A stretch of DNA of 64,000 nt from Kordiimonadales bacterium IMCC3096. GTDB taxonomy: Bacteria; Pseudomonadota; Alphaproteobacteria; Minwuiales; Minwuiaceae. The translations under genes were made by a program, and so were the position numbers. This document shows, one piece after another, positions 1-64,000 of this stretch (position 1 is its first letter; each line of letters opens with the position of its first letter). The DNA lies in the NCBI GenBank assembly GCA_016865035.1, contig CP018227.1:1024001-1088000 (forward strand), read 5' to 3'. The notes under the pieces are model-generated. The model was given only the letters and a program-made list of their open reading frames with translations. It did no database searches and was not told the DNA's origin.

Positions 1-20
1 GTGGGGTGAATTTCGGCCAT
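1..20 (-). CDS. lpxA: lpxA, first codons only (runs off the window)
   Basis: Directly after the fabZ stop codon an ATG begins at position 20 on the minus strand and reads Met-Ala-Glu-Ile-His-Pro before the window ends. UDP-N-acetylglucosamine acyltransferase (LpxA) commonly starts this way, and lpxD-fabZ-lpxA is the usual gene order. Only six full codons are visible, so the call rests on position and this short N-terminus. Confidence 0.6.
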
Positions 21-503
21 TCAGAGCTTTTCCTGGATCATGGCGGCAAAGTCGGCCTCGGCCACCACCTTGTCATCGACATAGCCCTTGCCATGCATCT
101 TCCAGATCATGTCGCCGCGCCCGCGCAGCTTCTCGACATGCACCCGCAACTGGTCGCCCGGCTCCACCGGCCGGCGGAAGCGGCAATTGTCGATGGTCAT
201 GAAATAGACCACCTTGCCCTCCATCCCCTTGCCCAGCGTGCGCGCGAACAGCACGGCAGAAGTCTGCGCCATGCACTCGATGATCAGCACACCCGGCATC
301 ACCGGCTTGACCGGAAAATGGCCGACGAAGTGCGGTTCGTTGATGGTCACGTTCTTGATGCCGACCGCACTGTGGTTCGGCTGGATGTCCACGACACGAT
401 CAACCATCAGCATCGGGTAGCGGTGGGGGATCATCTGCATGATCCGGTTGATATCAACCGGGCCAGCCATGTCATCCACGATGGTCGCATCCGTGTCCGT
501 CAT
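21..503 (-). CDS. fabZ: 3-hydroxyacyl-ACP dehydratase FabZ
   Basis: FabZ dehydrates 3-hydroxyacyl-ACP to trans-2-enoyl-ACP in cytosolic fatty acid synthesis. The 160-aa product is a normal-length single hot-dog domain. It has the PHRYPMLMVDR stretch at residues 26-36, the catalytic histidine in GHFP (His62) and the glutamate of the IIECMAQ helix (Glu76). Its ATG overlaps the lpxD stop by four bases (ATGA), and lpxA starts immediately after its own stop. It is therefore translationally coupled within the lipid A cluster, where it competes with LpxA and LpxD for hydroxyacyl-ACP. Confidence 0.97.
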   Translation of the reverse strand: MTDTDATIVDDMAGPVDINRIMQMIPHRYPMLMVDRVVDIQPNHSAVGIKNVTINEPHFVGHFPVKPVMPGVLIIECMAQTSAVLFARTLGKGMEGKVVYFMTIDNCRFRRPVEPGDQLRVHVEKLRGRGDMIWKMHGKGYVDDKVVAEADFAAMIQEKL

Positions 504-1531
504 GTATCCGTCCCCTTCTTCGTGCCCAGCCGCCGAATGGCGGCGAGCTGGCGCCAGAACTCCCTTACCGGCATCGCGGGCTGCCCCAGAACCGCGGCAC
601 CGTCAGGCTGGTCATTCATCACGCCGGAAAGCGCACCGATCTTCACGCCATTGCCGATCTTCACGTGGCCTGAAATACCTGCCTGACCACCTACCTGCAC
701 AAACTGGCCGAGCTTGCTTGAACCGGCAATCCCAACTTGCGCCACAATGATCGAACCGTCTCCGATTTCGACATTGTGCGCGATCTGCACCAGATTATCG
801 ATCCACACATTGCTGCCGATCTTCGTGTCATGGCCGGAACCGGAGGCGACACAGACGTTCGCGCCGATGTGGCAGTCATCGCCGATCAGCACCCGCCCCA
901 CCTGGGGCACCGCGACGTGACGCTGCGGATGCGGCGCGAACCCGAATCCCCCCGGTCCGATCCGCGCCCCGGACTGCACATGCACGCGCGCGCCCAGGAT
1001 GCAGGTCTCCAGCGAGGCATTGGCGTCGATACGGCTGCCTGCACCGATAACGACGCCCGGACCAACCGTGACATTGGCGCCAAGGACGACCCCGTCACCG
1101 ATCTCCGCACCTGCCCCCACAACGGCGTGGGGGGCGGCCGAGACGCCATCGCCCACGACTGCGGTGTCGTCGATGAAGGCGGTGGGGTGAATGACGCCAT
1201 CCGGTTCAGGACCGGGATAGAGCGCCTGGGACACCATGGCAAAGGCCAGATAGGGATGCGGTGTCGGCAGGACGATCGTGCCTGCCGGCGCGCGGTCGGC
1301 GAGTTCCGGTGTGATCACGCAGAACTGCGCCCTTGTCTCGGTGAGGGCCGGCAGATACTTGCGGTTGTCGAGGAAGCTCAGATCACCGTCGCCCGCCTGC
1401 TCCAGCGGCAAGGCATCACGGATCTGCATCGACGGGTCCACACCCTCAGGTACTTTGAACAGGCCTGTCTTCTGCGCCAGATCGCCAAGCGTGAACGGCC
1501 CGAGCCGTCGATGGAACCGCGCGTCAGGCAT
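500..1531 (-). CDS. lpxD: UDP-3-O-acylglucosamine N-acyltransferase LpxD
   Basis: LpxD adds the second hydroxyacyl chain to UDP-3-O-acyl-glucosamine in lipid A synthesis. The 343-aa protein has the N-terminal uridine-binding domain (about residues 1-105), a long left-handed beta-helix of hexapeptide repeats (about 110-310) and a C-terminal helix. The catalytic histidine is expected at His252, in the segment IDNLVQIAHNVEIG. Its start codon shares one base with the stop of the upstream OmpH-like gene (TGATG), and its end overlaps fabZ by four bases. Confidence 0.97.
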   Translation of the reverse strand: MPDARFHRRLGPFTLGDLAQKTGLFKVPEGVDPSMQIRDALPLEQAGDGDLSFLDNRKYLPALTETRAQFCVITPELADRAPAGTIVLPTPHPYLAFAMVSQALYPGPEPDGVIHPTAFIDDTAVVGDGVSAAPHAVVGAGAEIGDGVVLGANVTVGPGVVIGAGSRIDANASLETCILGARVHVQSGARIGPGGFGFAPHPQRHVAVPQVGRVLIGDDCHIGANVCVASGSGHDTKIGSNVWIDNLVQIAHNVEIGDGSIIVAQVGIAGSSKLGQFVQVGGQAGISGHVKIGNGVKIGALSGVMNDQPDGAAVLGQPAMPVREFWRQLAAIRRLGTKKGTDT

Positions 1532-2088
1532 CAGAAACCTTCAGGCCGCCCGACCTTGACCGACGGAAGCCGCTGGTTCAGCCGCGTGATGATTTCCTTG
1601 GTGATGTCCAGGGCGCCATTGGTCCAGCTGATGCTGTTGCGGTCCAGAACCAGATTGAAGCCCCGTTCCCGCTCCAGTTCCTCGATGATGCCCAGGATCT
1701 GCCCCTTCAGCACCTCGACCGCCTGCTGCTGGGTCTGGCCGATGGACTGGCGACGGTCCTGCACCATGCGCTGCGCGTCGGTATAGCTCTTCTGCAGTTC
1801 GTTCTTGCGCTGCTCGACGGCGTCGGGGGACAGAATGGCAGCCTGCTGGCGCAATTCGTCCTGCCGTGCCTTCAGCGCCTTGTCCTCTGCCTGGATAAGC
1901 TGCTGCAGGCTGTCCATGTAGCCCTTGATCTGGTTCGCGATGCTGATTGCGGCCTTGGATTCACGCAGGATCTGCTGCGAATCCATCGTCGCGATGATCG
2001 GCGGCGGCATCGACTGCGCCCGGGCGGCCTGATGACCGCCAAGCGTCATGAGCGAGATACAGATCGCGGCAAGCCAGATGGCACGCAT
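1531..2088 (-). CDS. OmpH/Skp family periplasmic chaperone
   Basis: Skp-type chaperones hold unfolded outer-membrane proteins in the periplasm and pass them to BamA, the product of the gene just upstream. The ATG at 2088 is chosen over the one at 2127 because GAGGAA lies 5-10 bases before it and the protein then opens with a signal peptide (MRAIWLAAICISLMTLGG, cleavage near ARAQS). The mature part is a helical, Gln/Lys/Glu-rich coiled coil of about 110 residues, with the usual YMDSLQQLIQAEDKAL-like and ILGIIEELERERGFNLVLDRNSI-like features of the family. Length (185 aa) is normal. It lies 107 bases after bamA. Confidence 0.92.
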   Translation of the reverse strand: MRAIWLAAICISLMTLGGHQAARAQSMPPPIIATMDSQQILRESKAAISIANQIKGYMDSLQQLIQAEDKALKARQDELRQQAAILSPDAVEQRKNELQKSYTDAQRMVQDRRQSIGQTQQQAVEVLKGQILGIIEELERERGFNLVLDRNSISWTNGALDITKEIITRLNQRLPSVKVGRPEGF

Positions 2089-2195
2089 GGATGTTTCCTC
2101 AATTCTACTCGTTCGCAGGGGAACCAATGATTCTCACGGCAGAAACCAGATATTGGTTACAGCACAGGTTACCAACCGGCGGCAACCGGAGAGCG

Positions 2196-4481
2196 TCAGA
2201 AGCGTGTACCGAAGCTGAAGCGGAAGGCTTCCGTTTCATCGAGATCGTTGCGCAGGATCGCGCGGGCCACGTCGAACAGCAACGGCCCGAACGGCGAGCG
2301 CCAGGTCACACCGACACCAACCGCCAGGCGGAGCGAAGGATCATCCTCGACACCGCCATTGGCAACGACACCGAACGCGGAGCCATAGTCGCTGAAGAAC
2401 CGGCCCGACATGCCCAGTTCATCGGGCAGGCCAAGCGGGAAGGTCAGCTCCGTCGAGCCGGTGACGAAGAACTCACCGCCAAGCGCGTCACGCGTTGCCA
2501 CGTCGCGGGGACCGATACCACTGGCCGCGAAACCGCGCAGCGTGTCCCCGCCAACGAAGAAGCGGCGATTGATGCGGACATCCTTCGCGATACCGAAGAC
2601 CGCGCCACCGCGGACCGTCTGCGACAGTGTCCATTCTTCCGACACGGGGAAGAACTGCGTGTGCCGTGCCTGGGTCCGCAGGTCGCGCACCGTACCACCG
2701 AAGCCCGCGAGTTCCTGACCGAACGTCGACAGGGAGCCGTCGTGCGGCGTGATCGGATCATCCGTCAGATCCAGCTTCAGCTCGTACCCCAGCGAACTGG
2801 TGACGGAGACGCCCTGCTGCTGCTGAATGAACAGCGACGCGGTGTTGCCCACGTTCTTGATGTTGTCGCGGCGCAGCTGGTAATTCAGGCTCATCCGCAG
2901 CGCTTCGGACAGCGAGAAACCGGTCCTGAGGCGCCCGCCGGAGGTGCTCTGGTCGAAAGATGACTCGTCCTGGAAGTCGATGTTGGTGTTGAAGATGTCG
3001 ATACCCGCGGCGATCGGCATGTCCAGGAAATAGGGTTCGGTGAAGCTCAGATCGACTTCACGCCGACGCAGGGACAGGGAGAAGGAAAGCCGCAGGTTCT
3101 GCCCCCGTCCCAGCAGGTTGCGTTCACTGATCGAGACATCACCGATCACGGCCTCCGTGGTGGAGAAGCCGGCACCGACAGACAGTTCACCGGTCGGCTG
3201 TTCCTCGACCTTCACCTTCAGGATCGCCTTGTCGGGGGCTGATCCCTGTTCCGGCGTGATGTCATTGGTCTTGAAGAAGCCCAGCGCCCGGATGCGGCGG
3301 TTGGAACGGCTGATCTTCGCGGTATCGAAGGCATCACCCTCGATCAGCTGCACCTCGCGGCGCACCACCTCGTCCAGCGTTCTGGTATTGCCCTCGATAT
3401 CCACCCGTTCGACATAGACCCGCGGACCTTCACGAACCTCATAGGTGATGTCGACGGTCCGCTTCTCGCGGTCACGCTCGGTGCGGGGCCGTACATCGAC
3501 AAATGCAAAGCCCTTGCGGCCAAGCTGGAACTGGATGTCCTTGATGGACTTCTCGACCTGCGTGCCATTGTAGACCTCGCCGGTCTCGTCGGTGATGGCC
3601 TTGCGCAGTTCCTTCGGATCCACGTCCTTCACATCGGCCTTCAGATCGACGTTGCCGAAACGGTACTGCTCCCCCTCCTCCACCGTGAAGGTGATGAAGA
3701 AGTCCTCCCGGTCACGGGTCAGTTCGGCCACCGCCGAGACGACACGGAAATCGACGTAGCCATGCTCCAGGTAATGCTGCCGCAGACGGTCGCGGTCCAG
3801 CGCGACGATGTCCGGGTCATAGACGTCTGTCGAACTCAGGAAATTCCACCAGGCGCTCTCGCTGGTGGCGATGACCGAGCGCAGGTCGTCGTCATCGAAG
3901 ACCGTGTTGCCGAGGAACCGGATGGCACTGATTTCGGTCGGATCGCCCTCATTGATCTCGAAGACCAGGTTGATCCGGTTCTGCTGCAACTGGATGATCT
4001 TTGGCTCGATGGTCGCGGCGAAACGGCCGCTGGCGCGATAGATCTGCAGCAAGCGCTGCACGTCGCTCTGCACCCGCGCGCGGGTATAGACCACCCGTGA
4101 CCGCAGCTGCACTTCCGAGGCGAGCAGGTCGTCCTTCAGCAGCTTGTTGCCTTCGAAAACAAGCTGGTTGATTACCGGGTTCTCGACGACGGTCACGATC
4201 AGGGCATTGCCCTGGCGCCGCAGGTTCACGTCGGCGAAAAGGCCGGTGCCGTAGAGTGTCTTCAGGGCGCGGTCCAGACGGGATGCCTCGAACGGGCTGC
4301 CCGGCTCCAGCTGCATGTAGGAGCGTACGGTCTCGGCCTCGATCCGCTGGTTACCCTCGACGACAATATCCTGGATAAGCTGCGCGTTCGCGACGAACGG
4401 CAACAGCCAGGCCAGCACAGTAATCAGGATCAGCCGTCGCGACACGCCGTGGAACCCTCTATCTCCGGTCTGACCCGTCAC
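2196..4481 (-). CDS. bamA: outer membrane protein assembly factor BamA
   Basis: BamA is the central pore of the BAM complex that inserts beta-barrel proteins into the outer membrane. The 761-aa product has an N-terminal signal sequence (hydrophobic residues about 15-30, ending VANAQ), five POTRA repeats (about 35-430) and an Omp85 barrel ending in Phe-Gly-Thr-Arg-Phe, with the terminal aromatic residue expected of barrel proteins. The motif VRGGAVFG and the FFVGGDTLRGF strand/loop segment with its RGF core are present in the barrel. It starts 6 bases after the rseP stop and is followed by the Skp-like chaperone gene. Confidence 0.97.
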   Translation of the reverse strand: MTGQTGDRGFHGVSRRLILITVLAWLLPFVANAQLIQDIVVEGNQRIEAETVRSYMQLEPGSPFEASRLDRALKTLYGTGLFADVNLRRQGNALIVTVVENPVINQLVFEGNKLLKDDLLASEVQLRSRVVYTRARVQSDVQRLLQIYRASGRFAATIEPKIIQLQQNRINLVFEINEGDPTEISAIRFLGNTVFDDDDLRSVIATSESAWWNFLSSTDVYDPDIVALDRDRLRQHYLEHGYVDFRVVSAVAELTRDREDFFITFTVEEGEQYRFGNVDLKADVKDVDPKELRKAITDETGEVYNGTQVEKSIKDIQFQLGRKGFAFVDVRPRTERDREKRTVDITYEVREGPRVYVERVDIEGNTRTLDEVVRREVQLIEGDAFDTAKISRSNRRIRALGFFKTNDITPEQGSAPDKAILKVKVEEQPTGELSVGAGFSTTEAVIGDVSISERNLLGRGQNLRLSFSLSLRRREVDLSFTEPYFLDMPIAAGIDIFNTNIDFQDESSFDQSTSGGRLRTGFSLSEALRMSLNYQLRRDNIKNVGNTASLFIQQQQGVSVTSSLGYELKLDLTDDPITPHDGSLSTFGQELAGFGGTVRDLRTQARHTQFFPVSEEWTLSQTVRGGAVFGIAKDVRINRRFFVGGDTLRGFAASGIGPRDVATRDALGGEFFVTGSTELTFPLGLPDELGMSGRFFSDYGSAFGVVANGGVEDDPSLRLAVGVGVTWRSPFGPLLFDVARAILRNDLDETEAFRFSFGTRF

Positions 4482-4487
4482 CGGGTA

Positions 4488-5603
4488 TCAGGAAAACAGA
4501 CCCTTCATGAAATCAACCACACCGAAACGGTCGATGTCGTTGAACGTCGCCACGAGCATCAGGCCGATAACCATGGCGAAGCCCAGACGGTAGCCGATTT
4601 CCTGAGTCGTTTCACCCAGCGGACGCCCCCGTACTGCCTCGACGGCATAGAACAATAGATGGCCGCCGTCCAGCATCGGGATCGGAAACAGGTTGATGAG
4701 ACCGAGGCTTATCGAAAGGAAGGCCGCGATATTGATCAGGGAGGCGATGCCGAAGCTGGCCGCCTGTCCTGAAATCTCCGCAATACCGGCCGGTCCGCGC
4801 AGTTCCTCCACCGAGCGATGACCGGTGATCATGTCACCGACCGCGGACAGGGTACTGCTGGTGATCACCCAGGTCTGGCGCACCGCCTCGACCAGGGCAC
4901 TGCCGACACCAAGCTCGCGCCAGCCACGCTCCATCGCCCGCACGCCCAGCATGCCGACCTTGCTGTCATTGCCGAACTGGTCCTGGATCACGACCACACG
5001 CGGCTGTGCATCCAGGTCGATCAGCGCGCCGTCGCGTTCCACGGTCAGGGGCAGCGGCCGGTCCAGGTTCAGCGACACGATGCGGCGCAGATCCTCGAAC
5101 GAGACAACCTCCTCGCCACCTGCACTGACGATCAGGTCACCGGGCTGCAGTCCGGCCTCAGCCGCCGCACTGTCAGCCACGACATCGGATACCATCGCGG
5201 TCGTGAAGGGCTGGCCCCAGACCGTGAACATGCCCGCGAAGATGACGATCGCCAGCAGGAAGTTGGCCAGGGGGCCGGCAACGACGACCGCGGCACGCTT
5301 CGCCAGCGGCTTGTTGTGGAAATTCTCCGGATCATCGTCGTGCAGGTTGCCGGCATGGTCGGGGGTGCTTGCCGCGCCGCTGTCACCGCGGAACTTCACA
5401 TAGCCGCCGAAGGGGATCATCGAGACCTTCCAGCGTGTGCCGCGACGGTCATACCAGCCGAACAGCTCCCGACCGAAACCGACCGAGAAGGCCTCGACCC
5501 CGACGCCACACCAGCGGGCAACGAGGTAGTGACCCATCTCGTGAACGAAAACCAGCACCGTCAGGACGGCGAGGAACGGCAGGATGTAGTCGATCAGAAA
5601 CAT
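4488..5603 (-). CDS. rseP: site-2 intramembrane zinc metalloprotease RseP
   Basis: RseP-type proteases cut within membrane segments of anti-sigma factors and signal-peptide remnants. The 371-aa protein has the zinc motif HEMGH at residues 21-25 inside the first membrane helix, one PDZ domain (about 120-200), and the second active-site motif PIPMLDGGH near residue 310, followed by two more membrane helices. It has a single PDZ domain rather than two, as is common in alphaproteobacteria. It lies between dxr and bamA, the conserved order. Confidence 0.95.
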   Translation of the reverse strand: MFLIDYILPFLAVLTVLVFVHEMGHYLVARWCGVGVEAFSVGFGRELFGWYDRRGTRWKVSMIPFGGYVKFRGDSGAASTPDHAGNLHDDDPENFHNKPLAKRAAVVVAGPLANFLLAIVIFAGMFTVWGQPFTTAMVSDVVADSAAAEAGLQPGDLIVSAGGEEVVSFEDLRRIVSLNLDRPLPLTVERDGALIDLDAQPRVVVIQDQFGNDSKVGMLGVRAMERGWRELGVGSALVEAVRQTWVITSSTLSAVGDMITGHRSVEELRGPAGIAEISGQAASFGIASLINIAAFLSISLGLINLFPIPMLDGGHLLFYAVEAVRGRPLGETTQEIGYRLGFAMVIGLMLVATFNDIDRFGVVDFMKGLFS

Positions 5604-5649
5604 GCAGGTTCCCTTGCAGGATCAGTTGTACAGCGCCATGCCGGCCACA

Positions 5650-6867
5650 TCAGCCCAGCAGGGCAGCCGTCCGGACACGTGTCTCCGCATCCAGTGCCAT
5701 GACGGCCTCAATCGTATCAGGCGCACCTGAATCAATCATTTCCAGAGCGGTTTCGACAAGCTCCGCAATGCGAAGAAACCCGATCCGGCCCGCCAGGAAT
5801 GCGGCGACCGTCACCTCATTCGCCGCATTCAGCACCGTGGGTGCCCCCTTGCCCGCCTCCATGGCGGCCCGCGCCAGTCGCAGCGCCGGGAATCGGACGG
5901 GGTCCGGTGCCTGGAAAGTAAGCTGGCCGAGTGTGGCCAGATCAAGGCGCGGCGACGGCGCGGCGATCCGCTCCGGCCAGGCCAGGCAGGACGCGATCGG
6001 CGTGCGCATGTCGGGGCTGCCAAGCTGGGCCAGTGTCGAGCCATCGACATATTCGACCATCGAATGGATCACCGACTGCGGATGCACCAACACGTCGATC
6101 TGATGGTCGGCGACGGGGAACAGGTGCCAGGCCTCAATCATCTCCAGGCCCTTGTTCATCATCGTGGCGGAATCGACGGAGATCTTGGCACCCATCGACC
6201 AGTTGGGATGCGCCACGGCCTGCGCCGGTGTGACATCCGTCATCTGTTCCATCCCGAAATCAAGGAACGGTCCCCCCGAAGCGGTCAGCACGATGCGTCT
6301 GACGGCCTGGGCGCGGTCACGGTCAAAGACCTGGAAGATCGCATTGTGCTCGGAATCCACCGGCAGCAGCGTTCCGCCGAAGCGCCGGACATCGCGCATC
6401 ACGATATCGCCTGCACAGACCAGACATTCCTTGTTTGCCAGTCCGACGTCGGCCCCCCGCCGGATCGCGGCCAGCGTGGGCGCAAGCCCTGCCGCACCGA
6501 CAATCCCGGCCATGACGAAGTCGGACAGGCCCGCAGCCGCCTCCACCAGTGCCTCCGGCCCTGCCGCCGCCTCGATCCCGCTGCCTGCCAGGGCATCCCG
6601 GAGGTCGCCATACAGCGCCGGGTCCGCGATGACCGCCAGCCGGGCACCATGCTGTCGCGCCAGTGCGGCTAGGTCGCCAACATTGGTATTGGCGGTCAGG
6701 GCGTCGATACGGAACCTGTCCGGATGGCGTGAAACAAGGTCCAGCGTGTTCAGGCCGATGGACCCGGTGGCGCCCAGGATCGTCACCGACTTCTGCGGCC
6801 CGATGGCGGCGATGGCCGCGTCGCGGTTCGGATGCGGCAGGCTCGCGATACCGGCTGTGGCGCTCAT
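5650..6867 (-). CDS. dxr: 1-deoxy-D-xylulose 5-phosphate reductoisomerase
   Basis: Dxr converts DXP to MEP using NADPH, the committed step of the non-mevalonate isoprenoid pathway. The reading frame stays open far upstream, but the ATG at 6867 gives the right length (405 aa) and forms an ATGA overlap with the cdsA stop. The NADPH-binding GATGSIGLNTLDL segment is at about residues 30-42, and the substrate and metal motif VDSEHNAIFQ and the MNKGLEMIEA segment are intact. About 15 residues precede the conserved core. Confidence 0.96.
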   Translation of the reverse strand: MSATAGIASLPHPNRDAAIAAIGPQKSVTILGATGSIGLNTLDLVSRHPDRFRIDALTANTNVGDLAALARQHGARLAVIADPALYGDLRDALAGSGIEAAAGPEALVEAAAGLSDFVMAGIVGAAGLAPTLAAIRRGADVGLANKECLVCAGDIVMRDVRRFGGTLLPVDSEHNAIFQVFDRDRAQAVRRIVLTASGGPFLDFGMEQMTDVTPAQAVAHPNWSMGAKISVDSATMMNKGLEMIEAWHLFPVADHQIDVLVHPQSVIHSMVEYVDGSTLAQLGSPDMRTPIASCLAWPERIAAPSPRLDLATLGQLTFQAPDPVRFPALRLARAAMEAGKGAPTVLNAANEVTVAAFLAGRIGFLRIAELVETALEMIDSGAPDTIEAVMALDAETRVRTAALLG

Positions 6868-7697
6868 GCAGCAAATCCCATCACATCCGGCATCAGCGCC
6901 AGCATGATTGCCGCCGCCACCAGACCATCGACCCGGTCGATGATTCCACCGTGTCCGGGAATGATAGTACCCGAATCCTTCACGCCGAAATGACGTTTCC
7001 ATGCAGACTCTGCCAGATCGCCGCATTGTGCGACGACGGAGACCAGCACACCACCGGACAGAAGGGCCGTCACGGACAGGTCCTCCGTGTCCCCCCCCAT
7101 GCCGGACCCGAGCCCGATCGCCACGGACGTCACGGCCGCAGCCACCACGCCCCCGGCAGCACCCGACCAGCGCTTGTTCGGACTGACGCGAACCCAGATG
7201 CGCGGCCCCTGAAAGGTCCGCCCCGCCGCCAGCGCGCCAATGTCGCTGGCCCAGACACAGGCTAGCAGCCAGATCAGCGGCCACGCCCCCCACTGGCGAA
7301 GCATCAGCAGCGCAAGCATGGCCCCGCAGATCACCGCGACGCCGAGCATTGTCCAGATCGCCCGCCCGCCTGCGAACCATGCCGCCAGTCCGGCCAGCAC
7401 TGTCGAGACAACCACGGCAGAGAGCGCGATTCCAATGGTGGTTCCGAGGTCCAGCAGCGCGATCGCGGCAACGCCACCAAGCAGTCCGATGGCCATGGCG
7501 AGCGGGAACCGTCCGGCAGTGGCCCTGGCGTCGGCGGTCGCGGTCACCCGCGACCACTCGAAGGCCGCGACGCTGCCTGCGATGACCAGCACGACATTGA
7601 ACCAGACACCCCCGGCGAGCGCCGCCAGGATGACAATCGTGCCAAGAACCAGTGCAGACCCGATCCGGGCACCTAGGCGCAGGTCACTGTCAGCCAC
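6864..7697 (-). CDS. cdsA: phosphatidate cytidylyltransferase CdsA
   Basis: CdsA makes CDP-diacylglycerol from phosphatidate and CTP in the inner membrane. I place the start at the GTG at 7697, which overlaps the uppS stop by 8 bases and gives 277 aa. The longer frame from 7796 would add residues that lie inside uppS and look unlike the family. About eight membrane helices are visible. The signature region near the C-terminus is present as [22 protein letters not shown] with downstream D, typical of CDP-alcohol-forming enzymes of this family. Confidence 0.93.
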
Positions 7698-8424
7698 TGC
7701 GTCCGCCAAAGCGCCGCTCACGCTGCCCGAAGATCTCGACGGCCTGCTGCAACTGCTCCAGCCCGAAATCGGGCCAGAGCGTGTCGTCGAAAACAAGTTC
7801 CGAATAGGCCGCCTGCCAGAGCAGGAAGTTCGAAAGCCGCTGTTCGCCGCTGGTGCGGATCAGCAGATCAGGGGCCGGGACATCGGGAAGGTCCAGATGC
7901 CGGGACACCGCAGCCTCGTCAATGTCGGACGGATCAAGCCTGCCCGCCGCGACCTCGGTCGCCAGCCGCCGCGCCGCGCGCACGATCTCCCCCTGACCGC
8001 CATAGTTCAACGCAATGATCAGCGTCAGCGCAGCGTTTGACCGCGTGGTTTCCTCCGCCTGCTCCATCAGCGCACAGATGTCGCCGGAAAGTCCGTTCCG
8101 GTCACCAATGAAACGGACGCGGATGCCGTTCCGGTGAAGGTCCGCAATCTCGCGCCGCAGATAGAGTTTCAGCAGGGACATCAGGTCGCGGACTTCATCC
8201 GCCGGACGACGCCAGTTCTCGGAGGAGAAGGCGAAGAGTGTCAGATAGGGCAGGCCGAGTTCCCGTGCCGCGCGCACCGTCGCCCGCACCGCGTCCGCCC
8301 CCTTCCGGTGGCCGGCCACATGCGGCAGGCCACGCGCCTTCGCCCAGCGTCCGTTGCCATCCATGATGATGGCCACATGACGCGGCAGGGTCGTGGAGGC
8401 TGTCAGGGGGTCGGGATTGGACAC
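7690..8424 (-). CDS. uppS: undecaprenyl diphosphate synthase UppS
   Basis: UppS condenses isopentenyl diphosphate units onto farnesyl diphosphate to make the C55 carrier lipid for peptidoglycan and O-antigen. The 244-aa product carries the family signature MDGNGRWAK at residues 21-29 (Asp22 is the catalytic Mg-binding residue), followed by [10 protein letters not shown] and the SSENWRRP segment. The C-terminal [19 protein letters not shown] motif is complete. It follows frr by 4 bases and overlaps cdsA, so the two are probably translationally coupled. Confidence 0.97.
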
Positions 8425-8428
8425 GTGA

Positions 8429-8992
8429 TCAGACCTGCATGATTTCCTGCTGCTTGACCTCCAGCACCTCGTCGATCTCCTTGATCGTCCGGTCGGTTTC
8501 CGACTGTACCTCCTCGGAGTAGAGCCGCTGGTCGTCCTGGCTCATCTCGCCGGCCTTCTCCAGCCGCTTCAGTTCGTCCATCGCGTGACGACGGATATTG
8601 CGCACCGCAATACGGCCCTGCTCCGCGTACTGCCCGGCGACCTTGGTCAGGTCCCGGCGACGTTCTTCGGTCAGTTCCGGAATGGGCACGCGGATCGTGC
8701 TGCCTTCGGTGGCCGGGTTCAGTCCCAGGCCGGAGTTGCGAATCGCCTTCTCCGCCGCACCGACATTGTTGCGGTCCCAGATCTGGACCGAGATCAGCCG
8801 CGATTCCGGCACGTTGACGGTGCCGATCTGGTTCAGGGGCATGTCGCTGCCATAGACATTGACGACCACGCCATCCAGCAGTGAAGCCGATGCGCGCCCG
8901 GTGCGGAGACCGGTGAAGTCCTTCTTCAGGGCCTCCACCGCGCCATTCATGCGCCGCGTGAGGTCGTCGAGATCAATTTCCGAATCTGCCAT
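8429..8992 (-). CDS. frr: ribosome recycling factor
   Basis: RRF splits post-termination ribosomes together with EF-G. The 187-aa length is standard. The protein has the three-helix-bundle pattern with conserved stretches [20 protein letters not shown] near residues 26-45, [15 protein letters not shown], and the C-terminal ALKR/DE-rich helices. It sits between pyrH and uppS, as in most alphaproteobacteria, with a 44-base gap to pyrH. Confidence 0.97.
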
Positions 8993-9036
8993 TGCCCTGT
9001 ACCTGCCCTGCTTTCGTCCGGCCTGTCGTGCGGCCT

Positions 9037-9759
9037 CTATCCGTTATCGACTATCGTGGAACGGCCACTCCCGGTCAGAGCCTCCGCGATACCGCCTTCG
9101 CCATCAAGCGCGAAAACCATGACTGGAATATGGTTCTCCCGCGCAAGTGCAAAGGCTGCAGTGTCCATGACCTGGAGATCCTTCGCCAGTGCCTCGTCGA
9201 AGGTCAGCCGGTCGTAGCGTGTCGCGGACGGGTCCTTCTTCGGGTCGGCGCTGTAGACGCCATCCACCTGGGTCGCCTTGGCGATCAGATCGCATTTCAG
9301 CTCCGCCGCCCGCAGCGCCGCTGCCGTATCCGTCGTGAAGAAGGGGTTGCCGGTGCCACCGACGCAGATCACCACTTCCCCGCGGTCAAGGGCGGCAAGC
9401 GCGTCATCGCGCACATAGGGGCGGCAGACCGTCGGCATCGGAATGGCCGACCAGGCATGTGCGACCAGCCCTGCCGCGCGCAACGCATCCGCCAGTGCCA
9501 GTCCGTTCATCACCGTTGCCAGCATGCCCATGTGATCGGCGCTGGCCCGGTCCATGCCCGCCGCAGCGGTCTTCACGCCACGGAACAGGTTGCCCCCACC
9601 GACAACGATGGCCATTCCGGTGCCGGCGCGGACCGTGTCGGCAATATCACCGGCAATGCGGTTGAGAGTAGGAAAGTCGATACCGAATGCGGTATCGCCC
9701 ATCAGGGCCTCGCCAGAACATTTGAGCATCACCCTGCGGTGACCAGATGTATCCGGCAT
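9037..9759 (-). CDS. pyrH: UMP kinase
   Basis: PyrH phosphorylates UMP to UDP as a hexamer of the amino-acid kinase fold. The 240-aa protein begins with the [15 protein letters not shown] segment that holds the phosphate-binding Lys and Gly residues. It also has the [10 protein letters not shown] glycine-rich loop near residue 52 and the Thr-Gly-Asn-Pro-Phe-Phe-Thr-Thr-Asp segment near residue 135. Length and gene order (tsf-pyrH-frr) are standard. Confidence 0.97.
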
Positions 9760-9839
9760 GGTTCAAGGCTCCCTGTTTTCCGGCGGGATCGGGGGCGGCA
9801 TGACCCGCCCCCTCATCCAACCTGATATCCTGCCGTCGA

Positions 9840-10766
9840 TCAGTTGCCGGTTGCGGCAGCGACCTCGGCAGCGAAGTCCGATTCGGCCTTCTCGATGCCC
9901 TCGCCCAGCGCAAAGCGCCGGATCGCGGTGATCGTGATCGTGCCGCCCGCATCCTTCGCCGCGTCGGCCAGGGCCTTCTTCACGGTCTGGTCCGGGTCGA
10001 TCACGAAGGCCTGCTCCAGCAGCACCACTTCCTGATAGTACTTGCGCAGACGGCCCTCGATCATCTTGTCGACGATCTCGGCGGGCTTGCCGGAGGCCAG
10101 TGCCTGCTCCCGCAGGACCGAGCGCTCGCGCTCGACCAGGCTCTGGTCCAGATCGGCAACGTCGATGGACTGCGGGTTGGCGGCGGCGACATGCATCGCA
10201 ACCTGGCGACCGAAGGCCTCCAGCTTCCCTGCATCACCGGAGCCTTCCAGGCCGACCAGGATACCGATCTTGCCCAGACCCGGCGCGGTGGCGTTGTGCA
10301 CATAGCTGCAGACCACACCTTCGCTGACCGAGATGCAATCGGCCCGGCGCAGCGACATGTTCTCACCGATGGTGGCGATGGCGTTGGTCAGTTCCTCCGC
10401 AACGGTCCGCCCCGAACCGGGAAAGTCCGCTGCATTGACCGCATCCAGATCACCATTGTTCGCCAGCGCGATACCGGCAATCGTGCTCACCAGATTCTGG
10501 AACCTGTCGTTGCGGGCCACGAAATCGGTCTCGGAATTGAGTTCGATCATCGCGCCCTGCTTGCCGTCGGTAACAACGCCAACCAGACCTTCGGCCGCAG
10601 TACGGCCTGCCTTCTTGGCCGCCGCGGCAAGGCCCTTCTTGCGCAGCCAGTCCACTGCCGCCTCGATGTCGCCATCGTTTTCCGCCAGCGCCTTCTTGCA
10701 GTCCATCATGCCGCCGCCGGTCTTCTCGCGCAGTTCCTTGACCAGCGCTGCCGTGATCTGAGCCAT
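9840..10766 (-). CDS. tsf: translation elongation factor Ts
   Basis: EF-Ts is the nucleotide exchange factor for EF-Tu. The 308-aa product has the N-terminal UBA-like module with [16 protein letters not shown] (about residues 11-26) and the TDFVARND core motif (about residues 80-87), which contacts the EF-Tu Mg site. The remaining dimerisation and core domains are of normal length. It lies 53 bases after rpsB on the same strand, the near-universal pairing. Confidence 0.98.
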
Positions 10767-10819
10767 TACTCGCCCTCTTCTCGTCAGATATTTCGCATCA
10801 ATCCCGAACCCGGAAAGGC

Positions 10820-11674
10820 TCAGGCCTTCGGAGCCTCGCCAGCCTCTTCGGCACCAGCTTCGGCGGCCGGGGCCTCCTCGGCAGCCGCAGGTGCAGCTTC
10901 GGCAGCGGCTTCCGCTTCCTCGGCGGCAATCACCGGCTCCTCGATCGGCTGCTCCAGGGCACCGATGTCCTCATCCGCCGCACCCATTTCCGCCTGGATG
11001 CCATCAAGCACCGCCTGGCTGAACAGGTCGCAGTAGAGGTTGATGGCGCGCAGCGCATCGTCGTTGGCCGGGATCGGGTGGTCGATGACGGTCGGATCGG
11101 CGTTGGTGTCGCAGATGCCAATGACCGGAATGCCCAGCTTGCGGGCCTCGGCCACGGCGATCTTCTCCTTGCCGGTGTCGATGACGATCATGACGTCCGG
11201 CAGGCCGCCCATTTCCTTGATGCCGCCCAGGGCCATGTCCAGCTTGTCACGCTCCCGCGTCAGCTGCAGGGTTTCCTTCTTGGTCAGGCCCGTCTGTTCC
11301 TGAACCAGCAGTTCCTCCAGCTCCCGCAGGCGGCGGATGGAGTTGGAAACGGTCTTCCAGTTGGTCAGTGTGCCGCCGAGCCAGCGATGGTTCATGTAGA
11401 ACTGGGCGCAGCGCTTCGCGGCTTCGGCCACCGGGCCGGATGCCTGGCGCTTGGTGCCGACGAACAGCACACGGCCACCGGACGCAACCGCGTCGCGCAC
11501 GACCTTCAGGGCCTGGTGCAGCAGCGGGGCGGTCTGGGAAAGATCGACAATGTGGATACCGTTGCGGGCGCCGAAGATATACGGCTCCATGCGGGGGTTC
11601 CAGCGGTGGGTCTGATGACCGAAGTGGGCGCCTGCTTCCAGCAGATGGCGCATCGAAACGTCTGGCAGAGCCAT
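10820..11674 (-). CDS. rpsB: 30S ribosomal protein S2
   Basis: S2 joins the small subunit late in assembly and is needed for S1 binding. The 284-aa protein has the usual N-terminus ([17 protein letters not shown] near residues 12-28), the [17 protein letters not shown] segment and the DTNADP motif. After about residue 235 it continues in an Ala/Glu-rich, low-complexity tail of roughly 45 residues ending in Pro-Lys-Ala. Such tails are common in alphaproteobacterial S2 proteins. Confidence 0.98.
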
Positions 11675-11797
11675 GAACCGATTTCCTTTGTTTCCGGTTG
11701 TGCCTCCGCAGGACTGTGATCCGACCCGTCAGGGGCCGAACACCGGAAGGGCAGACGGGGCTTTCTCTCCGCTGTCCCAAATCCTGCGTGCGTGATG
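11675..11797 (-). promoter_or_regulatory. 5' leader of rpsB
   Basis: If transcription starts about 7 bases after the -10 box described separately, rpsB-tsf has a leader of about 120 nt. It contains several GC-rich complementary arms (for example GACGGG/CCCGTC-type pairs in the CCCCTGACGGGTCGG section). S2 represses its own operon through an mRNA leader in gammaproteobacteria; whether this leader does so is inference. Confidence 0.3.
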
Positions 11798-11803
11798 GGG
11801 CGG

Positions 11804-11832
11804 GTCATACAGCCCCTTGGCCCCACTTGCAA
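11804..11832 (-). promoter_or_regulatory. candidate sigma-70 promoter of rpsB-tsf
   Basis: On the minus strand TTGCAA (11832-11827) is followed after exactly 17 bases by TATGAC (11809-11804). Each matches four of six consensus bases. The pair sits in the 223-base gap between dnaE and rpsB and is the best promoter-like pair I see there. Confidence 0.45.
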
Positions 11833-11897
11833 CCCCGCAACGGGCGGATATCCGGGGCTTGCGCACGAAATCAGCAGCGGTGGCCGGAATGCGCGCC

Positions 11898-14800
11898 TCA
11901 GATCTCCGCCACATCGATGACGCCGCCAATCGACTTCAGCGATTGCCGCACCGAACGGTCGATGCGGAACGCGGCCGGCAGTTCCATCGCCACCTCGCTC
12001 ATCGCCCCGGTGTCACGCAGGGTAAGCTGGACAAGACCACGTCCACCCTCGGCGCGCTGCAGGATGGATCGGATGGTGGGCAGGGCATCCGGCCGCGCCA
12101 GCGTGATCCGCGCACCCGCCGCGGCGTCGGCGACGAAGGCATCGATGTCCTCCGCGCCAAGCAGGGTCAGGGTCGGTTCCTCCCGGTCGCGCCTGATCTC
12201 GACCCGGAAGACACCGTTCCAGCCGACCTGCAGCTTCTCGCGATATTCGTTCAGCACATCGCCGAAGCACAGGATCTCACATTCCCCGGACGGGTCGGAC
12301 AGGCCGATGAAGGCGAATGCCCGGCCCTTTGCGGAGCGCCGGACCTGCAGCGCGGAGATGCTGCCCGCCAGCATCAGTGAGGTCATGCCCTCGGCAAAGG
12401 CATCCGGCAGACGATCCAGCGCCCGGACCCCCTTCTGCCGCAAGCGCTGCTGATAGTCGTCGAGGGGGTGACCGGACAGGTAGAAGCCAATGGCCCCCCG
12501 CTCCTCGGCCAGGCGTTCCAGGTCATCGAACTGCGGGGAGTCAGGCAGGGGCGGACGGTCGCCCGCGGAACCGGCATCGGGACCGCCGCCGAACAGTCCC
12601 ATCTGGCCGCTGGCCCTGTCCGCCGCCTGCCGCGACGCATAGCCCAGCAGCACGTCCAGTGACTTGATCACCTGGCGGCGGTTGGCGTTCAGACTGTCGA
12701 AGGCACCGGCACGGGCCAGGTTCTCCAGCTGGCGCTTGTTCAGGGCGGAGGTCTCGACGCGGGTGATGAAATCGAACAGGTCCCTGAACGGCCCGCCCTC
12801 GTCCCTCGCGTGAACAATCGCAGCCATGGCGTCGCGGCCGACGTTCTTGATTGCGGCCAGGGCATAGCGGATACCCTGTTCCTGCCCGTCGGCGTCGCGC
12901 TCCACCCCGAAGACGACGCCGGAGGCATTCACGTCCGGCGCCAGCATGGGAATCTTCAGCCGCTTCAGTTCCTGGCGGAAGACATCCAGCTTGTCCGTAT
13001 TGCCCATGTCGAGGGTCATCGACGCAGCCATGAAGGCCGCCGGATGGTTGGCCTTCAGCCAGGCGGTCTGCCAGGCCACCAGCGCATAGGCCGCCGCGTG
13101 GGACTTGTTGAAGCCGTAGCCCGCGAACTTCTCGATCAGTTCGAAGACATAATTGGCGATGCGGTCGGTGACGTTGTTGCGCTGCGCGCCCTCGATGAAA
13201 CGGGCCCGCTGCTGGTCCATTTCCGCCTTGATCTTCTTGCCCATGGCCCGTCGCAGCAGATCAGCCTCGCCCAGGCTGTAGCCCGACATGACCTGGGCGA
13301 TCTGCATGACCTGTTCCTGGTAGACGGGAATGCCATAGGTCTCGGCCAGGATGGCCTCCAGCATCGGATGCGGGTAGTCCGGTTCCTCCCGCCCGTGCTT
13401 GGTGGCGATGTACTTCGGGATATTGTCCATCGGGCCGGGACGGTAGAGGGCAACGATGGCGATGATGTCCTCGAACTTGTCAGGCTTCATCTGGCGCAGC
13501 ACGTCGCGCATGCCAGAACTTTCCAACTGGAACACGCCCACCGTCTCGCCCCGCCCCAGCATGGCGAAGGTGGCCTCGTCACCCTCCGGTATGTCTGCGA
13601 CAGTCATGTCCAGCCCGCCATCGCGGACATGACCGATGGCGCGGTCCAGCACGGTCAGCGTCTTCAGGCCCAGGAAGTCGAACTTCACCAGCCCCGCCGA
13701 TTCCACATACTTCATGGAGAACTGGGTGACCGGCATGTCGGACTTCGGATCGCGGTAGAGCGGCACCAGCTCGTCCAGCCGCCGGTCGCCGATCACCACA
13801 CCCGCCGCATGGGTGGAGGCATGGCGATAGAGGCCCTCGAGCTGCAGGGCCTGATCGATCAGATGACGGACGGCGTCATCGTCCCTGTACTCGGCCTTCA
13901 GCGCCGGTTCCTGCTCCAGTGCCTCCTTCAGGGTGACCGGATTGGCCGGATTGTTCGGCACCATCTTGGAAATCCGGTCCACCTGGCCATAGGGCATCTG
14001 CAGCACCCGCCCGACATCGCGCAGCACCGCACGGGCCTGCAGCTTTCCGAAGGTGATGATCTGCGCCACCTGGTCATGGCCATACTTGTCCTGCACGTAG
14101 CGGATGACCGCGTCCCGCCGGTCCTGGCAGAAGTCGATGTCGAAGTCGGGCATGGACACGCGTTCGGGGTTCAGGAACCGCTCGAACAGCAGCCCGTAGC
14201 GCAGGGGATCGAGGTCGGTAATGGTCAGGACATAGGCCACCAGCGACCCGGCACCGGAACCGCGCCCCGGCCCCACCGGAATGCCCTGGCCCTTGGTCCA
14301 CTGGATGAAGTCGGCGACGATCAGGAAGTAGCCGGGGAAATCCATGTCGATGATGATGCCGAGTTCCAGGTCCAGCCGTTCCCGGTAGACCTTCTCCTCG
14401 ACCACGATCCCCTTCTCCGCCATGGCGGCGAGGCGCGCATCCAGTCCCGCATAGGCCATGGCACGCAGTTCATCCGCCTCGCTGCGCCCCTCCGTCGTGG
14501 GGAAACGGGGCAGGATCGGGTCGCGCCGGGGGGCCATGAAACCGCAACGGCGGGCGATCACCAGCGTGTTGCTGATCGCCTCCGGCACATCGGCGAACAG
14601 CGCCTTCATCTCGTCGGCACTCTTGAACCGATGCTCCGGCGTCAGGCGGCGGCGTTCCGTCTGGCTGACATAGGCGCCCTCCGCCACACAGATCAGGGCG
14701 TCATGGGCGTCATACATGCCCCGTTCGAGGAAGAAGCAGTCGTTGGTCGCGACCAGCGGCACATCCTCCGCCATCGCCATGTCGATCATCACCTGCTCGA

Positions 14801-15365
14801 CCTGATCCTCCGCCGCCAGGCCATGACGCTGCAGCTCGACATAGGCGCGGCCCGGAAACAGTCCGGCGATCTGCCGCAGCCAGGTCCGCGCCGCTGCCTC
14901 CTCCCCGTCCGCCAGCAAGCGCCCCAGCGGTCCCGAGGCGCCGCCGGTCAGCAGGATCAGCCCGTCGGTCAGCTCCGCGAACTTCCCCTCCGCCAGATGG
15001 GTGTCGAAACCGGGATCGGTATCGAGGAAGGCGGAGGAAACCAGCTTCATGAGGTTGCCGTAGCCGGTCGCGTCCTGCACCAGCAGGACGACGGAACCCA
15101 GGTGCGGGCGCGGCAGGGCGGAACCCTGTCGCTGCTCCATGCCGAAGGCGACGGCAAGCTGGCAGCCGATGATCGGCTGCACCCCCGCCTCCGCCAGTGC
15201 GGGACCGTATTCCATGGCACCGAAGAGATTGTTGGTGTCCGTCACCGCGACAGCGGGCATGCCGAACTTCGCGGCCTTCACCGCCAGATCCTTTGACCGG
15301 ATCGCCCCCTCGGACAGGGAGTAGGCACTGTGCAGCCTCAGATGTACGAAATCGGCATGACCCAT
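11898..15365 (-). CDS. dnaE: DNA polymerase III alpha subunit
   Basis: DnaE is the replicative polymerase. The ATG at 15365 (preceded by GGGGAC) gives 1155 aa starting MGHADFVHLRLHSAYSLSEG, the canonical N-terminus of the PHP domain. The frame extends further upstream without family similarity. Later come the polymerase palm motifs PGRGSGAGSLVAYVLTI and the catalytic PDFDIDFCQDRR (about residues 365-415), the fingers/beta-binding region with helix-hairpin-helix motifs (about 790-860), and an OB-fold domain (about 950-1050). The C-terminus is complete. It is monocistronic here; the next gene on the strand, rpsB, lies 223 bases on with its own promoter. Confidence 0.97.
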   Translation of the reverse strand: MGHADFVHLRLHSAYSLSEGAIRSKDLAVKAAKFGMPAVAVTDTNNLFGAMEYGPALAEAGVQPIIGCQLAVAFGMEQRQGSALPRPHLGSVVLLVQDATGYGNLMKLVSSAFLDTDPGFDTHLAEGKFAELTDGLILLTGGASGPLGRLLADGEEAAARTWLRQIAGLFPGRAYVELQRHGLAAEDQVEQVMIDMAMAEDVPLVATNDCFFLERGMYDAHDALICVAEGAYVSQTERRRLTPEHRFKSADEMKALFADVPEAISNTLVIARRCGFMAPRRDPILPRFPTTEGRSEADELRAMAYAGLDARLAAMAEKGIVVEEKVYRERLDLELGIIIDMDFPGYFLIVADFIQWTKGQGIPVGPGRGSGAGSLVAYVLTITDLDPLRYGLLFERFLNPERVSMPDFDIDFCQDRRDAVIRYVQDKYGHDQVAQIITFGKLQARAVLRDVGRVLQMPYGQVDRISKMVPNNPANPVTLKEALEQEPALKAEYRDDDAVRHLIDQALQLEGLYRHASTHAAGVVIGDRRLDELVPLYRDPKSDMPVTQFSMKYVESAGLVKFDFLGLKTLTVLDRAIGHVRDGGLDMTVADIPEGDEATFAMLGRGETVGVFQLESSGMRDVLRQMKPDKFEDIIAIVALYRPGPMDNIPKYIATKHGREEPDYPHPMLEAILAETYGIPVYQEQVMQIAQVMSGYSLGEADLLRRAMGKKIKAEMDQQRARFIEGAQRNNVTDRIANYVFELIEKFAGYGFNKSHAAAYALVAWQTAWLKANHPAAFMAASMTLDMGNTDKLDVFRQELKRLKIPMLAPDVNASGVVFGVERDADGQEQGIRYALAAIKNVGRDAMAAIVHARDEGGPFRDLFDFITRVETSALNKRQLENLARAGAFDSLNANRRQVIKSLDVLLGYASRQAADRASGQMGLFGGGPDAGSAGDRPPLPDSPQFDDLERLAEERGAIGFYLSGHPLDDYQQRLRQKGVRALDRLPDAFAEGMTSLMLAGSISALQVRRSAKGRAFAFIGLSDPSGECEILCFGDVLNEYREKLQVGWNGVFRVEIRRDREEPTLTLLGAEDIDAFVADAAAGARITLARPDALPTIRSILQRAEGGRGLVQLTLRDTGAMSEVAMELPAAFRIDRSVRQSLKSIGGVIDVAEI

Positions 15366-15508
15366 GGTCCGGTCCCCAGCGACAAGTCGCGGGACCGGCC
15401 GGACACCGGAATCGGTGCCCGGAGCGAATCCCGCATCAGGGACCAATCATCGTTGCTTGATGCCCCACTGTCGCGGTTCACCCGCCGGGGAGGCCGAATT
15501 TCCTGTGG

Positions 15509-15539
15509 AAAAAACTGTTGACGGATTGACCGGCCGTCA
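15509..15539 (-). terminator. rho-independent terminator of the 34-aa peptide gene
   Basis: On the minus strand the arms TGACGG and CCGTCA enclose a 9-base loop and are followed by ACAG and six T residues. The first arm begins inside the stop codon of the small peptide gene, so the transcript would end right behind it and before dnaE. Confidence 0.6.
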
Positions 15540-15641
15540 GCCGCCGACGACCGTGCTGATGATCTCCCCCCAGGCCGCGAAAGCACCCCAGAGACCCACA
15601 AGCGTTGCCAGTCCAAACGCGTCCTTGACCCAATCCATCAT
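15537..15641 (-). CDS. 34-aa single-helix membrane peptide, probably SOS-regulated
   Basis: An unrecognised short gene encodes 34 residues, beginning Met-Met-Asp-Trp-Val-Lys-Asp and ending Val-Val-Gly-Gly. Residues about 8-29 are a continuous hydrophobic stretch rich in Gly, Ala, Leu and Trp with one Glu (residue 25), long enough to span a membrane. Evidence that it is a gene: AGGAGGTG immediately precedes the two Met codons (the GTG abuts the first ATG, so the second, at 15638, has the better spacing). A terminator begins at its stop, and a promoter with a LexA-type box lies about 30 bases upstream. Small SOS-induced membrane peptides are known (Caulobacter SidA, a division inhibitor; E. coli TisB). 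Similarity to them is in size, topology and control only, and the function is inference. Confidence 0.72.
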   Translation of the reverse strand: MMDWVKDAFGLATLVGLWGAFAAWGEIISTVVGG

Positions 15642-15663
15642 CACCTCCTGCATCTCGTTGCCG

Positions 15664-15698
15664 GAGGTGATGTTCCATCAATGTTCTCTTTGAGTCAA
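15664..15698 (-). promoter_or_regulatory. LexA-type box within the promoter of the 34-aa peptide gene
   Basis: The plus strand at 15672-15686 reads GTTC-CATCAAT-GTTC, an exact GTTC-N7-GTTC direct repeat, the operator known for LexA in alphaproteobacteria. On the minus strand a TTGACT (-35, 15696-15691) is followed after 17 bases by GAACAT (-10, 15673-15668). The box therefore covers most of the spacer and the first -10 bases. That placement is typical of a LexA-repressed promoter. The -10 match is weak (three of six). Confidence 0.65.
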
Positions 15699-15702
15699 CA
15701 TG

Positions 15703-15725
15703 TGTTCTCAAACAAAATGAGAACA
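15703..15725. promoter_or_regulatory. perfect inverted repeat upstream of the SOS-type promoter
   Basis: TGTTCTCA and TGAGAACA form a perfect 8+8 inverted repeat with a 7-base spacer, just upstream of the -35 box of the peptide promoter. The arms contain GTTC/GAAC half-sites in inverted orientation. It could be a second operator or a site for another dimeric regulator. Confidence 0.45.
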
Positions 15726-15740
15726 TGTGGATTGTGTGGC

Positions 15741-15820
15741 CTGTTCCGTCCCTCTCCCCCTCCCGGCCACCCATTCAGGATGATCCCGTGGGTGGCCGGA
15801 GAGGGAGAGGGATGGAACAG
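15741..15820. repeat. REP-like dispersed palindrome, copy 1
   Basis: An 80-bp element of two arms of about 31 bases (CTGTTCC...GGCCACCC and its near-perfect complement) around the loop ATTCAGGATGATCCCGT. It stands 12 bases after the lolD stop, separating lolD from the peptide promoter. A second copy with a different outer stem but the same inner arms and loop is at 46727-46809. Arms are C/T-rich on one side and G/A-rich on the other; the element may stabilise or end the lolD transcript. Confidence 0.75.
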
Positions 15821-15832
15821 ACAGCCGATGGA

Positions 15833-16519
15833 CTACAGCGCCGCCTCCGTGATCCGTCCCTCCGCCAGGGTCACGGCCCGGTCCATGCTGGCCGCGAGAG
15901 CCAGATTGTGGGTCGCCAGCAGCACGCCGATGCGCGACTCCCGGGCGATCTCGATCAGATGCGCGAACACCCGGTCCGCCGTTTTCGGGTCCAGGTTGCC
16001 GGTGGGCTCGTCCGCCAGCAGCACGCGGGGCAGGTTGGCCACGGCGCGGGCGATGGCAACGCGCTGCTGCTCGCCGCCCGAGAGCCGTGCCGGACGATGG
16101 CTGGCGCGCTCCGCAATGCCCAGCGTCTCCAGCAGTTCCGCCGCGCGCTGGCGCGCCACCGGCTTCGACTTTCCGGCAATCATCTGTGCCAGCATGATGT
16201 TCTCCACCGCCGAGAATTCCGGCAGCAGGTGGTGATACTGGTAGACGAAGCCGAGTGAGCTGCGCCGGGTCACGGTCCGCTCCGCCTCCGACATGCGGGC
16301 GCTGCTCTGACCGGCGATCAGCACGTCGCCCTGATCGGGACGCTCCAGCAGTCCGGCGATCTGCAGCAGGGTCGACTTGCCCGCACCCGAAGGGCCGACC
16401 AGCGCCACGATCTCACCGGGCCGCACATCCAGCGAGGCCCCGTCGAGCACGCGCAGTTCGCGTTCCCCCTGACGGAAGGTACGCCCGACGCCATCCAGCC
16501 TGAGCGCGATCTCACTCAT
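15833..16519 (-). CDS. lolD: lipoprotein-releasing ABC transporter ATP-binding protein LolD
   Basis: LolD energises release of outer-membrane lipoproteins from the inner membrane to LolA. The 228-aa ATPase has Walker [10 protein letters not shown] (residues 42-50), the signature [14 protein letters not shown], and Walker [12 protein letters not shown]. The LolD-type position of these motifs and its overlap with the lolC/E-type permease (8 bases) support the assignment over other MacB-like ATPases. The stop is followed by the REP-like palindrome. Confidence 0.94.
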
Positions 16520-17759
16520 AGCGCAGCGCCTCTACCGGATCGAGGCGGGCCGCCCGCCAGGCCGGATAGATGGTGGCGACGAAGGACAGGCCGAGTGCCA
16601 TCAGCAGCACGCCGACCACCTCTCCCGTCTCCATCCGCGCCGGGATCTGCGACAGCCAGCGGATCTCCGGCGACCAGAGCACGGTGCCGGTCAGGCTTTC
16701 CAGGAACACCCGTATGGCGTCGATGTTGAGGCAGAAGACCACGCCCAGCGCGAAACCGGCCAGCGTGCCGACGACCCCGATGCTGGCCCCGGCGATCAGG
16801 AACACGCGCATCACCGACCCCCGCGCCGCGCCCATGGTGCGCAGGATTGCGATGTCACGCCCCTTGTCCTTCACCAGCATGATCATGCTGGAGATGATGT
16901 TGAAGGCGGCCACCAGGATGATCAGGGTCAGGATCAGGAACATCACGTTCCGCTCCACCTGCAGGGCGGCAACGAAGGACGCGTTGGCCCGCTGCCAGTC
17001 CACCACGCGGATTCCCTGGCCCGCGAACATGCCGTAGATGTCCCCGGCCCGCGCCGCCGCGTCATCGGCGCTGTCCAGCACCACCTCGATGCCCGTCACG
17101 CCATCGCCGGTGCGGAAATAGCGCTGCGCCTGCGGCAGGCCCATGAAGATGTAGCTGGAGTCATATTCGTACATGCCGACTTCGAACAGCGCGACGACCT
17201 GGTAGGTGGCGAGGCGCGGCACGAACCCCATCACCGTCGTCGTGCCCTTGGGCGAGATCAGAGTGACCTTGTCGCCGACACTCAGGCCGAAGCGCTCCGC
17301 CATCCGGGTACCGATCATGATGGTCGCCGGTTCGGCCAGCGCAGCGGCGGACCCGGCGCGCAGGTTGGTGGAGAGCGCCTTGTGCACCTCCAGATCCGCG
17401 ACCGACAGTCCCCGCACCAGCGCGCCCCGCGCCTCGTTCCGGGCGGTGATCATGACCTGCCCCTCGACATAGGGCGCGGCCTGGACCACGCCCGGCAGTT
17501 CACCGATGCGGGCCGACATCACCTCGAAGTCCGTGATCGGCTCCTCGTAGGTCAGGACCGAGATATGGCCGTTCAGCCCCAGGATGCGGTCCACCAGTTC
17601 GGTGCGGAAACCGTTCATCACCGCCATGACGATGATCAGGGTCGCCACACCGAGCGCGATGCCCACCAGCGAGAACCAGGCAATGACGGAGATGAACCCC
17701 TCCGCCCGTCGCGCCCGCAGATACCGTACGGCGATCATCCATTCGAAGGCGTTGAACAT
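16512..17759 (-). CDS. lolC: lipoprotein-releasing ABC transporter permease (LolC/LolE type)
   Basis: This is the membrane subunit of the Lol exporter. The 415-aa protein has the N-terminal [24 protein letters not shown]-type entry helix (about residues 20-50) and a large periplasmic MacB-like domain (about 50-265). Three C-terminal FtsX-fold helices follow, ending with the conserved [17 protein letters not shown] tail. Only one such gene is next to lolD, as in alphaproteobacteria where one protein replaces the LolC-LolE pair, so the symbol is approximate. It lies 51 bases after proS. Confidence 0.92.
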
Positions 17760-17810
17760 GGTCCGGTTTCCTGTCTGCGTCTGCGGGTCAGCCTGAACGG
17801 AGCCGGTCGG

Positions 17811-19163
17811 TCAGCCCGGAAAGAGGCCTGTCGTCGCCGGGTCCAGCATGGTGCCCGCAACGATGTGTTCCAGCGCCGCGTCGGGTGCCAGGGCCTGCCG
17901 CTCGCCCTCCGAACGCCGCTTCACCTCGACCTGACCGTCCTTCAGGCCACGGGGACCGACCACCACCTGCCAGGGCAGGCCGATCAGATCCATGGTCGCG
18001 AACTTGGCCCCGGCACGCTCCCCCGTGTCGTCCACCAGAACGTCCAGACCGGCGCTCTGGAACTTCCGTTCCAGGTCCGCGCACATGGCATCGCAATCGG
18101 CGTCGCCCGCTTTCAGGTTGACGATACCGACATGGAACGGTGCCACCGAGTCCGGCCAGATGATCCCGTCGTCATCATGGCTCGCCTCGATGATGCCACC
18201 GACCAGCCGGGACACGCCGATGCCGTAGGAGCCCATGATGACGTCCCTGTCCACGCCGTCTGGCCCGGTCACGCTCAACCCCATGGGTTTGGAGTACTTG
18301 CTGCCGAAGTGGAAGATGTGGCCGATCTCGATGCCGCGCTGGCTGACCAGATCAGCCTCCGCCACCGGGCAGGTGTCCGGGTCGTGCATGTCGTCGGCGG
18401 CGGCATAGACGGAGGTCCATTGATCGACGATCGGCTGCAGGTCGGCGCGATAGTCCACGTCCTGGGGCACCGCCATCCGGATCAGGTCGCGATGGCAGAA
18501 CACCTCCGACTCGCCCGTGTCCGCCAGGATGATGAACTCGTGGCTCAGGTCACCGCCGATGGGGCCGGTATCGGCGGCCATCGGAATGGCCTTCAGTCCC
18601 ATCCGCTCGAAGGTCTTCAGGTAGGATACGAACATCCTGTTGTAGGCACGTTTCGAGCTCTCGAAGTCCAGATCGAAGGAATAGCCGTCCTTCATCAGGA
18701 ACTCGCGCCCGCGCATGATGCCGAACCGGGGCCGCACCTCGTCGCGGAACTTCCACTGGATGTGGTAGAGCATCTGCGGCACATCGCGATAGGACTTGGC
18801 GGCGGCGCGGAAGATCTCCGTGATCTGCTCCTCGTTCGTCGGGCCGTAGAGCATCTCCCGCCCGTGGCGGTCCTTGATGCGCAGCATTTCCTTGCCGTAA
18901 TCGTCATAGCGACCGGACTCGCGCCACAGTTCGGCGGGCTGGATCGTCGGCATCAGCACCTCGTGCGCGCCGGTACGGTTCTGCTCGTCGCGGACGATGG
19001 CCTCGATCTTCTTCAGCACCCGGTAGCCCAGCGGCAGCCAGGAATAGATCCCCGCGCTGGACTGGCGGATCATGCCGGCGCGCAGCATGAACCGGTGGGA
19101 CGCGATCTGCGCCTCGTTCGGGGTTTCACGCAGGACGGGCAGAAAGAATTCGGAAAGCCGCAT
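17811..19163 (-). CDS. proS: prolyl-tRNA synthetase, short bacterial type
   Basis: ProS charges tRNA-Pro. The 450-aa product is the short form lacking the editing insertion, the usual alphaproteobacterial type. Class II motifs are readable: motif 1 around [20 protein letters not shown], motif 2 [21 protein letters not shown] (about residues 139-159), and motif 3 with [12 protein letters not shown] (about residues 337-348). The C-terminal anticodon-binding domain includes [21 protein letters not shown]. It is divergent from the DUF2817 gene across a 129-base gap and upstream of lolC on the same strand. Confidence 0.96.
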
Positions 19164-19292
19164 GGGCCATACTCCGTTGGTGGGAAACGGTCACAGGAAC
19201 GAGGTTTGTAGGGTCTGGCGCGACATGATGCAATTCCGCAGGGTCGCGGGCGCTGGTATGGTGCGCCACTGATCTGGAATGGAGCCTTCGAC

Positions 19293-20375
19293 GTGTCAGA
19301 AAATGCATGGTTCTCCGCCGACTATCGGCAGGCACGCGGGCGCTTCCTGGATGCCGCGGCAGACGTCGGCGCGCGGGTCGAGACCCACGAGAACCCGGTG
19401 CCGGGGCCGAACGGCGGGCCGCTGGCCACCGATGTCGCCTTCCTGGGTGACCCGCAGGCGGAAGCCGCGCTGCTCACCTTCTCCGGCACCCATGGTGCGG
19501 AAGGATTCTGCGGCTCCGGCGTGCAGGTCGGCTGGCTGGAAAGCGGTCTCTGGCGGGAAGTGCCGGATGGCATCGCCCAGATCCATGTGCATGGCATCAA
19601 CCCCTTCGGCTTCGCCCACCTCTCCCGCACCACGGAAGATAATGTTGATCTGAACCGGAACTTTGTCGATTTCGCGGCGGGCGCACCGGTGAACGCGGGC
19701 TATGAGACAATCCACGACATCCTTTGCCCGAAGGTCTGGGATGACGAGGCGGAGACCCGGCTCGCGCAAGGCGTCGCGAAATATACCGAGGAGCATGGTT
19801 TCTGGGCGTTCCAGGAGGCGGCAACATCAGGCCAGCACACGCACCGGGATGGCATCTTCTTCGGCGGCACGGCCCCGAGCTGGTCACGGCTGACGGTCGC
19901 GCGTCTGCTCGCCACCCATTGCAGCACGCGCAGGCGACTGGCGGTGATCGACTATCACACCGGGCTTGGCCCGCGGGGATTCGGGGAGCGGATCGTGGAT
20001 CACCTGCCCGACACGGCAGGCTATCAGCGCTGCCTCGACTGGTACGACAGCGACTGCGCCTCCCCCCACCTCGGCACCTCAGCCTCGGCAAAGCTGACCG
20101 GGCAGATGCTGGACGCCATCGAACACGGCCTGCCCCAGGTGGAGGTGACGGCCATCGCGCTGGAGTACGGCACCCAGCCGGAGAATCAGGTCATCAGCGC
20201 CCTGTGCGTCGACAACTGGCTGCGCTTCCACGGCGATGTGTCGTCACCGAAGGGCCGGGACATCAAGGCGCGGGTGCGCGAAGCCTTCTATCAGGACGCC
20301 CTGGACTGGAAGCAGGCCGTCTTCGAACGTGCCCTGGACACCCAGCGCCGCGCCATCCGGGGACTGCAGGGGTAG
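19293..20375 (+). CDS. DUF2817 family, M14-like metallopeptidase
   Basis: The 360-aa protein matches the DUF2817 pattern, a zinc carboxypeptidase-like (M14) fold. The zinc motif is HGAE (His67, Glu70 in SGTHGAEGFCGSG). DLNRNF lies at 119-124 (substrate-binding Asn/Arg), a third ligand is likely the His of YHTGLG (about residue 218), and the catalytic Glu probably lies in ALEYGTQ. The start is GTG with GGAG about 12 bases upstream. No signal peptide is visible, so it probably acts in the cytosol. The substrate is unknown. The gene stands alone, divergent from proS and followed by a degenerate tandem repeat. Confidence 0.85.
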   Translation: MSENAWFSADYRQARGRFLDAAADVGARVETHENPVPGPNGGPLATDVAFLGDPQAEAALLTFSGTHGAEGFCGSGVQVGWLESGLWREVPDGIAQIHVHGINPFGFAHLSRTTEDNVDLNRNFVDFAAGAPVNAGYETIHDILCPKVWDDEAETRLAQGVAKYTEEHGFWAFQEAATSGQHTHRDGIFFGGTAPSWSRLTVARLLATHCSTRRRLAVIDYHTGLGPRGFGERIVDHLPDTAGYQRCLDWYDSDCASPHLGTSASAKLTGQMLDAIEHGLPQVEVTAIALEYGTQPENQVISALCVDNWLRFHGDVSSPKGRDIKARVREAFYQDALDWKQAVFERALDTQRRAIRGLQG

Positions 20376-20395
20376 CCGAAACGCGCTTGCCGGCG

Positions 20396-20468
20396 CGACC
20401 CCGGGCACCCGGGAGTGCCGCACAAGCCTCGGAGACCGGGCTCGCGGATCACCTCCGCGAGCGTCGGA
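20396..20468. repeat. intergenic repeat unit, copy A
   Basis: A 73-bp unit starting CGACCCCGGGCACCCGGGAG and ending GCGAGCGTCGGA, repeated in degenerate form at 20525-20595. The unit has two parts with short complementary arms (CCCGGG and CTCGCGG/CCGCGAG). It looks like a dispersed intergenic element, not coding, although open frames run through it. Confidence 0.6.
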
Positions 20469-20524
20469 GTGAGGGTGGAGAGGACAACCGTACCTGGCCA
20501 CCCCCATGACGCCGTGCCCGGGCT

Positions 20525-20595
20525 CGACCCGGGTACCCGGGAGTGCCTCACAAACGTCGGAGACTGGCGCTCGGGTTACCTCAGCGAGCGTCGGA
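20525..20595. repeat. intergenic repeat unit, copy B
   Basis: A 71-bp second copy of the unit at 20396-20468. It differs mainly by a few substitutions and two single-base gaps. It ends about 20 bases before the carboxyltransferase stop codon, so the pair fills the gap between two convergent genes. Confidence 0.6.
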
Positions 20596-20613
20596 AAAAG
20601 CGCGCAGCGGCAC

Positions 20614-22233
20614 CTACATCCGACCGACACCGAAGCTGTTCGGCTGCAGCGGGCGACGGTCGCCTTCGCGGCAGATGTCGAGGCACATGCCGAGCAACCG
20701 GCGGCTGTCGCGGGGATCGATCAGGCCGTCATCGAACAGCCGCGCGGTGTTGTAGAGCGCCTGGCTTTCCTTGTCGAACTGGCTGACGATGCCGTCATAC
20801 ATCTTCTGGATCACGGCGTGATCGGGCTCAACGCCCTTCCGCTTCGCGCCCTGTTCGGCCACGATCTTCAGCACCGTCGCCGCCTGCTCACCGCCCATCA
20901 CCGACATGCGGTAGTTGGGCCAGCCGAAGATGAAGCGCGGGCTGTAGGCCCGGCCGCACATGGCGTAGTTGCCGGCACCGAAGCTGGCCCCAACCATCAG
21001 CGTGATCTTCGGTACCCGCACGTTGGAGACGGCCTGGATCATCTTGGAGCCATGCTTGACCATGCCGCCGCGCTCCGACTCCGTGCCGACGATGAAGCCG
21101 GTGGTGTCGTGCAGGAAGACGATCGGCGTATCCGCCTGATCGCATAGCTGCATGAACTGCGCCGCCTTGGTGGCCCCGGCATTGTCGATGGGACCATTGT
21201 TGCCGACGATGCCGACGGCCATTCCCATGACCTCCGCGAAGCCGCAGACCGTGGCAGGGCCATAGTTGCTCTTGAAGTCCACGAAGTCCGATCCGTCCAC
21301 CAGTCGCGCGATCAGTTCCCGCGCGTCGTAGGGGCGGCGATAGTCCGCAGGCACCAGTCCGCAGATCTCGTCCGGATCATACAGCGGCTCGCGCCAGGTC
21401 CGCGCAGGCTCCGGCGGCAGGCGGTCGTTCCAGCGCAGCTTGCCCATCACGTCGCGGGCCATGCGGATGCCATCGGCATCATCCTCCGCCATGAACTCGG
21501 ACACGCCGGAGACCAGGCTGTGCATCTCCGCCCCGCCCAGATCCTCGTCCGTCGCAACCTCACCCGTCGCGGCATAGAGCAGTGGCGGACCGGCCAGGAA
21601 GACGCGGCTGCGCCCCTTCACCATGATCGTGTAGTCGGACATGCCGGGCACATAGGCCCCGCCCGCAGTGGAGGAGCCATGCACCACCGCGATCTGCGGA
21701 ATGCCCATCGCCGACATCCGCGCCTGATTGTAGAAGCCGCGCCCGCCCTCCACGAAGATGTCGGACTGGTACTTCAGGTTGGCGCCACCTGATTCGATCA
21801 GGTTGATCTTGGGCAGCTTGTTCTCGTGACAGATCTCCTGCACTCGCAGGTTCTTCTTCAGACCCATGGGCGCGATGGTGCCGCCCTTGATGCCGCTGTC
21901 GGAGGCCGAGATCATGCAGCGGATGCCCTGCACATAGCCGATGCCGGCAATGGCACCGCCGCCCATGACGCTCTTGGAGCCGTCGTCGTCATGCATGCCG
22001 AGCCCGGCAAGCGTCGAAAGCTCCAGGAACGGCGAGCCCTTGTCGAGCAACTGGTCGATGCGCGCCCTGGGCGGCAACTGCCCGCGGGAGCGGAAGACAT
22101 CGGCCTTCGCGTTCGATGTGTCGCGTACCTTCTGTTCCAGTGCGCGCACCGCCGCGATCATGCCCAGCATGTCGGCGCGATTGGCCTTGAAACTGTCACT
22201 GTTCGTCGAGATCTGAGATTGCAGAACGGCCAA
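20614..22233 (-). CDS. acyl-CoA carboxylase beta subunit (carboxyltransferase)
   Basis: The 539-aa protein is a biotin-dependent carboxyltransferase of the methylcrotonyl/geranyl/propionyl-CoA type, transferring CO2 from carboxybiotin to an acyl-CoA. Both halves of the domain are present: the N-terminal part with RGQLPPRARIDQLLD and SGGANLKYQSD, and the C-terminal part with GPIDNAGATKAAQF, GASFGAGNYAMCGRAY and the VMGGEQAA motif. VMGGEQAA and the length resemble MccB/LiuB or AtuC rather than PccB, but I cannot separate these by eye. No biotin carboxylase subunit or leucine-degradation gene is nearby. Confidence 0.85.
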   Translation of the reverse strand: MAVLQSQISTNSDSFKANRADMLGMIAAVRALEQKVRDTSNAKADVFRSRGQLPPRARIDQLLDKGSPFLELSTLAGLGMHDDDGSKSVMGGGAIAGIGYVQGIRCMISASDSGIKGGTIAPMGLKKNLRVQEICHENKLPKINLIESGGANLKYQSDIFVEGGRGFYNQARMSAMGIPQIAVVHGSSTAGGAYVPGMSDYTIMVKGRSRVFLAGPPLLYAATGEVATDEDLGGAEMHSLVSGVSEFMAEDDADGIRMARDVMGKLRWNDRLPPEPARTWREPLYDPDEICGLVPADYRRPYDARELIARLVDGSDFVDFKSNYGPATVCGFAEVMGMAVGIVGNNGPIDNAGATKAAQFMQLCDQADTPIVFLHDTTGFIVGTESERGGMVKHGSKMIQAVSNVRVPKITLMVGASFGAGNYAMCGRAYSPRFIFGWPNYRMSVMGGEQAATVLKIVAEQGAKRKGVEPDHAVIQKMYDGIVSQFDKESQALYNTARLFDDGLIDPRDSRRLLGMCLDICREGDRRPLQPNSFGVGRM

Positions 22234-22312
22234 GAGTCCCTCCCCGGATTGGCTGTCGGGGCAGGCTACAGGCTGTTGACGCAGGATTGAAGCATCCGTT
22301 CCGCCACCGGGG

Positions 22313-22933
22313 TCACGCCCGGCGCATGGCCGCCGTCAGCAGGCCCGCGCCGATCATTACCGAACCGCCGATCCGGTTGATCCAGCGCAGGGTCGAGACC
22401 TGCGTGATGTGGCGGCGCACCGACCCGGCGATCCAGGCATAGGCGGCGGCATTGATGACAGCCAGCGCCAGGAAGGTGCTGCCCAGGATCAGGAACTGCG
22501 GCAGCGCCGCCGCGGCCGGGTCCATGAACTGCGGCACGAAGGCAATGAAGAAGACGATGCCCTTCGGGTTCAGCGCCGTCACGATCCAGGCCTGACGGAC
22601 AAGTTGCCTGCCGGTTGACGGCTGCACGTCGGTCAGGATCGACGGGTCCGCCTTCGCCCGCAGCAGACCGATACCAAGCCAGATCAGATAGGCCGCGCCA
22701 ACGAACTTCAGCGCCGTGAACAGGGTCGCGGAGGCGGCAAGCACCGCGCCGAGACCGGCGAAGGAGACCACCATCGCGGTCACATCCCCAAGCCCGACAC
22801 CGATCACCGACTTCATCGCCGCCGGTCGTCCCCGCGACAGGGCATTGGCCACCACCAGCATGACCGTCGGTCCCGGCAGCACGACCAGCAGGGCAGAGGC
22901 GAGAACATAGGCGAGATAGATGTCGAGGGACAT
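22313..22933 (-). CDS. LysE/RhtB family amino-acid exporter
   Basis: The 206-aa inner-membrane protein has about six hydrophobic helices, the N-terminal LPGPTVMLVVANALSRG motif (residues about 19-36) typical of RhtB-type exporters, and the mid-protein ALNPKGIVFFIAFVPQF signature. Members export homoserine, threonine, leucine or related metabolites. The substrate cannot be told from sequence. It lies on the same strand as the carboxyltransferase gene, 79 bases upstream of it. Confidence 0.88.
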   Translation of the reverse strand: MSLDIYLAYVLASALLVVLPGPTVMLVVANALSRGRPAAMKSVIGVGLGDVTAMVVSFAGLGAVLAASATLFTALKFVGAAYLIWLGIGLLRAKADPSILTDVQPSTGRQLVRQAWIVTALNPKGIVFFIAFVPQFMDPAAAALPQFLILGSTFLALAVINAAAYAWIAGSVRRHITQVSTLRWINRIGGSVMIGAGLLTAAMRRA

Positions 22934-23029
22934 GGGACCGGCTCCGTCGGGATCACTGGCGGGCAGTCATCCCTGCCCGGGCAGGAGCGTCAAGAGGCTA
23001 GTTGCTGCGGCCGGAAAGGCGACGGATCC

Positions 23030-23440
23030 TCAGTTCCCGGCCATCTGGCGCAGACCGATCTCGTCCATCTGGATCTGTTCGCGGCGATCGGCCGCGCGCC
23101 GGCGTTCGGCCTGCTTGCGCTCGATCAGGTTCTCGTAGCGCTTGGTCTCGCGGAAGGCTTCCGCCACCACATCGCGCAGGGCGTCGATCTGGGCGTCCAC
23201 TTCCTGCATGGAGGCGGTGAGGGTTTCCTGCTGACGGCGGGCCGCGTTGACGAAGGCCCCGATGGTGGTTCCGGCCAGTGGATCGCTGACAGTCGCCGCC
23301 TTCTCCGCAGCGATACGCGCATCGATGCGGTCACAGCGCTCCTGCAGGTCCTCGCGCATGGCGTGCAGCTCGCCGATCTCGTGACGGCGGCGATCCAGTT
23401 CCAGCTTCGATACCTGCAGCAACTTGTCCAGCGTGCTCAT
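23030..23440 (-). CDS. fliJ: flagellar export protein FliJ
   Basis: FliJ is the coiled-coil stalk protein of the flagellar type III export gate. It inserts into the FliI hexamer and recycles chaperones. The 136-aa product is almost entirely helical, charged and Gln/Glu/Arg-rich, with no other domain. The call rests on length, coiled-coil character and the ATGA overlap with fliI, since FliJ sequences diverge strongly. Confidence 0.85.
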
Positions 23441-24801
23441 GCCGCCAGGCCTCCCTGTTCAAGCAGTCCGGCGAGTTGTTCGAACCCGTCATGCAGATCG
23501 GCACGCTCCTCCTGCCGTTGCGACAGGAAGGCTTCGAGTGCCGGGTTATAGGTAATGGCCTGGTCGATGCGCGGGTCGGAGCCCCGACGATAGGCACCGA
23601 TACGGATCATCTCGCCCATCTCCTCATAGGCGGCCAGCAGGTCACGGGCCTTCGACACCACTTCGCGCTGCTCCGGTGTCTGGCAGGCGGGCATGGTGCG
23701 GGAGATCGATTTCAGGATGTTGATGGCCGGATAGCGACCCCGTTCCGCGATCTGGCGTTCCAGCACGATGTGGCCGTCCAGGATGCCGCGCACCGCGTCG
23801 GCGATGGGTTCGTCATGATCCCCACCCTCCACCAGCACCGTGAACAGCGCCGTGATCGCTGCCCCGCCAATGCCGGGACCGGCCCGTTCCAGCAACTGCG
23901 GCAGTTCCGCAAAGACGGACGGCGTGTAGCCCTTGGAGGCAGGCGGTTCACCCGCCGACAGTCCGATCTCCCGCTGCGCCATGGCGAAACGGGTGATGCT
24001 GTCGATCATGCAGAGCACTTCCTGCCCCTGATCGCGGAAATATTCCGACAGGGTCAGCGTCAGATGCGCGGCCTGGCGGCGCATCAGCGCGGGTTCGTCG
24101 GAAGTGGAGACGACGACCACGGTCCGCGCCATGCCCTCCGGTCCCAGATTGTCCTCGATGAATTCCTTCACCTCGCGGCCCCTTTCCCCCACCAGACCGA
24201 CCACGGCCACATCGCTTTCGGTGTAGCGTGCCAGCATCGACAGCATGACGGACTTGCCCACACCGGACCCGGCGAAGATGCCCATGCGCTGCCCGCGGCA
24301 GGTGGTCAGGAACGTGTTCATGGCACGGATGCCGAGGTCCATCGGCGCACCGACCCGGTCACGCAGGTGGGCCGAAGGCGGGCGGGCGCGCAGATAATAG
24401 CTCTGCCGGCCCTGCACCAGCGGCGGGCCGCCATCGATGGGGCGTCCCATGGCGTCAACGACACGGCCCAGCCAGGATGCATCGGGACGGATGCAGGGCT
24501 GTTCCGCACCGACGACCGCCTTGCAGCCGACACCCACGCCTTCCAGTTGGCCGAAGGGCATGGCAAGCGCGTGGTCGCCGCGGAATCCGACGATCTCTGC
24601 CTCCACCTGGCGACCGTCACGGGTCTCCAGCAGGACACGACCGCCGACGGAGAGCCGCCAGGCGATCCCGGCGACTTCGACCATCAGGCCCTGTACAGCG
24701 GCGACGCGGCCATATTCCTGCCGCGCGGGTATCTGTTCGAGTTCGGTCAGCAGTGTGCGCAAGGGAAATTCACCGGATGTGTCGTTGCTCGATCTCGACA
24801 C
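23437..24801 (-). CDS. fliI: flagellum-specific ATP synthase FliI
   Basis: FliI is the hexameric ATPase of flagellar protein export, related to the F1 beta subunit. The 454-aa protein has the N-terminal barrel, Walker A GSGVGKS within residues 178-184, Walker [21 protein letters not shown], and the arginine-finger region. The stretch [26 protein letters not shown] is diagnostic of FliI/SctN ATPases. It starts 48 bases after hslU on the same strand and overlaps fliJ. No other flagellar genes lie in the window. Confidence 0.94.
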
Positions 24802-24849
24802 CCAAGCTGACGCAACAGCCTTAATTTCCGGTGAACGGTACCCTCGGAA

Positions 24850-26166
24850 TCAGAGAATGAATTTCGAAAGATCCGCGTTCTGGGCGAGATCGCCGATCCG
24901 GTCCCGCACGTAGGCATCATCGATCACGACAGTCTCACCGGCCTTGTCGCTGGCCGTGAAGCTGATTTCCTCCAGCACCTTCTCCAGGATCGTGTGCAGG
25001 CGGCGGGCACCGATGTTCTCGACACTTTCGTTCACCTTCACCGCCAGATCGGCCAGCGCGTCGATGGCGTCATCGCCGAAGGTCAGCGTCACCTCTTCCG
25101 TGCCCATCAGCGCCGTGTACTGGCGGATCAGGCTGGCCTCCGTCTCCGTCAGGATGCGCTTGAAGTCGGACTTGGTGAGCGGCAGCAACTCGACACGGAT
25201 CGGCAGGCGCCCCTGCAGTTCAGGCAGCAGGTCCGACGGCTTCGCCACATGGAACGCGCCGGAGGCGATGAAAAGGATGTGGTCGGTCTTCACCGCGCCA
25301 TGCTTGGTGGACACGGTCGTGCCCTCGATCAGCGGCAGCAGGTCGCGCTGCACCCCTTCCCGGCTCACGTCCGCGCCCTGACGGTCGGAGCGCGCGGTGA
25401 TCTTGTCGATCTCGTCCAGGAAGACGATGCCATTGTCCTCCACGCGCCGGATCGCGTCCTGCACCACATCCTCGTCATCCAGCAGCTTGTCGGATTCCTC
25501 GGCGATGAGGACTTCATGGCTGTCGCCGACGGTCATGCGCCGGGGCTTGCCCTTGCCGCCGCCCATGGCCTTGCCGAGGATGTCGTTGAGATTCATCATG
25601 CCCATCTGCGCGCCCGGCTGGCCGGGAATGTCGAAGGTGGGCAGGCTGAAACCGCCGCCCGCATCACGCAGCTGCAGCTCGATCTCCTTGTCATCCAGAT
25701 CGCCGTTGCGCAGCTTCTGGCGGAACTTCTCCCGCGTTTCGCGGCTGGCACCATCGCCGACCAGCGCGTCCAGCACACGTTCCTCCGCCGCCTGCTCGGC
25801 GCGGGCACGGACTTCCTTGCGCTTGCGTTCGCGGACCATGGTGATGGCGGTTTCCAGCAGGTCACGGACGATCTGCTCCACGTCACGTCCGACGTAGCCG
25901 ACTTCGGTGAACTTCGTGGCCTCCACCTTCAGGAACGGCGCATGGGCCAGCTTGGCCAGCCGCCGCGAGATCTCCGTCTTGCCGACACCGGTCGGGCCGA
26001 TCATCAGGATGTTCTTGGGCAGCACCTCGTCGCGCAGGTCGTCAGGCAACTGCTGGCGACGCCAGCGGTTGCGCAGCGCCACCGCAACGGCGCGCTTGGC
26101 GTCGTTCTGGCCAATGATGAAGCGGTCCAGTTCGTGGACGATCTCGCGCGGGCTGAAATCACTCAT
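24850..26166 (-). CDS. hslU: HslU, ATPase subunit of the HslVU protease
   Basis: HslU unfolds substrates and feeds them to the HslV peptidase. The ATG at 26166, 5 bases after the hslV stop, gives 438 aa. The frame continues upstream but that part overlaps hslV. Features: [20 protein letters not shown] (residues 16-35), Walker A GPTGVGKT (57-64), the GYVGRDV pore loop (about 90-96), an intermediate domain (about 105-235), Walker [11 protein letters not shown], the sensor-2 region, and a C-terminus ending Lys-Phe-Ile-Leu, the tail that inserts into HslV. Confidence 0.97.
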
Positions 26167-26171
26167 GGGGT

Positions 26172-26720
26172 TCAGGCACTCTCGATGATGACGTTTTCGT
26201 TGGTATAGACGCAGATGTCGGCCGCGACCTTCATGGCGCGGCGGGCAATCGCCTCCGCGTCCATGTCGTCGCGGTCGATCAGCGCCCGTGCGGCGGCCAG
26301 CGCGTAGTTGCCGCCGGAGCCGATGCCGATCAGCCCGTCCTCCGGCTCCAGCACATCGCCGGTACCGGTCAGGACCAGCGAAGTCTCCGCGTCCGCCACG
26401 GCCATCATGGCCTCCAGCCGCCGGAGATAGCGATCCGTGCGCCAGTCCTTGGCCAGTTCCACGGCGGCACGGGTGAGCTGGCCCGGATGCTGTTCCAGCT
26501 TCGCCTCCAGCCGTTCGAACAGGGTGAAGGCGTCGGCGGTGGCCCCGGCAAATCCGGCGACAATGTCGCCCTTGCCCAGCCTGCGGACCTTGCGCGCATT
26601 GGCCTTGATGACGGTCTGGCCGAGTGTGACCTGCCCGTCGCCGGCAATGACGACCTTGCCGCCCTTGCGCACGGAGAGAATGGTTGTGCCGTGCCAGGTG
26701 GCCGACTGCTCCTGATCCAT
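26172..26720 (-). CDS. hslV: HslV, peptidase subunit of the HslVU protease
   Basis: HslV forms a double hexameric chamber with an N-terminal threonine nucleophile. The 182-aa sequence has a short propeptide ending in His-Gly and then TTILSVRK, so Thr12 is the expected nucleophile after processing. [10 protein letters not shown], the conserved KVRRL and [10 protein letters not shown] segments, and the [14 protein letters not shown] motif are present. It is the first gene of hslVU, with a promoter-like element and a 5' hairpin just upstream. Confidence 0.97.
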
Positions 26721-26746
26721 GATCGCTCCCGAATTGAGGAAGAATG

Positions 26747-26774
26747 TGGCGACAGCCGTCAGGGCTGTCCGCCA
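26747..26774 (-). promoter_or_regulatory. stem-loop in the hslVU 5' untranslated region
   Basis: TGGCGACAGCC and GGGCTGTCCGCCA form an imperfect inverted repeat with a 4-base loop. It would lie near the 5' end of the hslVU mRNA. A stabilising 5' stem-loop is known for E. coli hslVU; equivalence here is inference. Confidence 0.45.
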
Positions 26775-26775
26775 C

Positions 26776-26804
26776 CATGTATATTGTCTGCCGTACCGTT
26801 CAAG
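26776..26804 (-). promoter_or_regulatory. possible heat-shock (sigma-32) promoter of hslVU
   Basis: On the minus strand CTTGAA (from 26804) is followed, after a spacer of the alphaproteobacterial heat-shock type, by CAATATACAT. The CTTG plus C-TAT-like pattern loosely fits alphaproteobacterial sigma-32 promoters, and hslVU is a classical heat-shock operon. The match is approximate. Confidence 0.35.
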
Positions 26805-26825
26805 GCGGCGATGCCTGCCCGCGGC

Positions 26826-27383
26826 TCACCCGGGGGTGCTTGCGCCCGTCTCGCCCGGCGGGTTGGTGAAGGCGGCAAAGGACGGACTGTTCCAGACCTG
26901 ACGGTACTGCTGCAGTGCCCAGGTGACACTCGGGAACGCCAGTTCATCCCACGGGATCTCGTCCCAGGCGAAGTAGCGAACCTCCAGTGATTCCGGTCCC
27001 GGTTTCACCTCCGGCGCATTCATCTCCGCGCAGTAGATCAGCTGCACCTGCGAAATCCGCGGGATGTTGTAGACCGCCAGCAGGTTGCCGATGCGTATGT
27101 CGGCATGGGCCTCCTCCATGGCCTCGCGCGCGGCCCCCTGTTCGGAACTCTCCCGCTCCTCCATGAAGCCGGCGGGGATGGTCCAGAAGCCGTGACGCGG
27201 CTCGATGGCGCGGCGGCACAGCAGGATCCGGTCATCCAGACGGCAGACAGCGCCGACGACGATCTTCGGATTCACATAGTGAACCCAGCCGCAATCGCCG
27301 CATACCATGCGTTCTCTGTTGTCGCCCTCCGGAACCCGGGTCGAGAACTGATCGGCGCCCGGCAGATGACTGGGAATGGTCAA
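26826..27383 (-). CDS. Nudix hydrolase with N-terminal zinc-ribbon-like cysteines
   Basis: Nudix enzymes cleave nucleoside diphosphates linked to another group. The Nudix box is intact: Gly-Phe-Met-Glu, then [11 protein letters not shown], matching GX5EX7REUXEEXGU apart from an Ala at the final Gly. Upstream, [11 protein letters not shown] holds a Cys-x-x-Cys pair as in the NADH pyrophosphatase-like subgroup, but only one pair is visible. I favour the TTG at 27383 as start (AGGAG nine bases upstream, 185 aa) over the ATG at 27446, which has a poor ribosome site. It lies on the same strand as hslVU, 105 bases upstream of hslV. The substrate is unknown. Confidence 0.85.
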
Positions 27384-27599
27384 TGTAGATTTCTCCTGCT
27401 CCGCATCGTCCGACTTTGCGGTGAAGCGCCCCGGTATTTCAAGCATGATGGTCGCTCACCGGCACGCCCCATTTCGGGACAGTTCGCGGAAACTGAATCA
27501 TTCTGAAACAGGTACCCTGTCCGAAAACAGGGCAACGGCACGCTGCGACCTGTTTGAGGCCGTTGAAATACAAAAGCAAATAACCCACACGTGTGTGGA

Positions 27600-27740
27600 T
27601 CGTGAATTGCTTCGTCAGACCTGTTCGGTGCTTGTCACCACGTGATTTTGGCGCCGCAGCATTCCCTCATCGGCCGACCGCGACTGTCGGCGGCCGACAC
27701 TCGACGGAGGTGTCCCCCTGGGACGCCTCCGTTTTTTCTT
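27600..27740 (+). ncRNA. possible small RNA ending at an orphan plus-strand terminator
   Basis: The 376 bases between the ccmI stop and the preferred Nudix start contain no credible gene. On the plus strand they end in a strong intrinsic terminator, preceded by a second hairpin (CGGCCGAC/GTCGGCGGCCG arms, 27671-27697). All neighbouring genes for 7 kb upstream are on the minus strand, so the terminator must serve an unannotated plus-strand transcript. The 5' end is a guess; I found no convincing promoter. Also in this gap: a CCCTGT/ACAGGG hairpin at 27514-27532 and a CACACGTGTG palindrome at 27586-27595. No tRNA, 6S or SRP RNA pattern was recognised. Confidence 0.35.
27704..27740 (+). terminator. 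strong rho-independent terminator, plus strand
   Basis: Arms CGGAGGTGTCCC and GGGACGCCTCCG pair over 12 bp (one G-T pair) around a 3-base loop, followed by six T residues. Read on the minus strand the hairpin has no T-run, so it does not look like a dedicated ccmI terminator, though it could act as a stabilising 3' hairpin there. Confidence 0.7.
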
Positions 27741-27759
27741 TCGGGATACCCGGGTCAGG

Positions 27760-29286
27760 TCAGCCTTCGTCCAGTCGCTGGATCTGGGCGCGGACATTGT
27801 CGTGCGCCTCCGATCCCGGCTGAAGCTGCCCCAGCAGACGCTGCCACTTCTCGCGTGCCGCATCATTGCGCCCGGCCTCCGCATCGGCACGGCCGAGGAA
27901 CCAGAGTGCATCCGGGTTGTCGGCATCCAGCGCCAGCACCGCCTCGAACTGCTCGATCGCCGTGGCAGGCATCGGCCCCGGCCCGACCTGGGCCAGATAG
28001 GCGCCACCCAGCGACAGGCGTGCCTGCACGTCATTCGGATTCAGCCGAACGATATTGCCATAGGCTTCCGCCGCGCCTTCCTGATCCCCCAGCACGCCAT
28101 AGGCGCGGGCCAGTCGGTTCCAGCCATCGGCGTCATCGGGATTGTCGGCCATGCGGTCGGCAAGGCGCTGCACCATGCCGCGAATCATGGCCTGACGGTC
28201 ATCCGCCGACATTTCAGCCGCCGCACGCATCTGCTCGGCATCCGGTCCGCGGGTGCCCGCGATCGGGCCAGCGGCGGGCGGCGTCGACGGTGCTGCAGCA
28301 GATGGCGCGGGCGCGGAACCCGGCGCGGCAGCAACCGGCGCGGAGGGCGGTGCCCCCGCCGGTGCCGCAGGCAGGGTCGGCAGCGGATCAGGCAGGCTGA
28401 TCTCCAGATCCCGGGCCACTTCCTCCAGCCGCGCGCGCAGCGCAGGCATCCAGGGCGCGTCGGCAGGGCTTTGGGCAGCCAGCGCCAGCCAGCCCTCGTA
28501 GGCGCCGCGCAGATTGCCCGCCTGCCCCATGGCCAGCGCCAGATAGAACTGCGCCCCGGGGTGACCGGGATCGATTTCGAGCGCCCGGCGGAATGCGCCC
28601 TGCGCCCGCTCCGTCACCACGCCCTGGCTGGCAAAGATGATGGTCTCCCCCAGTTGCATCTGGGCATTGGCATCGCCGAAACCTTCCGGCAGCGCAGCGG
28701 CGCGGGCATAGGCCTCCACCGCCTTGTCATAGGCCTCCATGACGCCATAGGAACGGCCCAGCAGCATCCAGCCATCGAAATCGGTCGGATCCTTCTCCAG
28801 CTTGTCGGACAGGCTTTCCACCATCTTCTCGATGGAGGCCAGCCCTTCCTGGCTGGCCGCAGCCTCAGCGCCACCGGCCTGCGCAACCTGCGTCCGGCCC
28901 GGTATCGCGCCCCGGTCGGCAAGCGGCTGGGAGGGCAGGTTGGGAGATCCCAGCACCATGTAGAGCGCGGCCGCAGCGGCCGGCAGGGCAATGGCCACGA
29001 TCGCGCCGACAATGAAGCGGCTGTTGCCACCGTCCTGCGCCGCAGTCTCCGCATCGCGACCGGTCTGGATCATGCGCCGCTGGATCTCGACCCGCGCGGC
29101 CTCCGCCTCGGGTCCGGAAATCACCCCGCGTTCCGCATCGGCAGCCAGTTCATCCAGCTGCCGGCGATAGACCGAAAGATCGAAGTCACCGCGTCGCACG
29201 CCGGCATTGCCACCCCGTATCAGGGGCCGCAGCAGATAGACGGAAACGGCGAAAGTGATCAGGCCAACAGCAATCCAGAGGTTCAT
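27760..29286 (-). CDS. ccmI: cytochrome c biogenesis protein CcmI
   Basis: CcmI binds apocytochrome c and delivers it to the CcmF-CcmH haem ligation complex. The 508-aa protein has a first membrane helix at residues 1-20, a cytoplasmic loop with the RRQLDELAADAERGVISGPEAE-type leucine-zipper-like helix, and a second membrane helix (about 90-112). A periplasmic TPR region follows (about 135-300 and 380-500), with an Ala/Pro-rich linker between about 305 and 350. It is the last gene of the ccm operon, 6 bases after ccmH. Confidence 0.93.
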   Translation of the reverse strand: MNLWIAVGLITFAVSVYLLRPLIRGGNAGVRRGDFDLSVYRRQLDELAADAERGVISGPEAEAARVEIQRRMIQTGRDAETAAQDGGNSRFIVGAIVAIALPAAAAALYMVLGSPNLPSQPLADRGAIPGRTQVAQAGGAEAAASQEGLASIEKMVESLSDKLEKDPTDFDGWMLLGRSYGVMEAYDKAVEAYARAAALPEGFGDANAQMQLGETIIFASQGVVTERAQGAFRRALEIDPGHPGAQFYLALAMGQAGNLRGAYEGWLALAAQSPADAPWMPALRARLEEVARDLEISLPDPLPTLPAAPAGAPPSAPVAAAPGSAPAPSAAAPSTPPAAGPIAGTRGPDAEQMRAAAEMSADDRQAMIRGMVQRLADRMADNPDDADGWNRLARAYGVLGDQEGAAEAYGNIVRLNPNDVQARLSLGGAYLAQVGPGPMPATAIEQFEAVLALDADNPDALWFLGRADAEAGRNDAAREKWQRLLGQLQPGSEAHDNVRAQIQRLDEG

Positions 29287-29292
29287 CTATGC

Positions 29293-29769
29293 TCAGCCCT
29301 GCTCTCGCATCAGTCGTTCAAGTTCGGCCTTCTCGGCCTCGGAAAGCGCCGTCTGTCCCAGCGCCCCGGACCGGGTCGAACGCCGCATCCGGATGAAGAT
29401 CAGCCCGGCCCCGACCAGCAGGATCACGCCACCTCCCGCCCAGAGCAGGATCGTCTTGCGGTTCAGCGGCGGGTCCAGCAGCACCCAGTCGCCGTAACGG
29501 TCGATGAAGTACTGCCGCACCGCATCATTATCGTCCCCGGCGGCGATGCGTTCACGCACGATGGCCCGCATGTCCCCGGCCAGGTCCGCATGGCTCTCGG
29601 AAATCGCCTGGTTCTGGCAGACGAGGCAGCGGAATTCCCGCATCAGGTGCTGTGCCCGCGCCTCCTGCTCCGGGTCCGCAAGCGGCTTCTCCGTGAAGAT
29701 GGCGAAGGCGGGCAGACTCAGGATCAGCAACGCCGCGCCGATCAGTGTCGCAAGGGCGGAGCGGCTCAC
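29293..29769 (-). CDS. ccmH: cytochrome c-type biogenesis protein CcmH
   Basis: CcmH keeps the apocytochrome CxxCH cysteines reduced for haem attachment. The 158-aa product has a signal peptide (LPAFA cleavage region near residue 23), the hallmark FRCLVCQNQAISES with redox Cys48 and Cys51, and a C-terminal membrane helix (about 105-125). The YGDWVLLDPPLNRKTILLW segment before the helix is typical. The length is that of the short CcmH/CcmL form, consistent with a separate CcmI. It overlaps ccmG by four bases. Confidence 0.95.
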   Translation of the reverse strand: MSRSALATLIGAALLILSLPAFAIFTEKPLADPEQEARAQHLMREFRCLVCQNQAISESHADLAGDMRAIVRERIAAGDDNDAVRQYFIDRYGDWVLLDPPLNRKTILLWAGGGVILLVGAGLIFIRMRRSTRSGALGQTALSEAEKAELERLMREQG

Positions 29770-30368
29770 TTCTGCATCTCCGCGATCAGGGGCAGCAGTT
29801 CCTTCTGCAGGATCTGCGGTGTGATCGGCCCGGTGATCTTGCGCACGATGATACCCTCGCCATTGACGATGAAGGTTTCCGGCACGCCGTAGACACCGAA
29901 ATCAATGCCGACACGCCCGTTCAGGTCAGAGCCGATCCGATCGTAGGGGTCCCCGAAATTGCGCAGCCAGTTCAGCGCCGCCTGCGGCTGGTCCTTGTAG
30001 TTCAGACCATAGATCGGAACCGTTCCGTTGCGTTTCAGCTCCATCAGCAGCGGATGCTCCACCCGGCAGGCCACGCACCAGGATGCGAAGACATTCACCA
30101 GTTGCACGGGCTGGGTGAGGTCGCTGGTGGCGAGACCGTGTTCCTTGCCCGGCAGCGGCGCCAGATCGAAGGCAGGCGCGGGCTTGTCGATCAGGACCGA
30201 ATAGATCTCCGACGGGTCCAGCGACAGGCCGCGGAAGAGGAACACACCGATCACGACGAAGGCGGCAACCGGTATCAGGGCAAACAGCAGCCCGGTGCGG
30301 GTCCGACGCCGCGACGGCGTCTCGCCACCCTGTTCAGCACTGTCGGTCATGTCCGGCTCCCCGCTCAA
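29766..30368 (-). CDS. ccmG: thiol:disulfide interchange protein CcmG/DsbE
   Basis: CcmG is a membrane-anchored periplasmic thioredoxin that reduces CcmH or apocytochrome c. The 200-aa protein has one N-terminal membrane helix (about 27-47) and a thioredoxin domain with the active site WCVAC (Cys98, Cys101). The cis-proline region GVPETF is present, as is the central glycine-rich insert of the family. ATGA overlaps link it to ccmF upstream and ccmH downstream. A second in-frame Met six residues in is an alternative start. Confidence 0.95.
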   Translation of the reverse strand: MSGEPDMTDSAEQGGETPSRRRTRTGLLFALIPVAAFVVIGVFLFRGLSLDPSEIYSVLIDKPAPAFDLAPLPGKEHGLATSDLTQPVQLVNVFASWCVACRVEHPLLMELKRNGTVPIYGLNYKDQPQAALNWLRNFGDPYDRIGSDLNGRVGIDFGVYGVPETFIVNGEGIIVRKITGPITPQILQKELLPLIAEMQK

Positions 30369-32380
30369 TCGCCCGCACCGGCGGCGGCAAGCGCCCCGCT
30401 GTCGCGATCAGTGTCCGCCGCCTCCGCCGGTTTCCGGGCAGGTGCGCCGATCCGGTGGCGACGGTCGCTGAGAGAGATCATGCCGCCGATCATCATGGCC
30501 AGCGTGCCGAGCCAGATCCAGATCACCATCGGCTTGTAGTACAGCCGCACGGCATAGCCACCCTGACCATCCCCTTCACCCACGACGGTATAGAGGTCAC
30601 CGGCCAGCGTGGTGCGGATCGCAGCCTCCGTCGTTTCCATTGGCGGATTGGTGAAGGTCCGGGCCTCCGGCTGCAGGATCGTCACCGGCTGGCCGTTGCG
30701 GGTGACCGCAAAGGTTCCGGCCAGCGACGAATAGTTCGGACCAGGCAGCCGCTCCGCGCCGACGAAGGTCAGTTCGAAATCGCTGACGGTCTGCACGTCG
30801 CCGGGGCGCATGAAGACCTGCTTCTCTTCCTGCCAGGCTTCCGACGCGGTGATGCCGAAGACGGTCAGGGCCACGCCCAGATGCGCCACCGACATGCCGT
30901 AGGATGCGCGCGGCAGCCCGGTGGCACGTCGCCAGCTGTCAGCGATGTCCCAGCGGAACAGCCTGACCCGCTCCGCCCATTCGCGGAACACGCCCAGCGA
31001 CAGCCAGGCCACCAGTGCGAAGCCGAGCACCGCCAGCGGCATCACGTTCCAGGCGTACCAGGCCATGCCCAGTCCGACGAGAACGGCAATCGCCGCCACG
31101 AACTTCAGCCGCCCCATGACCCCGGCCAGATCACCCCGCTTCCATGCCAGCATCGGCCCGATCGCCAGCGCGGCGATCAGCGGCGTCATCAGCGGCACGA
31201 AGACCGCATTGAAATAGGGCGGGCCGACCGAGACCTTCTCCTCCGCAACCGCATCGAGGAACAGCGGGTAGAGCGTCCCCAGCAGCACGGTGAAACAGGC
31301 GGTGGAGAGCAGCAGGTTGTTGAGCACAAGCGTACCCTCCCGGCTGATCGGCCGGAACAGTCCGCCACCCTTCAGCGATGGCGCACGAATGGCATAGAGC
31401 GTCAGCGATCCGCCGACCACGAAGACCAGGAACGCCAGGATGAAGACGCCGCGCGCCGGATCGGAGGCGAAGGCATGGACGGAATTCAGCACGCCGGAGC
31501 GGACCAGGAAGGTCCCCAGCAGCGAGAGCGAGAAGGCCAGGATCGCCAGCAGCACGGTCCAGCTCTTCAGTGCATCACGCTTCTCCACCACGATGGAGGA
31601 ATGCAGCAGCGCGGTTGCCGCCAGCCAGGGCATGAAGGACGCGTTCTCCACCGGATCCCAGAACCACCAGCCACCCCAGCCAAGCTCGTAATAGGCCCAG
31701 TAGCTGCCGAGCGCGATACCCGCGGTCAGGCAGCACCAGGCGGCAAGGGTCCAGGGCCGCACCCAGCGCGCCCAGGCGGGATCGACGCGCCCTTCGATCA
31801 GGGCGGCGACGGCGAAGGAGAAGGCCACCGACAACCCGACATAGCCAAGATAGAGGAACGGCGGATGGATCGCCAGCGCCGGATCCTGCAGCAGCGGATT
31901 GAGGCCCGCGCCCTCGAACGGCGCCGGATCAAGCCGGGCAAAGGGATTGGAGGTGAACAGGATGAAGGCCAGGAAGCCGACACCGATCATGGCCTGCACC
32001 GACAGCACCCGCGCCTGCAGGGTCGGCGGCAGGTTCTGGCCGAACTGCGCCACGGCGGCCCCGAACAGGGTCAGGATCAGGATCCAGAGCAGCAGGGAGC
32101 CCTCGTGATTCCCCCAGACGCCGCTGATCTTGTAGATCATGGGCTTCAGGGAATGGCTGTTCTCGAAGACATTCACCACCGAGAAATCGGAGGCGATGAA
32201 GCTGGTCATCAGGCAGCCGAAGGCAAAGAGCACCAGCAGGAACTGCGCCCGCGCCGCCACGGGCGCAACCCCCATCCAGGCGGCATCGCGGCGATAGGCG
32301 CCGATCTGGGGCACGATGGCCTGCACCACCGCGACCAGGATCGCGAGGACCAGTGCATACTGGCCGAGTTCGGGTGCCAT
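30365..32380 (-). CDS. ccmF: haem lyase subunit CcmF
   Basis: CcmF takes haem from holo-CcmE and ligates it to apocytochrome c. The 671-aa protein has about 15 membrane helices and the tryptophan-rich WWD signature at residues 237-252 (WWFWDPVENASFMPWL). Conserved periplasmic histidines flank it, including the one in NSHSLKPMIYKISGVWGNHEGS (split here over residues 74-95). The large C-terminal periplasmic domain lies before the last helix. It is the fifth ccm gene in transcript order after ccmE. Confidence 0.97.
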   Translation of the reverse strand: MAPELGQYALVLAILVAVVQAIVPQIGAYRRDAAWMGVAPVAARAQFLLVLFAFGCLMTSFIASDFSVVNVFENSHSLKPMIYKISGVWGNHEGSLLLWILILTLFGAAVAQFGQNLPPTLQARVLSVQAMIGVGFLAFILFTSNPFARLDPAPFEGAGLNPLLQDPALAIHPPFLYLGYVGLSVAFSFAVAALIEGRVDPAWARWVRPWTLAAWCCLTAGIALGSYWAYYELGWGGWWFWDPVENASFMPWLAATALLHSSIVVEKRDALKSWTVLLAILAFSLSLLGTFLVRSGVLNSVHAFASDPARGVFILAFLVFVVGGSLTLYAIRAPSLKGGGLFRPISREGTLVLNNLLLSTACFTVLLGTLYPLFLDAVAEEKVSVGPPYFNAVFVPLMTPLIAALAIGPMLAWKRGDLAGVMGRLKFVAAIAVLVGLGMAWYAWNVMPLAVLGFALVAWLSLGVFREWAERVRLFRWDIADSWRRATGLPRASYGMSVAHLGVALTVFGITASEAWQEEKQVFMRPGDVQTVSDFELTFVGAERLPGPNYSSLAGTFAVTRNGQPVTILQPEARTFTNPPMETTEAAIRTTLAGDLYTVVGEGDGQGGYAVRLYYKPMVIWIWLGTLAMMIGGMISLSDRRHRIGAPARKPAEAADTDRDSGALAAAGAGD

Positions 32381-32823
32381 CAGCTGTCTCCGCCTTCAGG
32401 TTTGAAATGTCCGGATTTCTTCAGCGCGTCAGCGACTTCCGGCGGCATGTAGTTCTCGTCATGCTTGGCCAGGACTTCCTGCGCCTCGAAGGTGCCGCCC
32501 GCGTTCAGGGTGCCGAGCGCGATCACCCCCTGCCCTTCGCGAAACAGGTCCGGCAGGATCTTGTCGTAGGAGATGGTGAGGGAATGCGCCCCGTCGGTCA
32601 CGCGGAAGGTGGTGACGATCCCCTCGCTGCTGACCGATCCATCCTCGACCAGTCCACCGACACGGAACCGCTTGCCTTCAGGGAAGCCGCTCTCGGCCAC
32701 CTGCGAGGGGCTGCGGAAGACGTCCAGTTCCTCGTTCAGCGCAAACAGCGCGAACCCGATTGCCGCCCCGATGAACACGAGGCCGGTGATGACGATCAGA
32801 AGTCGCTGGCGTTTTGGCCTCAT
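32380..32823 (-). CDS. ccmE: haem chaperone CcmE
   Basis: CcmE binds haem covalently in the periplasm and passes it to CcmF. The 147-aa protein has one N-terminal membrane helix (residues about 8-29) and an OB-fold domain. The haem-binding motif AKHDENYMP carries the covalent His121 and the axial-ligand candidate Tyr125. Its stop codon overlaps the ccmF start by one base, and its start overlaps the ccmD stop by four. Confidence 0.97.
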   Translation of the reverse strand: MRPKRQRLLIVITGLVFIGAAIGFALFALNEELDVFRSPSQVAESGFPEGKRFRVGGLVEDGSVSSEGIVTTFRVTDGAHSLTISYDKILPDLFREGQGVIALGTLNAGGTFEAQEVLAKHDENYMPPEVADALKKSGHFKPEGGDS

Positions 32824-33023
32824 TCGGCGTCTGCCTTTCTGCGGCGGCGGCGGGGGCTGAGTTGTTCGATGGCCTGGACTTCACGTGCGGCGGATCGCGC
32901 GGCGGCGATGCTCTGAATCAGCAGGCCGATCATCAGTACCGCACCGACGCCCCAGGATGTCCAGACGAAGAAGCCGTAGCCGCCCATGGAAAGAAATTCA
33001 CTCATGCTGCCCCCCCAACTCAT
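32820..33023 (-). CDS. ccmD: haem exporter subunit CcmD
   Basis: CcmD is a small membrane protein that helps release holo-CcmE from the CcmABC complex. The 67-aa sequence begins with MSEFLSMGGYGFFVWTSWGVG (shown here only as its first residues 5-25), the characteristic entry into a single helix (about 14-37). A basic, Arg/Lys-rich cytoplasmic tail follows. It is coupled to ccmC and ccmE by four-base overlaps. The first five residues depend on start choice. Confidence 0.92.
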   Translation of the reverse strand: MSWGGSMSEFLSMGGYGFFVWTSWGVGAVLMIGLLIQSIAAARSAAREVQAIEQLSPRRRRRKADAE

Positions 33024-33763
33024 TCCGCGGCCTGCATCGCCGCGTGGCGGTCAGCCTGCGCGAGGCGCAGCATCCGGGTGCGGCGCATGTGGATCTCGGC
33101 GCGGACGCGATAGATCAGCACTGTCAGGTAATAGGCCCCGAACCCGACGATCATCAGCAACAGTGGCCAGAGCAGGGACGCATGGATCTTCGGCCCCGAC
33201 ATGGTGATCAGGCTGGCGGGCTGGTGCAGCGTGTTCCACCATTCGACGGAGAACTTGATGATCGGCAGGTTGATCGCACCGACCAGCGCCAGGATCGCGG
33301 CGGCGCGGGCGGCCTTGGTCTGGTCGTCGAAGGCCTGCCAGAGCGCCATGTAGCCCAGATAGATGAACAGCATGATCAGCATGGAGGTCAGGCGCGCGTC
33401 CCAGACCCACCAGGTCCCCCACATGGGCTTGCCCCAGAGCGAGCCGGTCAGCAGGCAGATGAAGCAGAAGGTGGCACCGATGGGAGCGCTGGCCTTGGCG
33501 ATCAGGTCGGCGACCGCATGACGCCAGATCAGGGCAATGGCGCTGGCGATGGCCATACCTGCGTAGACGCCCATGGACATCATCGCGGCCGGCACATGAA
33601 TGAACATGATCCGCACCGTGTCGCCCTGCTGGTAATCGGGCGGCGCGAAGAACAGGCCCCACACCAGGCCCGCGCCCAGGCACAACGCAGCGACGGCCGC
33701 GCTGAACGGCAGCACGGCGGCGGCAAGGCGCAAAAAGCGCGTGGGGTTGGCAAACCTGTGCAT
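33020..33763 (-). CDS. ccmC: haem exporter/handling protein CcmC
   Basis: CcmC presents haem to CcmE in the periplasm. The ATG at 33763 (GAGGAGC four bases upstream) gives 247 aa with six membrane helices, the normal size. The frame extends to 33871 but that part overlaps ccmB and is unlike the family. The WGTWWVWDARLTS tryptophan-rich signature and the conserved histidines in the IMFIHVPAAMMS and GxxNLPIIKFSVEWWNTLHQ regions are intact. Confidence 0.96.
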   Translation of the reverse strand: MHRFANPTRFLRLAAAVLPFSAAVAALCLGAGLVWGLFFAPPDYQQGDTVRIMFIHVPAAMMSMGVYAGMAIASAIALIWRHAVADLIAKASAPIGATFCFICLLTGSLWGKPMWGTWWVWDARLTSMLIMLFIYLGYMALWQAFDDQTKAARAAAILALVGAINLPIIKFSVEWWNTLHQPASLITMSGPKIHASLLWPLLLMIVGFGAYYLTVLIYRVRAEIHMRRTRMLRLAQADRHAAMQAAE

Positions 33764-33843
33764 GTCGCTCCTCAAGCTGGGGCGAAAACCGCGAATTCCA
33801 AGGTGACGGTCGTCGCAGTACGGCTCTGATTTCTCACAGGAAC

Positions 33844-34515
33844 CTAGTCCAAGGCAAGTTTCAGTGCCCACGCTGCGGCGATCGGCGCGATCACGATTGC
33901 GCCAGACAGGATGGCCGATAGAAAAAGCATATGAGCGGAATAGGAGAACCCTTGCGCCGCTGCCTCCGCGGCACTGACGCCAAAGATCAGCACCGGGATG
34001 TAGAGCGGTGTCACGATCAGGGTCAGCAGCACCCCGCCACGCCGGACACCGACCGTCAGTGCCGCCCCGATGGCCCCGATCAGACTGAGGATCGGTGTCC
34101 CGAGCAACATGGCCGCGATCAGGGCACCATAGGCATCCGGCGAGAGCTGCATCAGCAGGCCCAGCAGCGGCGCGGCCAGCGTCAGCGGCAGGCCCGTCGT
34201 CAGCCAGTGGGCGATGGTCTTGGCCAGCACCACGAGCGACAGCGGCAGCGGCAGCAGGGCGAGCTGGTCCAGGCTGCCATCTTCCAGATCCGCCTGGAAC
34301 ATGCGGTCCAGCGACAGCAGCACCGACAGCAGCGCCGCGACCCAGATGGTTCCGGCGGCGATTCGCTCCAGCGTCTCCGGTGCCGGACCGACCCCCAGCG
34401 GAAACAGGCTGACCACCAGCACGAAGAAGGTGATGGACAGCAGGCTGCCCCCGCCCTGCCGACGGGCCAGCAGAAGGTCACGGCGGATCAGCATCAGGAA
34501 CGTGCGGCTCACCAC
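33844..34515 (-). CDS. ccmB: haem exporter permease CcmB
   Basis: CcmB is the membrane partner of the CcmA ATPase. The 223-aa protein has six hydrophobic helices. The start is GTG at 34515 (a second GTG follows at once), overlapping the ccmA stop by 7 bases. The conserved RRDLLLARRQGG start, the LFPLGVGP turn after helix 1 and the DLEDGSLDQLALLPLP cytoplasmic loop are all present. An 80-base gap separates it from ccmC. Confidence 0.95.
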   Translation of the reverse strand: MVSRTFLMLIRRDLLLARRQGGGSLLSITFFVLVVSLFPLGVGPAPETLERIAAGTIWVAALLSVLLSLDRMFQADLEDGSLDQLALLPLPLSLVVLAKTIAHWLTTGLPLTLAAPLLGLLMQLSPDAYGALIAAMLLGTPILSLIGAIGAALTVGVRRGGVLLTLIVTPLYIPVLIFGVSAAEAAAQGFSYSAHMLFLSAILSGAIVIAPIAAAWALKLALD

Positions 34516-35195
34516 GCGTCCTCCCTGTCACCGTCCATCTCGTCGTCCAGGTCCGTATCGAGGTCCGCATCCACGGGCGGCACGATCTCCAGCACGCTGC
34601 CCGGCTGCCCCGGCAGGTCCGCATGGGTGGCGGCGATGACCATGCCGCCTGCATCGCGATGCGCATCGACGACGACACCCAGTTGCGCGATGGCCCCCGT
34701 ATCCAGCGCGGTCAGCGGTTCATCCAGCAGCCAGAGACTTGCAGGCGACATCAGCAGCCGTGCAAGGGACACCCGGCGACGCTGGCCTGCCGACATGTAA
34801 CGCACCGGCAGGTCAGCCAGTTCCGCGATGCCGAAACTGCCCAGCGCCGCGACCGCATCCCGGTCGGACGCCCCCCGCAGGCGGGCGAACAGCTCGAGAT
34901 TCTCGGTGGCCGTCAGCGCCGTCTTCAGCCCGTCCTGGTGCCCGGCATAGATCAGGTCGGCCAGGAAAGCCTCCCGGTCCCGGCCCACTTCCGCGCCCTT
35001 CCAGTGCAGGCTGCCGGCAAAGGGCGCGACGAGACCGGCGATCATGCGGATCAGGGTGGACTTGCCCGCGCCGTTGCGACCGGTGAGCTTCAGCAGCCCG
35101 CCATTGTCGAGTTCGAAGCCGACACCGGCAAAGATCAGCCGCTCCCCCCTGAGTGCGGCGAGATCCCGGCCCTGCAGCAGCGGCGCCTCAGCCAT
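34509..35195 (-). CDS. ccmA: haem exporter ATP-binding protein CcmA
   Basis: CcmA is the ATPase that drives release of holo-CcmE. The 228-aa ABC protein has Walker A GRNGAGKST (residues 39-47) and a signature variant YMSAGQRRRVSLARLL, the SAGQ form typical of CcmA. Walker B is LWLLDEPLTALD. After the ATPase core the protein carries an unusual acidic tail of about 20 residues, rich in Asp and Glu, ending Glu-Asp-Ala-Trp. It opens the ccm cluster, 6 bases after folB. Confidence 0.95.
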   Translation of the reverse strand: MAEAPLLQGRDLAALRGERLIFAGVGFELDNGGLLKLTGRNGAGKSTLIRMIAGLVAPFAGSLHWKGAEVGRDREAFLADLIYAGHQDGLKTALTATENLELFARLRGASDRDAVAALGSFGIAELADLPVRYMSAGQRRRVSLARLLMSPASLWLLDEPLTALDTGAIAQLGVVVDAHRDAGGMVIAATHADLPGQPGSVLEIVPPVDADLDTDLDDEMDGDREDAW

Positions 35196-35201
35196 CGGCG
35201 G

Positions 35202-35561
35202 TCAGATCTCGCGACGGCGGGTCATTTCCGCGCCGACACTCTCCACATCGCCGAAGACGTCCAGCTTCTCGATCCGCAGGACGGCCTCGATCACGCGCGG
35301 GTCCTCCACCACCATCTCCAGCACCGCATCGCCCAGCGTCTCCACCAGGTCGATATGGCCGCGATCGACGATGTCCTTGATGTTGTTGATCAGGTCCTCG
35401 TAGGAGACCACGCCGTCGATGCCGGGGGTGTCCACGTCGCGCAGGGTCTCGACATCCAGGTTGAGCCGCACCCTCTGTTTCCGCCCGATCTCGTGATCAT
35501 GGATCCCGATTTCCATGGCCAGAACCAGGTCGCGTACGAAGATCCTGTAACTGTCCGACAC
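35202..35561 (-). CDS. folB: dihydroneopterin aldolase
   Basis: FolB converts dihydroneopterin to hydroxymethyl-dihydropterin and glycolaldehyde in folate synthesis. The 119-aa protein has the family pattern: [18 protein letters not shown] near residues 7-24, the conserved Tyr-Glu-Asp-Leu (SYEDL) and the VETLGDAV helix with the conserved Glu. The central Lys expected near residue 100 is at [14 protein letters not shown]. It is the first gene of the minus-strand run into ccmABCDEFGHI and is divergent from thiE. Confidence 0.9.
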
Positions 35562-35664
35562 GGTTCATCCTCCGGCAGCGGGTTGCGCGGGTGAGGTAGC
35601 CACCCCGCCGCCTCAGCGTCAAGCGGCACTTGCCCCGGCGCGTGACCAACAGTACAGGTCACGC

Positions 35665-36300
35665 ATGAACGATGAAACGCCCTGCCGCCTCTACCTGATC
35701 ACCCCGCCGCAACTGGACCCGGATGCGTTCGCGGACACGTTGGCCACCGCCCTGGACGGGGGCGATGTCGCCTGCCTGCAGCTTCGGCTGAAGGATGTGG
35801 ATGACGACACAATCCGCCGCGCCATCGAGAGGCTGATGCCGGTGGCGCAGGCCCGCGATGTCGCCTTCATCGTCAACGATCGCCCCGACCTCGCCGCCGA
35901 ATTCGATGCCGACGGCGTGCATGTGGGCGGAGACGACGCGCCCTACGAGACCGCGCGGGCCACCGTCGGCAGCAACGCCATCGTCGGTGTCAGCTGCTAC
36001 GATTCGCGCCAGCTCGCGATGGAGGCAGCGGATGCCGGGGCCGACTATGTCGCCTTCGGTGCCTTCTTCCCCACCACCACCAAGGTGCCGAAGTCACAGG
36101 CGACGGTGGACATGCTGGAGATCTGGTCCGCGATGACCACCGTGCCCTGCGTCGCCATCGGCGGCATCACCGTCGACAACTGCCCCCCGCTGGTCGCCGC
36201 CGGCGCCGACTTCCTGGCCGTCGTCAACGGCGTCTGGAACCACCCGGACGGCCCCGCTGAAGCGGTGGCGGCGTTCAACCGGGTGTTCGCGGGCGGCTGA
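35665..36300 (+). CDS. thiE: thiamine-phosphate synthase
   Basis: ThiE joins the pyrimidine and thiazole halves of thiamine phosphate. The 211-aa TIM-barrel protein shows the family motifs: LQLRLKD (residues about 41-47, where the last residues bind pyrophosphate), [29 protein letters not shown] (about 133-142) and AIGGIT. The motifs are the alphaproteobacterial variant, slightly unlike E. coli ThiE. It is a single gene between folB (divergent) and glmS (convergent, one base between the stop codons). Confidence 0.85.
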
Positions 36301-36301
36301 C

Positions 36302-38125
<1,824 letters not shown>

Positions 38126-38135
38126 GGCCTGATCC

Positions 38136-39494
38136 TCAGTTCTTCTTCTGCGCGGCCTTGGCGGCGGCTTGTCTGACACGGAAATCTGCGGCCCAGCCGC
38201 CCTTCACCACCGGCTTCGCACGGGTCACCACCAGGGCATCCGCCGGTACATCCTTCGCAATGGTCGATCCGGCACCGACGATGGCCCCGTCGCCGATCTT
38301 CACCGGCGCCACCAGCGCACTGTTGGAACCGATGAAGGCCCCCGCACCAATGTCGGTGTGATATTTCATGAAGCCGTCGTAGTTGCAGGTGATGGTCCCG
38401 GCCCCGATGTTGGCCCCGGCACCGACGCGGGCATCGCCGACATAGGTCAGGTGATTGACCTTGGCCCCATCCTCGATCACCGCCTTCTTGACCTCGACGA
38501 AATTGCCGATCTTCGCCCCCTGGCGCACGTCCGCACCGGGACGCAGGCGGGCATAGGGTCCGATATCGGCCTTGGTCGCCACGGTCGCGCCCTCCAGATG
38601 GCTGAACGCCTTGATGCGGACATTGTCGGCCACCGTGACGCCGGGACCGAAGACCACATGCGGTTCGATCACCACGTCGCGGCCCAGCACGGTATCGGTG
38701 GAGAACCAGATGGTTTCCGGCGCGATCAGGGTGGCGCCATCGGCCATCGCGGCCTCCCGCAGGCGGCGCTGAGCCACGGCCTCCGCCTCCGCCAGCTTCA
38801 GCCGGCTGTCGACGCCCATGACCTCTTCCTCATCACCCTCGACCACGACACAGGCGCGCCCGTCACCGCGGGCAATGGCGACCACGTCGGTCAGGTAGAA
38901 CTCGTTCTGCGCATTGTTGCTGTCGATCCGCTCCAGCAGCGACAGGGCCACGCGACCGTCCAGCCCCATGATCCCGGCATTGCAGAGCGTGATCTGCTTC
39001 TGCGCCTCCGAGCAGTCCTTGAATTCGACGATTGCCTCAAGCTGCCCGTCGCCGGAGGTGACGAGACGCCCGTAGGCCGCCGGATCATCAGGACGGAAGC
39101 CCAGCACCGCGACCGCCGGGTCATCCGTGCCGGCCATGGCATCGACCATTGCCTGGATCGTGGCGGTGGTCAGCAGCGGCGTGTCCCCGAACAGCACCAG
39201 CACGGTGCCGTCGAAATCCTTCAGCGTCTCCCGCGCCGCCAGCACGGCATCGCCCGTGCCCCGCGCCGGACTCTGGATCGCTGTCTCGGCGGGCGCAACG
39301 GCGGCCGCCACATCATCATAGCCCGGGGCCACGACGGCGGTGGTCCGCGCAGGCTGCAGCGGGGCCAGCGCATCCAGGATGTGATTGATCATGGGCTTGC
39401 CCGCAACACGGTGCAGCACCTTCGGCAGATCGGACTTCATCCGCGTGCCCTTGCCCGCAGCCAGTACAATGGCCGCCAGAGATTTCGACCCCAT
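38136..39494 (-). CDS. glmU: bifunctional GlcN-1-P acetyltransferase / GlcNAc-1-P uridylyltransferase GlmU
   Basis: GlmU makes UDP-GlcNAc, the precursor of peptidoglycan and lipid A. The ATG at 39494 gives 452 aa starting MGSKSLAAIVLAAGKGTRMKS, with the nucleotidyltransferase motif LAAGKGTRM at about 11-19. The long upstream frame to 39716 has no family similarity. The C-terminal left-handed beta-helix (about 250-430) has the ANIGAGTITCNYDG motif and the catalytic-His region. With glmS 10 bases downstream it forms an amino-sugar operon. Confidence 0.97.
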   Translation of the reverse strand: MGSKSLAAIVLAAGKGTRMKSDLPKVLHRVAGKPMINHILDALAPLQPARTTAVVAPGYDDVAAAVAPAETAIQSPARGTGDAVLAARETLKDFDGTVLVLFGDTPLLTTATIQAMVDAMAGTDDPAVAVLGFRPDDPAAYGRLVTSGDGQLEAIVEFKDCSEAQKQITLCNAGIMGLDGRVALSLLERIDSNNAQNEFYLTDVVAIARGDGRACVVVEGDEEEVMGVDSRLKLAEAEAVAQRRLREAAMADGATLIAPETIWFSTDTVLGRDVVIEPHVVFGPGVTVADNVRIKAFSHLEGATVATKADIGPYARLRPGADVRQGAKIGNFVEVKKAVIEDGAKVNHLTYVGDARVGAGANIGAGTITCNYDGFMKYHTDIGAGAFIGSNSALVAPVKIGDGAIVGAGSTIAKDVPADALVVTRAKPVVKGGWAADFRVRQAAAKAAQKKN

Positions 39495-39661
39495 TCCGCA
39501 TTCCCTTCCCAAGTGCGCCCCGAACGTCTGGCGCACAGTGACAGTGCCACAGTCACACGACACACAACAATTCAAACGATGTTTCAGAGGTTTGCAGACA
39601 CCATGCCATTCCTGCTGTAAACCGCGCCCTTGATGTGAACAGAGCGGCGGGGCGGAGTGAA

Positions 39662-40339
39662 ATGACAGCAGACACGATTGTCTTCGATCTGGACGGCACC
39701 CTGATCGACAGCGCACCCGACCTCTATGGCACTGTCCGCTGGCTGCTGCGGCACGAGGGACGCGCGGATGTTTCCTTCGACCGGGTCAAGGACCTGATCG
39801 GCGATGGCGCGGGACCGATGATCCAGGGCAGCTTCCGCGATACGGGAACCCTGCCGGAAGGCGCCGGTTACGAGCGTCTGATGGGCCTGTTCCTCGACCA
39901 TTATCAGGCACATCTGGCGGACCTGAGCGAGCCCTATCCCGGGGCCATCTCGGCGGTGCTGCGGGCCAGGGCCCGTGGCGCGAAAGTCGCCGTCTGCACC
40001 AACAAGCGCTTCGAATTCGCGGACCGGCTGCTCGACCTGCTGGGCCTGAACCACCATTTCGACGCGGTCACCGGATCCGATACCTTCGCCTTCCGCAAAC
40101 CGGACGGGCGGCATCTGCTGGAAACCATCCGCCTGGCCGGGGGTGATGCGAAACGGGCCATCATGGTGGGTGATTCTGCAACGGATGTCGGTGCAGCCCG
40201 CAACGCCGGGGTGCCCGTCGTGGCCGTCACGTTCGGCTATGGCCGGGGGTCGGCGCACGACCTGGGCGCGGACGCGGTGATCGACCATTTCGACCAGCTG
40301 GATGCCGCCATCGCGCGGCTGAACGCAAACCGCGCCTGA
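39662..40339 (+). CDS. gph: phosphoglycolate phosphatase-like HAD hydrolase
   Basis: A 225-aa HAD-family phosphatase, most like Gph, which removes phosphate from 2-phosphoglycolate arising from DNA repair or oxygenase activity. The HAD motifs are clear: motif I FDLDGTLIDSAPDL (nucleophile Asp and acid Asp), motif II VCTNK with Thr, the motif III lysine in FRKPDGR, and motif IV MVGDSATDV. I prefer ATG 39662 to GTG 39635 because GGAG precedes it and homologues start just before FDLDG. The substrate is inferred from family membership only. Confidence 0.85.
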   Translation: MTADTIVFDLDGTLIDSAPDLYGTVRWLLRHEGRADVSFDRVKDLIGDGAGPMIQGSFRDTGTLPEGAGYERLMGLFLDHYQAHLADLSEPYPGAISAVLRARARGAKVAVCTNKRFEFADRLLDLLGLNHHFDAVTGSDTFAFRKPDGRHLLETIRLAGGDAKRAIMVGDSATDVGAARNAGVPVVAVTFGYGRGSAHDLGADAVIDHFDQLDAAIARLNANRA

Positions 40340-40412
40340 GCCGATTCCATCTTCTGACGGAATGCTCTAACCTCCCGCGCAGGAATTTCTGCGATGCGGG
40401 AGGATGCGCGCA

Positions 40413-41450
40413 ATGGACGTCGGTCTGATACTCGGCACGGGCGATGCCCACTACCGAATTGACATGGAGATGATCAAGGCGGCGGAGGCGATGGGCTATG
40501 ACTCCGTCTGGACGTCGGAAGCCTGGGGCGCGGACGCCATCTCCTCCGCCTCATGGATTCTCAGCCAGACCTCGAAGATCAAGGTCGGCACCGGCATCTG
40601 CCAGATGCAGGCCCGCTCCCCCGCGCTGATGAGCACCACGTCCCTGACCCTGCAGGCCCTGTCCGGCGGTCGTTTCATCCTCGGTCTCGGCCCGTCCGGC
40701 CCGCAGGTGATCGAGGGCTGGCACGGCGTGCCCTACGGCAAGCCGCTGGAACTGATCCGCGAGTATGTCTCCATCATGCGCAAGGTGATCGCGCGGGAGG
40801 AGCCGGTGACGCATGAGGGCACGCATTACCAGTTGCCCTACAACGGTCCCGGCGCCACCGGCCTCGGCAAGCCGCTGAAGACCATCCTGCGCCCCGAACA
40901 TCCGCTGAAGATCTATTCCGCCTCCATCTCGCCGGGCGGCATCCGCACCGCCGCCGAGGTCTGCGACGGGGTCATCCCGGTCTACATGGACCCGTCCAAC
41001 TATGACGCCATCGGCACCTACATCGACCAGGGCTTCGGCAAGACCGAGGGCAAGAGCCTGCAGAACTTCGACATCTGCCCCTTCGTCACCGTGGTCGTGA
41101 ATGACGACATCGAGGCGGCGCGGCGTCCGGTGAAGGAGAACATGGGCTTCTACATCGGCGGCATGGGCGCGAAGAAGAAAAACTACTACGCCGAATATGC
41201 CACCCGTCTGGGCTATGGCGAGGCCGCCTCCGCGATCCAGGACGCCTTCCTGTCCGGTCGCCGGGCCGAAGCCTTCTCGATGGTTCCCGATGAACTGGTG
41301 GACAGGGTCGCGCTGGTCGGCCCGGCCGGCCACATCCGCGAACAGCTCGCCGCCTGGAAACAGGCCGGCAAGGAGCGCAAGGTCAGCGCCATGCTCTGCC
41401 GCGCCACCTCGAAGGAAGCCCTGGAAATCCTGGCGAAGGAACTGTTCTAG
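40413..41450 (+). CDS. luciferase-like (LLM class) flavin-dependent oxidoreductase
   Basis: The 345-aa protein has the bacterial-luciferase TIM-barrel pattern: an initial strand, the AEAMGYDSVWTSEAWGADA segment (about residues 17-35), the IKVGTGICQM strand, LQALSGGRFILGLGPSGPQV and the C-terminal VALVGPAGHIREQL part. It resembles the F420/FMN-dependent LLM group used in oxidative degradation; the cofactor and substrate cannot be told. The ATG at 40413 is favoured because GGGAGG is nine bases away, whereas it abuts the ATG at 40404. Confidence 0.8.
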   Translation: MDVGLILGTGDAHYRIDMEMIKAAEAMGYDSVWTSEAWGADAISSASWILSQTSKIKVGTGICQMQARSPALMSTTSLTLQALSGGRFILGLGPSGPQVIEGWHGVPYGKPLELIREYVSIMRKVIAREEPVTHEGTHYQLPYNGPGATGLGKPLKTILRPEHPLKIYSASISPGGIRTAAEVCDGVIPVYMDPSNYDAIGTYIDQGFGKTEGKSLQNFDICPFVTVVVNDDIEAARRPVKENMGFYIGGMGAKKKNYYAEYATRLGYGEAASAIQDAFLSGRRAEAFSMVPDELVDRVALVGPAGHIREQLAAWKQAGKERKVSAMLCRATSKEALEILAKELF

Positions 41451-41457
41451 GGAGATT

Positions 41458-41499
41458 GCGGCCCGCTGAAAGTGCGCCCCGGCACCTTCAGCGGGCCGC
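41458..41499. terminator. long bidirectional hairpin between convergent genes
   Basis: GCGGCCCGCTGAA and TTCAGCGGGCCGC are perfectly complementary (13 bp), with an inner GTGC/GCAC stem. It starts 8 bases after the LLM stop and ends 6 bases before the stop of the convergent membrane-protein gene. There is no T-run, so it may be a terminator helper or an mRNA 3' protector. Confidence 0.6.
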
Positions 41500-41505
41500 C
41501 CCCTC

Positions 41506-42468
41506 TCACTCGGTCCACATGATCTCGATGAACCAGAGTGCCCCTCCGATGCCGAGCAGGGTGACGATCTTGAGGACGGCGGAGACCAGGCCCAGGGTGC
41601 CGACGACGGTCTCGACCACGGATTTCTCCTCCGTGGAGATGCGCAGCGGCATCAGGGCACAGGTCACGGCCATGATGGCAACGATGCCGCCGATCGACGG
41701 CGGCGTGTGATCGATGTTGAGGCCCAGGTGCTTCTTCACGATCTGCTTGGCGTTCTGCAGCAGTTCGGTGGCCTCCGCCTGTCTGGCGCTGAGGTAGCCC
41801 TGCTGACCGACATCCTGCACCAGCGCGCGGAAACCGGGATCGGTGATCAGGGCCCGCGCCAGCCGCTCCAGCTGCTCCAGCGACAGTGCCTGCAGCAGGA
41901 AGACCGACTGCTCCGCCTCCACAACCACATTGATGCACTCCAGCAGCTTGAAGGCGCGCGGCTTGCTGCCTGTCTCCACCAGCATGGCGGACGTGTAGTC
42001 GAGGCAGTGATCATTGATGACATGAAACAACTGGCTGCGGCGCGGCGCGCCGCTGGTCTCGCCGGCACGGAAGCGTACGTCCCGGGTGCCGTCGGCACTG
42101 TCGAGATAGCCGCACCCGGCAAGGCAGGCGGCAATGGAGAAATGGCCCTCATCCTGGTCGATGACACGGAAGAGCTGGCTGCCATCACTGGTGTGCGGGC
42201 CCACCACCACCTCGCCTGACTGCCGCTCCACCCCCAGGAAGGGCCGGTCGGCGGCATCCTTTCGCAAGGTCAGTATCCGATGATATGATTCATCCACAGG
42301 TACGAAGACGAAGCGCTGGTCTGCACCGCCATTGCCCTGCCACATCGTCAGACTGAAGGTATCGTGGTTGTCGGGACGCAGGGACAGGAAGTCGGATTTT
42401 CCGGGTGAGGCAATCTCGCAGCTTCTGAGCAACATTCGGTTCACGGCCTTCTCTGTGACGGAGAACAT
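41506..42468 (-). CDS. unrecognised protein: beta-trefoil-like repeats plus two membrane helices
   Basis: I do not recognise this 320-aa protein. The N-terminal half contains three imperfect repeats of about 40-45 residues (about 26-58, 65-105, 109-153). Each ends in a Gln-x-Phe-x-Val motif: DQRFVFV, SQLFRVI, SQLFHVI. That is the spacing of ricin-type beta-trefoil (Q-x-W/F) domains that bind sugars or other ligands. Residues about 180-250 are helical. Two hydrophobic segments follow (about 258-276 and 288-316) with a short loop containing STEEKS. No signal peptide is seen, so the trefoil would be cytosolic if the helices are the only anchors. It is divergent from the AraC-type gene (74-base gap). 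Confidence 0.75.
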   Translation of the reverse strand: MFSVTEKAVNRMLLRSCEIASPGKSDFLSLRPDNHDTFSLTMWQGNGGADQRFVFVPVDESYHRILTLRKDAADRPFLGVERQSGEVVVGPHTSDGSQLFRVIDQDEGHFSIAACLAGCGYLDSADGTRDVRFRAGETSGAPRRSQLFHVINDHCLDYTSAMLVETGSKPRAFKLLECINVVVEAEQSVFLLQALSLEQLERLARALITDPGFRALVQDVGQQGYLSARQAEATELLQNAKQIVKKHLGLNIDHTPPSIGGIVAIMAVTCALMPLRISTEEKSVVETVVGTLGLVSAVLKIVTLLGIGGALWFIEIMWTE

Positions 42469-42542
42469 TCATCCAAGGCTAGCCCGCGCGATATTGTCGC
42501 GCCCGATCATGTGTCCCGGATATTCGACAGGGAGTGGAGCCG

Positions 42543-43634
42543 ATGCTGGGAGGAGACGCGACAGGTTCAGGCGCTGACCTTTCACCGTCGAACCGCAAGG
42601 GGTTCGCGCCGGAGGCGCTGTTCGACGTCGGCAATGTCGAAACACGTGACCAGTTCGGCATCTGGAAGGAGAGTATTGCCGTCATCTTCGATGTCGATGC
42701 CCCGCGCAGCGCCTTGCAGGACGGTTTCGAGGCGCGCATCCACGCGACCATGCTGGGGCCGATGATGCTCGCCCGCTGCCAGACGCGGGCGCAGATGTTC
42801 ACCCGTGGTGCAGGGCGGATCAGCCAGGACGGCCTGGATCACTACATGATCCAGTTCTTCGAGACAGGCGCGCAAAGGATAGTCGCGGGATCCCTGGAGA
42901 TCGATCATCCGGCCGCCACGATGCTGGTCTACGACCTTGCCCGTGAAATGCACGCGACCACGGATACCTTCAGCAACCTCTCCCTGATCATCCCACGGGA
43001 ATTGCTTTCGGAGCGGCTGATCGCCCCCGACGACCAGCACATGCGCCACTTCACCCGCCAGCAACCGACGGTCGCCATCCTCTGGGACTTCCTCCGCGGT
43101 GCGATGAGTCACGCCGGAAAGATGTCCCTTTCCGAAGCCGAGAACCTGGGCGCGGCGGCGCTGACGCTGGTCGCGGCCTGCCTGAACGCGGCGCATGACG
43201 AGAACCTGCCACAGGAGCAGTTGCGCAACCTTGGCCGGATGACGGCGGTCCGGCGGCTGATCCAGACGCATCTCGCGGAACCCGACCTGACCCCCGAGTG
43301 GCTGGCCGCAGAGGCCGGCATGTCACGCACGGTGCTGTACCGGATGTTCGAGCCGATGGGCGGCATCGCGGGCTATATCCGGGAGGCGCGAATGCGCCGC
43401 GCGCTGCAGCAGTTGCTGAGCCCGCAGCACCAGCACAGGTCCCTGCTGGAGATCGCCCTGATGCATGGCTATGGCAGCGACACGGCGTTCGGCCGGGCCT
43501 TCAAGAAGCGGTTCGGCATCACCCCCAGCGAAGTCCGCGACGGCCAGATGCCCGGTCCCGGCCATGCGGGGCCGATCGACCACGACCGGCTGGACCGGCA
43601 GTACGAGGGGTGGCTGACCTACCTCGCCAGTTGA
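42543..43634 (+). CDS. AraC family transcriptional regulator
   Basis: The 363-aa protein has a degenerate N-terminal sensor domain (about residues 30-215) of the AraC-binding-like type. A C-terminal AraC DNA-binding domain follows (about 240-345) with two helix-turn-helix units: LTPEWLAAEAGMSRTVLYRMF and SLLEIALMHGYGSDTAFGRAFKKRFG. FGRAFKKRFGITPSEVR is the family signature. ATG 42543 has GGGAG eight bases upstream. It is divergent from the trefoil membrane protein and its 3' end overlaps that of the convergent amine oxidase gene by 16 bases. The divergent arrangement suggests it may control the trefoil gene. Confidence 0.88.
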   Translation: MLGGDATGSGADLSPSNRKGFAPEALFDVGNVETRDQFGIWKESIAVIFDVDAPRSALQDGFEARIHATMLGPMMLARCQTRAQMFTRGAGRISQDGLDHYMIQFFETGAQRIVAGSLEIDHPAATMLVYDLAREMHATTDTFSNLSLIIPRELLSERLIAPDDQHMRHFTRQQPTVAILWDFLRGAMSHAGKMSLSEAENLGAAALTLVAACLNAAHDENLPQEQLRNLGRMTAVRRLIQTHLAEPDLTPEWLAAEAGMSRTVLYRMFEPMGGIAGYIREARMRRALQQLLSPQHQHRSLLEIALMHGYGSDTAFGRAFKKRFGITPSEVRDGQMPGPGHAGPIDHDRLDRQYEGWLTYLAS

Positions 43635-44974
43635 TCAAGTATGCGCCGGGCGACGTGGCGACCACTCAGCAAGGCGCCATGTGTGGTGCCGCGATGCCGC
43701 CAGCTGGTATGTTCACCCGCCAGGTGCAGGGCGACTCCGATCGGCTTCGCCAGCATGTGCCAGTCATCCATGCTGCTGTCCCGGTGACTGAAGGAATAGG
43801 CCCCGAGCGCGTGCGGTTCCCGGGACCAGCGTGTCGCCATGATCTGCAGCGGTTCGGGCACAGCTGACCCGAAGGCACCACGCAGCACCTGCATCACATC
43901 AGCGGTCATTTCCTCATCCGTCATGGCCTCGGCGATTGCCGGATATGACCCTACGGAAATCGCGATCAGGATATTCCGGGATGAGAAGGTGCGGGCGTTC
44001 ATGAACCAGCACCAACGACCCGGTGGATCCGTCACGATGCCGAAATACTGCGTCCCGACAGGCCAGAACGGCGCGGCAAACCTCAGCGCGATCCGGGTCA
44101 CGTTTCCCATGCCCATCCGCGCAATCGCAGACCGGTGGCCATCTGGCAGAGGCGGCTCGAAACCTATCCGGCCCTGTTTCAGAATGCCCAGTGGAACGGT
44201 GCAAACGACCTGGCGCGCGCGCCATGTCCGGTCTCCCGCCCGGACCTCGACCCCGGCACCGCCGGGCAGCAGGCGTATCGCGTCCACCGGCGTCCGGAAG
44301 GCGATATCGAGGCCCCGGCGCAGGGGGTCGAGAAGGCGGTCGTAGCCCCCATTCACGATCACATCTGCCCCGTCGAACTCTGCGCCCTCATCGAAGTCAC
44401 TGGCCGAAAGCAGATGCAGCGGGCCTCCCTGATCGAACTCGGTAAAGGCTGACCCCATCCAGCGAAGCAGGGGCTGATCCAATGCCCCGGGCGCGACATC
44501 ATGGATCACGTCCGCCAGTCCCGCACCTGGCTCCGCGACTGCATCAACGGCGTCGATGATGTCCTGCAACCGGTCCTCCGTCGCCTCCACTTCCTGACCG
44601 GGAACAATGGAACCGTCCGCAGTGCGCACCTCCAGACTGTCGTCATCGGTGACGAATGTCTCGCTGCCGGTCGCCGTGACCAGCCTGCTCAGCGGATTGC
44701 CATCCGGGCCATGAATCCAGCCCGCACCAGCCTCCAGCGGAATACCCATGCTGCGGTCTGTCCGGATGCGCCCGCCGATTCGCCCGGATGCCTCCAGAAC
44801 CACGACATCAATTCCGCTCCGGTGGAGCATTCGTGCTGCGGTCAGTCCGGCAATCCCGGCACCAATGACAATCACGGACCTGTCGGCACCCACAGCCATC
44901 GACGACCCCGAACCGGTACCGGCCATCGCCGCCGTGGCCGCCAAGCCACCCAATGCGCGCCGCCGTGAGATCAT
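43619..44974 (-). CDS. flavin monoamine oxidase family protein, Tat-exported
   Basis: The 451-aa protein (ATG 44974, GGAGAAGG upstream) starts with a twin-arginine signal: MISRRRALGGLAATAAMAG. The FAD-binding Rossmann motif follows (VIGAGIAGLTAARML, about 37-50), then EASGRIGGRIRT (about 61-72). At the C-terminus the FAD-contacting LAGEHTSWRHRGTTHGALLSG segment is intact. This is the amine oxidase/polyamine oxidase architecture. The oxidised amine is unknown. The Tat signal implies folding with FAD before export to the periplasm. It is divergent from arsR (130-base gap) and convergent with the AraC gene. Confidence 0.88.
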   Translation of the reverse strand: MISRRRALGGLAATAAMAGTGSGSSMAVGADRSVIVIGAGIAGLTAARMLHRSGIDVVVLEASGRIGGRIRTDRSMGIPLEAGAGWIHGPDGNPLSRLVTATGSETFVTDDDSLEVRTADGSIVPGQEVEATEDRLQDIIDAVDAVAEPGAGLADVIHDVAPGALDQPLLRWMGSAFTEFDQGGPLHLLSASDFDEGAEFDGADVIVNGGYDRLLDPLRRGLDIAFRTPVDAIRLLPGGAGVEVRAGDRTWRARQVVCTVPLGILKQGRIGFEPPLPDGHRSAIARMGMGNVTRIALRFAAPFWPVGTQYFGIVTDPPGRWCWFMNARTFSSRNILIAISVGSYPAIAEAMTDEEMTADVMQVLRGAFGSAVPEPLQIMATRWSREPHALGAYSFSHRDSSMDDWHMLAKPIGVALHLAGEHTSWRHRGTTHGALLSGRHVARRILDQLAR

Positions 44975-45069
44975 TGCGGGACCTTCTCCGGAAAGTTCAT
45001 GCGTCCGGGGCAGGATCGCCGCCGGTGTTGCAGGCAGAGGATATCGCATTGCCCGCCACCAGGAACCGC

Positions 45070-45105
45070 TTGACGCGCGCCTCATTATCTATATATCTAG
45101 AAACA
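45070..45105 (+). promoter_or_regulatory. promoter of arsR-arsI, probably leaderless start
   Basis: TTGACG (45070-45075) and TATATC (45092-45097) are 16 bases apart. Transcription would start at about 45104-45105, the A of the ATG itself, and no Shine-Dalgarno sequence precedes that ATG. The AT-rich stretch between and after the boxes (ATTATCTATATATCTAGA) contains short inverted repeats that could be the ArsR operator. Confidence 0.5.
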
Positions 45106-45440
45106 TGGATAACGAGATAGCAGCAGAAGCCTTCGGGGCGATGGGTCATCCCAGCAGGATCCAGATCCTGCGCTATCTGGTGGAACGCGGACGCGACGGT
45201 GCCGATGCCTCCACCATGGTGCGGGAACTGGAGATCGCCTGGACGACGCTCAGCCATCACCTCGACCACCTGAAACGGGCAGCTCTGATCACGGCCACCC
45301 GCGACGGGCGCCGGATGGTGCATCGGGCGGAGTTCCCGAAGGTCGCGCTGCTCTCAAGCTTCCTGATGCAGAATTGCTGCGCCCGAGAGGAGAAGACGGA
45401 TGAAACGCCTGCACGTGCATATCGCGGTTTCGGATCTTGA
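45105..45440 (+). CDS. arsR: ArsR family metalloregulator with C-terminal Cys-Cys pair
   Basis: A 111-aa winged-helix repressor. Residues about 5-85 form the ArsR fold (AFGAMGHPSRIQILRYLVERG; recognition helix around TTLSHHLDHLKRAALI). The vicinal cysteines Cys91-Cys92 near the C-terminus follow the DNA-binding domain, as in the group of ArsR proteins that bind trivalent or methylated arsenicals with a C-terminal pair. The classical ELCVCDL site of E. coli ArsR is absent. The longer open frame upstream has no support. Its 3' end overlaps arsI by 41 bases. Confidence 0.85.
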   Translation: MDNEIAAEAFGAMGHPSRIQILRYLVERGRDGADASTMVRELEIAWTTLSHHLDHLKRAALITATRDGRRMVHRAEFPKVALLSSFLMQNCCAREEKTDETPARAYRGFGS

Positions 45441-45837
45441 GCGGTCCAAGACCTTCTACTCGACCATGTTCGATGTCGCGCCGACAGTGGAGAAGCACGA
45501 CTACGCCAAGTGGATGCTGGATGATCCGGCAGTGAACTTTGCGATCTCCACCCGCGCCGGACGCAGCGAAGGGCTGGATCATCTGGGCCTGCAGGTCGAT
45601 ACGGACGCCGAAGTCGAAGAGATCGAGGCGCGCATGGCTGCTGCGGAAGAGATGGTTGCCCCGCAGCGCGATGCTGCCTGCTGCTACGCCAAGGGCAACA
45701 AGTCCTGGTCACGCGATCCCGCCGGTGTCCCGTGGGAAACCTTCCACACCATGGCGGAGATCCAGTTCTACGGCTCCGACCACCAGCCGCTGGACGAGGT
45801 CGAGAAACCGGCCTCCGGCGGCGCCTGCTGCGGCTGA
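45400..45837 (+). CDS. arsI: ArsI/CadI family dioxygenase (C-As lyase-like)
   Basis: ArsI is an Fe(II)-dependent VOC-fold enzyme that cleaves the carbon-arsenic bond of methyl- and aryl-arsenite. The 145-aa protein has the VOC fold with likely metal ligands His7 (HVHIAV), His61 (GLDHLGLQ) and Glu113 (PWETF). The vicinal pair Cys94-Cys95 in AACCYAKGNKSW is thought to bind the trivalent arsenical. The tail ends with another Cys-Cys. ATG 45400 has a good GAGGAG site. The pairing with arsR supports arsenic over cadmium, but CadI remains an alternative. Confidence 0.85.
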   Translation: MKRLHVHIAVSDLERSKTFYSTMFDVAPTVEKHDYAKWMLDDPAVNFAISTRAGRSEGLDHLGLQVDTDAEVEEIEARMAAAEEMVAPQRDAACCYAKGNKSWSRDPAGVPWETFHTMAEIQFYGSDHQPLDEVEKPASGGACCG

Positions 45838-45914
45838 TCCGACAGACCGGACTTGCCACTCCTCCCCTATCGCCTAGGCTGCGGCCCGGGAGAGACACAG
45901 GGGAGGAGACGGCA

Positions 45915-46709
45915 ATGGCCGATACTGAGGAAAATCCGGTACGTGTGGAGATGGATGGCGCGGTCTGCCGCATCACCATCGACCGGCCGGAACGCCGCAA
46001 CGCACTGAATGACCGGGTGACGGGCGGCATCGCCGCGGGACTGGCCAGCGCACAGGCTGACCCGGCGATTCGCGCGGTCGTGCTGACCGGTGCCGGGGAC
46101 CGTGTATTCTGCGCCGGGGGCGACCTTTCCCCACAGCCGGACGGCAGCCCCTTCGCCACCGATCCGGCGCGTCCGCAACTGCAGCTGACGGAAATGTTCC
46201 GCGCCTTCGAGACCTGCACCCTGCCCGTGATCGCGCGGGTGAATGGTCATGCACTGGGCGGCGGCTTCGGCCTGGTCTGCGTCGCCGACCTGGCGGTGGG
46301 TGTCGAAGGCGCGCGCCTCGGCACGCCGGAAGTCGGCGTCGGTCTGTTTCCCATGACCATCCTGCCCTACATGCTGCGCGTCCTGCCCCGCCGCAAGGTG
46401 ATGGAACTCTGCATGCGCGGCACCCCGTGGAGCGCGGAGCGCGCCGCAGCGGAGGGTGTCCTCAATGCCGTCGCGCCGCCAGGCGAACTGGACAAGGTGC
46501 TGGACGAGATGCTCGCCGACATCACCAGCCGCTCCCCCACCGCGATGCGGCTGGGCAAGCTGGCGCTGCACGCCGTGCAGGACATGCCGATCCACGAGGC
46601 GCAGCAGTACACGCAACTGATGCTACCGGTCATGGCCGGCACCGAAGACGCCAAGGAAGGTTTCCGCGCGTTTCAGGAGAAGCGCAAGCCCGACTGGCCG
46701 AACGGCTGA
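45915..46709 (+). CDS. enoyl-CoA hydratase/isomerase family protein
   Basis: A 264-aa crotonase-fold protein. The ATG at 45915 follows GGGAGGAG; the longer frame overlaps arsI. Motifs: RPERRNALNDRV (about 25-36), the oxyanion-hole segment FCAGGDLSPQ, and NGHALGGGFGLVCVADLAV with the second oxyanion glycine. The usual catalytic Glu of true hydratases (in the xxEVxxG region) is present as GTPEVGVGLFP. Reaction specificity cannot be told. The gene lies 77 bases after arsI on the same strand but has its own ribosome site and is followed by a REP-like palindrome. Confidence 0.85.
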   Translation: MADTEENPVRVEMDGAVCRITIDRPERRNALNDRVTGGIAAGLASAQADPAIRAVVLTGAGDRVFCAGGDLSPQPDGSPFATDPARPQLQLTEMFRAFETCTLPVIARVNGHALGGGFGLVCVADLAVGVEGARLGTPEVGVGLFPMTILPYMLRVLPRRKVMELCMRGTPWSAERAAAEGVLNAVAPPGELDKVLDEMLADITSRSPTAMRLGKLALHAVQDMPIHEAQQYTQLMLPVMAGTEDAKEGFRAFQEKRKPDWPNG

Positions 46710-46726
46710 GGGGAATCATTTGCGGT

Positions 46727-46809
46727 CCCCGGCCTGCCCTCTCCGCCTCCCGGCCGCCCGTTCAGGATAATCCCGTGGGTGGTCGGCAGGGGGAGAGGGC
46801 AGGCCGGGG
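46727..46809. repeat. REP-like dispersed palindrome, copy 2
   Basis: An 83-bp palindrome with arms CCCCGGCCTGCCCTCTCC...CGGCCGCCC and its near complement around the loop GTTCAGGATAATCCCGT. Inner arms and loop match copy 1 (15741-15820). The outer stem differs, but complementarity is kept on both sides. It sits exactly between two convergent stop codons. Confidence 0.75.
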
Positions 46810-46827
46810 TCGGCGATAAAATACCGC

Positions 46828-47961
46828 TCACTCCCCGCCGAATACCTCAGCGTTGGCCTCGCCCAGCGCGGGCGCGCTGCTGCGCAGGCCGGGGCGATTG
46901 CCGTCGAACTGCAGCGGCAGGCCGATAAGGCCCAGCGGATAGCCGGTCAGATGCTGCACCATGCCCGAGGCAATCGTCTGCGGGTGGGCCAGAACCTCCT
47001 GGGTGGTCTGGGTCGGGGCGCTGGGCACCCCGGCGTCATCCAGAATCCCCTGCCAGTGGCTGCGGGGCTCACGCAGGAAGATGCCGGTCAGCATGGTCTT
47101 CAGTTCCACCCGGTGTGCGTCGCGCTGCGGATTGGTGGCGAAGCGCGGGTCGTTCTTCCACTCCGGGTGACCCAGCGCGTCCGCCAGCTTGAAGAACAGC
47201 CGGTCGTTGGAGGCGGCGACGATCTGGTAGCCGTCGGCGCACTCGAACGCCTCATAGGGGGCAATGCCGCGCACGCCGGAGCCATGCCGTGTCGGTGACT
47301 TGCCGGTGACCTGCGCATCGGCGGAATAGAAGGTCATCCACTGCACCGCGGTCTCGAACAGGGCCGCATCGACCACCCCGCCCTTGCCCGTCACGCCGCG
47401 CCGCAGCAGGGCGGAAAGGATACCGATGGCGCACCACATGCCGGTGCCCATGTCGATGACGGAGATGCCGCACCGCACCGGCGGACGCCCCTCCTCCCCC
47501 GTGACCGACATGATGCCGCCGAAGGCCTGCATCAGCGCGTCATAGCCAGGGCGGTCCTTCAGCGGACCGCTGGCACCAAAGGCGTGCAGGTTGCAGACGA
47601 TCAGACGCGGGTTGAGGCCCAGCAGGGTCTCCGCATCCAGTCCCAGCCGCGCCATGGCACCGGGGCGCATGTTCTGCACCACGATGTCGCCATCGGCGGC
47701 AATGCGTGCCTTCAGCTCGTCCAGCGCCGCCTGGTCCTTCAGGTCAACGGTGATGGAGCGCTTGTTGCGGTTCAGGGCGTGGAAGATCGTCGCCGTGCCG
47801 TCATCGGCGAACGGCGGTCCCCAGACACGGGCGTCGTCGCCCTCCAGCCGCTCCACCTTGATCAGGGTCGCGCCCAGTTCCGCAAGGATCGACCCCGCGA
47901 AAGGCCCCGCGACATTGCTGCCGAATTCGTAAGCCGTCAGTCCTTCCAGAGGCAAGGTCAC
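46828..47961 (-). CDS. CaiB/BaiF family CoA transferase
   Basis: A 377-aa class III CoA transferase, moving CoA between acyl donors and acceptors. It begins with the standard LPLEGLTAYEFGSNVAGPFAGSILAELGATLIKVE-type N-terminus (about 3-36). It has the NRNKRSITVDLKD segment and the catalytic-aspartate region in the GPLKDRPGYDALMQAFGGIMS stretch (Asp in RPGYD). Substrates are unknown; adjacency to an enoyl-CoA hydratase, though convergent, hints at acyl-CoA catabolism. It is divergent from sdaA across 165 bases. Confidence 0.88.
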   Translation of the reverse strand: MTLPLEGLTAYEFGSNVAGPFAGSILAELGATLIKVERLEGDDARVWGPPFADDGTATIFHALNRNKRSITVDLKDQAALDELKARIAADGDIVVQNMRPGAMARLGLDAETLLGLNPRLIVCNLHAFGASGPLKDRPGYDALMQAFGGIMSVTGEEGRPPVRCGISVIDMGTGMWCAIGILSALLRRGVTGKGGVVDAALFETAVQWMTFYSADAQVTGKSPTRHGSGVRGIAPYEAFECADGYQIVAASNDRLFFKLADALGHPEWKNDPRFATNPQRDAHRVELKTMLTGIFLREPRSHWQGILDDAGVPSAPTQTTQEVLAHPQTIASGMVQHLTGYPLGLIGLPLQFDGNRPGLRSSAPALGEANAEVFGGE

Positions 47962-48126
47962 GACCGGTTCTCCCCAAATGTTCCGTCTGTCGCGAACCTA
48001 TGCCCCCGCAGAGGCGATGGTCAAACCGCGATGTCGGTATTGTTGCCGTCCACGCCGTGCATGGACCGCCCCCACGCAAGTACATTGACGCTAGGGTAGG
48101 ACGCGCGCGCTCAGGAGGCTGCACCC

Positions 48127-49524
48127 ATGACCATCAGCGTCTTCGACATGTTCAAGGTCGGCATCGGCCCGTCCAGTTCCCACACCGTCGGCCCGATGTG
48201 GGCCGCGCGCCGCTTCCTTGACGCGCTGGACAGCCGTGCGCTGACGGAGGCCACCGCCCGGGTACGGGTCGACCTCTATGGCTCCCTCGCGCTGACCGGC
48301 CTTGGCCATGCCACCGACAAGGCACTGATCCTGGGCCTGGCGGGCCAGGTGCCGGACAGGGTGGATGCGGACGATGCCGACCGCATGGTGGCGCAGATTC
48401 GCGAGACCGGGCGGATGCTGCTCGACGGGCGGGTGGAGATCGGCTTCGAGCCGCGACGCGACCTCGATTTCCTGCTGACCGAAAGCCTGCCCGAGCATCC
48501 GAACGGCATGGTCTTCGTGGCTGAGGACGCCACCGGCGCGGAACTGCACCGGGAAGTCATCTTCTCCGTCGGCGGCGGCTTCATCCAGGACCAGGCGGAG
48601 ATGCGGGGCGAGACACCGGCCTGGGCGGGACGCAACATCGCGGTACCCCATCCCTTTGCAGGGTCGGTCGAGCTGCTGGAACGGGGTCGGCAGACCGGGC
48701 TGAGCATCGCCGAGATGATGGCCGCGAACGAGGCGGCGATCAGCCCCGGCCTTGATGTTTCAGCGCACCTGATCGAGATCTGGCAGGTGATGGAAAGCTC
48801 CATCGAGCGTGGCTGTCGGGAGACAGGCCTGCTGCCCGGCGGGCTGAAGGTGAAACGCCGCGCCCGTGCCATTCACCAGTCCCTGCTGGCCAGGCCGGAA
48901 GCCAGCATGAAGGACCCGCTGACGGTGATGGACTACATCAACCTCTACGCCCTGGCGGTGAACGAGGAGAATGCGGCCGGGGGCCGGGTCGTCACCGCCC
49001 CCACCAATGGCGCGGCGGGCGTCATCCCCGCCGTGCTGGCCTATTACACCCGCTTCGTGAACAGCGCCTCCGACGCCGGTGTCGTGAAGTTCATGCTCAC
49101 CGCCGCCGCCATCGGCAGCCTCTACAAGCTCAACGCCTCCATCTCGGCGGCGGAGGTCGGCTGTCAGGGCGAAGTCGGCGTCGCCTGCTCCATGGCCGCG
49201 GGCGGTCTCGCCGCGGTGCTGGGCGGCACGAACGAGCAGGTGGAGAACGCAGCGGAGATCGGCATGGAACACAATCTGGGCCTCACCTGCGACCCCATCG
49301 GCGGGCTGGTGCAGATCCCCTGCATCGAACGCAACACCATGGGCGCCATCAAGGCCATCAACGCCGCCCGGCTGGCCCTGAAGGGCGACGGCACCCATTT
49401 CGTCAGCCTGGACCAGGTCATCGAGACCATGCGCGACACCGGCCGCGACATGGCCGCCACCTACAAGGAAACCTCCCTCGGCGGCCTCGCCCTCCGCATC
49501 CCGGTCAGCATGGTGGAGTGTTGA
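48127..49524 (+). CDS. sdaA: L-serine ammonia-lyase, iron-sulfur type
   Basis: This enzyme deaminates L-serine to pyruvate and ammonia using a [4Fe-4S] cluster. The single-chain 465-aa form has the beta domain first ([17 protein letters not shown] near residues 13-29). The alpha domain follows, with [16 protein letters not shown] (cluster cysteines), [24 protein letters not shown] (split at about 380-403), and the tail [24 protein letters not shown] lies nine bases before the ATG. It is monocistronic and convergent with the DUF3883 gene. Confidence 0.96.
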
Positions 49525-49549
49525 GGGACGCAGACGACGGCGATCGAAA

Positions 49550-50395
49550 TCAGAACGACGCCCTGTAGGTGGTCGGTTTCAAATTCACCGACTTTTCCAA
49601 TGGCGGTCGGAGTTCGAAGCCACCGGGTTCATGGCCGAACTGGTAAAGCCGCACCAGGCAGAAGGCGTCGGGACGCTCCTCCGAGAAGCTGAGCTCATTC
49701 TCCGAGATGAAGAACGGCGTGGTGCGGGTGCCGGTGGTCGTCTTGACCTCCAGCAGGCGCTCCCTGCCGCGAAGGTCGAAGGAGTGGATGTCATACCCCG
49801 CGCCGTCGCCCCGTTCCTGCGAAGTCCATTCGACCTTTCGGGCGAGATCATCACGCCCACCAAGTTTCAGGCGCGCCCGTTCGTCATGGAACACCTTCTC
49901 CTCTCCCCGCTTGCCCAGCGCCCTGTTGCGGGCATCCCGTGCTGCGGGGTCGAACTTGCGTACCAATCTCTGCATTTCGGTGCCCAGGACGGTATCAGCT
50001 GCGACCAGCGGCGGTGCGGTTTCAAGAAAGATGATTCCGCTCTCCTGCAATCCCTGCGGCGGTCGCAACGCTTCTGCGGTCGCGACGGTTTCCGGCTGCT
50101 TCGTCAGATAGCGTTCGATGCCTGCGGGCAGGGCGGTCTTCTGGTAGTTCTTTGCGGGCTTGTAGCCCCAGATCCATGGCAGGCTGAGTTCTCGCAGAAC
50201 GGCACTGATGTTCTGGTGCTTGAATTCGATGGAACCGTCAGAGCGCTTGACGAACTGCTGCAACGCCCGCCGACGCTCGGTCTTGTTGTAACGTTCGCCG
50301 GCAAGCTCCAGCCGCAGCATGGCGAAGTAGTCGGCAACGATCAGGTCGATCTCGCGATCGCTCCAGTCCTGACCCGCTGGCGACTCTCCGCTCAT
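49550..50395 (-). CDS. DUF3883-type protein, nuclease-like domain
   Basis: A 281-aa protein of unknown function. Residues about 10-85 carry a conserved helical module with the segments DYFAMLRLELAGERYNK and SIEFKHQNISAVLREL, seen in bacterial restriction-like proteins. The C-terminal half is DUF3883-like and resembles a PD-(D/E)xK nuclease: GKRGEE (Glu165), GAGYDIHSFD (Asp202) and LLEVKTTTG (Glu216, Lys218). The spacing fits an active site. No methyltransferase or partner gene is adjacent. Its base composition looks a little less GC-rich than its neighbours, consistent with transfer, but I have not computed this. Confidence 0.75.
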   Translation of the reverse strand: MSGESPAGQDWSDREIDLIVADYFAMLRLELAGERYNKTERRRALQQFVKRSDGSIEFKHQNISAVLRELSLPWIWGYKPAKNYQKTALPAGIERYLTKQPETVATAEALRPPQGLQESGIIFLETAPPLVAADTVLGTEMQRLVRKFDPAARDARNRALGKRGEEKVFHDERARLKLGGRDDLARKVEWTSQERGDGAGYDIHSFDLRGRERLLEVKTTTGTRTTPFFISENELSFSEERPDAFCLVRLYQFGHEPGGFELRPPLEKSVNLKPTTYRASF

Positions 50396-50410
50396 GACAC
50401 CTGATCGTCC

Positions 50411-51530
50411 CTATCCCGCCTCCGCCTCGCCGCCGCCGACGCGCTGGGCGAGGGCGGCTTCCATGAAGGCGTCGAGGTCGCCGTTGAGGACGTCCTGGGT
50501 ATTGCCGGTTTCCTCGCCCGTGCGCAGGTCCTTCACCATCTGGTAGGGGTGCAGGACGTAGGAGCGGATCTGGTGGCCCCAGCCGATGTCGCCCTTGGCG
50601 TCGTGCAGGGCCTGCTTCTCGGCTTCCCGGATCTGCAGCTCACGCTCGTAGAGGCGCGCCTTCAGCATCGACATGGCGGCGGCGCGGTTCTTGTGCTGGC
50701 TGCGGTCATTCTGGCACTGCACGACGATCCCGGTCGGCTCATGCGTGATACGCACCGCCGAATCGGTCCGGTTGACGTGCTGGCCACCCGCGCCCGACGC
50801 CCGGTAGGTGTCGACCCGCAGGTCCTTGTCCTCGATCTCGATGTCGATCTCGTCATCGATGGCCGGGAACGCCCCGACGGAGGCAAAGCTGGTGTGGCGG
50901 CGGCTCTGCGAATCATAGGGCGAAATCCGCACCAGGCGGTGCACGCCGCTCTCCGACTTCAGCCAGCCATAGGCGTTGTGGCCCTGGACCCGCACGGTGG
51001 CGGACTTGATGCCGGCCTCCTCACCGCCCGATTCCTCGATCCATTCGATCTTGTAGCCGCGCTTCTCCGCCCAGCGCACATACATGCGCAGCAGCATCTC
51101 CGCCCAGTCCTGGCTTTCGGTGCCACCGGCACCCGCATGGACTTCCAGATAGCTGTCGTTGCTGTCGGCTTCCCCCGAAAGCAGGGCCTCCAGCGACAGG
51201 CGGTCGACCTGTTCCTTCATGCGGCGCAGGGTGGCCTCGGCCTCCTCCACGGTGGCGGCGTCGTCCTCTTCCTCCCCCAGCAGAATCAACTCCGCGGAGT
51301 CATCCAGTTCCTGTTCGAGTTCGCGTTGCCGGGTGATCGACTGGTCGAGCGTCGTGCGCTCCTTCATCAGCGCCTGGGCCCGGTCCGCGTCGTTCCACAG
51401 GTCCGGATCCTCGGCGAGGGCATTCAGTTCATCGAGACGGCGAAGGGACTGATCCCAGTCAAAGACGCCTCCTCAGCAGTTCCAGTGACTGCTTGATGTC
51501 GGCGACCAATTGTTCGGTTTCGGCGCGCAT
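50411..51530 (-). CDS. prfB: peptide chain release factor 2, with programmed +1 frameshift
   Basis: RF2 recognises UGA and UAA stops. Translation starts at ATG 51530 and reads 23 codons to an in-frame TGA (51461-51459). A +1 shift at CTT continues in the frame that runs to 50411, giving about 372 aa. The main part has the coiled coil (about 30-110), the SPF-equivalent anticodon loop region, and the GGQ motif as [13 protein letters not shown]. The N-terminal peptide and the Asp-Trp-Asp that follows the shift match RF2 proteins. Without the shift only a 318-aa fragment from an internal ATG would be predicted. Confidence 0.96.
51458..51473 (-). other. RF2 autoregulatory frameshift site
   Basis: The minus strand reads AGGAGGCGTCTTTGAC: an internal Shine-Dalgarno AGGAGG, three bases, then CTT TGA C. 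This is the same layout as the classical prfB recoding site, where slow decoding of UGA by scarce RF2 allows a +1 shift from CUU to UUU. Confidence 0.95.
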
Positions 51531-51630
51531 GGCCAGTACAACCCCTTGGAAGGTATCGGAAAATCAGGTTCGGAGGCGGGAAGATACACGATGCGGCGCA
51601 ACAGGGAAACCGGATGCGCCGCGCAGGGTG

Positions 51631-52911
51631 TCAGAAGTGGTCCAGCAGGCGGTACCAGAGACGCCCGAGCGTGACCAGCGGGCGCCGCAGCAGCGGCCCG
51701 CCCGGAAAGTCCCTGTGCGCCACATCCGCCATGACGCGGAAGCCGCTGTCGTCGCCCCGGATCGCCTCCGCAATCAGCTTTCCGGCGATGCCGGTGACCG
51801 CCACACCCTGGCCGGAGAAGCCCTGCGCATACCAGACCCGCCGCCCCACACGCCCCAGATCCGGCAGGCGGTTCATGGTGATGGAGACCTTGCCGCCCCA
51901 GACCTCCCCCACCGGCACGTCGGCCAGTTCAGGGTAGGTCATGGCGATACGACGGCGCAGCAGCCCGGCGGCCTGCGGCCCATCCTCCCGCCCCAGATAG
52001 CTGACGCCGCCACCGAACAGCAGCCGGTTGTCTGCCGTGAAACGGAAGTAGTCGAGGACATTGTTGTCGTCGCAGACGCATTCATTGCCAGGCAGCAGCC
52101 GCTCCCTGACCTCCATCGGCAGGGGCGCGGTGGTCATGACCCAGGTGCCGACCCCCAGCGCGCGTGGTTCAACCGCGGGCAGCAGCCCGTCCAGATAGGC
52201 ATTGGCGGCAACAACGACATGCTCGGCGCGGATCGTGCCCCGATCTGTGGTGACGATGCCCTGTTCGGCGTCCACGGCGGTGGCCGCCACGTTCTCATGC
52301 AGTTTCGCACCCGCCGCTGTCGCCGCGCGCGCGAGGCCGAGACAGTATTTCAGGCTGTGCAGGTGACCGGCGGAAGGGTCGAGCAGACCCCCATGAAACC
52401 GGTCCGAGCCGGTCAGGTCGATGGCTTCGGCCCGGTCAAGCACATGCAGCCGGTCGAGACCGAAGACATCCCGCAGGGCATCGCGCTCCGCCACCATGTG
52501 TTTCATGCGCGATGGCTTTACCGCGCCGAAGAAGAACCCGCGCGCCAGGTCGCAGTCGATGCGGTACTGCGCCACCCGCGCATCGATCAGCCGGATCGCC
52601 TGCTCCGAAAGGTCGAACAGCGCCCGTGCCGTTTCCCGGTCGCAGAGGTCCAGCAGGCCGGTGGCGCCCGGTGCCAGCCCGGTATTGATCTGCCCGCCGT
52701 TTCGCCCGCTGGCACCGCCACCGATCCGCCCGGCATCGATCAGCCGGACATCCACACCCTGTTCCGCCAGCTCCAGCGCGACGCTGACGCCGGTCAGACC
52801 ACCGCCGACAACGCAGACCTCTGCCTCGACATCGCCGTCAGGCAGGTCCGCGAACACTGGCCGGCGCACCGTGGCCTCGTAGTAGGACCATGCTTCGGGT
52901 GGGATGCTCAT
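51631..52911 (-). CDS. FAD-dependent amino acid/polyamine oxidase (PuuB/DadA-like)
   Basis: The 426-aa protein (ATG 52911) is a DAO-fold flavoenzyme. The FAD-binding motif VVGGGLTGVSVALELAEQG is near residues 34-52, GGGASGRNGGQINTGL follows (the RNGG segment is typical of PuuB-like oxidases), and the C-terminal AQGFSGQGVAVTGIAGKLIAEA closes the FAD site. The N-terminus SYYEATVRRP resembles gamma-glutamylputrescine oxidases. The substrate is inferred from this resemblance only; no other putrescine genes are nearby. It is divergent from the SLC13-type transporter. Confidence 0.85.
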   Translation of the reverse strand: MSIPPEAWSYYEATVRRPVFADLPDGDVEAEVCVVGGGLTGVSVALELAEQGVDVRLIDAGRIGGGASGRNGGQINTGLAPGATGLLDLCDRETARALFDLSEQAIRLIDARVAQYRIDCDLARGFFFGAVKPSRMKHMVAERDALRDVFGLDRLHVLDRAEAIDLTGSDRFHGGLLDPSAGHLHSLKYCLGLARAATAAGAKLHENVAATAVDAEQGIVTTDRGTIRAEHVVVAANAYLDGLLPAVEPRALGVGTWVMTTAPLPMEVRERLLPGNECVCDDNNVLDYFRFTADNRLLFGGGVSYLGREDGPQAAGLLRRRIAMTYPELADVPVGEVWGGKVSITMNRLPDLGRVGRRVWYAQGFSGQGVAVTGIAGKLIAEAIRGDDSGFRVMADVAHRDFPGGPLLRRPLVTLGRLWYRLLDHF

Positions 52912-53044
52912 ACGCGCCTCATACGCCTCCCCCGCGCAGCGGGCAAGCCACGGAGACAGGCATTGCAACATCCCTGCCCTACGCCATATTGGCTCGGTCC
53001 GGGAAGGTCGCGTGACCGCAGGCATCCGGAGGGGGAACAGGTCC

Positions 53045-54898
53045 ATGGCGGCCATCGAGCCGACTTTGCAGATGTGGCTGGTCTTCGGCATCATCGCCGT
53101 GGCGGTGGTGGCCTATGCGACGGAGCGGTTCTCCATCGAGATGGTGTCCCTGTGCGTCGTGGCCTTCCTGTCGGCACTGTTCTTCCACATGCCGCAGGCG
53201 GCGCAGCCGGGCCTGCCGGAGATCACCACCACGACGCTGCTGGCGGGGCTGGCTGATCCGGCCCTGATATCGGTACTCGCCCTGATGGTCGTCGGGCAGG
53301 GAATCGTGCGGACGGGCGCGCTGGACGGGTCCGCGCGCAGGATGGTGTCACTGCGGCGGAAACACCCCTTCCTGGCCGTTGCGGCGGCCCTGAGCGCTGT
53401 CATGGCACTCAGCGGTTTCCTCAACAACACGCCGGTCGTGGTCATCTTCATTCCGATCATGGTCGTCATCGCCGACCGGATGCGGCGCAGCGCCAGTGGC
53501 CTGATGATCCCGCTCAGCTATGCCGCGATCCTGGGCGGCATGACCACGGTCATCGGCTCGTCCACCAACCTGCTGGTCTCCGCCGCTGCCGTCCGCGCCG
53601 GTCAGCCGAAGATCGAGTTCTTCGACATCACCGCCATCGGCATCGTGCTGGCCGGGGTCGGCATGATCTACGTCATCTTCGTTGCCCCAAGACTGCTGCC
53701 GGACCGTGCAACCCTGGCCCAGTCCCTGACCCATGGTGTGGAGGGGCGGCAGTTCATCGCCCAGATCGATGTTCGCGACGGATCGTCCCTGGTGGGCGAG
53801 AAACCGCGCGCGGGACTGTTCCCCAGCATGCCCGGCATCACCGTGCGCCTGATCCAGCGGGGGGAGGAGCAGATGCTCCCCCCGTTCGACGAGATCGAGT
53901 TGCAGGTCGGCGACGAGCTGATCATCGCCGCCACGCGCAAGTCGATCACCGAGGCCATGGCAAGGACGCCGGATATGCTGCAGGCGATGCATGCCAGCGA
54001 CGACCTGCCCCCGCCGGAAGGCGATGACGCGCCGATGGACCGCGACTTCCTGCTGGCGGAAGTCATCGTCGCTCCGGCCAGCCGGATGATCGGACGCAAT
54101 CTGGCACAGATCGTCTTTCACACCCGCACCCGTTGTACGGTCCTGGGTATCCAGCGCCGCAGCCGCATGATCCGGCAGGGCCTGAACGATATCCGTCTGG
54201 AGGCGGGCGATGTGCTGCTGACGCTGGGGCACCGCAGCGACGTGCACAGGCTGCGGTTCAACCGGGATGTCATCCTGCAGGAATGGTCGGCCTATGACCT
54301 GCCGGCGCGGGAACTGGCGAAGCGGGCGGCGCTGATCTTCGGCGCTGTCGTGGCGACGGCGGCGACCGGCATCCTGCCCATCGTCGTGGCGGCCCTTGGC
54401 GGGGCGGTGCTGATGCTGGCCACCGGCTGCCTGAACATCCACCAGGCCTCCCGCGCACTGGACCGGCGAGTGGCCGTGCTGGTCTGGGCCGCACTTGCCA
54501 TGGGCACCGCGCTGCATGGCACCGGCGGTGCCGACTATGTGGCGCAGCAATTGATGGCGGTGCTGGACGGTGCGCCGCCGGTGGTGATCCTCTCCAGCTT
54601 CTTCCTGCTGGTCGCCTGCTTCACCAACGTATTGTCGAACAACGCCACTGCGGTGCTGTTCACCCCCATCGGCATCGGCCTGGCGGACCAGCTGGGGGTG
54701 CCGCCGGTGGCTTTCGTCTACGCTACCCTGTTCGGGGCCAACTGTTCCTTCGCGACCCCGATGGGCTATCAGACCAACCTCCTGGTCATGGGCCCCGGCC
54801 ATTACCGGTTCAGCGACTATGTGAAGGCGGGACTGCCCCTGCTGGTGCTGATCTGGCTCACGTTCACATGCGTTGCGGCCCTGACATTCGACCTTTGA
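53045..54898 (+). CDS. SLC13/DASS-type permease with two RCK_C (TrkA-C) domains
   Basis: A 617-aa inner-membrane transporter. ATG 53045 follows GGAGGGGG. The N-terminal membrane half (about 1-215) has the ALSGFLNNTPVVVIFIPIM segment with the conserved Asn-Asn-Thr, and IGSSTNLLVSAAAV. Two cytosolic RCK_C domains follow (about 225-310 and 345-415), then a second membrane half (about 425-617) with the repeat motifs LSNNATAVLFTPIG and ATPMGYQTNLLVMGPG. The inverted-repeat layout is that of the DASS family (anion transport, for example sulfate or dicarboxylate). The RCK_C domains suggest ligand gating. Confidence 0.88.
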   Translation: MAAIEPTLQMWLVFGIIAVAVVAYATERFSIEMVSLCVVAFLSALFFHMPQAAQPGLPEITTTTLLAGLADPALISVLALMVVGQGIVRTGALDGSARRMVSLRRKHPFLAVAAALSAVMALSGFLNNTPVVVIFIPIMVVIADRMRRSASGLMIPLSYAAILGGMTTVIGSSTNLLVSAAAVRAGQPKIEFFDITAIGIVLAGVGMIYVIFVAPRLLPDRATLAQSLTHGVEGRQFIAQIDVRDGSSLVGEKPRAGLFPSMPGITVRLIQRGEEQMLPPFDEIELQVGDELIIAATRKSITEAMARTPDMLQAMHASDDLPPPEGDDAPMDRDFLLAEVIVAPASRMIGRNLAQIVFHTRTRCTVLGIQRRSRMIRQGLNDIRLEAGDVLLTLGHRSDVHRLRFNRDVILQEWSAYDLPARELAKRAALIFGAVVATAATGILPIVVAALGGAVLMLATGCLNIHQASRALDRRVAVLVWAALAMGTALHGTGGADYVAQQLMAVLDGAPPVVILSSFFLLVACFTNVLSNNATAVLFTPIGIGLADQLGVPPVAFVYATLFGANCSFATPMGYQTNLLVMGPGHYRFSDYVKAGLPLLVLIWLTFTCVAALTFDL

Positions 54899-55054
54899 GC
54901 CATTCGGTGCGATGATACGCGCACCAGTGGCGTATCCGCGTACCGTTCCGCCAGTTCTACGGCCCGAGGCGCGCGGTCAGGGCAGGGTTTCGCGCGCACT
55001 GCGGAATGGCGGCCTTGGTGCCCTGGTCCTGTGGCCCGTGGGGAGCCCGAGCAG

Positions 55055-55576
55055 ATGAACGCGATCTGGCAACCGTTCGACCGTCAATACCAGTCCCTGG
55101 GTGTGGCGCCGGATTTCAACATTGATCTGACGCTGCAGTTCGACAACAAGCTGCCGGACTCACTGCTCGACCTCTGGACTTCCCGCTGCACTGCAGGCCA
55201 ACTGCCGGCACGTCGGGACTTCGACATGGACAGCCTGCGCCCCTATCTCGGCTGGTTGTGCCTGCAGCGCGTCACCCCGGACCGGTCCGACATGGTCCTC
55301 TCCCTGGTCGGCACCAACATTGTCCGGAACGTGGGACGCGACTCGACCGGGAAGAAGCTGAGCGAGGTCCTGCCGGAGGGCGTGCGGAACATCTCCATGC
55401 AGCTCCTCAGGTATCCACGTCCCCTGCGCCTCTGGGGTCCGGCCGCCTGGCGAAAACGCGAGTTCCTGCGGCACGAGGCCCTGATGCTGCCCCTCGCCCA
55501 CGATGGCGTCGAAGTGGATCAGGTGATGATACTGGCAATGTTCTACAGCCCTCCCGACACGCCACACCGCACCTGA
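55055..55576 (+). CDS. PAS-like sensor-domain protein, copy 1
   Basis: A 173-aa cytosolic protein made of one domain of the PAS-like group found in many Rhodospirillales proteins. The segments are LLDLWTSRCTAGQLPARRDFD, LRPYLGWLCLQRV, SLVGTNIVRNVGRDSTGKKLSEV and EALMLPLAHDGVEVDQVM. It has no output domain. ATG 55055 is preferred over GTG 55031 because of the GGGGAG nine bases upstream. It is about half identical by eye to the next gene, so the two are tandem paralogues. Ligand and role are unknown. Confidence 0.75.
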   Translation: MNAIWQPFDRQYQSLGVAPDFNIDLTLQFDNKLPDSLLDLWTSRCTAGQLPARRDFDMDSLRPYLGWLCLQRVTPDRSDMVLSLVGTNIVRNVGRDSTGKKLSEVLPEGVRNISMQLLRYPRPLRLWGPAAWRKREFLRHEALMLPLAHDGVEVDQVMILAMFYSPPDTPHRT

Positions 55577-55796
55577 CGGATACGACATGATTCCCGACCG
55601 CCGGTCGGCATGGCGAGAACCGGACTGCGACACCGGGTCCGTGGGTTGTGCCGGTCCGGCTCTGGACAAAGCATGCCACCAGGGATAAGGCCGGTCGCGA
55701 AAACGGGATGTCCGTCGCGGCTCCTCCACCCAGAACGAGAAGTTGCTGGCCTCCGTCCGATTGAGCGGCGCAGGGCGCACCAGTGAAAAGGCAGAC

Positions 55797-56291
55797 ATGA
55801 ATCGCACCTGGCCCGCCCAAGATTCCCGACTGGAAGCACTTTCCGCCCCACCAGAGTTCTATCTGGACCCCGCACTGGCATTTGATGACCCACTGGTCGC
55901 CTCCCTGCTGACCCTCTGGGAAAGCCGGTATGTCGGCGAAAGATTGCCCGCGCGGTCCGATTTCACAGTGACGGAGCTTCAGCCCTACTTCGGATGGCTC
56001 TGCCTGCTGCGCGTCAACCCGGACCGGCAGGACCTGGTCTATTCACTGGTCGGCACCCGCATCGTCGATCTGGTCGGTCGGGACAACACCGGCAAGGCCG
56101 TGGGCGCGTCCATGCCGTCCTGGGCGCTGGAGACCTACCTGTGCCTCATGGACACCCCCCGGCCAGTCCGGAGCTGGGGCACCGTCAACTGGCGTGGGCG
56201 TGACTTCCTGAAACAGGAATCCCTGATGCTGCCGCTGGCCACCGATGGCCGGACAGTTGACCAGTTCCTGACCATCATGACCGTCCGCTGA
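55797..56291 (+). CDS. PAS-like sensor-domain protein, copy 2
   Basis: A 164-aa paralogue of the preceding gene. It shares the motif order LLTLWESRYVGERLPARSDFT, LQPYFGWLCLLRVNPDR, SLVGTRIVDLVGRDNTGKAVG and ESLMLPLATDGRTVDQFLTIM. ATG 55797 is used because AAGG precedes it and the first conserved residues then follow closely. The 220 bases between the copies hold no obvious gene or strong terminator. Function is unknown; no kinase or regulator is adjacent. Confidence 0.75.
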   Translation: MNRTWPAQDSRLEALSAPPEFYLDPALAFDDPLVASLLTLWESRYVGERLPARSDFTVTELQPYFGWLCLLRVNPDRQDLVYSLVGTRIVDLVGRDNTGKAVGASMPSWALETYLCLMDTPRPVRSWGTVNWRGRDFLKQESLMLPLATDGRTVDQFLTIMTVR

Positions 56292-56385
56292 GACGTCGGA
56301 CCCGTCCCGCAGCCACGCATTCTGTATCTGCGCGCCCGGTTCAGGCATCATGGTCCTGACCGTTCGCCGCAGGAGGGAGTGACCG

Positions 56386-57399
56386 ATGAAGCCAGCCTTG
56401 AGGATCGGCGTCGCCTATGACTTCCGCAATCCACCGGATTCCGGCATCGCCAACCCGGATCTCTATGCCTCGATCATGGATCAGGTGGCCTGGCTGGATA
56501 CGCTGGGGCTCGACCTCGCCTGGTTCACCGAGCATCACTTCCTCGACGACGGCTACCTGCCGTCGTGGATTCCGGTTGCGGCGGCCATGGCGGCACGCAC
56601 GAAGCATGTGCGCCTGTCGTCGGACATCTGCCTGATGCCGTTCCAGAACCCGGTACGGCTGGCCGAGGATCTGGCCGTGATCGACAACATCAGCAACGGA
56701 CGGGTGGAGATCGGCATCGGCATGGGCTACGCGCCGCACGAGTTCCGCGGCTTCGGCATTCCCGTGAAGCAGAGGGTGTCACGCACGGAGGAAGGGATCG
56801 CGGTCCTGCAGCACTGCTTCTCCGGCGAGACGTTCAGTTTCACCGGCAAGCGGTTCCAGTTCGAGGATGTGGTGATCAAGCCGGGTTTCGTGCAGCCGGG
56901 TGGCCCGCCGCTCTGGATCGCCGCCATGTCGGAGGCCGGCGCCCGTCGCGCTGCCCGTTTCGGCACCAACCTGCTGCCCCAGGGCACGCGGGCAGAGGTG
57001 CTGGACCCCTGGCGGGAAGACATGACGGCAAAGGGCATTGACCCGGACACCCGGCGCATCGGCATCATCCGCTCCTGCCTCGTCACCGACGACCCGGAAC
57101 GCGACTGGCCCGCCGTGAAACGCGCGGAACGCTATCGCATGGAAGTCTACCTGCGCTTCAACCGCGAATCCGGGGACGGCCTGTCCAGCACGACCGATGT
57201 CGGCCGCATTCCCCAAAGCTGGGTAGTCGGCGACGTGGACCATTGCGTTCGCGAACTGACCGCCTTCGTGACCGAGTTCGGCATCACCGACCTGGTCACC
57301 TGGGCCGTCCCGCCCGGCATGACCACCGACCAGATGAACCCGCACCTGGAGAAGTTCGTGAAGGAAGTCGCGCCCCGGCTGAAGGCGGCGGTGGGCTGA
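56386..57399 (+). CDS. luciferase-like (LLM class) flavin-dependent oxidoreductase
   Basis: A 337-aa LLM-family protein, different in detail from the one at 40413. It has DLAWFTEHHFLDDGYLPS (about residues 44-61), the alkanal-monooxygenase-like EHHF motif with its catalytic-type histidine, ISNGRVEIGIGMGYAPHEFRGFGI, and FSGETFSFTGKRFQFEDV. FMNH2 is the likely cofactor; the substrate is unknown. GGAGGG lies eight bases before the ATG. The end is one base from the convergent dgcA stop. Confidence 0.85.
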   Translation: MKPALRIGVAYDFRNPPDSGIANPDLYASIMDQVAWLDTLGLDLAWFTEHHFLDDGYLPSWIPVAAAMAARTKHVRLSSDICLMPFQNPVRLAEDLAVIDNISNGRVEIGIGMGYAPHEFRGFGIPVKQRVSRTEEGIAVLQHCFSGETFSFTGKRFQFEDVVIKPGFVQPGGPPLWIAAMSEAGARRAARFGTNLLPQGTRAEVLDPWREDMTAKGIDPDTRRIGIIRSCLVTDDPERDWPAVKRAERYRMEVYLRFNRESGDGLSSTTDVGRIPQSWVVGDVDHCVRELTAFVTEFGITDLVTWAVPPGMTTDQMNPHLEKFVKEVAPRLKAAVG

Positions 57400-57400
57400 A

Positions 57401-58384
57401 TTACCCCCACAGATCCGCAGTCGCCGGACTGACGGTCGAACCGTCGAAGGTCAGGCCCGGTTCGCGGTCCTGTTTCAGCATCAGGGGGCCGTCGACATCG
57501 ACGAAGTCCGCGCCCTGCGCCACCAGCAGGGCCGGGGCCATGGCGAGGCTGGTGGCGACCATGCAGCCGACCATGACCTGGAACCCCTGTGCCCGGGCGG
57601 CGTCGCGCAGGCGCAGCGCCTCGGTCAGGCCGCCGGTCTTGTCCAGCTTGATGTTGACGATGTCGTAGCGGCCCCGCAGCGCGTCCAGGCTGTCGGTGGC
57701 GTGGCAGCTCTCGTCGGCACAGATCGGCACCGCCCGGCTGACCGTGCCCAGCGCGGCGTCGTCACCGGCACGCAGGGGCTGTTCGATCATCCGCACGTCC
57801 AGTTGGGCAAAGGCGGCGAAGAGGTCATTCAGCTGGTCGGGCTTCCAGCCCTCATTGGCATCCACGACGAGGATCGAATCCGGGGCTGCCTCCCGAACGG
57901 CACGGGCGCGCACCACATCGCCGTCCGGATTGCCGAGCTTCAGTTTCAGCAGCGGGCGATGCGCCTCCCGCGCCGCGACTTCCGCCATCTTCTCCGGATC
58001 GTCCAGGGTGACGGTGAAAGCGGTGGTGACGGGTCCCGGTGCGGGCAGGCCTGCCAGTTCATGCACGGGCTTTCCGGCCAGCTTCGCCTCCAGATCCCAC
58101 AGCGCGCAATCGACCGCATTGCGGGCCGCGCCCGCGATCATCAGCTCCAGCAGGGCGTGCCGGTCGGCGCCGCCTTCGATGGCCTTCTGCGCCTCCGAAA
58201 TCTGCTTCTCCACCTTCTCGAAGGTCTCGCCATAGCGCCGATAGGGCACGCATTCACCCCGCCCCGTGACGCCGTCCTGGGTCACCTGGGCAACCAGCAC
58301 CTCGGCGGTGGTCTTGGTCCCGCGGGAGATGCGGAAGGTGCCCCGGATCGGCCAGACCTCCCGCTGAAACGAAAGCTGCCTCAC
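57401..58384 (-). CDS. dgcA: N-acetyl-D-glutamate racemase DgcA (enolase superfamily)
   Basis: A 327-aa enolase-superfamily enzyme of the dipeptide-epimerase type. Residues: Lys147-x-Lys149 (LLKLKL), Asp175, Glu201 and Asp224 as metal ligands, and Lys247 (KLDKTGG) as the second base. By sequence alone it could be an L-Ala-D/L-Glu epimerase. The adjoining, overlapping DgcN gene points to the D-glutamate route, where DgcN acetylates D-glutamate and DgcA racemises N-acetyl-D-glutamate. The start overlaps the dgcN stop by four bases. Confidence 0.85.
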   Translation of the reverse strand: MRQLSFQREVWPIRGTFRISRGTKTTAEVLVAQVTQDGVTGRGECVPYRRYGETFEKVEKQISEAQKAIEGGADRHALLELMIAGAARNAVDCALWDLEAKLAGKPVHELAGLPAPGPVTTAFTVTLDDPEKMAEVAAREAHRPLLKLKLGNPDGDVVRARAVREAAPDSILVVDANEGWKPDQLNDLFAAFAQLDVRMIEQPLRAGDDAALGTVSRAVPICADESCHATDSLDALRGRYDIVNIKLDKTGGLTEALRLRDAARAQGFQVMVGCMVATSLAMAPALLVAQGADFVDVDGPLMLKQDREPGLTFDGSTVSPATADLWG

Positions 58385-59391
58385 GCCAGCGCGTCCACCA
58401 GCACGGCAACGCCGGTCCGCACCGGATCGACGGTCGGCAGGCCATGCTGGTCGGCGATCATCTTCAGGCAGTCGGCGGCCTCGGCCTCCGGCAATGCGCT
58501 GGTGTTCACGGCGATGCCGATGCAGCGGGCGTCCGGGTTGGTCAGGTGCGCCGCCTCCACATGCGCCCGGATGCAGGCGTCGATGGCCGGAATCGGATGT
58601 TCCACGTTGCGCATCTTCCGCCGGGTCGGCTCATGGCAGAGCACCAGCGCATCGGGCTGGGAGCCGTGTATCAGCCCCATGGTCACCCCGGCGAAGGAGG
58701 GATGAAACAGCGATCCCTGCCCCTCCATGATGTCCCAGTGGTCCGGGTCGTTGGCCGGACCCAGCACCTCCGCCGCGCCGGAAATGAAGTCGGCGACCAC
58801 CGCGTCAACCGAAATGCCGGAACCGGCGATGAAGATTCCGGTCTGGCCCGTGGCGCGAAAATCCGCCTTCCAGCCCCGCGCCTGCATCTCGGCAGCGATG
58901 GCGAGGGAGGTGTACATCTTGCCGACGGAGCAGTCGGTGCCCACGGTCAGCAGCCGCTTGCCCTGACGTTTCGTGCCCTTGCCGGTGGGCAGGCTGCCTG
59001 TCGGATGGCGCACATCGAACAGGGCGCGGCCCGTGCGTCGCGCCGCCGCCGCCACCTGCGGCTGCGCGGCGAGCCGCATGTGCAGGCCGGAGGCCACATC
59101 CATACCGCTCTCCAGCGCCTCGACGATGGCTGCCACCCAGTGATCGGGCAGGACGCCACCGGGATTGACCGCGCCGATCACCAGTGTGGCCGCCCCCGCC
59201 TGCCGCCCTTCGGCCACGGTCATGTCGGAGAGGCCCAGATCGGCCTTGCAGTCGGGAAAGCGCACCTGGCCGATGCAGTCGTCACGGCGCCAGTGGACCA
59301 CCCCCGTGGCCGTCTTGGCGGCAAGCTGGTCATGCACGTCGCCCAGAAACATCAGGTAAGGGGCGCGGATCTCGATGTTGGCGGTGCTCAT
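58381..59391 (-). CDS. dgcN: D-glutamate N-acetyltransferase DgcN (DUF1611 family)
   Basis: A 336-aa protein of the DUF1611 family. Its C-terminal half has a P-loop-like segment VGTDCSVGKMYTSL (about 150-163) and the DALVLCHEPTRR motif. The N-terminal half carries ADLGLSDM and GAVNPGGVLPDHWV. DgcN was described as the acetyltransferase of the DgcN-DgcA pathway for D-glutamate catabolism. The assignment depends on the tight gene pair with dgcA and on family recall. It overlaps the gene upstream (59388) by four bases. Confidence 0.82.
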   Translation of the reverse strand: MSTANIEIRAPYLMFLGDVHDQLAAKTATGVVHWRRDDCIGQVRFPDCKADLGLSDMTVAEGRQAGAATLVIGAVNPGGVLPDHWVAAIVEALESGMDVASGLHMRLAAQPQVAAAARRTGRALFDVRHPTGSLPTGKGTKRQGKRLLTVGTDCSVGKMYTSLAIAAEMQARGWKADFRATGQTGIFIAGSGISVDAVVADFISGAAEVLGPANDPDHWDIMEGQGSLFHPSFAGVTMGLIHGSQPDALVLCHEPTRRKMRNVEHPIPAIDACIRAHVEAAHLTNPDARCIGIAVNTSALPEAEAADCLKMIADQHGLPTVDPVRTGVAVLVDALA

Positions 59392-59990
59392 TGCTGCTGT
59401 GCCTCCTGTGACTGCATCGCGGCCAGTTCAGCCTTCAGCCGGTCCATTTCGTCGGCGGCAAGCTGCACGAATGACTCCTCGTTCCAACGCCGATAATTGC
59501 CCAGCGCATAGGCCAGCGCGTTCTCGTAATACATGAACGCATTCATGCGGTTGGCGAGATAGTTGTTGCGTGTCGCCTTCACCACGGCAGGCACGCCGAC
59601 GACGATGGAATTGGGGGGCACCACCTGGTTCTCCCGCACGAAGGCATTCTGCCCGACGATGCAGTTGTCGCCCACCACCGCCCCGTCCATGACCGTCGCA
59701 TTGATGCCGACCAGCACGTTGTCGCCCAGCTGGCAGCCATGGATGATCGCATGATGGGTGATCGAGCAGTCCTGCCCGATGATGGAGCTGGTATGGGACC
59801 CCACGTGCACCATGCAGAAATCCTGAATGTTGGTGCGCTTGCCGATGACGATGTCGCGTACTTCCGCGCGCATGGCGACATAGGCCCAGACGGACGCCTG
59901 TTCCTCGATCGTCACCTTGCCGAAGATGCGCGCGGACTCGTCGATGTAGGCCGGATTGTTGAGCGTGACATCAGGACCGAAGATCGGCAT
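59388..59990 (-). CDS. gamma-carbonic-anhydrase-like hexapeptide protein (PaaY/YrdA type)
   Basis: A 200-aa left-handed beta-helix protein. Three histidine regions typical of the zinc sites of gamma-carbonic anhydrases are visible (FCMVHVGSHTS and ITHHAIIHGC at about 58-93). The C-terminal helix includes RMNAFMYYENALAYALGNYRRW. The family includes thioesterases and carbonic anhydrases; the activity here is uncertain. It is the first gene of an overlapping three-gene operon with dgcN and dgcA, so a link to D-amino-acid use is possible. Confidence 0.82.
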   Translation of the reverse strand: MPIFGPDVTLNNPAYIDESARIFGKVTIEEQASVWAYVAMRAEVRDIVIGKRTNIQDFCMVHVGSHTSSIIGQDCSITHHAIIHGCQLGDNVLVGINATVMDGAVVGDNCIVGQNAFVRENQVVPPNSIVVGVPAVVKATRNNYLANRMNAFMYYENALAYALGNYRRWNEESFVQLAADEMDRLKAELAAMQSQEAQQQ

Positions 59991-60031
59991 GTCCCAGTTT
60001 CCTCCCCAGAGGGCGGATCAATCCCGCCCCG

Positions 60032-61282
60032 TCAGTGATCGAATTCAGGCCGGTGGAATTCCGGCCGCGACAGGTCGGCGTCCAGCGCCGCCCCGTCTGT
60101 CTGTCGCGATGTGCGCCGCGACAGGGTAACGGCCCTGCGCTGATAGTACAGTGCGCGCTGGCGCTCGTAGTGGTTCTCGCCATTGCGTATGGCTTCCTCG
60201 GCGGGATAGGCGATCATGCGGTCCGACAGTTCCTCCACGGTACCGTGGACGATACGGCCCGGCACCCGGGTGACCAGCGCGAAGGGGTCCGCCGCCTCCG
60301 CCGCCGCATAGCCGAACGCGTCACGCAGGTTGGTCGGCCCCAGCACCGGCAGCACCAGATAGGGACCCGGCGGAACACCATAGCTGTGCAGCGTCTGCCC
60401 GAAGTCGGCGTTGTGCGGCTCCCACCCGAACCACATGTCGGCAACATCGAACAGGCCCCCCAGGCCCAGCGTCGTGTTCAGTGCGAAACGCCCCACCGAC
60501 AGGCTGGCCTGCGTGAACTCGCCCTGCAGGATGTCGTTCACGAAGATGATCGGTTCGCTGTAGTTGTGGACCGCATTGGCGATGCTGGTCTGGACCGGGT
60601 CCGGTGCCTTGTCCAGCAACCAGGCCGCAGGACGCAGCACCACCAGGTCCACCGCCTGATTGAAGCTGTAGAAAAGCAGGTTCATGGGCTGCAGCGGATC
60701 CCAGGGCTGCTCCACAGCCACGAGCGGGGGCAGTTCGGCTGAACGCTTCGGCCCGGTCCCCGATGCTGGCCCGGCCCCGACCGATGGCAGCGGGGCATCC
60801 GAAACGGCAACCGCCGGGCCGGTGCGGAACCGGTCGAGGGCAGGCTGGTTGTACCAGAAGCCGACCGTATCCGCGCCCTGCGCGAACGCAGGCTGTGGCG
60901 GTGTCGGCGGCGTACCGGCGGCGGCGCGAATCTCCGTGCCGAAGCCCGGGAAACTGCCACCCACCGCGCGGCTGATCTGTCCCCGCGCCTCCGGCATCTG
61001 CTCCGAGAGATAGCCGACGATCGCAGCGGCGCGCGACGGGTTGCCTGCCGCGTTGATCACCGCGACGGAGGCGACATGTTCATTGCCGGGTCTGAGATCG
61101 CTGAAAGCCGGGTTTTCCCGCGCCTCCGCATTGCGTGCCCGGGCCTCCGCAACACCATGGTCGAGGCGCTGTCTCAGGTCGGGCGGCAGATCCGCCTGTG
61201 CATTGGCGGTTCCGAGCAGAAGCAGCAACCCGCACAGGACAAGCAGCCCACGACGAAGCAACTGCCACGCCACGGACGTCAC
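60032..61282 (-). CDS. MlaA-domain protein with long N-terminal extension, not a lipoprotein
   Basis: MlaA removes phospholipids from the outer leaflet of the outer membrane for retrograde transport. Here the MlaA domain is at about residues 194-375 (WDPLQPMNLLFYSFNQAVD, FALNTTLGLGGLFDVA, TLHSYGVPPGPYLVLPVLGPTNLRDA). It follows a 190-residue extension containing helical text and a Pro/Ala/Gly linker. The signal peptide ends GTANAQ, a signal peptidase I site. The one Cys (residue 17) is not in a lipobox, so the usual lipid anchor is missing. A short basic tail rich in Arg follows the domain. It overlaps the Sel1 gene by four bases. Confidence 0.82.
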   Translation of the reverse strand: MTSVAWQLLRRGLLVLCGLLLLLGTANAQADLPPDLRQRLDHGVAEARARNAEARENPAFSDLRPGNEHVASVAVINAAGNPSRAAAIVGYLSEQMPEARGQISRAVGGSFPGFGTEIRAAAGTPPTPPQPAFAQGADTVGFWYNQPALDRFRTGPAVAVSDAPLPSVGAGPASGTGPKRSAELPPLVAVEQPWDPLQPMNLLFYSFNQAVDLVVLRPAAWLLDKAPDPVQTSIANAVHNYSEPIIFVNDILQGEFTQASLSVGRFALNTTLGLGGLFDVADMWFGWEPHNADFGQTLHSYGVPPGPYLVLPVLGPTNLRDAFGYAAAEAADPFALVTRVPGRIVHGTVEELSDRMIAYPAEEAIRNGENHYERQRALYYQRRAVTLSRRTSRQTDGAALDADLSRPEFHRPEFDH

Positions 61283-62124
61283 TGGGTCACCGCCGTGGAA
61301 GGCGGGACAGGCACGAAGGTATCGGCGAACCGTACTGCGGCGGCAACATCCATGATCCCCAGCTTCTGTTTCAGGTCTTCGGCCATGGCGAGAGCATCAG
61401 GGTAATCCTGGCGGGCGGCAAGCAATGCGAAGCCCAGCGCCGTGACGGGATCTGCCGCGACCCCCTCCCCCATCACGAGGCGTCGGGCATAGTGATCCTG
61501 TCCCCCGGCGTGACCGTGACGCGCCGCGCGCCCGAACCAGTCCGCGGCGGCGACCGGATCAGCCGTCACACCCTGACCGTCGCGATAGATCTTGCCCATG
61601 TTGTATTCCGCCTGTGGCAGCCCGGCGTCCGCTGCCCGACGCAGCAGTTCAAGCGCCCTGGCCTCATCCTGCGGCACGCCGACACCCATCAGGTACATCT
61701 TGCCAAGGGTATAGGTCGCCCTGGGCAGACCGGATGCTGCGGCCTGCTCCAGCCGCGCGCGGGCGGCCTCCAGACGGGCGGGATCTCCCTCCGCCTGTTC
61801 GAGTTCCATCAAGGCGAGATTGTGGGCCGCGATCAGCAGGCCCTGATCCGCCGCAGCGGCCCAGAGCTCGGCCGCGCGCGCGGTATCCTGCGCAACACCC
61901 TCGCCGGAATCATAGAGTGTTCCCAGATTGAACTGCGCGGCGGCATTGCCGTCATCGGCCAGGTCCTGCCAGATCTGCCGTGCGCGCTCGAAATCACCGT
62001 CACGATAGGCATTCAGCCCGTCGGCAACCGTTTCCGCCATGGCAGATGGTGCCAAGGCGATGACCAGCAGCACCCAGCAAAGAACGCGGCGGACACTACT
62101 CCGCCAGGCCGCTCCGATCTGCAT
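61279..62124 (-). CDS. secreted Sel1/TPR-like repeat protein
   Basis: A 281-aa protein with a signal peptide (CWVLLVIALAPSAMA, cleavage after residue about 30). About six Sel1 repeats follow, of the form A-x-x-x-L-G-x-x-Y-x-x-G-x-G-V-x-x-D (for example AQFNLGTLYDSGEGVAQD and ATYTLGKMYLMGVGVPQD). Such solenoids serve protein-protein contacts in the periplasm. Its start is 33 bases beyond the next gene's stop, and it overlaps the MlaA-domain gene, so the two form a two-gene unit. Partner and role are unknown. Confidence 0.88.
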   Translation of the reverse strand: MQIGAAWRSSVRRVLCWVLLVIALAPSAMAETVADGLNAYRDGDFERARQIWQDLADDGNAAAQFNLGTLYDSGEGVAQDTARAAELWAAAADQGLLIAAHNLALMELEQAEGDPARLEAARARLEQAAASGLPRATYTLGKMYLMGVGVPQDEARALELLRRAADAGLPQAEYNMGKIYRDGQGVTADPVAAADWFGRAARHGHAGGQDHYARRLVMGEGVAADPVTALGFALLAARQDYPDALAMAEDLKQKLGIMDVAAAVRFADTFVPVPPSTAVTQ

Positions 62125-62156
62125 CCGAACCCTCCGTCAGTCGACGAGGGAAACTG

Positions 62157-63989
62157 TCACATACTGGAGGCCGGGCGCAACTCATGAACGTTCTCGGCTG
62201 CCTTGCCGGATACGCGGAGATGACGCGGTGAGGTGCTGGGCTTCGCCATGCCGCCTGCCATGGTGGTTTCCAGCCCCCAGGGGGACGTCATCAGCCATTC
62301 GGTCAGGTCATCGGCAGGAAGCGGACGTGCCATGTAGTAGCCCTGCGCGAAATCACAGCCGACCTCGCCCAGTGTGCGCAGGGTCTGCTCATCCTCGACC
62401 CCTTCGGCCACCACGGTCATGCCGAGGTTGTGGCCGAGTTCGATCAGGGACGAGACGATCACCCAGTCGTCCGGCGATGTGACCATGCCGATGACGAAGG
62501 ACTTGTCGACCTTCAGTTCCTCGACCGGCAGGCGCCGGATGTAGGAAAGGCAGGTATAGCCCGTGCCGAAATCGTCGATGGAGATGCGAATGCCCAGATT
62601 GTCGAGCTGGTTCAGCGTTGCCGTCGCGCGGTCGACGTCCAGGATGATCGCGCTCTCCGTGATCTCCAGCACCAGCTTGGTCGGATCGGAGGACCACTTG
62701 CGCATCATGTCCTGCACCTGGGCCGGGAAACGGGCGTCCTGCAGGGTCTTGGCCGACAGGTTGACCGCGACGGTGAGGTCGATGCCCTCCGCCCGCCAGG
62801 CCGCCTGCTGGGCCAGCGTGTGGTTCAGCACATGCATGGTCAGCTTGTCGATCAGCCCGGCATCCTCGGCCAGCGGGATGAAGTCGTCGGGGAAGACCAT
62901 GCCGCGGTCTGGATGACGCCAGCGAACCAGTGCCTCGACACCATGGATCTGCTGCTTGCGCATGTTGATCTTGGGCTGGAAGGTCATGAACAACTGGCGG
63001 TCGCCATCGTTCAGGGCGTGCTTGAATTCCTCGACCAGGGGACGGCCCTTGTCCTGATCATGGTGGCGGCCCGCGACATGGACCGCGAATCTCTGGTTGT
63101 CACGCCGACCGTCCCGCATGGCGTTCTCCGCGCGCACCAGCAGGGTCGATCCCTTGGTGCCGTGGGTCGGATACAGCGCGATGCCGATCCGCATGCCGAT
63201 ACTGAACGTGTGGTCATGCAGCTCGAACGGCATGTCGAGCGCGGCGATGATCTTGGCCGCCGCGCGCTCGGCCCCTTCCTGGGTGGCGCCGGTGGGCAGG
63301 ATGACACCGAATTCGTCATCGCCCAGACGCGCCAGCGTGTCGGAGCGGCGCAGGGCGGAACTGATCCGCTCCGACACCGCACGCAGCAACTGGTCACCGA
63401 CATGGTGACCCATCTCGCCATTGATGCGATTGAAGCCATTGATGTTGCAGGTCAGGATCGCCAGCGGTGTCCGCTGCCTGTCACCCAGGGACAGGGCCTG
63501 GTCGAGGCGGTCGAAGAACAGCGAGCGGTTCGGCAGATCGGTCAGATGATCGTGCAGCACGTTGTGGACGCGCTGTGCCTCCGCCAGGCTCAGTGCCCGC
63601 TCGGTGCGGGCGGACCGGGACGCGTTCCAGATCGCACGCACGACACGGTCGATGCTCAGGTCCCTGCCGGTGATGCAGTCAGCCACATTGGCACGCATCA
63701 GTTCCACCATCTCCGAGGACGAGAGACCGTCCGCGACCACGATGATCGGCAGGTTGATGGCCTTGTCGAGCAGGCGATTGCGCAACGCCTTCGGCGCGTC
63801 GGCGTCGGTTCCCATGTCCAGCAGGATGCAGTCGAACTGATCCGCCTCGGCGGCCTGAACCGCCTCTTCCAATGAGGCGACCCTGTGACCGACGACCGTG
63901 GTGCCGCCGACACTCAACCTGGGTGCTATCTCATCGAGGCGACCGTGGCCGGAAGACACGGTCAGAACCTGAAAACGACCATTGTGCAT
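62157..63989 (-). CDS. receiver-GGDEF-EAL protein with degenerate cyclase site
   Basis: A 610-aa c-di-GMP protein. The N-terminus (about 5-125) is receiver-like, with Asp58 in CILLDMG as the likely phosphoacceptor. The GGDEF domain (about 145-305) has GDDEF at 223-227 in place of GG(D/E)EF and an Asn-for-Asp change at the metal site (CNINGFNRIN), so it is probably not a cyclase. The EAL domain (about 320-580) is intact: EAL at 352-354, Asn410, Glu442, DDFGTG at 472-477 and Glu529 in VAEGVED. It is therefore likely a phosphodiesterase whose GGDEF half may sense GTP. The gene start is near the window edge; the ATG at 63989 fits the family. Confidence 0.9.
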   Translation of the reverse strand: MHNGRFQVLTVSSGHGRLDEIAPRLSVGGTTVVGHRVASLEEAVQAAEADQFDCILLDMGTDADAPKALRNRLLDKAINLPIIVVADGLSSSEMVELMRANVADCITGRDLSIDRVVRAIWNASRSARTERALSLAEAQRVHNVLHDHLTDLPNRSLFFDRLDQALSLGDRQRTPLAILTCNINGFNRINGEMGHHVGDQLLRAVSERISSALRRSDTLARLGDDEFGVILPTGATQEGAERAAAKIIAALDMPFELHDHTFSIGMRIGIALYPTHGTKGSTLLVRAENAMRDGRRDNQRFAVHVAGRHHDQDKGRPLVEEFKHALNDGDRQLFMTFQPKINMRKQQIHGVEALVRWRHPDRGMVFPDDFIPLAEDAGLIDKLTMHVLNHTLAQQAAWRAEGIDLTVAVNLSAKTLQDARFPAQVQDMMRKWSSDPTKLVLEITESAIILDVDRATATLNQLDNLGIRISIDDFGTGYTCLSYIRRLPVEELKVDKSFVIGMVTSPDDWVIVSSLIELGHNLGMTVVAEGVEDEQTLRTLGEVGCDFAQGYYMARPLPADDLTEWLMTSPWGLETTMAGGMAKPSTSPRHLRVSGKAAENVHELRPASSM

Positions 63990-64000
63990 ACTGCTGCCCC

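Follow-up and report, generated by a model that had tools for sequence, protein, structure and literature searches.

The window, a 64,000-nucleotide stretch of the source genome (G000; 4.29 Mb, single contig), carries a small open reading frame (ORF) on its minus strand, where the gene order is lolC/E permease, lolD-like ATPase, small ORF and dnaE. The dnaE start at 15365 lies 171 nt past the stop codon of the ORF, bearing out the position just upstream of dnaE given in the initial annotation. The ORF thus shares with SidA, the division inhibitor of Caulobacter, the trait of being the gene directly upstream of dnaE. The features of the locus are as follows.

11898 to 15365, minus strand: dnaE, DNA polymerase III alpha subunit (start by homology)
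15537 to 15638, minus strand: ORF of 33 codons plus stop, SidA-like peptide (from sequence; kept in 9/9 genomes of the order)
15639 to 15672, minus strand: predicted mRNA hairpin over the ribosome-binding site and first ATG (−22 kcal/mol, z −4.65)
15644 to 15649, minus strand: ribosome-binding site AGGAGG (from sequence; 5′ of two adjacent ATGs)
15672 to 15686, minus strand: LexA-type box GAACATTGATGGAAC (GTTC-N7-GTTC on the plus strand; exact in 8/9 relatives)
15693 to 15698, minus strand: −35-like TTGACT (from sequence; TTGAC 8–12 nt before the box in 23/30 dnaE-linked loci)
15703 to 15725, minus strand: TGTTCTCATTTTGTTTGAGAACA, inverted repeat 5′ of the −35 (GTTCTCATTTTGT...GAAC retained in 5/7 genus members, L001–L005)
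15833 to 16519, minus strand: lolD-like ABC ATPase (best NCBIfam LolD at 247.5 bits, under the cut-off of 307.75; Pfam ABC_tran)
16512 to 17759, minus strand: lolC/E permease (TIGR02212 at 459.4 bits, over the cut-off)

Between lolD and the peptide promoter lies a long near-perfect palindrome (15739–15822, −69 kcal/mol), which looks like a REP-type intergenic repeat. The genome has a second copy on the 5′ side of uvrA, which abuts the exact LexA-like box found there. An Rfam scan of 15300–15900 returned 19 matches, all below curated thresholds, and the sub-threshold microRNA matches are explained by this palindrome.

As initially annotated, a ribosome-binding site (AGGAGG, 15649–15644) precedes two adjacent Met codons. 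The peptide has 33 residues instead of the 34 first assigned to it, because relative L005 reads ATA at the first ATG and keeps the second, which is therefore the start. The hydrophobic segment noted at the outset is real but modest, with a Kyte–Doolittle hydropathy of 1.56 over 17 residues, near the usual threshold. AlphaFold2, run with nine sequences, predicted a single helix spanning residues 2–32 (mean pLDDT 87.8), and the peptide would thereby resemble SidA in being short with one membrane-spanning helix.

Conservation of the frame in relatives had been named as a check on the gene, and it came out in its favour. A peptide match was present in all nine genomes searched from the order at E ≤ 10, seven of them in the genus, and the six genus relatives were 97, 97, 85, 84, 43 and 43% identical to the window peptide. 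The two matches from other genera were weak by sequence alone (E 0.04 and 0.7) and were secured by a well-placed exact box together with a good family-profile score; genome G001 scored E 1.1e-14 against the family profile, its own sequence being inside that profile. Synonymous and nonsynonymous changes numbered 10 and 1 for L004/L005, 7 and 1 for L001/L002, 5 and 0 for L002/L003, and 4 and 0 for L006/L007, and dN/dS was 0.02–0.12 in the six pairs, out of 11 compared, for which it was computable and non-zero. As the changes in relatives are mostly silent, we rejected a chance reading frame.

The exact GTTC-N7-GTTC box proposed for this promoter is indeed there, as GAACATTGATGGAAC at 15672–15686, and fits the Caulobacter LexA box as given in passages of PMC12700426 and PMC9578287; the latter also describes an E. 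coli LexA box that differs from GTTC-N7-GTTC. Upstream of the ORF, GAAC-N7-GAAC is exact in eight of the nine genomes of the order and has one mismatch in the ninth (L006). Such a LexA box at the promoter is another SidA trait that the candidate box reproduces. The pattern occurs exactly twice in the 64-kb window against 1.25 expected, and 143 times in the whole genome, where the reversed pattern occurs 28 times. These counts would fit a box that is there by chance, beside an ORF encoding a small membrane protein outside LexA control, and with two matches in the window where 1.25 are expected we rejected the box by itself as good evidence. It carries weight only by comparison, as it is exact in 8/9 genomes and as, in the 190 dnaE-upstream regions surveyed below, no other spacing compares with N7.

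Elsewhere in the source genome, an exact box precedes lexA. The recA gene (L310) has no exact box and carries two GAAC-N7-GTAC sites upstream, each with one mismatch, which counts against a SidA-like reading; from these sites, the host LexA may tolerate a degenerate half-site. Exact boxes also overlap the 5′ ends of two genes, L295 (radical SAM, PA0069 family) and L308 (a 267-codon ORF), both of them further candidates for the LexA regulon. An identification of the L308 ORF as ImuA was dropped and left out of the count, as it matched no NCBIfam family and gave a Pfam match below threshold only. Among the box matches listed for this genome, GTTCTGGACTGGTTC recurs at many places, which suggests a coding sequence present in several copies, or a mobile element, with no connection to LexA.

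The box was said to lie between a −35 and a −10 element. The −35 part of that description holds (TTGACT at 15698–15693), but the −10 is unsupported: a sigma-70 promoter scan returned no promoters, which counts against a LexA-repressed SidA-like gene and makes a weak or non-canonical −10 the likely case. The GTTCTCATTTTGT...GAAC inverted repeat 5′ of the −35 may be a second regulator site or a LexA half-site pair. A predicted leader hairpin covers the ribosome-binding site, with AUCACCUCC paired with GGAGGUGAU, and none of 200 shuffles folded as well. The hairpin is retained in L002 (z −2.4) and L003 (z −3.2), L006 has a related hairpin (z −3.0), the L007 fold is weak (z −1.0), and none is predicted in L004 (z −1.2) or L005 (z −0.2); the leader DNA alignment was ungapped and was left out of the pair counts. 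Translation may be limited by the predicted hairpin, but in some Minwuia lineages only.

At the 3′ end, the terminator that had been placed at the stop codon was not recovered: the scan found no terminators and the 3′ fold was no better than shuffles (z −0.47), so a downstream terminator was rejected. With no terminator found in between, read-through into dnaE is possible. This, and the fixed place of the gene beside dnaE in many genomes, would suit an SOS-controlled peptide that acts on its neighbours, for example a translated leader tuning dnaE or lolD expression. The amino-acid sequence is conserved and hydrophobic, and the Caulobacter product acts in trans on division according to passages of PMC4211646, both of which argue against such a role; we regard it as improbable.

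Beyond the order, a nine-sequence profile searched against 385 genomes of the class matched 100 genomes at E ≤ 1, mostly in pieces of longer frames. Of seven weak outsiders examined, one, L014 (genome G026), had an exact box 45 nt upstream; its ORF lies 3′ of a lolD-like end on a contig that ends before dnaE. Because of this setting after a lolD-like end, we searched the place upstream of dnaE. dnaE was located by its N-terminus in 365 of the 385 genomes, and 190 regions of ~1 kb upstream of it were collected (30 listed loci, 80 picked across families and 80 lower-scoring), a hand-picked sample favouring larger genomes and varied families in which three stretches are shorter than 500 nt. Exact GAAC-N7-GAAC was found within 560 nt upstream of dnaE in 29 of the 190, whereas each remaining spacing between 2 and 15 was found in 0–5. 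For GTTC-N7-GTTC, on the opposite strand, the count was 14/190 (N8 12, N11 7, others 0–4); as there is some enrichment at dnaE in this orientation too, the motif count is in part background and not orientation-specific. The unrelated control word CAAG gave 0–4. TTATCCACA upstream of dnaE was no signal, with 13/187 on the sense strand against 12 antisense.

The box was then combined with the gene behind it. A box, a ribosome-binding site and a hydrophobic ORF of 24–45 aa occurred together in 26/190 regions at N7, and the same combination at the nine other spacings between 3 and 12 gave 0 for seven of them and 1 for the remaining two (N9, N11). Only spacing 7 accompanies such ORFs at dnaE, and the place of the box is retained in relatives, which argues against a chance box; we give that explanation hardly any credence. 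Looser grounds added four loci: G003 (one mismatch), G071 (lower hydropathy), and G017 and G150 (a 47-residue form), for a total of 30 candidates in the 190 genomes under 15 family labels. A profile including most of these candidates matched 30/30 on the sense strand, while the antisense strand had no match at E < 1; this result is partly circular. TTGAC starts 8–12 nt 5′ of the box in 23 of the 30, and TTGACA is also visible in L046, outside the 23. A lolD-like C-terminus was recognised by motif in 20/30 candidates (one, L158, looks spurious) against 87/160 non-candidates, so the lolD–dnaE neighbourhood is a common one within which the peptide sits. The gene was absent upstream of dnaE in 160 of the 190 surveyed genomes, and most genomes whose DnaE is closest are among these 160, which counts against a SidA-like reading.

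The SOS-induced SidA of Caulobacter is found at the same place. In passages of PMC4211646, SidA is a 29-residue inner-membrane protein and FtsW inhibitor that blocks division, interacting with FtsW and, in two-hybrid tests, with FtsN, and the alleles ftsW(A246T) and ftsW(F145L) relieve its effect; its locus tag is CCNA_02004 (in a passage of PMC10769358). The family f64 was examined for its counterpart. A PopZ query of Caulobacter crescentus, identical to PDB chain 6xry_A over 133 residues, matched genome G483 (f64) at 95%; most other genomes under the same genus label matched at 76–89% and three at 54–62%, from which we infer that this genus label is Caulobacter. An earlier assignment of f121 as Caulobacteraceae was rejected, as f121 is a family of four genomes. 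In the f64 comparison, 98 of 149 genomes gave a match at E ≤ 0.1, and 28 of the best 30 loci had an exact box within 120 nt. Among 20 f64 loci, 19 had an ORF behind a box of at most one mismatch, and dnaE was recognised 110–161 nt after the ORF start in 15/20 of these Caulobacteraceae loci, all 15 among the box-bearing 19. The f64 peptides upstream of dnaE have ~28–31 residues. Five of them, four from the Caulobacter label, matched NF033228 (“cell division inhibitor SidA”) at 50.8–72.7 bits against a cut-off of 35, and a sixth (G071) stayed below it at 20.5 bits. Because NF033228 is matched over its cut-off, the peptide that Caulobacter encodes upstream of dnaE is SidA. A placement of sidA next to dnaE from the numbers of their locus tags (dnaE CC1926, sidA CCNA_02004) was dropped, NF033228 having settled it.

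The sequence link between the window peptide and SidA is indirect. The window peptide matched no NCBIfam family and its genome gave no NF033228 match, which counts against SidA identity; across the class, NF033228 passed its cut-off in 1/385 genomes, an f64 member. One member of the family alignment, distinct from the window peptide, matched NF041729 weakly (PA1414 family, E 0.027). Direct comparison of the Minwuia and Caulobacteraceae profiles was also weak: it gave 17.5%, and 5 and 2 of 200 column shuffles scored as well. Through intermediates the connection was strong: the Minwuia profile matched them at 95.8% and they matched Caulobacteraceae at 96%, and for both steps none of 200 column shuffles did as well in either of two shuffle modes. 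The intermediates had been selected by box, place, length and hydropathy and not by sequence, so the [KR][DE] pattern common to the peptides was not built in, unlike length and hydropathy. A profile built without Minwuia found the window peptide at E = 0.0043, the best non-candidate standing at 4.6. When families were held out in turn, at least one held-out peptide was recovered at E < 1 in 14/15 families, f116 being the exception, and at E < 0.05 in 9/15, with several single members missed and the best non-candidate frame at E 0.19 to 7.4. The remark that the peptide resembles none known thus stands for direct searches but fails once intermediates are used. We regard the peptide as SidA-like, a counterpart of SidA by position, and do not assign it to NF033228, as it fails that model, the direct match is weak and the link runs through intermediates.

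SidA and TisB had both been offered as analogues of a small SOS-induced membrane protein. TisB of E. coli is a membrane-active toxin. TisB and DinQ, also from E. coli, are small single-helix SOS peptides, as the window peptide would be, and a LexA-controlled membrane-active peptide of their type, which lowers membrane potential and slows metabolism without binding the divisome, would fit its size, single helix and LexA-type control equally well. The predicted hairpin over the ribosome-binding site also recalls the restricted translation of dinQ reported in PMC3567139, where DinQ is likewise a membrane-active toxin. Place and profile link are shared with SidA, whereas no sequence or locus link was found with TisB or DinQ, and we judge this type unlikely. 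The evidence points to SidA. Both SidA (NF033228) and the window peptide are short single-helix peptides encoded directly upstream of dnaE, behind one or more GAAC-N7-GAAC boxes 30–60 nt upstream and with [KR][DE] before the hydrophobic stretch; the window peptide differs in length (33 against 29 residues), in not matching NF033228 and in its weak direct profile match. Two further likenesses are by description. DidA of Caulobacter, in passages of PMC4211646, is a small membrane division inhibitor of the same divisome subcomplex as SidA, but is SOS-independent and induced by DriD instead of LexA. YneA of Bacillus and SosA of Staphylococcus are SOS-induced membrane division inhibitors (PMC13396833 and PMC6851548), yet are Gram-positive proteins with a different SOS box (in a passage of PMC9578287).

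The initial proposal of an SOS small membrane protein is thus supported in its SidA form by the conserved frame and promoter box, the box at lexA and the place shared with SidA. We conclude that the gene quite probably is repressed by LexA and encodes an inner-membrane peptide of 33 residues, which corresponds in position, and distantly in sequence, to the division inhibitor SidA of Caulobacter. As it occupies the same lolD–dnaE place as Caulobacter SidA, the peptide most likely represents a distant form of SidA and stops division during DNA repair. The mode of action outlined here is the SidA scheme, transferred by analogy onto DNA and protein features. In undamaged cells, LexA would bind the GAAC-N7-GAAC box overlapping the promoter and keep the gene silent. 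Upon DNA damage, RecA would trigger LexA self-cleavage and the peptide would be made, presumably entering the inner membrane as one helix. There it would keep the septal synthesis complex (FtsW/FtsI/FtsN) inactive, with FtsW and FtsN as its putative targets, so that division waits for repair.

Among open-licence papers, searched by titles and abstract starts, no SidA-like genes beside dnaE outside Caulobacter were found, nor any match to a Caulobacter peptide fragment; as open-licence papers were the literature covered, a claim that the wider family is unreported would be weak. NF033228 passes in 1/385 sampled genomes, but judging by box, place and profile there may be relatives in 15 families, and fast-diverging genes of ~30 codons are easily missed. 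Together, these data suggest a dnaE-linked family wider than the curated SidA model recognises. More tentatively, and with doubts outweighing our confidence, this LexA-controlled family might be ancestral to much of Alphaproteobacteria, so that FtsW/FtsN septal arrest by a ~30-residue peptide would be an ancient SOS checkpoint and no Caulobacter peculiarity, with the Minwuia hairpin as a second, translational lock. If the SidA-like assignment is true, it would provide a testable SOS division-arrest candidate for many alphaproteobacteria, and a set of naturally diverged sequences that could help to infer which residues contact FtsW.
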